This document shows positions 1 to 36,648 of a stretch of 36,648 nt of DNA, piece by piece. Below the pieces are notes generated by a model. That model saw nothing but the letters and a program-made list of their open reading frames with translations, was not told the DNA's origin and made no database searches. Source of the stretch: Candidatus Curtissbacteria bacterium (GTDB lineage Bacteria; Patescibacteriota; Microgenomatia; Curtissbacterales; GWA2-41-24); the NCBI GenBank assembly GCA_024654445.1, contig JANLHP010000014.1, positions 1 to 36,648 of the forward strand, read 5' to 3'. The first letter of the stretch is position 1; every line of letters starts with the position of its first letter. The translations under genes and the position numbers were made by a program.

Positions 1-39
1 GGATCTCACCTTGAATACAAGCGTTCCAAGCTCTGTGAT

Positions 40-1926
40 TTAGAGGGATTCCAGGGAAGGGGGCTTTCTATACCTGTGGAGTCGTCTATAGAGAACAAAG
101 CCGAGTACGATAACGCCGAGTGTGGTTGTAGCGCTTATTAAAAAGCCCCTGGAGAGAAAGACGTAATAGATAGGCACGACTTGCACTTCCTTGGTGACCG
201 TGTTTCCGGCAAACATAACGCTTATTTGCCTAGTATCTCTTGTCAGAAATCCTCTTGCTATAAGATCGTAAGTTGCGTCTGATTTAGCAAATGGTGGAAG
301 TATATATATTTTAGAGTTATAGCTTGCACTTTTGGTTAAATTTGTCTCTAGTCTTACCTCTTCTCCCATTACAGATACTTGGCCAGTATTAACAATCTGT
401 GCAATCGCTCTTACTGGAACGCCTGCGATTACTTTGTCGGGCATCATAAGCCTAACTTCGGAGCTTTGAGATGGTTGTGGCAGTTCTTCGGCAAAATTTA
501 CAAACACACTCTTTTTGCCAGTGTCTGATGGTTTCTTGTGTGAACCGGCGGGATACGGCGATGTTGAGGACGCTCCTCTTTGGACGAAGGTAATATGGTT
601 AAAATCAAGCTTATTGAAGTAATCGAGTCCTCCGGATGTTGAGCCCCACGTAGGATCTACTTGAACCCAACCCTTGGTATCGTCCCAGTATTCTGGCCAT
701 GCGTGGAGTATGTCTCCGTCTGTAAGGGCGAGTGAAATTGGCCTTAGGCGCTCGTTTTGAGTGTGGGCAAACCCTTCCACTTCTCTTGCTGGGATACCGG
801 CGCTTCTTGCTATTGCGATGAATAGATCGGTAAATTCCATGCAGATTGCGTTTTGAGGATCAGTAACTGCCAGGGCTGCCCCCATCCTTTGTATGGGCTG
901 ATGGGCAAGTCTATTGTTGCTATAACTTAAATAAGTTGAGACGAATTTATAAATTTCTTCGGGTGTTTTTAGCTCTTTGGCTTTGTCTATCACAAAGGCG
1001 TTGTCTGTTTCCCAGTACTTTTGAGTTTGGGTGTATATAATTTTTTCTTCTGGGGTGAGCTGCCTGTAGATATTTCTAAAGGGTTTACTAAAAACTTCGA
1101 CTGCGCCTGTTGCTGCTACATTTAATTCTTGCTTGGGTGTTAGCCTGTATCTTGCCAAGAAATTACCGTCGTCGTCTACGACTACTGTCATTGGCTTGGG
1201 GTCGATATTTTCAAGCACGATGCGTTGGTAATTATTGTCTGGCGGCAAAGCAATTTCTTGAATTTGCGTTGTTAGGTTGTTGTTCTTAAGGTAGTAATTC
1301 AGCGTGAACGAAAAGATCTGCTTTTCCCCAAATGACATCGCGATACCAGATTTGGTCAGCTGATCTTTGTTGAATTTGAATTCTATGCCCCCTCTGCTTG
1401 TAGTTGTCTCTTTCGGGTCGGGAGCGGAAAAAGCTATGTCGCCAAACGATGCTGGAACGGTAACAGTCGCGTCGTAGGTACCGATGTCTTGAGAATCCGC
1501 GACCTTTGGAATCGAAATTTCCCAGATTTGGCCGGATTTACTGGCTAGCTCGTTCGATGTATAAGTAAGGTTCCAGGCGAGGGTTTTATCCATTCCTATT
1601 ACTCGCTGGTTAAATTTAACTGCAATTGCAGTAACGTTGTTTTCAAATTTTACTTCGGTTTCCATTGGTCCGGTGGAGTCGCTGGCTTTAACGTTCTCGA
1701 CTTTGGTTGAGCCGATTTTGAGTTCAAACCTGTCCGCGTAAACATTGACTGTTTTGTTTTTGAGAGTAATTTCCTGAGCGACGTTAGTTTTGCCGGTTTG
1801 GTCGACCGCGTACGAAACTTTATAGTCCGTTTGAAATTCACCCTCGGCGTGAACGTTGGTTGGAAGTGCAGGCAGAGTGAAAATTAGAGTGAGAAAAGAT
1901 ACGACAAGGAGGGCAAGTTTTCGCAT
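40..1926 (-). CDS. Secreted, membrane-anchored transglutaminase-like protein
   Basis: This 628-residue protein has an N-terminal signal peptide (hydrophobic core about residues 4-22, then an Ala-containing cleavage region near 27). A long beta-rich extracellular part follows, then a transglutaminase-like cysteine-protease-fold domain at about 320-430. One hydrophobic helix lies near the C-terminus (about 592-612) with a basic cytoplasmic tail, so the bulk should lie outside the membrane. The triad expected of the family is visible: Cys362 in NAICMEFTD, His408 in LHAWPEYW and Asp424 in VDPTWG. This supports a catalytically competent fold. The reaction (crosslinking, peptide hydrolysis or another acyl transfer) cannot be told from sequence. 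The ATG is 6 nt after a -10-like box and there is no Shine-Dalgarno site, so a leaderless start is likely. Family call sure, role unknown. Confidence 0.88.
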   Translation of the reverse strand: MRKLALLVVSFLTLIFTLPALPTNVHAEGEFQTDYKVSYAVDQTGKTNVAQEITLKNKTVNVYADRFELKIGSTKVENVKASDSTGPMETEVKFENNVTAIAVKFNQRVIGMDKTLAWNLTYTSNELASKSGQIWEISIPKVADSQDIGTYDATVTVPASFGDIAFSAPDPKETTTSRGGIEFKFNKDQLTKSGIAMSFGEKQIFSFTLNYYLKNNNLTTQIQEIALPPDNNYQRIVLENIDPKPMTVVVDDDGNFLARYRLTPKQELNVAATGAVEVFSKPFRNIYRQLTPEEKIIYTQTQKYWETDNAFVIDKAKELKTPEEIYKFVSTYLSYSNNRLAHQPIQRMGAALAVTDPQNAICMEFTDLFIAIARSAGIPAREVEGFAHTQNERLRPISLALTDGDILHAWPEYWDDTKGWVQVDPTWGSTSGGLDYFNKLDFNHITFVQRGASSTSPYPAGSHKKPSDTGKKSVFVNFAEELPQPSQSSEVRLMMPDKVIAGVPVRAIAQIVNTGQVSVMGEEVRLETNLTKSASYNSKIYILPPFAKSDATYDLIARGFLTRDTRQISVMFAGNTVTKEVQVVPIYYVFLSRGFLISATTTLGVIVLGFVLYRRLHRYRKPPSLESL

Positions 1927-1932
1927 AGAAAC

Positions 1933-1961
1933 AGTATCTAGTATTTTCTATTTGGTATCAA
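1933..1961 (-). promoter_or_regulatory. Promoter of the transglutaminase-like gene
   Basis: On the minus strand, TTGATA (1961-1956) is followed by a 17-nt spacer and GATACT (1938-1933), 6 nt before the ATG at 1926. The -35 matches 5/6 and the -10 matches 4/6 of the consensus. The geometry predicts an mRNA with almost no leader. Confidence 0.5.
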
Positions 1962-2029
1962 GTCGCTGGTCCTGAGCGAGGAGTGTTAGCGACGAGTCGA
2001 ATGAGTGGCGGGTTTTGGTCTTCCGGTGT

Positions 2030-2048
2030 ATCAAGGTGGCACCTTGAT
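2030..2048. repeat. Short hairpin downstream of uvrA
   Basis: ATCAAGGT and ACCTTGAT form an 8-bp perfect stem around a GGC loop, in the gap between uvrA and the transglutaminase gene. No T-run follows on either strand, so it is not a convincing intrinsic terminator. The surrounding 1970-2160 contains degenerate pieces of the CTTCGAC-AAGCTCAGGAC type of dispersed repeat (for example 2143-2158). Confidence 0.4.
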
Positions 2049-2164
2049 TGCTCTGATACAAAGTTAAGGTGAGATCCTTGAGCCCTCGAAAGGTCTCCTT
2101 CCTTAAACTTATTACTATAGTTCTTTTGCGAGAAATTGATCTTTCGACAAGCTCAAGACTGGTT

Positions 2165-5104
2165 TTATAATAGTTCCTTTGCCAAAAACTGGCCAGTGTA
2201 TGAATTTTTAACTTTGGCTATTTCTTGAGGGGTTCCAGTTGCTACTATTTGTCCCCCGCCGGCCCCACCTTCGGGTCCCAGGTCGATAATCCAATCCGTG
2301 TTTTTAATAACGTCTAGGTTGTGTTCGATGATGATTACCGTATTTCCCTGAGCGACAAGTCTTTTTAGGATAAGGAGTAATCTCTCAATGTCTGCGAAGT
2401 GAAGACCGGTTGTAGGCTCGTCCAAGATATATAGGGTTTTACCAGTTGATCGTTTGCTGAGTTCTGTTGCGAGTTTGACTCGCTGAGCTTCACCGCCGGA
2501 TAAGGTAGGTGCAGGTTGGCCCAAACGAATATACCCCAGACCGACGTCGTAGATCGTTTGCATTTTAGATGTAATAGTTGGGATGTTCTCGAAAAATTTT
2601 AACGTTTCTTCAACCGTCATGTCTAGAACTTCCGAAATGTTTTTATTTTTGTAATGAATTTCGAGCGCTTCGTCGTTGTACCTTTTACCGCCGCAAACCT
2701 CACAGTCCACGTAGACATCCGGCAAAAACTGCATTTCGATTTTAACCTGACCTTCTCCTTCGCACGCTTCACATCTTCCACCCTTGACGTTGAAGGAGAA
2801 TCTACCGGGTTTGTAGCCCCGGATTCTGGCGTCTGTGGTTTTGGCGAAAAGATCTCTTATATAAGTGAAGGCGCCAGTGTAGGTTGCGGGGTTGCTTCTT
2901 GGAGTTCTTCCGATTGGCGACTGGTCAATTAAAATTACCTTGTCGAGCTCGTCGTGCCCCATTAGTCCTTCGTGCTCCCCTGCTTTTTGACGGGATCTGT
3001 AGATTTCACCTGCCAAGGCTTTATACAAAATGTCGTGAATAAGCGTGGATTTTCCGGAACCGGAAACGCCGGTTACACAAACAAATTTTCCAAGCGGAAA
3101 CTCTACGTCTATGTTTTTGAGATTGTGTTCTTTGGCACCAATTAAGGTCAGTTTTTTAGTATTGCCGTTTGTTACTCGAGCTTTTTGAAATGGCCGAGTA
3201 TTACTTAAGATCTCGTGCCTTACTTCTTCTGGGGAAACATAAACTTCGACTTTCTTTTTCCCGGAAAGATATTTTCCGGTTAAAGATTTTGGGTCCTTCA
3301 TTATGTGGCTGGGAGTCCCTTGAGAAACGACGTGTCCGCCGTGTCCGCCCGCCGCCGGACCAAAATCGAGAATTTCGTCGGATTCGAGCATCATGTCACG
3401 GTCGTGTTCTACAACCACAACGGTGTTTTGAAGGTCTCTTAAGCGTTTTAAGGTGGTAATTAGTCGGTTGTTGTCCCTTTGATGCAAGCCGATCGAAGGT
3501 TCATCTAAAACGTAAAGTACACCCGAGAGTCCTGAACCTATTTGGCTTGCCAGGCGGATTCTTTGGGCTTCTCCGCCTGCTAGCGTATTGGCGGTTCTGC
3601 TGATTGTTAGGTATTCAAGTCCGACGTCTAAAAGGAATTGGGTTCTTAAAACGAGCTCTTTTAATATGGATTTGGCAATTGTCTTTTCGCGGTCGTTAAG
3701 CAATGTTGCAGAAGCATCCGAGACTTTCTTTAGCCAGAAGGAAAGATCAACGATAGCTTGATCTGCTATCTCGGCTATCGACTTTTCGTCAATAGTGATT
3801 GAAAGCGCTTCGGGTTTAAGCCTGGTTCCCTTACACACATCGCACGTGTCTATCCTCATGAACTTTTCGATTTCCTTTCTTACATAATCGGATTCTGTTT
3901 GAGAGTAGCGTCTTTCAAGATTTGTAATGACGCCTTCGAAAGACGTGTTCCAGGAGACGAGCTTGCCTAGTCTGTTCAAGCCTTTAACCTTGAAGTTTTT
4001 GTTTTGGTTACCGTAAAGGACGAGGTCGAGTTTTTCTTTAGGAAGTTCACCTGTTGGCTTGTCGAGTGATACTCCATTTTCGCGGCACGCTTGTTCTAAT
4101 ACTCTCCACGACCATGAGTCTGTTTGGACTATTCTTGCCCACGGAAGGATTGCGCCTTCGGCGATTGAAAGATTGGGGTTTAGAATGAGAGCTGGGTCGA
4201 CTTTTCTGATTGTCCCAAGACCGTTACAGGCAGGACAAGCACCATGGGGAGAATTGAACGAGAACGAACGAGGTTCGATTTCTGGCAAAGAGATATTATC
4301 TTGAGGACACGCAAATTTTTCAGAAAACAGGTGATCTTTCATTTGTTGTGGGTATTGGGGGATGTCGAAAGACTTATCTAGAATTTCGGAAACAATGACT
4401 GTTCCTTCTCCGAGCGCTAGAGCTTGCTCGACGGATTGGGAAAGTCTACTTTTTTCAGCAGGAATCGTAAGTCTGTCGATTACGACTTCGATTGAATGTT
4501 TGTTCGTTTTGATGAGCACAAAATCTTCGTCTATGTCTTTAATTTGTCCGTCGACCCTGACTTGTCTGTATCCCCTTTTGGCTACGTCTTTAAAAAGGTC
4601 TTTGAACTCCCCTTTCCTGTCTTTGACAATTGGAGCCAGTATAAGAACACGAGTCGCAGGACCTTTGTCTTTTACTTCCAGCTTTTGGATTTCGTCAGTT
4701 ATTTGTTGAGGAGACTGATGAGAAATTTCGCGACCACAGATTGGACAATGTGGATGACCAATTCGAGCGAATAAAAGCCTGAGGTAATCGTATATTTCTG
4801 TTACGGTGCCGACAGTTGAGCGAGGATTGTGAGAAGTCGATTTTTGGTCGATAGAGATTGCAGGCGAAAGGCCTTCAATGGAGTCGACGTCCGGTTTATC
4901 CATAACGCCAAGGAATTGTCGGGCATAGGAAGACAATGATTCGACATATCGACGCTGACCCTCGGCGTAAATTGTGTCGAAGGCGAGAGACGATTTACCC
5001 GAACCCGAAATGCCAGTAAAGACGATTAATTTATTTTTAGGGAGCTCGACATTAATATTCTTAAGATTATGTTCTCTTGCTCCTTTGATGATGATTTTAT
5101 CCAT
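2165..5104 (-). CDS. uvrA: UvrABC excinuclease subunit A
   Basis: UvrA is the damage-sensing ABC ATPase of nucleotide excision repair. It dimerises, scans DNA with UvrB and loads UvrB at lesions. The 979-residue protein has both nucleotide-binding domains: Walker [10 protein letters not shown] (about 31-39) and GVSGSGKST (about 680), signatures [13 protein letters not shown] (about 507) and [12 protein letters not shown] (about 868), and Walker [13 protein letters not shown] and [12 protein letters not shown]. Zinc-binding cysteine pairs are visible ([29 protein letters not shown]). The frame is open 8 codons further, but that extension starts inside a hairpin repeat (5123-5188). The ATG at 5104 has GAGGAG 8 nt upstream and gives the usual [14 protein letters not shown] start. 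uvrB is about 0.6 kb upstream on the same strand. Confidence 0.98.
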
Positions 5105-5122
5105 GATAAATTCTCCTCTTGC

Positions 5123-5188
5123 TGTCATTCTGGAGGGAATGAAATGACCGATAGAATCTAGATCCTATCGCTTCGCTCCAGGATGACA
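5123..5188. repeat. MITE-like hairpin repeat, copy 1
   Basis: A 66-bp element is bounded by TGTCATTCTGGAG (5123-5135) and CTCCAGGATGACA (5176-5188), inverted with one mismatch. A second nested inverted pair, CGATAG and CTATCG, lies inside. It closely resembles the element at 7750-7821, so it is a dispersed non-coding repeat and not chance symmetry. It lies directly upstream of the uvrA Shine-Dalgarno site and may be transcribed. Confidence 0.8.
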
Positions 5189-5258
5189 GCGAATTTAGGA
5201 ACTTAAAATTGTATCACCGAATGCAATAGTGGGGCAAGGGTTATGAGAGCGCTAAGCG

Positions 5259-5657
5259 TCAGGCTCTGGAGTCTGATCCGGAAGCCTGAACTGATCCCGA
5301 GGGATTACTCCATGAGGGAGAAAGACAAGTGTCCGGACCCCGAGTAGGCCTGAACTTTCTGTTTGAACTTGCATTGTATGTAAGGTCAGGTCGAATAATT
5401 GTCCTGGGGTTTTGGAGTTGTTCCAAGTTTTCTATGGTAATAATGGATGGGTTTCGAAACTTGGTATGGGTTGGTGGGGCCTCATACAGATCAGGCTGTG
5501 CGTATCTACTTGCAACTTGCCTAAACCTAATTACGGCTGTGCCGGTTGCGGCTAAGCTCAGGACAATGTAAAGGTGGTTAGATTCTCCGTTGTATGCCTC
5601 ACTGAAATAAAATAAGGCAGTAGTTATACCGACAGAAGCTGAGCCTATGCAGAACAT
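5259..5657 (-). CDS. Hypothetical small protein, possible membrane segment
   Basis: A 132-residue frame sits between uvrB and uvrA on the same strand. The N-terminal third contains hydrophobic stretches (about 3-18 and 28-42). The rest is polar, rich in Pro, Asn and Ser, with a disordered-looking C-terminus. The only in-frame start after the upstream stop is the ATG at 5657, and the preceding AAAGACGGC is a poor ribosome site. No family is recognised. The frame is longer than the competing 80-codon frame on the other strand, and position and strand fit a real gene, but it may be spurious. Confidence 0.45.
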   Translation of the reverse strand: MFCIGSASVGITTALFYFSEAYNGESNHLYIVLSLAATGTAVIRFRQVASRYAQPDLYEAPPTHTKFRNPSIITIENLEQLQNPRTIIRPDLTYNASSNRKFRPTRGPDTCLSPSWSNPSGSVQASGSDSRA

Positions 5658-5701
5658 GCCGTCTTTAAATGCAGTCGTAAGTTCTTAAAAATGTCTTTCG
5701 T

Positions 5702-7711
5702 TCATGGATTTGCGTTTTGGCTTTTGAGATTTAATATTTGATCTCGCAAAATTGCGGCTTTTTCGAAGTCGAGGATGCGGGCGGCGTCTTTCATCTCACG
5801 GTTAAGAACTCTCATGAGTTTTTGCTTGTCGTCAGGTAGCAGAGATCCTTCTTTGGCTCTGCCGATTGCTCCTTGAATCACAGAATCTGTGTAGATTTGT
5901 TTTTTCTCCTCGTATATCTTTTCGCGTTCGATTAATTTGTCGCGAATTGGCTTATCGATCGTTGTTGGTGTAATTCCGTGTTCTTCGTTGTAAGCATTTT
6001 GAATTTTTCTTCGTCTTTCGACTTCTTTCATGGCTCTTTCCATCGAGCCTGTAATATTGTCGGCATAAAGAATTACCTGTCCGCCGACATTACGTGCCGC
6101 TCTTCCCATTGTCTGGATTAAGGATGTTTCGGAGCGCAGGAATCCTTCTTTGTCTGCATCGAGTATAGCAACGAGTGATACTTCGGGCAGATCTAATCCT
6201 TCTCTCAGTAGGTTAATACCGACTAAAACGTCGTATTTGCCGAGCCGCAAGTCGTCCAAGATGTCGCTTCTGTCTAATGTCAGGACGTCCGAATGCAGAT
6301 ACTGGACCTTGACGTCTTTTTCTTCTAAATAATTAGAAAGTTCTTCGGCCATTCGTTTGGTGAGTGTGGTGACGAGTGTGCGTTCGCCTTTTTGGGCTCG
6401 TTTGTCGATTTCTGAAATCAAATCTTCGATTTGGCCCTTCGATTTTCTTATCGAAATCTCAGGGTCTATAAGACCTGTTGGCCTGATTAGTTGTTCGACG
6501 ACTTGGTTTGAAATGTCGAGTTCGTATTTAGCCGGAGTTGCAGAGGTGTACATTACCTGATTAATTTTTCTGGCGAATTCCTCGAACTTTAACGGTCGGT
6601 TGTCGAAAGCTGATGGTAAGCGGAAACCAAAGTCAACGAGCATTTGTTTTCGGGCGCGGTCGCCGTTATACATGCCATTTATTTGCGGGACAGTCATATG
6701 TGATTCGTCTAAAACTATCAAAAAGTCTTTGGGATAGTGTTCGAGGAGACTGTAGGGTGGGTCACCGGGACTTCTGCCGTCGAAGTGACGAGAATAGTTT
6801 TCTATCCCCTTGCAGTAGCCTAAAGTCATCATCATCTCGAGGTCGTAGTTTGTGCGCTGTTCTAGTCTGTGAGCTTCGAGTTCCTTACCTTGCGACCTGA
6901 GTTCTTGCAACCTTTGCTGGAGTTCTTGCTTGATAGTCTCCATTGCGGCAAATGTGTTTTCGTCGGAAGAAACGTAGTGCTTGGCCGGATAAATGACGAC
7001 AGAATCGAGTACTTCTATCGTATCTCCAGTTACAGGATGAATGATCTCGATTTTTTCCAGTTTTTCGCCTAAAAAGCTTAACCTGACGCCGTTATTTTCA
7101 TACGCGGGTAAAATTTCGACGCTTTCTCCTCTAATTCTGTAAGTTCCTCTGGCGAAATCGAGGTCGTTCCTTTCGTACTGGAGTTTTGCAAAGTTTCGCA
7201 ATAAATCTTCACGAGACCAAACCTGTTCTTTCTGGATAACCATTCTGGAGTTTTGATATTCGGCCGGAGATCCTAGGTTGTAGATTGCGGAAACGGAAGC
7301 CACAACTATCACATCTTTTCTGGTAGCAAGCGCGGTAGTCGATGCTAAGCGGAGCCTGTCGATTTCTTCGTTGACTTCGGTTTCTTTTTCTATATACGTA
7401 TCCGTAGTGGGCATGTAGGCTTCCGGCTGATAGTAGTCGTAGTAGGAAACAAAGTAATTGACGGAGTTTTTTGGAAAGAATTCGTGGAATTCCTGATAAA
7501 GCTGGGCTGCTAACGTTTTGTTGTGAGTTATGACAAGAGTTGGCTTTTGGGTTTTTTCGATAACGTTTGCGATTGTGAACGTTTTACCGGAACCTGTTAC
7601 TCCAAGCAAGGTTTGGTGCTTTAGGCCGCCTTCCATTCCTTGTACGAGTTTCTCGATAGCTTGAGGCTGATCACCCGTTGGTTTATAGGATGAAGTTAGT
7701 TGGAATTTCAT
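5702..7711 (-). CDS. uvrB: UvrABC excinuclease subunit B
   Basis: UvrB is the helicase-fold subunit that verifies damage and recruits UvrC. The 669 residues match the family length. Visible landmarks are Walker A GVTGSGKT (37-44), the DNA-clamping beta-hairpin region YYDYYQPEAYMPTTDTY (about 91-107), the DEAD-type Walker B VLDESH (about 335-340), and helicase motifs V/VI around VGINLLREGLDLPEV and QTMGRAARN. The C-terminal UVR coiled-coil motif (about 628-662, MKDAARILDFEKAAILRDQI) binds UvrA and UvrC. The ATG at 7711 lies 11 nt downstream of an extended -10 box with no Shine-Dalgarno site. lexA is divergent, which fits DNA-damage control, but no recognisable SOS box is seen. Confidence 0.98.
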   Translation of the reverse strand: MKFQLTSSYKPTGDQPQAIEKLVQGMEGGLKHQTLLGVTGSGKTFTIANVIEKTQKPTLVITHNKTLAAQLYQEFHEFFPKNSVNYFVSYYDYYQPEAYMPTTDTYIEKETEVNEEIDRLRLASTTALATRKDVIVVASVSAIYNLGSPAEYQNSRMVIQKEQVWSREDLLRNFAKLQYERNDLDFARGTYRIRGESVEILPAYENNGVRLSFLGEKLEKIEIIHPVTGDTIEVLDSVVIYPAKHYVSSDENTFAAMETIKQELQQRLQELRSQGKELEAHRLEQRTNYDLEMMMTLGYCKGIENYSRHFDGRSPGDPPYSLLEHYPKDFLIVLDESHMTVPQINGMYNGDRARKQMLVDFGFRLPSAFDNRPLKFEEFARKINQVMYTSATPAKYELDISNQVVEQLIRPTGLIDPEISIRKSKGQIEDLISEIDKRAQKGERTLVTTLTKRMAEELSNYLEEKDVKVQYLHSDVLTLDRSDILDDLRLGKYDVLVGINLLREGLDLPEVSLVAILDADKEGFLRSETSLIQTMGRAARNVGGQVILYADNITGSMERAMKEVERRRKIQNAYNEEHGITPTTIDKPIRDKLIEREKIYEEKKQIYTDSVIQGAIGRAKEGSLLPDDKQKLMRVLNREMKDAARILDFEKAAILRDQILNLKSQNANP

Positions 7712-7722
7712 CGTAAACAGTA

Positions 7723-7731
7723 ATTATATCA
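7723..7731 (-). promoter_or_regulatory. Extended -10 promoter of uvrB
   Basis: On the minus strand, TGATATAAT (7731-7723) is a TGn-TATAAT extended -10 with a perfect hexamer. The last base is 11 nt before the uvrB ATG, so the transcript should start about 5 nt before the codon. No good -35 is apparent. Confidence 0.6.
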
Positions 7732-7749
7732 TCTGAGAACTTCTCCGTC

Positions 7750-7821
7750 GTCATTCTGGAGGGAGTGAAACGACCGATGGAATCTAAACGAGGAGATCCT
7801 ATCGCTTCGCTCCAGAATGAC
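7750..7821. repeat. MITE-like hairpin repeat, copy 2
   Basis: GTCATTCTGGAG (7750-7761) and CTCCAGAATGAC (7810-7821) are perfect 12-bp inverted ends of a 72-bp element. The interior shares the GAGGGA-TGAAA-GACCGAT and GATCCTATCGCTTCG blocks with copy 1, with a few extra bases. It lies between the divergent uvrB and lexA promoters. Confidence 0.82.
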
Positions 7822-7877
7822 AGTACTTTAGGATGCCTCTGATCTTACAAGGAGAATGATTAGGAATTGTTGGCATA

Positions 7878-7906
7878 TTGACACTTCGGGTTTTCTTTGG
7901 TAAAGT
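7878..7906 (+). promoter_or_regulatory. Promoter of lexA
   Basis: TTGACA (7878-7883), a 17-nt spacer, then TAAAGT (7901-7906). The lexA ATG is 7 nt after the -10, so the transcript should start at or next to the ATG. The apparent upstream TTG start of the longer open frame is the -35 box itself, which argues against that start. Confidence 0.7.
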
Positions 7907-7913
7907 TTCGGTA

Positions 7914-8531
7914 ATGGCTACTATTTTGTATAAACGACAGCGCGAAATACTCGACTTTCTCAATAATTACATTGATGAGCATGGGCACGCACCTACCTTG
8001 GTAGAAATTGCGAAAGAGTTTAAGCTCAAATCTCTGGCGACGGTTCACGAGCATCTCGAAACGCTTCAAAAAAAGGGTTTGATCAAGAGGACTAATGGAA
8101 TTTCCCGCGGGATTGAGCTAGTCGACAAGCGGATTGGAAAGATTGTCAAAGGGATCGAACTTCCTATGGCAGGGTTTATTGCTGCCGGTTCCCCAATCGA
8201 GCCGTTTACAGACCCAAATTCTACTTTTGCCGTTTCTCAAAACTTGGTTTCTTCAAACAAGCGATCTTACGTTTTGCAGGTTAAAGGCGAGTCGATGATA
8301 GAAGACGGGATTTTAGACGGCGACTTTGTAGTGGTAGAAGAAACAAACGAAGCTCGAAATGGTGATATCGTGGTTGCGATGATTAACAACGGGGTTGTTA
8401 CACTGAAGCGATATTTCAAGGAACCAACAAGGATTAGGCTGGAACCTGCAAATTCAACGATGGCTCCAATTTATGCCAAGGATGTCACTATCCAGGGCAG
8501 AGTGGTGAGCGTAATCAGACGCTACACCTAA
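7914..8531 (+). CDS. lexA: LexA repressor / S24 autoprotease
   Basis: LexA is the SOS repressor: an N-terminal winged helix binds operators and a C-terminal Ser/Lys protease domain cleaves the linker when RecA is activated. In this 205-residue protein the DNA-binding domain is at about 6-70 (KRQREILDFLNNYIDEHG through TVHEHLETLQKKGLI). The self-cleavage bond should be Ala91-Gly92 in FIAAGSPI. Ser127 (KGESMIEDGI) and Lys165 (VVTLKRYF) form the dyad. The ATG at 7914 is chosen because the upstream TTG belongs to the promoter and homologues begin shortly before the KRQ helix. Placed divergently from uvrB, it probably regulates repair genes. No operator was identified by eye. Confidence 0.95.
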   Translation: MATILYKRQREILDFLNNYIDEHGHAPTLVEIAKEFKLKSLATVHEHLETLQKKGLIKRTNGISRGIELVDKRIGKIVKGIELPMAGFIAAGSPIEPFTDPNSTFAVSQNLVSSNKRSYVLQVKGESMIEDGILDGDFVVVEETNEARNGDIVVAMINNGVVTLKRYFKEPTRIRLEPANSTMAPIYAKDVTIQGRVVSVIRRYT

Positions 8532-8600
8532 CGTAATTTGACACCTAAAGTATAATTTATTTCGAGCAAGCGAAACCCCTCGGCTTTCAAGATGACGGAT

Positions 8601-8615
8601 GAAACTTTTAGTTTC
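8601..8615. repeat. Small hairpin in the lexA/NRAMP gap
   Basis: GAAACT and AGTTTC pair around TTT, inside a stretch (8560-8625) that looks like a decayed copy of the TGTCAT/ATGACA dispersed repeat (it contains AAGATGACGG and GCGAGGCGAG). It separates convergent lexA and the transporter gene. Confidence 0.35.
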
Positions 8616-8625
8616 GCGAGGCGAG

Positions 8626-8655
8626 AATCAAAATATCACGGCCTTCAGGCCGTGA
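8626..8655 (-). terminator. Intrinsic terminator of the NRAMP-family gene
   Basis: TCACGGCCT (8636-8644) and AGGCCGTGA (8647-8655) form a 9-bp perfect GC-rich stem with a 2-nt centre (a 4-nt loop once the innermost pair opens). Read on the minus strand it is followed by TATTTTGATT, a T-rich tail. It lies 61 nt after the stop of the transporter gene (8717). On the plus strand no T-run follows. Confidence 0.6.
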
Positions 8656-8716
8656 GTAGTCTATTCGTTAATTCTGTGCTGCACCTAAGGAGTTTTGGGC
8701 AGAAATTCTTTGGGTG

Positions 8717-9973
8717 TTAGCGCAGAGTAAAAAGAAAGGCAACCGCTGCTGTTGTCATTACAACGAAAGTTGTTGTTCCCAAAACATTAGTTACAAAATT
8801 GTTTGTATGTTCGCCCATAACCTTTTTGTTGTTAGCAAGTATCAATATGACCAAAATTAGTGCTGGTGACATAACTCCATAGATTATTGCGGTATAAATA
8901 AGCATTCTGAACGGGTTTAGCCCTAGAAAATTGATCGCGAGACCTACAAGTGTTGCAAGTATGATTACAATGTAAAATTGCCTGGCCTTGTTAAAAGGTA
9001 GGTCTAACCCCTCTCTCCAGCCAAATACTTCAGAAAGAACGTAAGAAGCAGAACCGGCAAGAACCGGTATTGCCAGAAAACCTGTTCCTATTATTCCCGC
9101 TGCGAAAAGGAGATAGGCGAAATCGCCAGCGATTGGTTTGAGGGCAGAAGCTGCTTGTTCTGCGGATTCAATCTCGGTAATTCCCAAGGGTGCCAGAGTC
9201 ACAGCGGTTGTTATGATGATGAACCACATCGTAATGTTGGAAAGGAACATGCCAAGTGTCACGTCTTTACCCATAAGCCTAAGTTCGTGTTTGGTGACGA
9301 TCCACTTGTTCGTGACTTTCGATTTCATTTCTTCCATTTTATTTTCAACTTCCATAGACGTTTGCCAGAAGAAAAGGTAGGGCGAAATAGTGGTTCCAAG
9401 AATAGCGACAAAAAGGGCGATCGTGTTGTGATTCAGCTCTACGCTAGGCACAATCGTGTGAATAAAAACCTCGTACCAGTCGACACCTATTACAAAGGGT
9501 ACGGCAAAATACGTGAAGAGGGCAAAAGCGAACCATTTCAAATAGCGTGCAATCGTCGCATATGAGGCAAACACCATAAGCAGAATAATCAAAGAGGTGA
9601 ACAGAACTGCCCAAATAAATCGAGGTAAAGGGAGTAGGAGATTGGCCGAAGCTGCCATACCCGCTATGTTGGCACCAATATTTATAACGTTGGCAAAAAC
9701 TACTAAGAATGCTATGGGGTAAAGAACCCAAATCGGGAAGTGATTTCTTAGGTTTCCGGTTAATCCATGGCCGGTAACTATTCCGATTCTGGCGCACATT
9801 TCTTGAATTGCTGCCATAAGTGGAAATGTTAGCAGTGCTGTCCATAACATGCCGAAGCCTGCTTGGGCTCCTGCCTGAGAATAAGTGGCAATACCAGAAG
9901 GGTCGTCGTCGGAAGCACCCGTAATTACGCCTGGACCAAGCTTGGAGTAAAGTTTTTTAATTTTCCCTATCAC
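8717..9973 (-). CDS. NRAMP/SLC11-family divalent metal transporter, altered site
   Basis: A 418-residue polytopic membrane protein with about 10-11 hydrophobic helices in the LeuT-fold pattern of the NRAMP family. Helix 1 has GPGVITGASDDDPSG, where canonical Mn/Fe transporters have DPGN; here it reads D24-P25-S26-G27. Helix 6 has GTTISPYLFFWQ, where canonical members have an MPH motif whose Met binds Mn/Fe. Loss of the Asn and Met suggests a different substrate. NRAMP-related Mg transporters are the known precedent, but that assignment is inference. The start is GTG at 9973, 7 nt after a perfect TATAAT, so leaderless translation is likely. It is transcribed divergently from rsmI and ends in a terminator at 8626-8655. 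Confidence 0.87.
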   Translation of the reverse strand: MIGKIKKLYSKLGPGVITGASDDDPSGIATYSQAGAQAGFGMLWTALLTFPLMAAIQEMCARIGIVTGHGLTGNLRNHFPIWVLYPIAFLVVFANVINIGANIAGMAASANLLLPLPRFIWAVLFTSLIILLMVFASYATIARYLKWFAFALFTYFAVPFVIGVDWYEVFIHTIVPSVELNHNTIALFVAILGTTISPYLFFWQTSMEVENKMEEMKSKVTNKWIVTKHELRLMGKDVTLGMFLSNITMWFIIITTAVTLAPLGITEIESAEQAASALKPIAGDFAYLLFAAGIIGTGFLAIPVLAGSASYVLSEVFGWREGLDLPFNKARQFYIVIILATLVGLAINFLGLNPFRMLIYTAIIYGVMSPALILVILILANNKKVMGEHTNNFVTNVLGTTTFVVMTTAAVAFLFTLR

Positions 9974-9980
9974 TACCTTG

Positions 9981-10011
9981 ATTATATGGATAAATATCAG
10001 CTTAGTGTCAA
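9981..10011 (-). promoter_or_regulatory. Promoter of the NRAMP-family gene
   Basis: On the minus strand, TTGACA (10011-10006) and TATAAT (9986-9981) are perfect hexamers separated by 19 nt. The GTG start at 9973 is 7 nt further. The spacer is longer than the usual 17, which may make it weak or activator-dependent. Confidence 0.6.
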
Positions 10012-10013
10012 AC

Positions 10014-10042
10014 TTGACAATAGTTTTGTTTGATGCTGCAAT
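10014..10042 (+). promoter_or_regulatory. Promoter of rsmI
   Basis: TTGACA (10014-10019), a 17-nt spacer and TGCAAT (10037-10042), preceded by TGC as in an extended -10. The rsmI ATG lies 12 nt after the -10. The -35 is back to back with that of the divergent transporter: TGTCAA-AC-TTGACA (10006-10019) is a perfect inverted repeat. Confidence 0.55.
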
Positions 10043-10054
10043 TAACGCTATATT

Positions 10055-10726
10055 ATGGCCACTTTGTATGTAGTTTCGACACCTATTGGGAACCTAAAAG
10101 ACATCACACTCCGAGCGCTTGAGGTTCTTAAAAGCGTGGATATCATTTTCTGTGAAGATACAAGAGTGGGCGGTAAGTTGCTTAGTCATTACGATATAGA
10201 TAAAAAGCTTGTTAGCGTTAACGACTTTAACGAAGAGAGAAAGGTCGCAGATGTCTTGAATGAACTTAAAGAGGGAAGAGACGTAGCTCTGATTTCGGAC
10301 GCTGGAACTCCATTGATTTCGGATCCTGGTTATAAAATTGTTAGAGAAGCGATTAAAGAAGGTTTTATAGTGGAAGCATTGCCAGGTCCCTCGTCGCCGA
10401 TTATAGCCCTGACTGTTTCCGGTCTTGCTCCAGACAAATTTTTGTTCGTCGGTTATTTACCGAAGAAAGAAGGCAAGAAAAAAGAATTACTTGAAAAGTT
10501 GAAAAAAACTAAAGAAGATTTAAAGTTGACTATTATTGCCTTTGAATCACCTTTTAGACTTCTCAAAACTCTCGATGCGATAGAAGAAGTTTTTGGAAAT
10601 ATTGAAATGGTTGTTGCACGGGAGTTAACTAAGATGCACGAAGAGTTGGTCCGCGCAAAAATTTCTGATATTAAGACCCACTTTGAAAAAAAGAGGCCAA
10701 AAGGCGAGCTTGTCGTTCTTATCTAG
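10055..10726 (+). CDS. rsmI: 16S rRNA (cytidine-1402-2'-O)-methyltransferase RsmI
   Basis: RsmI 2'-O-methylates C1402 of 16S rRNA in the decoding centre using SAM. The 223 residues carry the family's SAM-dependent tetrapyrrole-methylase-like fold: STPIGNLKDIT (8-18), EDTR (about 34-37), the SAM loop ISDAGTPLISDPG (79-91), LPGPSSPI (109-116), then FVGYLP and a C-terminal GELVVLI strand. At 223 residues it is shorter than the roughly 280 of many RsmI proteins, lacking the C-terminal extension. No Shine-Dalgarno site precedes the ATG. The last 8 bp overlap the convergent sigma-factor gene. Confidence 0.95.
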   Translation: MATLYVVSTPIGNLKDITLRALEVLKSVDIIFCEDTRVGGKLLSHYDIDKKLVSVNDFNEERKVADVLNELKEGRDVALISDAGTPLISDPGYKIVREAIKEGFIVEALPGPSSPIIALTVSGLAPDKFLFVGYLPKKEGKKKELLEKLKKTKEDLKLTIIAFESPFRLLKTLDAIEEVFGNIEMVVARELTKMHEELVRAKISDIKTHFEKKRPKGELVVLI

Positions 10727-11783
10727 AAACTCCAAGAGCTTCGCCTAATCGCCTCACACCTTTGTGTTGAAGTACTTTCACATTACCTTCTCCTTTGCCT
10801 AGTTTTTCAGAAGTTTCCTTTACACTTAATCCCTCGACAAACCGACAAAGCACAACCTCTCGCTGCGCTGTGGGTAAGTGATCGACAAGTTTCCAAAGCA
10901 ATTTGCTAACTTGGGCTACCCATATTGCTTCAATTACTACAGATGTTGGGTCTTCTGTTAGACGGTTCTGAGCAGGCCCGTCTGTTACAAAGTTGGTTTG
11001 AACCTCGTGAACTGAGTTTTTTCTCAAACGGTTGATTACTGTGCGTCTTGCAATTTGGAAAAGCCATGCCCTAAATTGTCTTTCTCCTCGGTATGAGAAG
11101 TCTGATCCCGGGAGGTTCTCTAAGGCCTTTATGAAAACTTCATGGGCAAGGTCGTCGGCAATTTGAGGATCTTTCAAACTTTTTCTAAGAAATCCGCGAA
11201 TGCTATTGAAATGAGTTTCGTAGATGACACTAAAGGCGTCGAGGTCTCCCGACCTAACCCTTTCTACGGCCTCTCGTTCATCGAAAGAACTTGCTGTTTC
11301 CGTTAGCATGTCATAATTTTGTGACCTGTAAGCAATGAGCCTGTCGTTAATTTCGAGAAGTCCTAGCTTGTCAAGTGCGTGTCTGTGAATTGTCGAGACA
11401 TAACCCCTATGTTGAAGCCCAAGCGCTGATGCTACTTCTAAATCTTTCTTTGGCGGAAGGTTCGAAAGTCCGTATTTTTCTCTCAACACAGATTTTTCGA
11501 TAGTCTCAAGACCTAAAAAGGATGTCCTTAGTAATACCTCCTTAAACGCTTGTGTGACTTGAGCTCTCCTATCTGCTTGAGAGACGGAGTCTAATACTCC
11601 ACCTACCATTGTTCTTTCTGGGTTATTGAATAATATCTGGAAAGAACCTGTTGAATTGTCTATCACCAGACCGAAGGGTCGTTCGCCTTCTGGAACAGTT
11701 TGGACATCGAATAAGATTGTCGGGCTATCTGTTAATTCGGCAGCAGGTACTCGTCCGGGTATTTCGATTTCCTGAGTTGCCAT
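10719..11783 (-). CDS. ECF-like sigma-70 factor with extra N-terminal HTH region
   Basis: This 354-residue protein ends in a recognisable sigma core. Region 2 spans about 171-256 (DAFSVIYETHFNSIRGFLRK, then DLAHEVFIKALENL and FRAWLFQIARRTVINRLRK). Region 4 spans about 296-350 (LPTAQREVVLCRFVEGLSVKE with a helix-turn-helix to about 346). ECF sigmas are normally about 180-200 residues; here about 170 residues precede region 2. Residues 93-141 (KSVLREKYGL, DLEVASALGL, STIHRHALDKLG) resemble a second region-4-like helix-turn-helix. No anti-sigma gene is adjacent. The ATG at 11783 is 10 nt after TGCTACAAT, an extended -10 within the end of gpmI. Regulon unknown. Confidence 0.85.
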   Translation of the reverse strand: MATQEIEIPGRVPAAELTDSPTILFDVQTVPEGERPFGLVIDNSTGSFQILFNNPERTMVGGVLDSVSQADRRAQVTQAFKEVLLRTSFLGLETIEKSVLREKYGLSNLPPKKDLEVASALGLQHRGYVSTIHRHALDKLGLLEINDRLIAYRSQNYDMLTETASSFDEREAVERVRSGDLDAFSVIYETHFNSIRGFLRKSLKDPQIADDLAHEVFIKALENLPGSDFSYRGERQFRAWLFQIARRTVINRLRKNSVHEVQTNFVTDGPAQNRLTEDPTSVVIEAIWVAQVSKLLWKLVDHLPTAQREVVLCRFVEGLSVKETSEKLGKGEGNVKVLQHKGVRRLGEALGVSR

Positions 11784-11791
11784 ATTGGCGA

Positions 11792-13393
11792 CTATTGTAG
11801 CAAATTGCGGCCGGTCATCTGTGGAGGCTTGGGAATATTTAGGATCGTAAGGATTGTTGGGGCAATGTCTGCAAGTATTCCTTGTTTTAGCTGAGTTGTA
11901 TTTCCTTTAAGTTCTGGAAGGGCGAAAATGCAAGGCGTGGGGTTTTCATTGTGCTCTGTGTCGATTGCGCCCGTTTTAGGATTTATTAACTGTTCCGCGT
12001 TACCGTGATCGGAAGTTATTATTATTCCTCCTCCCGCGGAAAATGAAGCGTTTGCAAGAGTTGCCAAGCACTTGTCTACCGTTTGAACAGCCCTTATTGC
12101 AGCTTCTAGGTTGCCTGTGTGCGCAACCATGTCGGGATTTGCGAAGTTGATAACGATAAGATCATAAACGCGGCTTTCGATTCTTTTTACGACTTCATTT
12201 GTAAGCTCTATTGCTGCCATTTCAGGTTTTTGGTCGTAAGAGGCCACACGAGGAGAATTCACTAAAAGTCTGTCTTCGCCTGCGTATGGTGGTTCCCTGC
12301 CGCCGTTAAAGAAATAGGTAACGTGTGCATATTTTTCGGTTTCCGCGATATGAAATTGTCTCAGGCCCCGTTCAGCGAAAACACGCGCAAGCGGCATTAC
12401 GACGGTTTCTTTTTCAAATGCTATTGCCGAAACTGGTAATCCATCTTCGTATTTTGTCATCGTGGCAAAATACAGGTTTGGGATTTTGGATCCTCTGTCA
12501 AAGGTTTTTATCTGTTCTTTGGAAGTGGTGGTAACGGTGTCGAATTTATCCAGCACAAAGCTTTTTGTAAGTTGCCTTGCTCTGTCTGGCCGGTAGTTGA
12601 AAAAGATTATTGAATCCCCTTTCTCTATAAATCCGCTTTGTTCTTCTCCTGACCTTTCAATTGTTATTGGCTCTATAAACTCGTCGGTGATGCCTTTAAG
12701 GTAGGAGTCTTCGATGAGCTGGATGGGGTCGGTCGACTTGTTTTGCGATTTACCCGTTAGGCAATCGTAAGCCTTTTGAGTTCTCTCCCAATGATTATCG
12801 CGGTCCATTGCAAAATATCTGCCGATAATCGACGATATTTCCCCAAGACTTTCTTGAGTTATCTTGTTTTGGATCTGCGTGACGTAATTTTTGGCAGACG
12901 AAGGGGGGCTGTCTCTGCCGTCTGTGAATAAGTGAATCTTAATTCTTTTGGAATCGATGGCAGATTTTTTTAGGAAGGTAAGGATTGCAAAAAGGTGATC
13001 CACGTCGCTGTGTACTGACCCGTATCCCACGAGTCCCATAACATGAATTTTGGAATTGTTTTTGTTAGCATGCCCAATTGCTCCAAGGAGTGCTTCGTTA
13101 TTTTCAAAATCTCCGTTTGCAATAGCGTGATTTATTTTCAACAGATCCTGGAATACTATTTTGCCGGCGCCTAAATTCTGATGACCGACTTCGCTGTTTC
13201 CAACTTCACCTGCCGGTAGGCCGACGGCTTGTCCGCCGGTTTCAAGAAATGTGTGAGGGTAAGAAAACCATAGGCCGTTAAAGTTGACTGGGTTAGCTTT
13301 TATAACAGCGTTACCTGGGGAATCTTCGGCTGTCGCCCAGCCGTCTAGAATACACAGAATTAACGGTTTTGGTTTGCGGCTTAATCTGATCAC
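11792..13393 (-). CDS. gpmI: 2,3-bisphosphoglycerate-independent phosphoglycerate mutase
   Basis: Interconverts 3-phosphoglycerate and 2-phosphoglycerate through a phosphoserine intermediate, using two Mn ions in an alkaline-phosphatase-type site. The 533 residues match the family. LCILDGW gives the first metal Asp (Asp17), and GEVGNSEVGHQNLGAG contains the nucleophile Ser67. The later metal-binding segments VINFANPDMVAHTGN and IITSDHGNAEQ are intact, as is the C-terminal TEHNENPTPCI block. The start is GTG at 13393, overlapping the eno TGA stop as GTGA, so translation should be coupled to enolase. Third gene of pps-eno-gpmI. Confidence 0.97.
   Translation of the reverse strand: MIRLSRKPKPLILCILDGWATAEDSPGNAVIKANPVNFNGLWFSYPHTFLETGGQAVGLPAGEVGNSEVGHQNLGAGKIVFQDLLKINHAIANGDFENNEALLGAIGHANKNNSKIHVMGLVGYGSVHSDVDHLFAILTFLKKSAIDSKRIKIHLFTDGRDSPPSSAKNYVTQIQNKITQESLGEISSIIGRYFAMDRDNHWERTQKAYDCLTGKSQNKSTDPIQLIEDSYLKGITDEFIEPITIERSGEEQSGFIEKGDSIIFFNYRPDRARQLTKSFVLDKFDTVTTTSKEQIKTFDRGSKIPNLYFATMTKYEDGLPVSAIAFEKETVVMPLARVFAERGLRQFHIAETEKYAHVTYFFNGGREPPYAGEDRLLVNSPRVASYDQKPEMAAIELTNEVVKRIESRVYDLIVINFANPDMVAHTGNLEAAIRAVQTVDKCLATLANASFSAGGGIIITSDHGNAEQLINPKTGAIDTEHNENPTPCIFALPELKGNTTQLKQGILADIAPTILTILNIPKPPQMTGRNLLQ
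11794..11802 (-). promoter_or_regulatory. Extended -10 promoter of the sigma-factor gene
   Basis: On the minus strand, TGCTACAAT (11802-11794) is a TGn plus a 5/6 -10 hexamer. It overlaps the last sense codons and stop of gpmI. The sigma-factor ATG follows 10 nt later, giving a nearly leaderless transcript independent of the glycolytic operon. Confidence 0.5.
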
Positions 13394-14634
13394 TTGGAAA
13401 GTATGTGCTCTATTTCAAGTAGCCTGTTGTACTTTGCGACTCTTTCGCCCCGGGCTGGAGCGCCGAATTTTGCATAGCTTGCTCCAATTCCAACTGCAAA
13501 ATCGGCAATAAAGTCGTCATTTGTTTCTCCGGATCTGTGAGACGCAATTATTTTGAACTGAGCCTGTTTTGCGCTTTTTACGACTTCGAGCGTTTCGGTT
13601 ATCGTTCCGATTTGATTGGGTTTAATGATTATGGCGTTGGCGGCTTTTTCAGAAATTGCCTTTTCGAGTCGTATTTTATTTGTAGTTGTTAGGTCGTCGG
13701 CAATTACTGAAGTTTTGGATCCGACTTTTTGTGTAAAAATTTGCCAGCTTACCCAATCGTCTTGGTCGAACGGATCTTCTATCGAATGAATTGGGAAATT
13801 AGCTAGAAGGTCTTCCAAGTACTTCGTAAAGTCTGGTGCGTTAAGGGTTTTATTGGAATCTTTGATTTTGTAACCATCTTGTTGCCTTAGGTTGCTAGCT
13901 GCAACGTCGAGGGCAAAATCAAGATGGTCTTGTGAGCGGTTTTTAGAAGCAGCCTCTTTTAATAGATCGAGGGCTTGTTTGTTGGAAGAGAGAGGTGGAG
14001 CAAAGCCTCCTTCATCACCCAGCAAAATTGGTAAGTTCATGGTTTTTAGGAGTGATTGCAGGCTGAAGTAAGTTTCTGTTGCCACCTCCAGACAGGCTGA
14101 ATAATTTTTTTGGCCGATTGGAACTACCATAAACTCCTGAATGTCCACATTAAAGTTTGCATGGGTTCCACCATTTAGAATATTGAACATTGGCGTTGGA
14201 ATCGCGACATCGCGCGTTGTTGCTATTTCTGCTACGTATTGGAATAAAGGAATCTTTTCGGATGCAGCTTGGGCAACGAGTGCTGCTGCTGAAACTGAAA
14301 GAATCGTGTTTGCGCCAAGATTCGCTTTATTTGGAGTACCATCAATTTCTATTAACGTTTGGTCAATTTCTGCTTGGTTTTTGGCGTCTTGGCCAAGCAA
14401 TTTGGGCGCAATCACTTTGACGATGCTTTCGAGATTCTGGAGTACGCCGCGGCCGTTGTATCTTGCGGGATCGCCATCTCTCTTTTCCACAGCTTCATGA
14501 GAACCGACCGACGCGCCTGAGGGGCAAGAGAAAGTGCCGTGCGAGGAGTCGTCGAGTTCGATTGTAGTTTGGATGGTAGGGTTTCCACGGCTATCAAGAA
14601 TTTCGCGTGCTCTGATTGCTTTTATCTTGGCCAT
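13390..14634 (-). CDS. eno: Enolase
   Basis: Interconverts 2-phosphoglycerate and phosphoenolpyruvate with Mg. At 414 residues it is near the usual 420-430. Signature blocks are AREILDSRGNPT near the N-terminus, LGDEGGFAPP, HSIEDPFDQDDW (metal Asp/Glu), IIKPNQIGTITET (catalytic Lys) and ASHRSGETND near the C-terminus. Two positions differ from the commonest form: ADDLTTTN where most enolases have GDDL, and KPNQIG where KVNQIG is usual. Neither removes a known catalytic residue. The ATG is 1 nt after the pps stop with no Shine-Dalgarno site, implying coupling. The TGA stop shows UGA is not reassigned here. Confidence 0.97.
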   Translation of the reverse strand: MAKIKAIRAREILDSRGNPTIQTTIELDDSSHGTFSCPSGASVGSHEAVEKRDGDPARYNGRGVLQNLESIVKVIAPKLLGQDAKNQAEIDQTLIEIDGTPNKANLGANTILSVSAAALVAQAASEKIPLFQYVAEIATTRDVAIPTPMFNILNGGTHANFNVDIQEFMVVPIGQKNYSACLEVATETYFSLQSLLKTMNLPILLGDEGGFAPPLSSNKQALDLLKEAASKNRSQDHLDFALDVAASNLRQQDGYKIKDSNKTLNAPDFTKYLEDLLANFPIHSIEDPFDQDDWVSWQIFTQKVGSKTSVIADDLTTTNKIRLEKAISEKAANAIIIKPNQIGTITETLEVVKSAKQAQFKIIASHRSGETNDDFIADFAVGIGASYAKFGAPARGERVAKYNRLLEIEHILSK

Positions 14635-14635
14635 A

Positions 14636-16897
14636 CTATTTTTTCAGAAGATTTTTCTCGGCTTCGTAAATGAGTTCCCTGGTCGCGTTAATCTTGTCGG
14701 GGTTAATTGAAATTGAAGTTATGCCCCACTTAACTAGAAGTTCTGTCAGCTCTGGATAAACAGATGGCGCTTGACCGCAGATAGAGGAAGTAATTTTGTG
14801 TTTGTTGCAAGTTTTGATAACCCTTTCCAATGCCCAAAGGACAGAGGGGTCCATTTCCCAAAATTCGGTTGCGACTTCTTCGTTATCACGGTCTGTTCCC
14901 AGTAAAAGCATGGTTAGGTCGTTTGAGCCAATCGACACCCCGTCGATTCCGACTTTGATAAACTCTTCGAGTTGAATTACGTTGGTGGGGATCTCGACCA
15001 TCATTAAAAATTTAAAATCACGGTCCTCGAAAAGGCCGGATTCTTCGACGAGCGCACGGACGTCTTTTAACTCACCTGGGCTTCTTACAAATGGGATCAT
15101 TAGGTGGAGATTGCGGTGTTTTTCTCTTGATTTTTTAATTGCTTCGAGCTCTAACTTGAAAGTATCGGGGTCTTTGATGTATCTGAATGCTCCTCTATAA
15201 CCGAGCATCGGGTTGGACTCTTTGGGTTCAAATTTTTCACCGCCTTTGAGATTTTTGTATTCGTTGGATTTAAAATCACTTGCTCTGTAAATGACCGGCC
15301 GACTGCCAAACGCACGACCGAAAGAGTTAAGGTGCGTCGAGAGTTTTTCTACAAATTCGTCTTGCCTTTTATCCTCGATAAATTTTTTGGGGTGAGTGCC
15401 AATTCCGGCTAGCATAAATTCCGCCCTAAGCAACCCAACGCCGTCGACGTTTTTGGCGGCAATTTCTGCAGCCAGACCGGGTTCTGCCAAGTTGACTAGA
15501 AGGTGGGTGGCTGTTTTTACCTTCAATTCTTTCTGTTTTTTTCCGGCTATTGGTTCTATATTTTTGCCTTGGGGACTTTTGCCTTTGGAGACTATTCCTC
15601 TGGCACCATCAACAGTAACTACCATCCCTTCTTTTAGTTTTTGGGTTGCGTTTCGGGTTCCTACAACGCAAGCTATCCCTAGCTCACGAGAGACTATGGC
15701 AGCGTGGGAAGTTCTGCCGCCTTTGTCGGTCACGATTGCAATTGCTCTTTTCATCGCAGGGACGTAATCAGGATTGGTCATTTCGGTAACCAGAACGTCG
15801 CCTTTCTGCACCCTTTGGAGTTCTTTGGGGGACTTAATAATGACTACCCTTCCTGTTCCGATAACGGGTGAAGCGGGGGCTCCCTGGAGGAGTACGTCTT
15901 TGGTATTTACTTCTTTTACTTCTTCCTTAGGTTCTTCTTTTTTCTCTTTAAAAGTAGTGACAGGGCGGGTTTGTACCAGATAAAGTTTTCCAGCTTCATA
16001 TGCCCACTCCATGTCTTGAGGGAAATAGTAATGTTTTTCTATCGAAAGGCCGATTTTTGCAAGCTCTACTATTTTTTCGTCCGGCAACTTCTGGTCTTTT
16101 CTGTGGGCTTGTGAAATGGGAATTATTTTATTCTTTTTGGCAGCAACAACCATTTGCTCATCTTGGGAAACGATACTTTTGTTTGTGATTTTGAAGGTCT
16201 TTTTGTCTACTTCGTAGTGGTCGGGTGTTTTTTGGCCGCTTACTATTAATTCGCCAAGGCCGTAAATGGCTTCGATGACCACAGTGTTTTTGTTGTTAGT
16301 TACAGGATCGACCGTGAACATTATTCCGGAAACTTCGGATTCAACCATCCGCTGTACCGGAAGCGCAATTCCAACCTGGAAATGATCGAAATTTTTTTGA
16401 ACTCTATAGAAAATTGCTCTTGCTTCAAAAAGGGATGCCCAAGCTTCGAGGACGGCTTGCTTAAGCTCTTGATTGCCTCTTACGTTAAGGAAAGTCGATT
16501 GCTGTCCCGCAAAAGATGCTTCGGGAAGGTCTTCCGCGGTTGCAGAAGAGCGAACGGCAACGTAAGCGTTTTTTGAACCCGAAAGTTTTTTGTAGAATTT
16601 ATATATTTTTTGCTCAAGAGATTTTGGAAGCTCGATTTTTTTAATCTCTTCCTGGCATTGATTGGCTTTCGTTTCTAAAGAAAGCGGGTCTTCGACATTT
16701 AGGTTGTAAAGTATTCCGCGGATTCGGTCGAGCGTACCCGATTCTTTGATTGTTTCAAAATAAGCGCCGGCGGTAATAATAAAACCGTCGGGTACCGGGG
16801 CGCCGATTTTTGCAAGCTCGCCCAGATTGGCACCTTTGCCTCCTACTTGTGCTCCGTCGTGTCGATCAACGTCTTTAAACCAAACAATTTCTTCCAT
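14636..16897 (-). CDS. ppsA: Phosphoenolpyruvate synthase (pyruvate, water dikinase)
   Basis: Makes PEP, AMP and phosphate from pyruvate, ATP and water through a phosphohistidine carrier. The 753 residues contain an N-terminal ATP-grasp pyruvate-binding domain (GGKGANLGELAKIGAPVPDG near the start, AVRSSATAEDLPEASFAGQQ). The swivelling His domain has GGRTSHAAIVSREL, with phosphoacceptor His398. The C-terminal PEP-binding TIM barrel has RAEFML, MVEIPTN, SIGSNDLTMLLLGTDRDN and the catalytic-Cys region SICGQAPS. I take the ATG at 16897, preceded by AGGA 10 nt upstream. The open frame extends 7 codons to a TTG, which is less likely. It heads pps-eno-gpmI, so the enzyme may run towards pyruvate or PEP alongside lower glycolysis. 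No pyruvate kinase is in the window. Confidence 0.95.
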   Translation of the reverse strand: MEEIVWFKDVDRHDGAQVGGKGANLGELAKIGAPVPDGFIITAGAYFETIKESGTLDRIRGILYNLNVEDPLSLETKANQCQEEIKKIELPKSLEQKIYKFYKKLSGSKNAYVAVRSSATAEDLPEASFAGQQSTFLNVRGNQELKQAVLEAWASLFEARAIFYRVQKNFDHFQVGIALPVQRMVESEVSGIMFTVDPVTNNKNTVVIEAIYGLGELIVSGQKTPDHYEVDKKTFKITNKSIVSQDEQMVVAAKKNKIIPISQAHRKDQKLPDEKIVELAKIGLSIEKHYYFPQDMEWAYEAGKLYLVQTRPVTTFKEKKEEPKEEVKEVNTKDVLLQGAPASPVIGTGRVVIIKSPKELQRVQKGDVLVTEMTNPDYVPAMKRAIAIVTDKGGRTSHAAIVSRELGIACVVGTRNATQKLKEGMVVTVDGARGIVSKGKSPQGKNIEPIAGKKQKELKVKTATHLLVNLAEPGLAAEIAAKNVDGVGLLRAEFMLAGIGTHPKKFIEDKRQDEFVEKLSTHLNSFGRAFGSRPVIYRASDFKSNEYKNLKGGEKFEPKESNPMLGYRGAFRYIKDPDTFKLELEAIKKSREKHRNLHLMIPFVRSPGELKDVRALVEESGLFEDRDFKFLMMVEIPTNVIQLEEFIKVGIDGVSIGSNDLTMLLLGTDRDNEEVATEFWEMDPSVLWALERVIKTCNKHKITSSICGQAPSVYPELTELLVKWGITSISINPDKINATRELIYEAEKNLLKK

Positions 16898-16978
16898 GGA
16901 CAGATTTTCCTGACACAAAGTGTGAGCAGGAATATATAGGGCCCCTTCGATTACTCAGGGCCATGGCATGCGGTCCTC

Positions 16979-17000
16979 GTCCTTCGACTTCGCTCAGGAC
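16979..17000. repeat. Dispersed CTTCGACTTCGCTCAGGAC-type repeat
   Basis: GTCC and GGAC flank TTCGACTTCGCTCA in the gap between holA and pps. The same word family (CTTCG, GCTCAGGA) occurs in the elements near 5123, 7750, 29101 and, decayed, near 1970. The gap also holds GGGCC inverted pairs (16939-16962). On the minus strand this lies just after holA and could act as a weak transcription stop, but it has no T-run. Confidence 0.5.
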
Positions 17001-17033
17001 TGCGGGCCTTTAGCCTTAATTCAATCTTAACAT

Positions 17034-17723
17034 TTAACGAGAAAGATATTTAAGTAGCAGTACGGAAATGAGTGTTCCCTGGTCTAAATCCGTCCGTCCA
17101 TTTTTAATCATGAAATCTACTTTGAGCGATGCAGAGTAAAAGGAAAGTAAAGACTTGAGCGAAAAGCTATCTGCTTGCCGCTGAATTTTTTGCCACTGCC
17201 AATCGAAAATTGGCCTTTTGGTGATACTTGTCGCATCACTGCTCGTGACCTTTATCTTGGCAAGAGTCATCAAGAGAAGCCGTGATTGCAGGTTCCAAAA
17301 CAAACTTTTTTCGTCTTCGCCAAGTTTCTTGATTAAACTTAGGGGCCGTTTGTTACCAGGGGAAAGACTATCTAAGAATTCAAAAATAACAGATTCTCTT
17401 TTTGACTCTATAATTTGCGCATTTCTTGGAAGTTTTGAGAGCTTGGCTGGAGTAAGTTTTTTGCGCTCGATAAAAATTGCCTGAGTTGATTGGGGTATAT
17501 TTTCAAAAAAATCCTTTGGGAATTTTTTAGCACTGGAGATAAAATCTTCGACAATTACAACTTTTTGGTGATCTATTAAGTCGACGCCAAATAAATGTTG
17601 GTGCAAATCCAGCTGGTCTTTGGCGCTAATGTAGGTTTTTGGGGCGCCTTTATTTTCCGAAAGGATTTCGCGAAGTCCGGCATCGGTGGCTTGAGGGTTG
17701 TCTCCGTGAAGGACAAAAATCAT
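17034..17723 (-). CDS. holA: DNA polymerase III delta subunit-like protein (short)
   Basis: The delta subunit is the clamp-loader arm that opens the sliding clamp. This 229-residue protein starts with MIFVLHGDNP, as delta proteins do with a strand plus a short helix. It has KVVIVEDFI at about 54-62. Near residue 110 it has VIFEFLDSLSPGNKRPLSLIKKL, the typical domain II-III helix pair, followed by FWNLQSRLLLM. It is about 100 residues shorter than Proteobacterial or Firmicute delta (about 340), mainly missing N-terminal domain length. Its start overlaps the stop of the upstream gene as TAATG. Assignment rests on pattern, not on catalytic residues. Confidence 0.7.
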   Translation of the reverse strand: MIFVLHGDNPQATDAGLREILSENKGAPKTYISAKDQLDLHQHLFGVDLIDHQKVVIVEDFISSAKKFPKDFFENIPQSTQAIFIERKKLTPAKLSKLPRNAQIIESKRESVIFEFLDSLSPGNKRPLSLIKKLGEDEKSLFWNLQSRLLLMTLAKIKVTSSDATSITKRPIFDWQWQKIQRQADSFSLKSLLSFYSASLKVDFMIKNGRTDLDQGTLISVLLLKYLSR

Positions 17724-17977
17724 TAAACTTTCAAGATAGCTGTCTTGTGTTTGACGTCCCTTGTTGTTTTTAGACCGAATTCGTCACCGGCTTTGGCGAT
17801 ATCAATATCCGCCCTTTTAATTTGCATCGAATCGACTGTCTGGGTGAATTTCTTGCCGGTTTTGTCTGTAAGCTTCACGCTGTCGCCGAGTTTCAAATCA
17901 CCCTTTTCCATCTTGACTACAGCGACGCCTATTTTGTCGTAATAATGAGTTACCGTTCCGATTTCTTGATCAGCCAT
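17723..17977 (-). CDS. EF-Tu domain-2-like small beta-barrel protein
   Basis: The 84-residue protein consists of one translation-factor domain-2-type beta-barrel: IGTVTHYYDKIGVAVVKME, then GDLKLGDSVKL and a C-terminal GDEFGLK strand. It has no GTPase domain. Proteins of this type are annotated as translation elongation factor-like in Patescibacteria and similar bacteria. Its role is not established. It begins directly after the xseB stop (no gap) and overlaps holA as TAATG, so the genes are probably translated together. Confidence 0.75.
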   Translation of the reverse strand: MADQEIGTVTHYYDKIGVAVVKMEKGDLKLGDSVKLTDKTGKKFTQTVDSMQIKRADIDIAKAGDEFGLKTTRDVKHKTAILKV

Positions 17978-18196
17978 TTAGTCTTCTGCCTTTATATTAT
18001 CTTCCTTTAGTATAGTCGTTATTTTGACGTTTGCATCGGTCAGTTTGTCCCGGCAGAGTTTGTGAAGTTTTACGCCTTCTTCCAATAGCTTCAGACCTTC
18101 TTCGAGGTCCAGATCGGGTTCTTCGAGCCTGGTCACTATTTGTTCGAGCCTGGCGAGCGCTTGGGTAAAGTTAGGATTAGATGAGTCTTTGGTCAT
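17978..18196 (-). CDS. xseB: Exodeoxyribonuclease VII small subunit
   Basis: XseB binds the large subunit XseA to form exonuclease VII, which degrades single-stranded DNA to oligonucleotides. The 72-residue protein has the short helical-hairpin pattern of the family: FTQALARLEQIVTRLEEPDL, DLEEGLKLLEEGVKLHKLCR. It is separated from xseA by 59 nt containing a half copy of the dispersed repeat (18209-18240). A possible -10, TATTAT (18208-18203), lies 6 nt before the ATG, so it may have its own leaderless transcript as well as readthrough from xseA. Confidence 0.93.
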   Translation of the reverse strand: MTKDSSNPNFTQALARLEQIVTRLEEPDLDLEEGLKLLEEGVKLHKLCRDKLTDANVKITTILKEDNIKAED

Positions 18197-18202
18197 TTTT
18201 TA

Positions 18203-18208
18203 ATAATA
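18203..18208 (-). promoter_or_regulatory. Possible -10 box for xseB
   Basis: TATTAT on the minus strand, 5/6 match, ending 6 nt before the xseB ATG. No -35 was recognised. The spacing matches the leaderless promoters elsewhere in the window. Confidence 0.35.
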
Positions 18209-18240
18209 GATCCTTTATCGATGCCGATTCAGGATGACAG
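18209..18240. repeat. Fragment of the ATGACA-type dispersed repeat
   Basis: GATCC, ATCGATGCCG and TTCAGGATGACAG match the right half of the elements at 5123-5188 and 7750-7821. The left half is absent, so this is a truncated copy. Confidence 0.5.
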
Positions 18241-18255
18241 AAATAAATTATACTA

Positions 18256-19515
18256 TTATATTTTCTCCGTCACTTTGGATTTAAGCTTGCCGTCTGCTAA
18301 TTTTACTCCAATTGTCGCTCCGACAACAACGCTCTTTGTGCTTTTTAGTATTTTCCCGTTTGCGTCAGTAGTTATCGAATAGCCCCTTGTGAGAGTATTG
18401 GTTGGAGAAAGAAGACTTAGAGATTTGTTGAGGTTTTGCAGTTCGCTTTTTTTGCTTTCCAACTGCAAGTAAATCTCACGCTGAATTTGTTTCATAAGAT
18501 CTTTGACTCTATTTTCTGCGTCCGCGATTAAGTATTTTTCGTGACGCTTAAGGGATTCCCTCGCACTACCCAGTCTATGCGGGAGATCTTTGAAGCTGAG
18601 CTTTGTTTGGTTGAGCTGCAAAAAAATGTAGTCGAGTTTTTGAAAGTTTTTGGAAAAATAATATGTTGAGATTGAGTTTAGTTTGTATTTAAGATTTTCG
18701 AGTGTAATTAAACAGCTGTTATAGCCGGTCGTAACTATGTTTGCGGCGTCTGTTGGCGTGGAAGCGCGTCTGTCGGCAACCCATTCGGCTAGTGACTCGT
18801 TGGCTTCGTGGCCAATCGCAACGATTGTCGGTGTTCGCATTTTAAATATTGCCCTGGTTACTTCTTCATCATTGAAAGCAGCCAAGTCTTCGATCGATCC
18901 ACCGCCTCGAGTAATTACGATTACATCGAATTTTTCATCGTCTACTCTAGGTAAAACTTTCAACAGGCTGGGGATTGATTTTGGACCTTGAACTCTAACG
19001 TCTGCGGTTGCAAGTTCGATAATCGGGAATTTGTCGACCGTGTGGCGTTTAAAATCGTTCCAGGCGTCAGAGCCTTCGGATGTTACTACACAAATTCTTT
19101 TGGGGTATTTTGGGATTTCCTTTTTGTACTTCTGGTCGAAAAGTCCTTCACCTTTAAGCTTTTTAATGAGTTCCTCAAGTTCTCTTTGCAGTAAACCGTC
19201 TCCCGCTTTTTCGATTCTTGTGATTCTAAACTGGTATTTGCCGAATGGTTCGTAAAGAGTGAGATTTCCGTACAAAAGAACCTTTTGGCCGACGAGATCT
19301 TCGTCTTCCAAATCCCTTAGTGTGAAACCTTCGGAGACGCATGGTAGAAGAGAGTTGCCGTCTTTAATGTCTAGATAATAGAAGCTCCAGTTTGGGTTCT
19401 TTTTAAAAGAAGAGATTTCACCTTCAACCCAAAAAACCATCTGCTCTAAGGTTTGTTTGGCGAAATAATTTACTTCGGAAATGGAATAGATGTCTCGGCC
19501 GTCAACGGTTTTCAT
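18256..19515 (-). CDS. xseA: Exodeoxyribonuclease VII large subunit
   Basis: XseA is the catalytic subunit of exonuclease VII. The 419 residues have an N-terminal OB-fold (YSISEVNYFAKQTLE, VEGEISSFKKN), a central catalytic domain with the family's GGGSIEDLAAFNDEEV and GHEANESLAEWVADRRASTPTDAA, and a long C-terminal coiled coil. A residual C-terminal beta segment (TRGYSITTDANGKIL) completes the family architecture. I choose the ATG at 19515. The frame stays open to a TTG at 19560, but the extra 15 codons come from a repeat-rich stretch. It probably forms a cluster with xseB, the EF-like gene and holA. Confidence 0.95.
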   Translation of the reverse strand: MKTVDGRDIYSISEVNYFAKQTLEQMVFWVEGEISSFKKNPNWSFYYLDIKDGNSLLPCVSEGFTLRDLEDEDLVGQKVLLYGNLTLYEPFGKYQFRITRIEKAGDGLLQRELEELIKKLKGEGLFDQKYKKEIPKYPKRICVVTSEGSDAWNDFKRHTVDKFPIIELATADVRVQGPKSIPSLLKVLPRVDDEKFDVIVITRGGGSIEDLAAFNDEEVTRAIFKMRTPTIVAIGHEANESLAEWVADRRASTPTDAANIVTTGYNSCLITLENLKYKLNSISTYYFSKNFQKLDYIFLQLNQTKLSFKDLPHRLGSARESLKRHEKYLIADAENRVKDLMKQIQREIYLQLESKKSELQNLNKSLSLLSPTNTLTRGYSITTDANGKILKSTKSVVVGATIGVKLADGKLKSKVTEKI

Positions 19516-19529
19516 ACCAATTAAAGGTA

Positions 19530-19609
19530 CCACGTGAATGAAGGGTACCACGGGTATCAAGGGCTCATTTTAACACTTGCTCGTGGTACTCGTGATACTT
19601 TTACAACCC
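19530..19609. repeat. Inverted repeats upstream of xseA
   Basis: GTACCACG (19536-19543) faces CGTGGTAC (19581-19588), and GTATCAAGGG (19554-19563) faces CCCTTGATAC (19600-19609). The two interleaved pairs make a foldable block. The CTTGATAC word also recurs near 2026-2059, so this may be a second, decayed dispersed repeat family. Confidence 0.5.
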
Positions 19610-19644
19610 TTGATACTCTTCGTATTTATCTTCATTTTGGGTAA

Positions 19645-19673
19645 TTGACAATGGATAATTTCGGAGCTACTAT
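19645..19673 (+). promoter_or_regulatory. Promoter of small RNA 1
   Basis: TTGACA (19645-19650), a 17-nt spacer, TACTAT (19668-19673, 4/6). The start of transcription is expected around 19680, directly at the base of the first hairpin. Confidence 0.6.
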
Positions 19674-19679
19674 GTTTTT

Positions 19680-19737
19680 TGCTTATCGCAAGATAGGCAA
19701 CCTGAAAGGGGCTTCTCGCAAGAGAGGCCTTTTTCTT
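19680..19737 (+). ncRNA. Candidate small RNA 1, two GCAA-capped hairpins
   Basis: Directly after the promoter, GCTTATC (19681-19687) and GATAGGC (19692-19698) pair around GCAA; TT/AA extends the stem if the start lies upstream. After a short CCTGAAAG linker, GGCTTCTC (19710-19717) and GAGAGGCC (19722-19729) pair around GCAA, followed by TTTTTCTT. The unit is about 58 nt and self-contained: promoter, hairpin, terminator. No open frame of any length fits it. Stem 1 keeps a G-U pair and the loop is a GNRA tetraloop. The terminator half is nearly identical to that of small RNA 2, so the two look like paralogues. Target unknown. Confidence 0.65.
19710..19737 (+). terminator. Intrinsic terminator of small RNA 1
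   Basis: An 8-bp stem GGCTTCTC/GAGAGGCC (one G-T pair) with a GCAA loop, then TTTTTCTT. Classic stem plus T-tract on the plus strand. Confidence 0.75.
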
Positions 19738-19783
19738 AGGTCAAACTGATTCCCTTTATTTTTGTCGGACCATCTAGCACCCT

Positions 19784-19813
19784 AAAATGTCAAAAGGGTG
19801 ATTTTGCCATTTT
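19784..19813. repeat. Hairpin between the two small RNA units
   Basis: AAAATGTCAAAA (19784-19795) and TTTTGCCATTTT (19802-19813) pair over 12 bp with one mismatch around GGGTGA. An alternative overlapping stem, CACCCT/AGGGTG (19779-19784 and 19795-19800), competes with it. The block sits directly upstream of the promoter of small RNA 2. Confidence 0.5.
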
Positions 19814-19819
19814 GCCCTG

Positions 19820-19848
19820 TTGACAGAAGAAGAAAATAGTATTATATT
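19820..19848 (+). promoter_or_regulatory. Promoter of small RNA 2
   Basis: TTGACA (19820-19825), a 17-nt spacer, TATATT (19843-19848, 5/6). The predicted start near 19855-19856 coincides with the first base of the first hairpin. Confidence 0.7.
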
Positions 19849-19855
19849 TCTTTTT

Positions 19856-19934
19856 GTTAACAGCAATGTTAACAAACTGCATACAGCAATGTATGCAACT
19901 GGAAGGGGCTTCTCGCAAGAGAGGCCTTTTCTTT
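19856..19934 (+). ncRNA. Candidate small RNA 2, three GCAA-capped hairpins
   Basis: Three consecutive perfect or near-perfect stems share the same tetraloop. GTTAACA/TGTTAAC (19856-19873), TGCATACA/TGTATGCA (19878-19897) and the terminator stem GGCTTCTC/GAGAGGCC (19907-19926) are each closed by GCAA, and TTTTCTTT follows. The promoter above predicts a transcript of about 79 nt starting at the first stem. The linkers are AAAC and ACTGGAAGG. Stems 1 and 2 differ in sequence from each other and from small RNA 1 while the loop is constant. That suggests selection on loop plus stem shape. It is not a recognised RNA family. It ends 17 nt short of the convergent gene at 19951. Confidence 0.7.
19907..19934 (+). 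terminator. Intrinsic terminator of small RNA 2
   Basis: Same stem, loop and T-tract as the terminator at 19710-19737 (GGCTTCTC-GCAA-GAGAGGCC then TTTTCTTT). The conserved block begins a little upstream, at CTGRAAGG. Confidence 0.75.
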
Positions 19935-19950
19935 ATTCTGTTGATATTCT

Positions 19951-20628
19951 TTAGAAAAAGTTTACTGTAGACACGACATCTTCAATTATCTTTTTGTTCA
20001 CCTTAACATTTTCTGCTTCTACTGTTTGGCTATAGGAAACAATCATTGGCTTTAACGGATCGAAAATCAGGTAAGTAGTCCTCGCGTACCCTCTGGCGGC
20101 TTGACCTTTGCCTGTTGCTGTTGCTTCAATTTTTTTAACTATTCTGCCGCCGACTTCTAAATCTTCTTGCCCAGTTACGTTATAAAAGTCGTTAGGATTT
20201 TCATGAAACTTAGAAGTGGTTTGCCATTCTTCGGGATTTACGACCTCTATTCTTATTGGCGAGGTGAAGTTTGTGAGGTCTTGTGGGACTACAAACGAAT
20301 ATGGCGCGTAAAAGTTACACTTTTGATCTTCGGTGTTGTAAGTAGTGAACCAATCTTTAGGGTAAGAAATTTCAAAACCGTAAACTGTGTTGGCGCACAA
20401 TTTTACGAAAGAAGAAAGGATCTTTGCGGATTGAGTGTCGGCGTAAGGAGCGGGGGACTCGATCGGTGTCGAAAAGGAAGAAGTTTGTTTGGTGGAAACT
20501 CCTTTGACTTTAATAAAATTTACGAGGCTGGAGCTTTTACCAAGTTGATAAAAGCCCGCCCCATAAATTATCAAAAATGCGAAAATTCCTAATGTTTTTG
20601 ACCTTTTCTTGAATTGGGCAAGTGTCAA
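19951..20628 (-). CDS. Membrane-anchored extracytoplasmic protein, PsbP-like shape
   Basis: The 225-residue protein has one N-terminal hydrophobic helix (about 13-28) after a basic start. A Ser/Thr/Pro-rich linker follows (about 45-65), then a globular domain that should lie outside the cell. The domain starts with YGFEISYPKDWF, a pattern seen in PsbP-like and related small lipoprotein domains of Gram-positive and Patescibacterial surface proteins. Two Cys (CANTVYG and QKCNF) could form a disulfide. The function is unknown. The TTG at 20628 is preceded by GAGGT at a usable distance. A TTGACA-N18-TATGCT promoter (20678-20649) precedes it with a 20-odd nt leader. No in-frame ATG precedes the hydrophobic helix. 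Confidence 0.75.
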   Translation of the reverse strand: MTLAQFKKRSKTLGIFAFLIIYGAGFYQLGKSSSLVNFIKVKGVSTKQTSSFSTPIESPAPYADTQSAKILSSFVKLCANTVYGFEISYPKDWFTTYNTEDQKCNFYAPYSFVVPQDLTNFTSPIRIEVVNPEEWQTTSKFHENPNDFYNVTGQEDLEVGGRIVKKIEATATGKGQAARGYARTTYLIFDPLKPMIVSYSQTVEAENVKVNKKIIEDVVSTVNFF

Positions 20629-20648
20629 TTTCTACCTCTTATAACTTA

Positions 20649-20678
20649 AGCATAGAAATTGTATTTGCCCAATGTCAA
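20649..20678 (-). promoter_or_regulatory. Promoter of the anchored protein gene at 19951-20628
   Basis: On the minus strand, TTGACA (20678-20673) and TATGCT (20654-20649) are separated by 18 nt, with GAGGT further down before the TTG start. Unlike most promoters here it leaves room for a Shine-Dalgarno leader. Confidence 0.45.
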
Positions 20679-20698
20679 ATGAGATCGTGGAATTTCCT

Positions 20699-20968
20699 TT
20701 ACGCGGCAGCTTGGCCGTCTTCTGATGCTTTGCCGTCGGCGTCACCGTCAGCATCTGTATCACCGTCTGCGTCTGCAGGACCGGTGTCTCCAACTGGGAG
20801 TTCGTCTGCACCAGATCCTGGGAGATGAGACTCTTCGTGGTCTCCACCTTCAGCTGGTTTGTCATCACCGCTTACTGGTGTTCCACCACCGTTGTCGTCG
20901 CCACCAGGAACTTGTCCGTTTGAGTCGTCAGAACCGTTGTTTTGATTTTGGTCGTCTTGTGGGTCCAT
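20699..20968 (-). CDS. Small, very acidic Asp/Gly-rich disordered protein
   Basis: The 89-residue protein is nearly free of hydrophobic residues and of aromatic ones. Asp, Gly, Glu, Asn and Pro dominate, giving a strongly negative charge. The C-terminal part has a DADGDTDADGDADG run, a DxDxDG-type spacing known from calcium-binding loops, but here as a repeat without the usual helices. A strong AAAGGAGG (20984-20977) lies 8 nt upstream of the ATG, and TAAAAT preceded by TGG (21004-20999) could be the -10. The ribosome site is the main reason to believe the gene, since low-complexity frames also exist on the opposite strand. No signal peptide is seen. Function unknown. Confidence 0.72.
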   Translation of the reverse strand: MDPQDDQNQNNGSDDSNGQVPGGDDNGGGTPVSGDDKPAEGGDHEESHLPGSGADELPVGDTGPADADGDTDADGDADGKASEDGQAAA

Positions 20969-20976
20969 AAATTTTT

Positions 20977-21007
20977 CCTCCTTTCTTGAATTTCTTAGAT
21001 TTTACCA
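20977..21007 (-). promoter_or_regulatory. Extended -10 and strong Shine-Dalgarno site of the acidic protein
   Basis: TGG-TAAAAT (21007-20999) on the minus strand, then AAAGGAGG (20984-20977), 8 nt from the ATG. This is one of the few perfect Shine-Dalgarno sequences in the window. Confidence 0.6.
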
Positions 21008-21149
21008 AATTACGTGGGTGCTTTGTAAAGACCCCTTCTTTTAAAGGCGGCCAACGGTGGAATCTTCATGGGTAAATTCAAATTTTTCGAGCTTATTGAG
21101 AAAAATAGGCAAAGCCTTTCTTCGAATAAACTCTCTTATTTTCAAGCAC

Positions 21150-21275
21150 CAAATATCAAACAATTTCTAATTTTTAATTTCTAATCGATTCTCAATATTC
21201 AAATTTTTAAATTATTTAAAATTAGATCATTAGAAATTCAATAAAAATTGAGAATTAAGAATTTAGAATTATCTT
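21150..21275. repeat. AT-rich imperfect palindrome downstream of dinB
   Basis: This stretch is made of words such as AATTTCTAAT, GATTCTCAAT and their complements ATTAGAAATT, ATTGAGAATT, arranged as a long imperfect inverted repeat about 120 bp across. Similar AATTTCTAATTTTCAATT-type palindromes are familiar in intergenic DNA of Patescibacterial genomes. Nothing coding is seen in the rest of 21008-21302 apart from an unconvincing 38-codon frame. Confidence 0.5.
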
Positions 21276-21302
21276 GAGCTTTGGAATTTGTGATTTGGAG
21301 TT

Positions 21303-22670
21303 TTAGGCTTTGCGCAAAAAATCCAGACGGTATTTCCGATCGCCAAAGTAACCGTTAACTTCGGGCATGATGAGGGGCATTCCCAGAAGTTGTCCTGGGA
21401 AAAGTGTATATTCTCCCCAACGCTCATTGACCTTGTCTGTTGCTAAGGTGAGCCTTTGTTTTTTTCTGTCTTGTGGAAAGAGAGGTAGTGTGAGATTTTT
21501 GGTTTTGGTTAACATTCCCAACGTTACTCCACAAAAGCGGACAGATGGGATATCCCACTGATTAAATATGTTGGTTACTATTTTAAAAAACTTGTCGCCG
21601 TCATCGAGATATTCTTTTAGCGTTCGGTGACCGTACCAAGACTTTTCCCAGTTTCTGCTTGCAAGCCATCCTTGATTTTTGTCCGGGTCCCGACTTCCAC
21701 CCCGGAGCATAAGGCCAACGTATCTGCCCGAAAGCCCCATCTTACGCGCTTTTCCTGCTGCTTCTTCGCAGAGATTCCTTACAAGCTTTAGTATTTCGGT
21801 TTTCGACGTTAGGGTTTTGTGAGTGGTATAAGTTCTGCCGATACTTTTTGCATCTTCGAGCGCGTTCAAGGGCACCACCGGGGAAGTGTCGACACCTCTT
21901 GAAATGTTGTAAAGATGTACTGACCAAAAAGGCCCGAAGTTTTTATATAAAAATTCCATAGATTTGGTTCTTAGCTCTGGGAAACTGTTAATACCTAAGG
22001 TCTGTAGGTGCCGGTGGAGTCCGTAACCTAAACCACAAATGTCCATCAGTTGGGATTTATCGAGTATATCGCGAATGTTGTCTTCATTTATCCAGAAGAG
22101 GCCGTCGGGCTTGATCTGCCCAGATGCAAGTTTGGCAAAAATCCTGCTATTTGAAACGCCAATCGAACAGCTCATGTAGTCGCCGATGTCACTCCTTATT
22201 CTGTCCTTGATTTCGGAGGCTATGTTAAAGGCGTTGCCCCCGCCCGCATCGTCTCGTGACGCCTCGCCCATTTCGTACCATGCTATTTGTTCAAGACTCG
22301 CGTTGCGTGGCGGGCGCGGCCAAAATTTTTCGGTTTCTGTAACGTCTAAAAAACACTCGTCCAGAGAAAAAATCTCGCAAAGCGGAGTATACGTTTTGCA
22401 AATGTCGATAAAGCGGTATGTAATGTCTGCATATTTGCTAAAATCTGCAGGAATAAAAGTTATTTCCGGGCAGATTTTCTTTGCTTCATAAGTCGTCCCG
22501 CCAGAAACTCCTGCTCTTTTGGCTTCGACAGAAGCCGCGATAATACACGTTCTGCCTTGAGCTTTTGTGATCCCAATAGGTTTTCCGCGAAGCATTGGAT
22601 TTGTTTGCTGCTCTGCAGTTGCAAAGAAACTGTTTAAGTCGACATGTAAGATAATTCGTTTATTGTTCAT
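21303..22670 (-). CDS. dinB: DNA polymerase IV (Y-family), with an insertion
   Basis: Y-family translesion polymerase. The 455-residue protein has the first catalytic Asp and steric gate in HVDLNSFFATAE (Asp11; Phe16 aligns with the DinB steric gate). The catalytic Asp104-Glu105 lie in FSLDECFLDVT. The thumb and HhH region (GIGVSNSRIFAKLASGQIKPDGL, DICGLGYG) and a C-terminal little finger follow. The segment between DVT (109-111) and IASEIK (from about 150) is about 23 residues longer than in E. coli DinB and is rich in Pro, Asp and Gly. E. coli DMD is DLN here, so the second Asp of that motif is Asn. The ATG is 22670. The small gene just upstream is probably a partner. Confidence 0.94.
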   Translation of the reverse strand: MNNKRIILHVDLNSFFATAEQQTNPMLRGKPIGITKAQGRTCIIAASVEAKRAGVSGGTTYEAKKICPEITFIPADFSKYADITYRFIDICKTYTPLCEIFSLDECFLDVTETEKFWPRPPRNASLEQIAWYEMGEASRDDAGGGNAFNIASEIKDRIRSDIGDYMSCSIGVSNSRIFAKLASGQIKPDGLFWINEDNIRDILDKSQLMDICGLGYGLHRHLQTLGINSFPELRTKSMEFLYKNFGPFWSVHLYNISRGVDTSPVVPLNALEDAKSIGRTYTTHKTLTSKTEILKLVRNLCEEAAGKARKMGLSGRYVGLMLRGGSRDPDKNQGWLASRNWEKSWYGHRTLKEYLDDGDKFFKIVTNIFNQWDIPSVRFCGVTLGMLTKTKNLTLPLFPQDRKKQRLTLATDKVNERWGEYTLFPGQLLGMPLIMPEVNGYFGDRKYRLDFLRKA

Positions 22671-22730
22671 GGTTCATCGACTATCGTAATTCGCAACTTC
22701 AATCGCGGAGGAATTTTAACTATCAACTAT

Positions 22731-22982
22731 TTACTCTTCAAGTGGCATTACTTTTTTAATTTTCCAGGAGTAATTTTCGGCGTTGTATTCCAGTTCGAAG
22801 TTAGCGGTTTGAGAAGCACAGACTAAACTTACAATTTTGGTATCCCCTATTCTTTTGCTACTACTAAAAATGAGCTTTTCAAACTTAACGAAGCGGCGTT
22901 GCCAATTCATGGCGATCGGAAAAATACCGTTATCGAAAAAGGCCCAGACTTTAACTTGCTCGTTGATTGTGTCAGGTGTCAT
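22731..22982 (-). CDS. Small DUF6504-like protein next to dinB
   Basis: The 83-residue protein sits directly upstream of dinB. It has a compact beta-rich look: VKVWAFFDNGIFPIAMNWQ, FVKFEKLIFSSS, TANFELEYNAENYSWKIKKV. The ordering (short strand, Gly turn, W-x-R-x-F, long gap, Phe-Glu-Leu, Trp) resembles the DUF6504 partner of actinobacterial Y-family polymerases. That match is from memory of the pattern and is inference. The start ATG is in a GTCAGGTGTC block shared with the next gene's 3' end. Probably translated with dinB. Confidence 0.6.
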   Translation of the reverse strand: MTPDTINEQVKVWAFFDNGIFPIAMNWQRRFVKFEKLIFSSSKRIGDTKIVSLVCASQTANFELEYNAENYSWKIKKVMPLEE

Positions 22983-22992
22983 GGGTCAAGTG

Positions 22993-23364
22993 TCAGGTAA
23001 TTTTGGACCGGATTGATTTCATAAGTCCGTTTAACAAATTACCAACGATTACTTGTTGCTGCTCAACTTCTTCGTATTCAGACCTTTTTATATAACCTAA
23101 GTCAGGAGAAAGTTCTAAGTAGTATTCAAGCTCAACTAAAGAACCATTAGAGGTGTTTAAGAACCTTAAAAAGTCTTTCTGTGATCTTTTTGCGTGTCCT
23201 TCTACAATGTTTCCTGGAATAGAAACTGCTGAGCGTCTCATTTGTGAGGTTAAAGCAAGAAGTTCAGATTTAGGAAAGTTCTCAGTAAGCTTGTATATCG
23301 TAAGGACTAGCTTGTGAGCTTCAGTCCATACTTGTAGTTTTTGATAGCCTTTTTCCGGTTTCAT
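22993..23364 (-). CDS. Four-helix-bundle (IVP-type, S23 rRNA intervening sequence) protein
   Basis: The 123-residue protein is a small four-helix bundle of the TIGR02436/S23 type: LQVWTEAHKLVLTIYKLTE, PKSELLALTSQMRRSAVSIP, NIVEGHAKRSQKDFLRFLNT, then SLVELEYYLELS. In some bacteria such genes lie inside 23S rRNA intervening sequences. Here it is a stand-alone gene, far from any rRNA. The family occurs widely in Patescibacteria and its role is unresolved. It lies 10 nt upstream of the DUF6504-like gene and may share a transcript with dinB. Confidence 0.88.
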   Translation of the reverse strand: MKPEKGYQKLQVWTEAHKLVLTIYKLTENFPKSELLALTSQMRRSAVSIPGNIVEGHAKRSQKDFLRFLNTSNGSLVELEYYLELSPDLGYIKRSEYEEVEQQQVIVGNLLNGLMKSIRSKIT

Positions 23365-23483
23365 GATACTTGTTACAAGATCCTTGATTCACTCTCATAT
23401 TACCCAAAGAAAACCCGAAATGTCAAGAGCCATTTTGGTCCTACTACTGGACTTTAATTTGTATTCTTGACATACTTTTTTTA

Positions 23484-23546
23484 TATTCGCTCGCAGAATA
23501 CTAGGATTGTTAGTCCATGGAACGTAAGAGCGAATACATATTTTTT
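23484..23546. repeat. Long-range inverted repeat in the gap before the glycosidase
   Basis: TATTCGCTC (23484-23492) and GAGCGAATA (23528-23536) enclose 35 nt, followed on the plus strand by CATATTTTTT. It could be a structured element or a weak terminator. The 23365-23651 gap has no convincing gene. Confidence 0.4.
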
Positions 23547-23592
23547 GATTACTTGAGAATACCTTGCTCGCTCATGTAAACTTGAATGCCAA

Positions 23593-23631
23593 TTTCGAGG
23601 TCTTGACCTCGAAAGTTTATAGGTGTAACAT
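23593..23631 (+). promoter_or_regulatory. Promoter and palindromic operator candidate of the glycosidase gene
   Basis: TTTCGAGGTC (23593-23602) and GACCTCGAAA (23605-23614) are perfect 10-bp arms around TT. The -35 TTGACC (23603-23608) lies inside the palindrome. The -10 may be TAACAT (23626-23631, spacer 17). A repressor bound here would block RNA polymerase. No cognate regulator is adjacent. Confidence 0.55.
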
Positions 23632-23651
23632 CCGCATTTCGGGTGTAACTT

Positions 23652-24932
23652 ATGACTGCTCAACTGCTACAAAAACTACGAAATGACGCCATCTTAGAAC
23701 TTGCCTTGGTAGAAGGCGGGGCTGTTGGTTTGTGGGCAAGCGGAGAAGGTAGATACAAGGCGTTTTTTAGCCGCGACGCGTTTATTTCTATTATTCTTGC
23801 ACTTTCTAAGAATCAGGGAGATCTAACCCCAAGACTTGTTAAAGCCGCAATAAGATGTCAGAAAACTGCCATTAAATTCGAAGGCAAACTCCTAAATGAT
23901 GTTTCCGAAGAAGCTCCAGGTAAAAAGCCACACGAAGTTCATTTTGCCGCTTCTCCTCAAGATAGACTGGCGATGCTTCGCGATAATGGCTGGCCGGTTC
24001 ACTTAAACGACGACGGCACACTGGGGATGGTTTACTACGGTGCGGGAGACGCGAATTCTCTTTTTACGATTTCTGTTGGAGTGGTGGCGCGAGCAATTGA
24101 GAAAATTGACCCCGACGAGGCACTACGCTACATGAGGAAAATGTGGCCTTCTATTGAAAGAGGCCTAAAGCACGACATGATGATTGCCGATATTGACGGT
24201 GACGGATTGATTGAATCTAACCCTAAAAATAAAAAGGCGCTTCTCAACCACACATGGAAGGATTCGAATGAGGCGTATATAGATGAGGAGGGCAATTTAC
24301 CGCCTGCTCCTTATAAATATCTTACTAACAACTGTCATTTTGTTTGGGCGCTTAAAGAAGCAAGTGTGATTGCGAGAAAACTGGGATACCCTGTTTGGCG
24401 CGAACTTCGCTTGAGACACAAAACGAGTAAAAAGAAACTTGTTGATACATTCTGGTCCGATAAATTGAACTTTATGCTGCCTTTGGTTGACGGTCGCGGA
24501 AGACAGCTGGAGATTGTAACTGATGACGCGGCAGACGCACTGTGGGCAAAGCTGCTCGACCGCGAGATGGCAAAGATAGTCGCCCGTAGATTAACGCGAA
24601 AGGACATGTTGACGCCAAGGGGTATTAGAACCAGGAGCAGCAAATCGATGCAGTTTGCGGCAAACGGCATTGGTTCTTATCACAACGGGCTTGTTTGGCC
24701 GCACAGAACTATGATTCTGGCGCAAGGTGCCCAAAGATACGGCTGGCGTAAATTGGCACGCGACCTAAATAGTAGGATTTCTCTTGTTCTTTTGGAACAC
24801 GGAAACATTGAGTGTGTGGGGGTATCAAAAGGCGGACAAAAATCTTATCTTTATATGGAAAATGGCGTTTCTGCCGCTTGCAAACCACAATGCTGGGCGG
24901 TTTTTGGAACACTGGGGTTTACTGCTTCTTAA
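23652..24932 (+). CDS. (alpha/alpha)6-barrel glycosidase, amylo-alpha-1,6-glucosidase-like
   Basis: The 426 residues look like the helical-barrel catalytic domain shared by glycogen-debranching, trehalase-like and GH63-type enzymes. WASGEGRYKAFFSRD (about 29-43) is followed by NHTWKDSNEAY (199-209), corresponding to the family NQGWKDS motif with Asp204. GIRTRSS and SYHNGLVWPHRTM (342-354) match the C-terminal signature. It has no signal peptide, so it is probably cytosolic and acts on glucan or a disaccharide. The extra N-terminal domain common to longer debranching enzymes is absent. The ATG at 23652 follows GGGTG. The 3' end overlaps the convergent CvpA-CAP gene by 4 bp. A palindrome covers its -35 region. 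Confidence 0.8.
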   Translation: MTAQLLQKLRNDAILELALVEGGAVGLWASGEGRYKAFFSRDAFISIILALSKNQGDLTPRLVKAAIRCQKTAIKFEGKLLNDVSEEAPGKKPHEVHFAASPQDRLAMLRDNGWPVHLNDDGTLGMVYYGAGDANSLFTISVGVVARAIEKIDPDEALRYMRKMWPSIERGLKHDMMIADIDGDGLIESNPKNKKALLNHTWKDSNEAYIDEEGNLPPAPYKYLTNNCHFVWALKEASVIARKLGYPVWRELRLRHKTSKKKLVDTFWSDKLNFMLPLVDGRGRQLEIVTDDAADALWAKLLDREMAKIVARRLTRKDMLTPRGIRTRSSKSMQFAANGIGSYHNGLVWPHRTMILAQGAQRYGWRKLARDLNSRISLVLLEHGNIECVGVSKGGQKSYLYMENGVSAACKPQCWAVFGTLGFTAS

Positions 24933-25885
24933 TTAGTAAAAACTTGGGTAAAGATTTTGCCGTAGACGCCGCCGTCGATTACGCCAATTCCAATCCTACT
25001 GAAAGCCGGGTCTAAGATGTTTCTTCTGTGGCCAGAGCTGTTCATGAGTCCGCTGTGAGCGCGAGAGAGTGTTGGGGCAAGCGCTAAGTTTTCTCCCGCA
25101 ATGCTGTACTTAATTCCCGCTTCTTGGAGTCTGTCTCCGACATCTTTTCCTTCCGGGGAAAAGTGGGAAAAGTATTGTCTTTCGAACATGTCTCTTGAGT
25201 GAGCTCTTCCAACTTCTGCCAAGTCTTCATCCCAAACAACAGGGTCTATCCCCTCTTTTGCTCTTTCCTGGTTAACGAGCGTGAGCATTTTTTGTTCGGA
25301 CTCGAAATCATTTGAAAGTTCTGTCGCCGTAAATTCCAGGGGTACGGTGCTTTTTCCATCGGGGGTTACGGTTAAAAATGTTAAACCTTGCTTTGCTATC
25401 GGACCAAAAACGTCGTTTAAGGGCCTCTCTAAAACTGTCGCGCTTTTGACGAGAGATGAGCCAAGGCGTGAACCGAAGATGTCTTTTTTAATGTCTGGCC
25501 TTATTGGCAGTGAAACAATAAACAGTAGTACAAACGCTAAAAATAAAAACGCGTTGATACTTGCCGGTATAAAACCCAAGAATCTGTTGGCGGGTTGGGT
25601 GTGGGTATTTTCGAGAATTTTTCTGACAAATGGAGAGAAGAGTGCAAAGAAGATTGTTTCTGTTACTAGCCAGACAAAAAGGAACCCTAACGGGTTCGCG
25701 ATAATTTGGGGCAGATTGAAAACTCCCGTCAATAACTTGGCTGCAAATGGGTAAAGCGCGAGAGACGCGACTAAAGAAACAATAAGACCGAGGATATCAA
25801 AAACCTGAGAGTAAAAACCTCTTTTTTGGCCTTCGATCGCGAAAAATAAAACTCCAACTAGTATAAGTAAGTCAACCCAATTCAT
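24929..25885 (-). CDS. CvpA-like membrane domain fused to an extracellular CAP domain
   Basis: The 318 residues join two families. The N-terminal 150 residues form a CvpA-type membrane domain with four hydrophobic helices (MNWVDLLILVGVLFFAIEG at the start, then about 30-50, 65-90 and 105-128). The C-terminal part (about 195-318) is an SCP/PR1 (CAP) domain: LVNQERAKEGIDPVVWDEDL, GRAHSRDMFERQYFSHFSPEG, AGENLALA, SSGHRRNILDP. CAP domains in bacteria are secreted and bind or cleave cell-wall or lipid ligands. CvpA proteins are inner-membrane proteins of colicin V export and cell-wall biology. The fusion may localise the CAP domain to the envelope. The ATG is 6 nt after TAAAAT. Confidence 0.9.
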   Translation of the reverse strand: MNWVDLLILVGVLFFAIEGQKRGFYSQVFDILGLIVSLVASLALYPFAAKLLTGVFNLPQIIANPLGFLFVWLVTETIFFALFSPFVRKILENTHTQPANRFLGFIPASINAFLFLAFVLLFIVSLPIRPDIKKDIFGSRLGSSLVKSATVLERPLNDVFGPIAKQGLTFLTVTPDGKSTVPLEFTATELSNDFESEQKMLTLVNQERAKEGIDPVVWDEDLAEVGRAHSRDMFERQYFSHFSPEGKDVGDRLQEAGIKYSIAGENLALAPTLSRAHSGLMNSSGHRRNILDPAFSRIGIGVIDGGVYGKIFTQVFTN

Positions 25886-25891
25886 TTGATC

Positions 25892-25920
25892 ATTTTACTT
25901 TGGGAGAGTGGCAGGATCAA
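25892..25920 (-). promoter_or_regulatory. Promoter of the CvpA-CAP gene
   Basis: TTGATC (25920-25915), a 17-nt spacer and TAAAAT (25897-25892) on the minus strand. The ATG follows 6 nt later. The divergent coiled-coil gene promoter lies about 15 nt further along. Confidence 0.6.
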
Positions 25921-25932
25921 GGATTTCAATTC

Positions 25933-25962
25933 TTGCATTCCTCTTTCTCTTTCCAATATATT
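25933..25962 (+). promoter_or_regulatory. Promoter of the coiled-coil protein
   Basis: TTGCAT (25933-25938), an 18-nt spacer and TATATT (25957-25962). The ATG at 25969 is 6 nt further. This is the reason for rejecting the longer frame that starts at 25900, whose first 23 codons span the promoter. Confidence 0.5.
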
Positions 25963-25968
25963 GTTTGG

Positions 25969-26427
25969 ATGGCAGACACAGACATAACTCCAGTCGATCA
26001 GATTGATGCTGACGGCAATACTTCCGACGACGCGAAATTACTTCTTTCGCTCGAAGAAATGATCAGAAATAACCGGTCAATTGTCGAAAAACTAAAAAAA
26101 GAATTAGGTGAGCATCGGGACATGCTCAAAGATACTTTCGAAGGTGACGCGACTTTTAAAGAACATCAGGATGAAGTCAAAGCTGCAACCAAAACAAGAA
26201 ATGCGACAAAAGCGCAAATAATGAAAAGGCCAGAAGTTGCAACTCTGGCAGAAAAAGTTAAAAGTATGCAATCGCAGGTTCGAGAATACACAGACGCGCT
26301 TTCCGATTATTTACGTGAATACCACAGAGTTTCCGGTCTTACCACTTTTCAAGGAGAGGACGGAGAGGTTTTGGAAATAATTTACGTAGCTAAGCTGCGA
26401 CCTGTTGAAAAAGCGAAAAGAAGATAA
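25969..26427 (+). CDS. Coiled-coil protein of unknown function
   Basis: The 152-residue protein starts with a short acidic segment (DTDITPVDQIDADGNTSDD). A long helical part (about 22-120) follows with heptad-like spacing (SLEEMIRNNRSIVEKLKKEL, MLKDTFEGDATFKEHQDEVK, AEKVKSMQSQVREYTDALS). It ends in a compact segment (TTFQGEDGEVLEIIYVAKL). No signal peptide or membrane helix is seen, so it is probably cytosolic. I do not recognise a family. A broken gene lies directly downstream on the other strand. Confidence 0.8.
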   Translation: MADTDITPVDQIDADGNTSDDAKLLLSLEEMIRNNRSIVEKLKKELGEHRDMLKDTFEGDATFKEHQDEVKAATKTRNATKAQIMKRPEVATLAEKVKSMQSQVREYTDALSDYLREYHRVSGLTTFQGEDGEVLEIIYVAKLRPVEKAKRR

Positions 26428-26747
26428 CTAATCAATTGCTTTAACAAGTCTTTTTGGTTTCGACACAACCCAAAGCACTAATGCTCTATCTGGCTGAATC
26501 TCGAAAAACATTGAAAATCTAGGCTTTTGTCCACGTATTAGAGCTCTCCCTAGGGTAAGACCCCTAGCGGCCACATAGAACGCAGAGTCAGTGCCTATTT
26601 CCAGGGGGTGGGGTTGACTATTACCGACACAATTTGATTACCAATAAAAATACCATTATAAGTAATTGCGTGCAAAATCTCCCTTTTATCAAGACCCAGT
26701 GTTAAGTGCCTTGAACCTTCTTTTACTATGCCACCTTTGCCTGACAT
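26428..26747 (-). pseudogene. Frameshifted gene, 106-residue protein if restored
   Basis: The frame from ATG 26747 encodes about 46 coherent residues (MSGKGGIVKEGSRHLTLGL, REILHAITYNGIFIG, QIVSVIVNP). It then runs into a premature stop just after a C-run (GGGGG on the plus strand, near 26606). A second frame, entered by adding one C there, continues without a stop for about 60 residues (LEIGTDSAFYVAARGLTLGR, ALIRGQKPRFSMFFEIQPDR) to a TAG at 26428. Total 106 residues. The composition on both sides looks like one protein. The cause may be a sequencing or assembly slip, a real mutation or programmed shifting. No family is recognised. Confidence 0.6.
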
Positions 26748-26768
26748 TTACACCAATCTGAATACGGT

Positions 26769-26855
26769 CTAAAAATTAGGCAATTCCACGTCAAATCTCG
26801 TTTCTGGCGTGTTTGCCTCGGGAAGCGGAACGAACCCTCTTTCTACGTTAGACAT
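26769..26855 (-). CDS. Possible 28-residue leader protein upstream of the frameshifted gene
   Basis: ATG 26855 encodes 28 residues (MSNVERGFVPLPEANTPETR then FDVELPNF) to a TAG at 26769. A perfect TATAAT (26869-26864) lies 8 nt upstream, the same spacing as other leaderless starts here. The next gene begins 21 nt downstream. It may be a small protein in its own right or a leader. No family is recognised. Confidence 0.4.
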   Translation of the reverse strand: MSNVERGFVPLPEANTPETRFDVELPNF

Positions 26856-26863
26856 GATCGGCA

Positions 26864-26869
26864 ATTATA
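26864..26869 (-). promoter_or_regulatory. -10 box upstream of the 28-residue frame
   Basis: Perfect TATAAT on the minus strand, 8 nt before the ATG at 26855. It sits about 40 bp from the divergent PBP promoter. Confidence 0.5.
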
Positions 26870-26905
26870 CATCTAAGTAGAAGCAATCAAACTAAGGTCC
26901 AATAT

Positions 26906-26914
26906 TGTTATAAT
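26906..26914 (+). promoter_or_regulatory. Extended -10 promoter of the PBP gene
   Basis: TGTTATAAT (26906-26914): TGn plus a perfect hexamer. The PBP ATG lies 12 nt after it. No clear -35. Confidence 0.6.
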
Positions 26915-26926
26915 ATAAGTTACCTC

Positions 26927-29098
26927 ATGGAAGATTTTCGGCCGCAAGTCTCAAGTCAAGTTCAACGCTTAAAATTCCTCATCAAGCACTACGCAAAAGC
27001 AATCATTATTTTTTTGGTTGTGGTTTTCTTTCTAATTCCGGTAATTACTTATTTGTGGTTTGTAAGAGACCTTGGAGACAAAAATAGCATCATGAATAGG
27101 AATAATTCGGGCGTTCAGCTTCTGGACGACAAAGGTGAAGTCTTCTTTACGTTTTACAGCCCGAAGGAAATTACATTTGTGCCGCTTTCGGATATATCCG
27201 TCAATATTCAGGAAGCGGTTGTTGCGGCGGAAGACAAAGACTTTTACGAAAATCGTGGATTTTCTCCAAGGGGTATCGGTAGAGCTTTTGTGAATAACAT
27301 CACTTCGGCCGCCATTAAAGAAGGCGGATCAACGATTACTCAGCAGCTTGTAAAAACTGCGCTTTTGAGCTCGCATCGTAATTTTCTTAGAAAATATCAG
27401 GAGTTAATTTTGGCTCTTGATATCGAAAGGCGCTATTCAAAAGAAGACATTTTGGAAATGTACCTGAACACTATTTATTTTGGTGAAGGCGAATTTGGAA
27501 TTGAAAACGCTGCGCAGAAATACTTCGGCAAGAAGGCAAAGGATCTCAACTTAGCTGAATCCTCGATGTTAGTTGCAATCCTGCCGGCTCCTTCAGCGTT
27601 GTCGCCAATTTCGGGGGATGCGGATCGGGCAAAACAAAGGCAGGAAATGGTGCTTTCTCAAATGGAAGAACAAGGTTACATAACAGAAAAAGAAAAGGAC
27701 GCAGCTGTTGCTGCCACAATACGATATGCGCCACAGAAAGAAGAAGAGGTCAACACTATCGCGCCGCATTTTGCGCTAATGGTTAGGGACTATTTGATAG
27801 AAGAGTTTGGGGAAGAAAAAATAACGAGAAACGGGTACAAGGTTAAGACTACGTTAAACCGAGAGTGGCAAGAATACGCTCAAACGACAGTCTTGAACCG
27901 TGTAAACGCTCTTGCGAGAAATAAGGTCACAAATGGCGCAGCCATTGTACAAGACCCAAAGACGGGTGAAATTAAGGTGTTGGTTGGATCCAAAGAATGG
28001 AGCAACGACGATTTTGGAAAGTTTAATATAGCCGTTGCCAATAGACAGCCGGGTTCTTCTTTTAAACCGATTATTTACTCGAGAGCTATCGAGGATAAAG
28101 ACATTACGGCAGCGTCGCTTATTGACGACAAAGCGACTTCTTTTGGAAATTACAAACCAAATAATTACGACAAGAAGTTTAGAGGACCTGTGACTGTACG
28201 AAGGTCTCTTGCGAATTCCTTGAACATTCCTTCAGTCAAAATAATGGAGCAGGTCGGCGTTAAGAATGGTGTAGATCAAGCCGAAAAAATGGGCATTACG
28301 ACTCTTGATAAGAAGACGGACTACGGACTTCCCTTAGTTCTTGGCGCTGGAGAGGTCAAGCTCATTGAGCTTACGGGTGCGTATGCGACTTTGGCAAACA
28401 AAGGCGAGCATAAGGCGCCAAAATTTATTCTGGAAATCAAAGATAAAAAAGGTGAGGACGTTGATGTTGATGATCCGAAATCTGAGGCTGACGGGATAGA
28501 TGAAGGAGCAGCTTTTATCATTTCCTCTATACTTTCCGATGCGAATGCAAGAGCAGAAGTTTTTGGGTCTGCGCTTAATACTTCCCGAAATGCTGCTGTT
28601 AAAACGGGCACGACGGAAAATTTTAGGGATGCTTGGACGATGGGGTATACACCCAGCGTAGTTGTCGGTGTCTGGGTCGGCAACAACGACAATACGCCTA
28701 TGGACAATATTGCGGGGTCTTTGGGTGCGGCGCCTATTTTTACTGCACTCATGAACAGAATTTCTGGCGAACTACCAAATGAATCTTTTTCGCAACCGGG
28801 GTCTGTCGTTCAAAAGCAAATTTGTTTGGAGCCGGGTCAGATATTTAATCCTTCACCCAATCCAAGTCCGTCTGCCTCCCCAGGGCTCTCTGCTCTCAAA
28901 GAATTCTTCTTAAAAGGTACGGAGCCAAAAGAATGTGAGCTGCCGAGCCCTACACCTTCACCTAGCCCGTCTGCGAGCCCATCACCAAGTCCAACAGAAC
29001 AACCTCAACCATCACCGTCTCCTTCGCCGAGTCCAATACCCCCTTCACCGTCCCCTATCCTGTCCCCTTCCCCGCTACCGTCTCCACTAACTCCTTAA
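26927..29098 (+). CDS. Class A penicillin-binding protein (bifunctional GT51/transpeptidase)
   Basis: The protein polymerises and crosslinks peptidoglycan in the outer face of the membrane. The 723 residues have a short cytoplasmic N-terminus and a single helix (about 24-46). The GT51 glycosyltransferase domain follows, with Glu102 in AAEDKDFYENRG and GGSTITQQLVK (133-143). The transpeptidase domain has Ser377-x-x-Lys380 (QPGSSFKP), SLN in ANSLNIPS and Lys559-Thr-Gly (KTGTTENF). The last about 75 residues are a Ser/Pro-rich low-complexity tail (PSPSPSPS type) likely to cross or stick to the wall. The ATG follows an extended -10 and has no Shine-Dalgarno site. A dispersed hairpin repeat begins 2 nt after its stop. 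Confidence 0.96.
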   Translation: MEDFRPQVSSQVQRLKFLIKHYAKAIIIFLVVVFFLIPVITYLWFVRDLGDKNSIMNRNNSGVQLLDDKGEVFFTFYSPKEITFVPLSDISVNIQEAVVAAEDKDFYENRGFSPRGIGRAFVNNITSAAIKEGGSTITQQLVKTALLSSHRNFLRKYQELILALDIERRYSKEDILEMYLNTIYFGEGEFGIENAAQKYFGKKAKDLNLAESSMLVAILPAPSALSPISGDADRAKQRQEMVLSQMEEQGYITEKEKDAAVAATIRYAPQKEEEVNTIAPHFALMVRDYLIEEFGEEKITRNGYKVKTTLNREWQEYAQTTVLNRVNALARNKVTNGAAIVQDPKTGEIKVLVGSKEWSNDDFGKFNIAVANRQPGSSFKPIIYSRAIEDKDITAASLIDDKATSFGNYKPNNYDKKFRGPVTVRRSLANSLNIPSVKIMEQVGVKNGVDQAEKMGITTLDKKTDYGLPLVLGAGEVKLIELTGAYATLANKGEHKAPKFILEIKDKKGEDVDVDDPKSEADGIDEGAAFIISSILSDANARAEVFGSALNTSRNAAVKTGTTENFRDAWTMGYTPSVVVGVWVGNNDNTPMDNIAGSLGAAPIFTALMNRISGELPNESFSQPGSVVQKQICLEPGQIFNPSPNPSPSASPGLSALKEFFLKGTEPKECELPSPTPSPSPSASPSPSPTEQPQPSPSPSPSPIPPSPSPILSPSPLPSPLTP

Positions 29099-29100
29099 AC

Positions 29101-29200
29101 TGTCATTCTGATCGAGATTCGGTAAACTCACGGGCCCCCTTTAATAGCGCCTGAGCGAAGTCGAAGGGATTCTGGAGTCGCTTCGCTCCCCAGAATGACA
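29101..29200. repeat. MITE-like hairpin repeat, copy 3
   Basis: TGTCATTCTG (29101-29110) and CAGAATGACA (29191-29200) are perfect 10-bp inverted ends of a 100-bp element. The inside carries CCTGAGCGAAGTCGAAGGG and GGAGTCGCTTCGCTCC, another perfect stem. It lies between the PBP stop and the Kef gene. An apparent ATG start of the Kef frame lies within the right end and should not be used. Confidence 0.82.
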
Positions 29201-29232
29201 ATGAGTTTGCAGGGAGAGACTTTTCCAAAAAT

Positions 29233-29241
29233 TGTTATACT
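29233..29241 (+). promoter_or_regulatory. Extended -10 promoter of the Kef-type gene
   Basis: TGTTATACT (29233-29241): TGn plus a 5/6 hexamer. It precedes the GTG at 29264 and excludes the upstream ATG codons (29195, 29201) that lie before it. Confidence 0.5.
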
Positions 29242-29263
29242 GAGTGGAAAGGTTCTTATCTCT

Positions 29264-30934
29264 GTGGCTAATGTCTTTTTACAACTTGCCGTCGTCTTAT
29301 TTTTATCTTCTATTTTCGGCTTTTTAGTCCTAAGGTTTAAGCTTCCCTTGGTCGTTGCTTATCTTTTGGCAGGTGTCAGCTTGTCGTTTGCGGCCCTTTT
29401 TGACCCCGGACACTCCCCCGTTCTTGAGATCCTTCCGGAAATTGGAATCGCGTTTGTTTTGTTCTTGATTGGAATGGAGTTGGATCTGCGAGAAATTAAA
29501 TCTTTGGGCAAGCCGATTGTCGTTTCTGCTGCCGGGCAAATTTTAATTTCGACGCTTGCAGGTTTTGGCATCGCCAAACTTCTTGGTTTTACGCCTGTTG
29601 AGAGTGTTTATCTGGGTATGGGCCTGGCGTTTTCTTCGACTGTTGTCGTCATTAAAATGCTTCTGGAAAATCGGGAACTCAATTCACTTCACGGGAAACT
29701 CTCAATCGGAATTTTATTGGTAGAAGACTTGGTAGCAATTGCTGCTCTTATGGTTCTTACGGTCAGTAGTTCGACCTTCTCTATCGGCCTACAGGAAAGT
29801 TGGCCGCTTCTTGCACTGATCTTAAAAGCTTTTGGTCTTTTTGCGCTTACATTTATTTTTGCAAAATATATTCTCGAGCGGATATTTAAGGCTGTTGCAA
29901 GTTCGGTAGAATTGCTGTTTTTGACCGCAATAACGTGGTGTTTTGTGTTTACGAGTATTGCCGTCCTTGCAGGTTTTTCGGTTGTCATCGGCGCGTTTTT
30001 GGCAGGAGTTGCCCTCGCGTCATCACCGTACCACTTGCAAATTCAAGGCAAAATTAAGCCGCTGCGAGATTTTTTCGTTACTTTGTTTTTTGTTTATCTA
30101 GGAACTCAAGCCAATCCTCGAGATCTTGTAAGCGCTTGGCCGACGATTCTGGTCTTTACCGTTTTTGCTCTTCTTTTAAAGCCACTTATATACATGGTTA
30201 TTTTGTCAAGGTTCGGCTTCCGCAAGCATACGCTCTTTCAAACGTCTTTGAACCTCTCACAGGTTTCTGAATTCTCGCTTGTTTTGCTTTTAGTTGGAGT
30301 CCAAGCTGGTAATGCTTCGTCGAGGGCGCTTTCTGTAATGGCGATCGTCGCAGTTATTTCGATAATTGCTTCCTCTATTCTCATTTATTACTCAAGGAAA
30401 GTTTACCCGTTCTTGTCTTCTGTTATCGGGTTTTTCGAACATCACACGAAAACTCATTCCATGGAGGCGAGGGAAGAAGATGGGCTGGAGGATCATGTTG
30501 TGATTGTTGGCGCGCACAGAATTGGTAGACCGCTGGTTCGGTATTTGATGCGCGAAAAGATACCTTTTGTGGTTATGGATTTCAATCCGAACATCGTTAC
30601 GGAACTTAGGGAGAAAAATATTAACGTTGTTTATGGCGATATCGGTGATCCTGACATGCACGAAGCGCTGCATCTGGAAAAGGCGAAACTTGTAATAAGC
30701 ACGGCAAACAGCATGGCAGACAATGAATTTTTGATTGCGGAATGCAAAAGGAGAAAATCGCCTGCCAAAATATTGGTTAGAGCCTTGGATCATGAACACG
30801 CTGAAGCGCTAAAGGCGCTTGGAGCTGATTACGTTATTCAACCGGAAAAAGTTTCTGGAATGTTTCTGGTGAACCAATTAAAAAAGAATTGGCCAAACGT
30901 TGCTTTCGCGGGATTATCTGTAAAGGCGGGGTGA
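29264..30934 (+). CDS. Kef-type monovalent cation/H+ antiporter with RCK domain
   Basis: CPA2-type antiporter. About 12 hydrophobic helices fill roughly residues 5-385 (LVLRFKLPLVVAYLLAG, VLFLIGMELDLREIK, SSTVVVIKMLLENRE). A Rossmann-type TrkA-N/RCK domain follows (VVIVGAHRIGRPLVRYLM, VMDFNPNIV, YGDIGDPDM). It exchanges K or Na for protons; the ion cannot be told from sequence. The GTG at 29264 is chosen because GGAAAGG precedes it and the promoter lies upstream. The longer frame starts in a repeat. The last 34 codons recur at 32059-32163. The gene ends 3 nt from the convergent acyltransferase stop. Confidence 0.92.
   Translation: MANVFLQLAVVLFLSSIFGFLVLRFKLPLVVAYLLAGVSLSFAALFDPGHSPVLEILPEIGIAFVLFLIGMELDLREIKSLGKPIVVSAAGQILISTLAGFGIAKLLGFTPVESVYLGMGLAFSSTVVVIKMLLENRELNSLHGKLSIGILLVEDLVAIAALMVLTVSSSTFSIGLQESWPLLALILKAFGLFALTFIFAKYILERIFKAVASSVELLFLTAITWCFVFTSIAVLAGFSVVIGAFLAGVALASSPYHLQIQGKIKPLRDFFVTLFFVYLGTQANPRDLVSAWPTILVFTVFALLLKPLIYMVILSRFGFRKHTLFQTSLNLSQVSEFSLVLLLVGVQAGNASSRALSVMAIVAVISIIASSILIYYSRKVYPFLSSVIGFFEHHTKTHSMEAREEDGLEDHVVIVGAHRIGRPLVRYLMREKIPFVVMDFNPNIVTELREKNINVVYGDIGDPDMHEALHLEKAKLVISTANSMADNEFLIAECKRRKSPAKILVRALDHEHAEALKALGADYVIQPEKVSGMFLVNQLKKNWPNVAFAGLSVKAG
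30830..30901 (+). repeat. kef 3'-end direct repeat, copy in the intact gene
   Basis: These 24 codons (TAC-GTT-ATT onward) match 32059-32130 with only 8 base differences, all silent. Beyond this, the last 10 codons diverge but end at the same relative stop. Confidence 0.85.
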
Positions 30935-30937
30935 GCT

Positions 30938-32029
30938 TTAATACTCTCCAAAAATGCGCTTTACTAGGGGAATTCTAGAGAGAATCCATACAATAAAGTG
31001 CGAAATTAAAAATACATATAAAATCTTTTTAATCATGTACAACCATAAATTAGAAGTAATTAAATGAATTGCCATATTCGCAAAATGATCTAAGAGGTCA
31101 ATGATTAAAGGGTGTATTAGGTATATTCCGAAAGCGGTTGCCGAAAAATGTTTAATTATAAAAAAAGCCTTTTCCTTAAGTGGAGCCAAAAACTTGTCAA
31201 TGTTTATTAGCAATTGGAAGATCAGCAATGACATTAAAATTACATTTGGGCTCAGATAGTCACCGAAATATTGTCCATTTGCTTCACTCCAGAAAAACCT
31301 TATATCCTGCAAAAGCAATTCTCTGTTCCAAAAGTTTAAAAAAGAAGTAAGTAACCACAAGCACAGGATTAAAGATATTGAAAATATAGCTTTTCTAATA
31401 GACAAGCGAGTATTCCTCAAGTAATCTCCCGCTAAAAAGTAGCCGATGTAAAGACTAAATAAAGTAAACGCGTTAATAAGTATTCCAGTTGCTGGAAAAG
31501 TATAAGAGGCTGCTGTTATTAAGAACCCAAACAAAAAACTTAATATTAAAAATCTTTTTTTATCTATAAGCGGCGCTTTATTTAAATTCTTTCTTAATAG
31601 GGGTGCGATCAAGTAAAGGCCAATTATAATTAATAGAAAATAAAGGTGAAATAAACTTCCCTTGAATACACTCTGGATTATATATTCTGGTGAAATTAGT
31701 TCACCCCACCAACGTTGCCTCCACAAAAAGTAAAAGATAGACCAGAAAACTAATGGGATGGCAATTCTGAAAAAGCTCTTATTTACCATCTTTGGAAAAG
31801 AGTAGTTTTTAGTAGGATCGAGAATAAGAAAACCGCTGAGCATTATAAAAAGCGGCACAGCAGACCTGGAGAGAGAGTTTATAAAATTGCCAAGCCACCA
31901 GGAAACACCACCAAAGTAATTTGTGGGGTTTACAAGTGCATCTGTTACGTGTAGGGAAATAACACCAACTATTGCTATGGTTCTTATAAAACCTACGGAG
32001 ACTATAAATTTTTCACTACCTTCCTTCAC
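30938..32029 (-). CDS. Acyltransferase-3 family membrane protein
   Basis: The 363-residue protein has about 10 hydrophobic helices and the acyltransferase-3 (OafA/WecH-like) start: FIRTIAIVGVISLHVTDAL with the conserved His near residue 27, then SRSAVPLFIMLSGFLIL. The family transfers acetyl or other acyl groups to surface sugars or peptidoglycan. AT content looks higher than in the adjacent genes, and it sits between an intact kef gene and a kef remnant, which suggests later acquisition or a rearrangement. The GTG at 32029 is the likely start. TGTTACAAT (32057-32049) is a possible extended -10. Confidence 0.88.
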   Translation of the reverse strand: MKEGSEKFIVSVGFIRTIAIVGVISLHVTDALVNPTNYFGGVSWWLGNFINSLSRSAVPLFIMLSGFLILDPTKNYSFPKMVNKSFFRIAIPLVFWSIFYFLWRQRWWGELISPEYIIQSVFKGSLFHLYFLLIIIGLYLIAPLLRKNLNKAPLIDKKRFLILSFLFGFLITAASYTFPATGILINAFTLFSLYIGYFLAGDYLRNTRLSIRKAIFSISLILCLWLLTSFLNFWNRELLLQDIRFFWSEANGQYFGDYLSPNVILMSLLIFQLLINIDKFLAPLKEKAFFIIKHFSATAFGIYLIHPLIIDLLDHFANMAIHLITSNLWLYMIKKILYVFLISHFIVWILSRIPLVKRIFGEY

Positions 32030-32048
32030 TTTCGGGTCTTTTTTATTT

Positions 32049-32057
32049 ATTGTAACA
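32049..32057 (-). promoter_or_regulatory. Possible extended -10 of the acyltransferase gene
   Basis: TGTTACAAT on the minus strand, TGn plus a 5/6 hexamer, 19 nt from the GTG start. It abuts the edge of the kef remnant. Confidence 0.4.
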
Positions 32058-32058
32058 A

Positions 32059-32163
32059 TATGTTATTCAACCGGAAAAAGTTTCGGGAATGTTTTTGGTG
32101 AACCAACTAAAAAAGAACTGGCCGAATGTGTCTTTTATCGGACTGTCGACTCAGTCCGCTTAA
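32059..32163 (+). pseudogene. Remnant of a second Kef antiporter gene (last 34 codons)
   Basis: Reading from 32059 in frame gives YVIQPEKVSGMFLVNQ, LKKNWPNV, then SFIGLSTQSA and a TAA. This matches the end of the intact Kef protein (YVIQPEKVSGMF, LVNQLKKNWPNV, AFAGLSVKAG and stop), with equal length to the stop. In the first 24 codons the 8 base differences are all silent, the mark of a paralogue long kept under selection. No kef sequence precedes it. The convergent HTH gene overlaps its last codons. Confidence 0.85.
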
Positions 32164-32545
32164 GTTTTCGTCTCCTATTCACTTTTCTGAGCCCCGCTTT
32201 TACAAGAGCCCTGTTCAATCTATCGAGAAATGACACTAGCTCTTCAGCGTGGTTGAATCCTTCTTCCTGCTTTCGAGCTTCATTTATAGCAAAAGCTATT
32301 TGGTCCACTTCTTCTTGGGAATACCCTGCTGCTAAAGTCAGGAATACATCTCTTTCTTCTTCAGCTAGGTTTAGTGCTTGGGTCATTCTCAAAGCGCCTT
32401 CGTGGTTAACTTCTCTAGTTCCGTTAATAATATCATTTACGGTTCTCGGCAGATACCTTGTCCTCCTGGCCAACTCTCGGACTGTTATACCGCCATTACT
32501 CTTATCTATATGCTGCTGGATGATTTGACCAAATTCTACGGTCAT
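32135..32545 (-). CDS. XRE-family helix-turn-helix protein
   Basis: The 136-residue protein has a Cro/C1-type DNA-binding domain at about residues 5-62: FGQIIQQHIDKSNGGITVRE, LARRTRYLPRTVNDIINGTR, then a third helix pair ending LNLAEEERDVF. The rest is helical and charged (EARKQEEGFNHAEELVSFLD) with a basic end. It may autoregulate or control nearby genes. The ATG at 32545 follows a TTGACA-N17-TATTAT promoter by 10 nt. Its last codons overlap the kef remnant, so the gene end was probably formed or extended by the rearrangement. Confidence 0.82.
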   Translation of the reverse strand: MTVEFGQIIQQHIDKSNGGITVRELARRTRYLPRTVNDIINGTREVNHEGALRMTQALNLAEEERDVFLTLAAGYSQEEVDQIAFAINEARKQEEGFNHAEELVSFLDRLNRALVKAGLRKVNRRRKLKRTESTVR

Positions 32546-32555
32546 GATGTCAGGA

Positions 32556-32584
32556 ATAATAAATTATAGGATCAAGTGTGTCAA
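32556..32584 (-). promoter_or_regulatory. Promoter of the HTH gene
   Basis: TTGACA (32584-32579), a 17-nt spacer, TATTAT (32561-32556) on the minus strand. The ATG is 10 nt downstream. A second hexamer, TATAAT (32568-32563), overlaps the spacer. Confidence 0.6.
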
Positions 32585-32606
32585 ATACCTATGCTGAGAG
32601 ATTATA

Positions 32607-33008
32607 TCAGTTTGTGAGGAGTTTGCTCTTCATTAAGTCACGGAGTTGATTCGGGTTTTTCATAAGATTTACTTCGATCCACGATTTGTATTCTCCGTGT
32701 TTGTTTAACATATTAAGTTCGGAAGCGAAAATTTCGCATTCAAGCCAGAAAAATCTCTTGCTAAAATTTATAGCTTCTGTTTTGTCGAGCCGAAAATTTG
32801 TCGGCTGGACCTTTTGGAGAAGAGAAATAGTGCTGCTGTCTAAGAATTGTGAAAGGTATTTAACTGGTTGAGACCTGGAAGTTAACCAGAAAACGGAATA
32901 GTTGTGCAAAATGTATTTGAGAAATTCGTCGAGGTGGAGAGCTGGTATTACACCTTTAGTTAAAATTACTCCGTCGATGTCGATGTAAACGTTAATGTTT
33001 TTGCGCAT
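32607..33008 (-). CDS. HAD-like protein, possibly catalytically inactive
   Basis: The 133-residue protein has the HAD first motif near its start (VYIDIDGVIL, with the nucleophile Asp) and a second motif WLTSRS (about 47-52). Later, where HAD phosphatases usually have the acidic WxDD motif IV, it has FFWLECEIFASEL, so one of the usual acidic metal ligands seems replaced. The family is small-molecule phosphatase-like; the substrate is unknown. The ATG at 33008 gives the natural MRKNINVYIDIDG start. The longer frame begins at a TTG. The gap 33009-33235 has no gene that I can support. Confidence 0.7.
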   Translation of the reverse strand: MRKNINVYIDIDGVILTKGVIPALHLDEFLKYILHNYSVFWLTSRSQPVKYLSQFLDSSTISLLQKVQPTNFRLDKTEAINFSKRFFWLECEIFASELNMLNKHGEYKSWIEVNLMKNPNQLRDLMKSKLLTN

Positions 33009-33235
33009 AAAGTTGTTTCGTGAGTAGGGGAAAAAGATACTGTGTAAGCTATCTTTAGCTTGTCTAATCAAAAATTAGTTCGAAGTTATGCAGATTTAGT
33101 TCAAGTCTGCAAATCTGGAGTAAGTATAGCACAAATTCCTTGATTAAACTATAGGTTGAAGTGGCTAGCTTCAAATTCTTTTGCCAATAGGGAAATTCTA
33201 AGCAATGGACTTAGGAGTTTGTCATAGCTGAAAAC

Positions 33236-33257
33236 TTCATTATATTGATATAATGAA
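33236..33257 (+). promoter_or_regulatory. Palindromic -10 region upstream of the DUF3761 gene
   Basis: TTCATTATAT (33236-33245) and ATATAATGAA (33248-33257) are perfect 10-bp arms around TG. Inside lies TGATATAAT (33246-33254), an extended -10. A protein bound to the palindrome would block the promoter. The leader to the GTG at 33341 is about 80 nt and contains a possible 12-codon frame (33283-33321). Confidence 0.5.
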
Positions 33258-33340
33258 ACGAAGAGGTGTTAAAAGTGGGTTCGGAATGTTTGTGATTTAT
33301 TTATCCTTTTATATTAAAAAATAGATCTCAAGTTTGCCAG

Positions 33341-33789
33341 GTGTCAAAGAAAAAGATCTTTCTAGCTTTAGGCGCTGTTATATTTTTCGTCTTCGTTTTA
33401 ATAGGCGTTACCGCTTCGAGTCCTTCAACATCTCCGGACCAAGTTAAGTCTGAATCGACAGTTGAACCAAAAGCAGAAGAAAAAGTTCAGGACGTTTCGT
33501 CAGAATCTGTTGAATCCCTTAGTCCTGCACCGTCACTCGTCCTCTCTACGTCTACTCCTTCCCCCTCCCCGACCTTAAAACCTACACCGATCCCAACTCC
33601 TACTGCAAAGCAATTACTTGTGCAAATGGTACATACGTAAACAGTGTGGGAAACACTGTTCGTAGACCAGAGTTTGCTCCGACAGCTCCACCCGGAGCTA
33701 CGGCCTTATGCAGAGATGGTTCCTATTCTTACAGTCAAAGCCGAAGAGGAACTTGCTCCCACCATGGCGGCGTCGCTCAGTGGCTGTAG
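33341..33789 (+). pseudogene. Frameshifted DUF3761 surface protein
   Basis: The GTG frame gives a basic start, one hydrophobic helix (about 5-24) and a Ser/Pro/Thr-rich linker (SPSPTLKPTPIPTPT). It stops at 33640 after unrelated residues. Shifted by one base at an A-run (AAAG near 33605), another frame continues: CANGTYVNSVGNTVRR, ATALCRDGSYSYSQSRRGTC, then SHHGGVAQWL and a TAG at 33789. The CRDG and GTCSHHGGVA words are the DUF3761 signature. One extra A would join them into a 149-residue protein. Cause: homopolymer error, true mutation or shift. Function of DUF3761 is unknown. Confidence 0.8.
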
Positions 33790-33805
33790 GTTTTCCTAAT
33801 TTTTG

Positions 33806-33814
33806 TGATAAAAT
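33806..33814 (+). promoter_or_regulatory. Extended -10 promoter of tRNA-Glu
   Basis: TGATAAAAT (33806-33814): TGn plus a 5/6 hexamer, 14 nt before the tRNA 5' end. No clear -35. Confidence 0.4.
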
Positions 33815-33828
33815 TATTCAAGCTTTTA

Positions 33829-33903
33829 GGCTCCATCGTCTATCGGTTAGGACGGGACCCTTTCAAGGTCCAGAGCGGGGTTCGACTCCCCGTGGAGCCA
33901 CCA
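33829..33903 (+). tRNA. tRNA-Glu (anticodon UUC)
   Basis: A 75-nt cloverleaf. The acceptor GGCTCCA pairs with TGGAGCC, then discriminator A and an encoded CCA. The anticodon stem GGACC/GGTCC encloses CTTTCAA, giving anticodon TTC. The T arm is CGGGG-TTCGACT-CCCCG. It is intact and preceded by a possible -10. It could serve as an integration site, but no flanking repeat was seen. Confidence 0.97.
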
Positions 33904-33929
33904 ACAAATTAGCTTGAGGCATTCTCCTT

Positions 33930-33938
33930 TGTTATAAT
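33930..33938 (+). promoter_or_regulatory. Extended -10 promoter of the gene at 33947
   Basis: TGTTATAAT (33930-33938): TGn plus a perfect hexamer, 8 nt before the ATG. No clear -35. Confidence 0.55.
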
Positions 33939-33946
33939 CGTCGACC

Positions 33947-34648
33947 ATGCTACCAGAATCTGGTTTTCTTCCTCCATTCCGCGGTCGTTATCAGACCGTA
34001 TACGGCCACGATATTTACGGAGCCGACGATTTTCCCAACCAGCTCATAAGAAAAACTGATTATTCAACCTTCCACCAATTAAGAAAAGATATCACCGCTT
34101 ATTCAACGGTAAAAAAATGTCACCAAGAACTTCAGGACCAATATGGGATCTCCGTCCCAAATTACAACCTAGTTATTGGCCAAGACCCACTTGATCAGGG
34201 TCCGTCATTGTATGTTGTCGTACAAAAAGTAAATGGTGTCTCTCTGTTTACCAAAGAACACGGACCGAGCGGGGAAGAAGTCAACGATCTAATGTGCACA
34301 CTTATACAGTATTACACCGACAAATACTTAAATGGGGGGGATGTATTAAGCGATATATGCTCTGTGACAGCAGAAGGTCGTTCGCAGTTTATGTTCGGTA
34401 GGTTGAATGGGGAAGAAAGGAACAGATTCTTCTTAGTCGATATTGATCCGTTTGTAGGTGAAGGCGAGCCGCGACAATTATGCAGTCCCGTAATTTCTGC
34501 CCTTTTGGATTTACCAAAAGTATTAGAAGAAGCGTCGGACTTTTACGGTGAAACCAATTTTCAAAAAGCCTTCAGTCTATTGAGGGAGTTTAAAGCTTTG
34601 ACACACGACCAACTACAAGATTGGATAAGAGAGGAAAATTCAGAGTAG
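33947..34648 (+). CDS. Hypothetical cytosolic protein, possibly kinase-fold-like
   Basis: The 233-residue protein has no signal peptide or membrane helix. Two parts recall a degenerate protein-kinase-type fold: SLYVVVQKVNGVSLF (about 92-106) as a hinge-like strand, and FFLVDIDPFVGEGE (about 175-188) as an Asp-x-Asp loop. The usual Lys and HRD-type motifs are not obvious, so this is weak inference. It starts at ATG 33947, 8 nt from an extended -10. It follows the tRNA and converges on the next gene. Confidence 0.75.
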   Translation: MLPESGFLPPFRGRYQTVYGHDIYGADDFPNQLIRKTDYSTFHQLRKDITAYSTVKKCHQELQDQYGISVPNYNLVIGQDPLDQGPSLYVVVQKVNGVSLFTKEHGPSGEEVNDLMCTLIQYYTDKYLNGGDVLSDICSVTAEGRSQFMFGRLNGEERNRFFLVDIDPFVGEGEPRQLCSPVISALLDLPKVLEEASDFYGETNFQKAFSLLREFKALTHDQLQDWIREENSE

Positions 34649-34707
34649 ATTTGGTTCCATTTCCAAGACCTTTGGGCCACATAGCCTTAAATTTTATATG
34701 AGATTTA

Positions 34708-34733
34708 TTTAAGCCGAGCTATTTGAGCTTAAA
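34708..34733. terminator. Weak hairpin between convergent hypothetical genes
   Basis: TTTAAGC (34708-34714) and GCTTAAA (34727-34733) pair around 12 nt. The A/T-rich flanks would give short T-runs on both strands. It may be a weak bidirectional terminator for the genes ending at 34648 and 34760. Confidence 0.35.
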
Positions 34734-34759
34734 TGAGTTCCATTACCCGTAAGAAGATT

Positions 34760-35245
34760 CTAGATAGTAGGTGGTACTCCATCACCCGGAAAGAGACCAG
34801 GATGCAACGGAATACCTGAATCAGGCACTAATTCACCTATCTTTCCTAAACCTTGTGCCATGTTGCCGATATGTTCTACTTCACCTTGAGATAGCTCTCC
34901 TCCGTGCCAGAATAATAACATTGTGAAACCGCCAGACACCTCATTCAGCCATGATTTCAAGCCTTTGTAATCCCCGTGTTGGGCGTCAACAACGGCTTCT
35001 CTAGCTGTCACCCCATCGTCTTTTAATTCATCGGAATATGGGTCATCTGGGTCTTCTTGTGCATTTGTTGGGAATTCAACTGAACCCAAATAGCTCCACA
35101 TAAAAGCTAATCGGACAGCTTCCTCTTCTCCTACGGTTTCACCGCTTTTACCTATTTCGACTACTCGGCCTTGCACTGCCATGTAACGATTTCTTAAATC
35201 GGTTCTAATAGGATTTTCGTCTTGTCCGTCTCTATCTGGTGTCAT
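34760..35245 (-). CDS. Hypothetical acidic protein
   Basis: The 161-residue acidic protein has a polar N-terminus (TPDRDGQDENPIRTDLRNRY), a central helical part with AVRLAFMWSYLG and KSWLNEVSGGFTMLLFWHG, and a Gly/Pro-rich end. No signal peptide or membrane helix is apparent. I do not recognise it. The ATG at 35245 lies 9 nt from a perfect TATAAT, so leaderless translation is likely. Confidence 0.7.
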   Translation of the reverse strand: MTPDRDGQDENPIRTDLRNRYMAVQGRVVEIGKSGETVGEEEAVRLAFMWSYLGSVEFPTNAQEDPDDPYSDELKDDGVTAREAVVDAQHGDYKGLKSWLNEVSGGFTMLLFWHGGELSQGEVEHIGNMAQGLGKIGELVPDSGIPLHPGLFPGDGVPPTI

Positions 35246-35254
35246 GAAGTGAGA

Positions 35255-35283
35255 ATTATAATAGAATTTACTACTATAGGCAA
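35255..35283 (-). promoter_or_regulatory. Promoter of the gene at 34760-35245
   Basis: TTGCCT (35283-35278), a 17-nt spacer and TATAAT (35260-35255) on the minus strand. The ATG follows 9 nt later. Confidence 0.55.
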
Positions 35284-35387
35284 CTTAACCCGACTTTTTC
35301 AAAAGTACCCTGTACTCTAAGCAAGTACGCCTCCAGCGTGTTCCATTCAGGGACACGTAAGCCCACTTCCTTCACTGTTTCCTTCAT

Positions 35388-35417
35388 TTGACAGGTAAAA
35401 TACTTAAGGAATACAAT
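35388..35417 (+). promoter_or_regulatory. Promoter of the gene at 35428
   Basis: TTGACA (35388-35393), an 18-nt spacer and TACAAT (35412-35417, 5/6). The ATG is 10 nt later. Confidence 0.6.
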
Positions 35418-35427
35418 TGGCACGATT

Positions 35428-35931
35428 ATGGTAACAGAACGACCTAACTCTCCAGATTTGTCCCGCCCCATTGAGAGCCTCGTATCGCTTGCCCGGGCAG
35501 AAATTTCTCAAACTAAGCGGGGTATTGAAGACCGAGGGAAAGTGGCTGAGGGAAAGGATGTTGGCCGGAGGGTGAGCGGGAGATTAGATTTAATCGACAG
35601 GTTACGCGAACCTCTTTTTACTGATCAATTTCTACATCTTACGGACACAGAGATAAATATTTTAGGACAAGGTATAGGCTCTTTTATCTCGCCTCATAGG
35701 GTTGGATTGACTGTTAGCGCAGACGGATATCAATTGCATTGGAACAACGGGCGCGGGTATGTAAGACATTCGCGTTACTACGACAGGCAAATGCTCGAAA
35801 CTTTTATGAGAGAAGGTAGCCTGTTGTCAGAGGGAATCCCTTATCCAGAATTTTTAAGACTTACAAAAAGACTGGCTAAGAAAAAGCCACAACAAATAAT
35901 CCAGGAATTCGAGCGGGCAGTCCGGAGCTAA
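35428..35931 (+). CDS. Hypothetical basic protein
   Basis: The 167-residue, mostly charged and soluble protein has a helical N-terminal half and a C-terminal half with VGLTVSADGYQLHWNNGRGY followed by YYDRQMLETFMREGSLL. It has no signal peptide, membrane helix or recognised domain. Promoter and start spacing match the leaderless pattern. Its stop overlaps the convergent membrane-protein gene by 4 bp. Confidence 0.72.
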   Translation: MVTERPNSPDLSRPIESLVSLARAEISQTKRGIEDRGKVAEGKDVGRRVSGRLDLIDRLREPLFTDQFLHLTDTEINILGQGIGSFISPHRVGLTVSADGYQLHWNNGRGYVRHSRYYDRQMLETFMREGSLLSEGIPYPEFLRLTKRLAKKKPQQIIQEFERAVRS

Positions 35932-36605
35932 ACTTTATTTTTAAACCTAGCCCAGACCGTTTCCAAAATTCCTCGCGCTACTCCTTGGCCGCCTAAACCG
36001 AACGCTAAACCGCCAGCTAACGCTACCATTGCAACGAGGCCGGCAAATAATATTCTTAGAAGTTCTTGGGCAACACCTAATTGGTGCAGAACCAAGAAAG
36101 CTACGAATATATTGATTGACCATTGAGCAACAAGTGCTACGGTGTGCGCAAGGTCCTTTCCAAGAGATCTGCTCGCGTTGTAAGCGACTCTGTAAGCAAT
36201 CTTTGCAAAAACCAGGCCGATTATCGCCAGGACAACCGCGACAATTACGTTTGGAATATAAAGTACTACCCTATTTAGAACAGCATTTACGGATTCCAGC
36301 CTCCAAGCCTGAAATGTCGGAATCAAGAAAGTTATGATTATGGACCACCTTGCAATTTCGGCAAGTATTGTTGGCCATTCGATCTCGTGGCCTTCGAATT
36401 TGACGATTCCGTATCTGGAAAGAAGAGCTTCTAGTCTAATTGCTTTAAGAAGACCGATTACAACTCTGTATATAATTGCACCCAAAACTAGGCCAATTAT
36501 AAGGATAATTAAGCCGCCGATTAACGCCGGAATAAAGTTAACAAAATCCGCGATTGCGCGCACTACTACAGAAGAAACAGAAATAGATAAATCCTCTACG
36601 CTCAT
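35928..36605 (-). CDS. MscS-like membrane protein with TM-helix repeats
   Basis: The 225-residue protein has four hydrophobic segments (about 10-55, 85-105, 110-135, 160-215). The C-terminal block ALAGGLAFGLGGQGVARGIL resembles the Gly/Ala-rich pore helix of MscS-type mechanosensitive channels, but the cytoplasmic beta-rich part is missing. It resembles the conserved TM-helix repeat proteins (PF05552-type), so channel function is inference. A perfect AAAGGAGGTGA (36621-36611) precedes the ATG at 36605, unlike most genes here. Its 3' end overlaps the gene at 35428 by 4 bp. Confidence 0.85.
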   Translation of the reverse strand: MSVEDLSISVSSVVVRAIADFVNFIPALIGGLIILIIGLVLGAIIYRVVIGLLKAIRLEALLSRYGIVKFEGHEIEWPTILAEIARWSIIITFLIPTFQAWRLESVNAVLNRVVLYIPNVIVAVVLAIIGLVFAKIAYRVAYNASRSLGKDLAHTVALVAQWSINIFVAFLVLHQLGVAQELLRILFAGLVAMVALAGGLAFGLGGQGVARGILETVWARFKNKV

Positions 36606-36610
36606 TTAAA

Positions 36611-36621
36611 TCACCTCCTTT
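36611..36621 (-). promoter_or_regulatory. Perfect Shine-Dalgarno site of the MscS-like gene
   Basis: AAAGGAGGTGA on the minus strand ends 5 nt before the ATG. This confirms that the organism uses the usual anti-Shine-Dalgarno for some genes. Confidence 0.75.
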
Positions 36622-36648
36622 GTCTCGCCGCAGTTCTGCACTGCAGAA

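Follow-up and report, generated by a model that had tools for sequence, protein, structure and literature searches.

Candidate small RNAs built of GCAA-capped hairpins in a Candidatus Curtissbacteria genome: apparent members of a previously undescribed Microgenomates family

The boxB element of the lambdoid phages is a small hairpin with a GNRA-like fold that is recognised by a protein in N-protein antitermination. It is a single pentaloop hairpin located in an mRNA leader, whereas the two units that we describe here are arrays of hairpins, with their own terminator and with no gene following. Orphan small RNAs that combine a strong promoter and a terminator, and that can be present in several copies per genome, are known in the form of CsrB, CsrC, RsmY and RsmZ, and the units resemble them in these respects. 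Tandem RNA units have also been reported from phages and parasitic bacteria as the TIGR arrays of TIGR-Tas (PMC12045711). They are described there as guide arrays tied to Tas proteins, and no Tas-type gene was noticed among the neighbours of our locus.

The locus lies in a window of 36,648 nucleotides, by which we mean the whole stretch of DNA that was analysed (contig JANLHP010000014.1). A preliminary description, made from the letters of the window, knew no family with this layout, and this holds against Rfam 15: none of its 4227 families reached the gathering score on the units, only tRNAs reached gathering, and nothing usable appeared at E-values up to 1. The sole sub-threshold likeness over a whole unit was to BTnc231 (RF04180), a small RNA of Bacteroides, with 26.8 bits for unit 2 and 19.1 bits for unit 1, far below its gathering score of 80.4, and it probably reflects just the succession of hairpin and terminator. 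The 6S RNA model (RF00013) had no match in this genome and was positive in 5 of 14 control genomes; the small bacterial SRP RNA (RF00169) had no match in 32 Microgenomates genomes and was positive in 11 of the 14 controls. A crude motif scan for SRP-type GTPases, run without a positive control, gave none in 97% of genome G055 and 42% of this genome, and we record it only as a lead. We found no report of such RNAs in bacteria of the candidate phyla radiation in the literature. The two units look like two members of a previously undescribed Microgenomates small RNA family.

Anatomy, folding and base rates of the two units

The units follow each other on the + strand, between a divergent gene (xseA) and a convergent one, and the anatomy first proposed for them, with a TTGACA box, a 17-nt spacer and a -10 box in each, was confirmed. 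In unit 1, the -35 box TTGACA (19645-19650, +) is invariant in 12/12 family members, and the -10 box TACTAT (19668-19673, +), placed after the 17-nt spacer, is TATAAA or TATATA in relatives. Hairpin 1, TTGCTTATC-GCAA-GATAGGCAA (19679-19700, +), has a 9-bp stem that is retained in all family members and a loop at 19688-19691. The terminator, GAAAGGGGCTTCTC-GCAA-GAGAGGCCTTTTTC (19704-19735, +), has a 14-bp stem, a loop at 19718-19721 and a T-rich 3' arm. The predicted small RNA of about 57-60 nt (19679-19738, +) would have its 5' end at about 19679-19681, and it was matched at 19680-19738 by R1, a covariance model built from Curtissbacteria sequences only, with an E-value of 1.8e-17 (E-values are per genome, from a short calibration).

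Unit 2 has the same -35 box TTGACA (19820-19825, +) and, after a 17-nt spacer, the -10 box TATATT (19843-19848, +). Two hairpins with an A-U closing pair precede its terminator, namely hairpin 1, TTTGTTAACA-GCAA-TGTTAACAAA (19853-19876, +; 9-10-bp stem, loop at 19863-19866), and hairpin 2, TGCATACA-GCAA-TGTATGCA (19878-19897, +; 8-bp stem, loop at 19886-19889). The terminator itself, GGAAGGGGCTTCTC-GCAA-GAGAGGCCTTTTCT (19901-19932, +), has a 14-bp stem with its loop at 19915-19918. The candidate small RNA would measure about 80 nt (19855-19936, +), and R1 matched it at 19878-19935 with an E-value of 2.9e-16. A likeness of hairpin 2 to an insertion in the 23S rRNA gene of G055 (TACA-GCAA-TGTA) was judged to be a coincidence.

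A hairpin scan bore out that GCAA caps all five stems, two in unit 1 and three in unit 2, that the two units have a terminator in common, down to an identical 20-base core (GGCTTCTCGCAAGAGAGGCC), and that the other stems of unit 2 are quite different from those of unit 1. Two points of the preliminary description stood in part. The hairpins do start, overall, at the predicted transcription start, the first of them beginning about 6 nt after the -10 box in both units, but the first stem of unit 2 starts only about there. The figure of 390 bp for the non-coding gap requires xseA to start at the TTG at 19560, and an ATG near 19515 is its likelier start. No noteworthy reading frame was seen in the units, and nearly all of their sequence is paired, with only about 3-5 unpaired nucleotides between stems.

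The surroundings of the units can be described briefly. Upstream of unit 1 (19540-19640) lies a dispersed short repeat, with GTGRTACYC-like units in an inverted array, which recurs widely in relatives, with several copies each in G002, G007, G009 and G012. The convergent neighbour (19951-20628, -) is an open reading frame of 225 amino acids with no Pfam match, which adjoins the RNA in the loci examined. Further on (22993-23364, -), the window encodes a protein of the 23S rRNA intervening sequence family (PF05635, E 1.6e-36).

Unit 1 folds at -32.4 kcal/mol (z -6.6) and unit 2 at -39.6 kcal/mol (z -7.8), and none of the shuffled sequences was as stable as either unit. The strand is clear for unit 1, since conserved U-G pairs close its stems completely in the + strand RNA only, and the minus strand, at z -1.4, is hardly more stable than its shuffled versions. 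In unit 2, two stems are perfect Watson-Crick inverted repeats, and for this reason its minus strand folds too (z -4.0).

Base rates were taken over 434,547 bp, that is 42% of this genome, and over 795 kb, or 97%, of G055. On both strands of the window, no GCAA-capped stem of at least 7 bp occurs besides these five. The 434.5 kb contain 745 tetraloop hairpins with a stem of at least 7 bp, among which 36 are GNRA and 11 GCAA, and 5 of these 11 belong to this locus. Only three pairs of GNRA hairpins lie within 70 nt of each other, all of them here, and GCAA caps only 2 of 27 terminator-like hairpins, which are those of units 1 and 2. These counts rule out GCAA as the default loop of the genome or of its terminators, so that a general loop preference does not explain the locus. 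An ordinary gene terminator was likewise rejected, since both units possess a promoter of their own and additional hairpins, and GCAA is rare among terminators here. The promoter pattern TTGACA-16/18-TAnnnT occurs 35 times on both strands of the same 434.5 kb.

Conservation in Curtissbacteria and occurrence in other Microgenomates

A DNA search followed by R1 found unit 1 as one syntenic copy in 12 of the 15 genomes of the GTDB family, among them each of the 6 whose completeness is 90% or more. In G013 the RNA was not found and the contig stops just beyond the neighbour gene; in G001 and G012 neither the RNA nor the neighbour gene was found. Among the 12 members the mean identity is 100% in the -35 box, 85% in the -10 box and 96.6% in the RNA, and it falls to 52% in the promoter spacer and 29% in the downstream flank. 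The convergent neighbour protein is merely 44-50% identical in the three related genomes checked, and this difference from an RNA that is 96.6% identical across genera suggests that the RNA must serve a need of these reduced cells. Substitutions preserve the pairs, 99.6% of the alignment cells being paired across the family, and in one member the terminator loop has changed from GCAA to GAAA, which is still GNRA. A covariance search of relatives had been proposed as a check that could have shown hairpins lost or stems broken, and neither was seen for unit 1. Conserved promoter boxes, drifting spacer and flanks and stem-keeping changes together strongly support the view that these are small RNA genes.

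On sequence grounds, unit 2 is a paralogue of unit 1. It has no counterpart in the 14 other family genomes; G005 carries a different paralogue (L015) with compensating stem changes, and L055 in G004 is perhaps a degenerate one. That unit 2 has new stems and A-U closing pairs, and yet retains GCAA, suggests that the loops are selected for their identity. Unit 2 offers a natural experiment on the feature that is recognised.

RNAs with a similar organisation, consisting of a promoter, two to five mostly GNAA-capped hairpins and a terminator, were found by covariance models in at least three further Microgenomates families. R1 matched L057 (E 4.8e-8), L060, L061, L062 and L064 beyond Curtissbacteria; its matches L056, L065-L067 and L069-L074 seem to be chance hits or gene terminators. 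The second model, R2, drew on two families (f1 and f3) and matched 33 of the 38 genomes of f3 at an E-value of 0.01, and about 24 of these were accepted as real arrays after reading. It also found members in f16 and f29, while L116, L119 and L120 look like chance or gene terminators and L112 is doubtful. The best matches of a phylum-wide search outside the class were single terminators after genes, so we rejected a spread beyond Microgenomates; viral contigs held no exact match to the conserved terminator. L022, a match in Deltaproteobacteria, is a lone terminator-like hairpin. Three other sites are worth recording. L021 (JACOYE010000017.1, G254, f3) is a 4-kb contig with a Curtissbacteria-type terminator and an apparent Curtissbacteria neighbour reading frame, and is perhaps misbinned. 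A second f3 type of three-hairpin RNA, with A(GCAA)U loops and a GACCTCAGCAATGGGGTC terminator, is seen in G055 (C1, about 791.1 kb, -) and in L118. L059 (G346, f40) shows at about 1340-1557 a non-coding run of strong hairpins with several GAAA loops, possibly an unrelated array.

In nearly all members a -10 box starting with TA lies 16-18 nt from TTGACA or from a sequence close to it, and the predicted RNA begins at the first stem, even though the promoter is absent from the search models. The hairpins that lie 5' of the model match test the loop rule independently: 29 of their 38 loops are GNRA, against a genome-hairpin background of about 4.5%, and all 29 are GNAA (17 GCAA, 9 GTAA and 3 GAAA), with no GNGA or GGAA among the 38. 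A misplaced promoter (L061) or the doubtful member L112 accounts for some of the nine exceptions. Every accepted member has an extra hairpin 5' of the terminator. The context A(GCAA)U recurs in unit 2, f16, f29 and the second f3 array; closure as C(GNRA)G is usually the more stable of the two, and this recurrence therefore favours loop identity over mere stability.

Stem sequences differ completely from one family to another and also from unit 1 to unit 2, and the members of other families occupy different gene contexts. In f3 the last stem pairs at its base across the T-run, as CGAA/TTCG, CTAA/TTAG or CAAA/TTTG. Two-sided changes affect 22 of 23 pairs among 41 members from several families. 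In the 41-member alignment 95.7% of cells are paired, against 71% when shuffled and at most 57% when slid, figures that lean towards the structure to which this alignment was fitted. Common descent across families is likely, although it falls short of proof because R2 was built from f1 and f3 sequences together; homology between Curtissbacteria and the other families rests on layout and a weak sequence likeness, and GNRA loops can converge.

Possible functions of the RNAs

The reading that we favour, with a probability of roughly 0.45, is a stable RNA that is multivalent and would dock or titrate a putative partner binding GNAA hairpins. A strong sigma-70-type promoter would start the RNA at the foot of the first hairpin, and one to four closely spaced hairpins, mostly GNAA and above all GCAA, would be followed by a long terminator hairpin with a like loop. 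Once transcribed, the RNA would probably be abundant and stable. A single partner, either a protein that binds RNA or a component of the ribosome or of another RNP, may bind to its repeated GNAA-capped helices, and the RNA would hold or titrate this partner as CsrB/RsmZ hold CsrA/RsmE. Additional copies such as unit 2 would make more sites available. This docking reading is preferred because few bases are unpaired and stems are replaceable, and because a variable number of hairpins with a constant GNAA loop is what is expected of arrays of binding sites. A protein- or ribosome-binding decoy had already been suggested, and the loop pattern fits it. The competing set of GNAA hairpins in mRNA leaders, on the other hand, did not appear in a scan of 48.7 kb and 79.0 kb of non-coding DNA of this genome and G055, so that no mRNA regulon with a claim on that partner was seen. 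Apart from rRNA, tRNA, tmRNA and the RNAs described here, GNAA hairpins are not common in this non-coding DNA. The remaining GNAA hairpins of both genomes lie largely in or near rRNA, tRNA and tmRNA regions, and one may speculate that a partner normally meeting rRNA-type hairpins would fit this distribution. In G055 (C1, 486-501 kb) the rRNA genes are unusually long, with a 16S match of about 2170 nt and a 23S of more than 5 kb, and they carry apparent insertions, one of which has a possible homing-endonuclease reading frame. A Shine-Dalgarno decoy, pairing through AAGGGG with the anti-SD, was rejected since AAGGGG is not retained in other families.

The main rival to docking is a structural RNA, whose GNAA loops would contact helix grooves within the RNA, between copies, or in rRNA or RNase P. 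It would then be the core on which a constitutive RNP is built and not a decoy that titrates. The Curtissbacteria stems, nearly invariant like the loops and conserved beyond the needs of loop recognition, speak for such a core and against docking. Its occurrence in all six near-complete genomes, the distribution of GNAA hairpins just described, and the conserved outer arms (ACYTGT/ACARGT) and three-way junction folds of f3 point the same way. We nevertheless hold it to be rather unlikely, as no recognisable tetraloop receptor was identified and the stems are replaced wholesale from unit 1 to unit 2 and from family to family. A regulatory RNA that pairs with target mRNAs through its linker or loops would suit the size, the orphan promoter and the terminator, and the linker CTTGAAAGG is indeed conserved in Curtissbacteria; it is improbable, however, given that the handful of nucleotides between stems offers no unpaired seed, that the linker is not retained in unit 2 or in other families, and that Hfq (PF17209) had no match in 32 Microgenomates genomes, this one included. 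The lack of a seed and of a match to Hfq counts at the same time for docking.

A promoter and terminator merely insulating or buffering transcription between xseA and the convergent gene, with no role for the RNA itself, would explain a short transcript that ends at once between divergent and convergent genes, but not an RNA conserved far beyond the needs of termination, the extra hairpin of every accepted member, or the other gene contexts elsewhere, and we regard it as very improbable. Least probable of all is a leader or attenuator of a downstream transcript: five f3 members (L060, L089, L093, L094 and L098) do lie about 40 nt upstream of same-strand tRNA genes, but several others have no tRNA nearby, and at the Curtissbacteria loci that were examined, that of the window among them, a convergent gene comes next and neither a tRNA nor a same-strand gene lies downstream of the RNA.

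Implications and comparison with CsrB/RsmZ-type RNAs

More broadly, and tentatively, the GNAA-capped helices could belong to a lineage-specific Microgenomates RNP, in which they would bind a putative protein or ribosomal site, with the RNA present in most members of several families. If true, this would be an RNA-protein control or assembly system without counterpart in model bacteria. Being cheap to synthesise, the 57-nt RNA gives a handle with which a partner that binds RNA could be sought in a lineage that yielded no Hfq match.

When compared with CsrB and RsmZ, the units are much shorter and come from a different lineage, and they carry GNAA tetraloops instead of the ANGGA/GGA sites of CsrA, the five loops of the locus all being GCAA. 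What they share with CsrB/CsrC/RsmY/RsmZ is one conserved loop on hairpins that differ in number, together with stems that are free to vary. In sequence layout, the locus has the organisation, also found in CsrB/RsmZ-type RNAs, of a predicted orphan transcript with like-looped hairpins in variable number and its own terminator.
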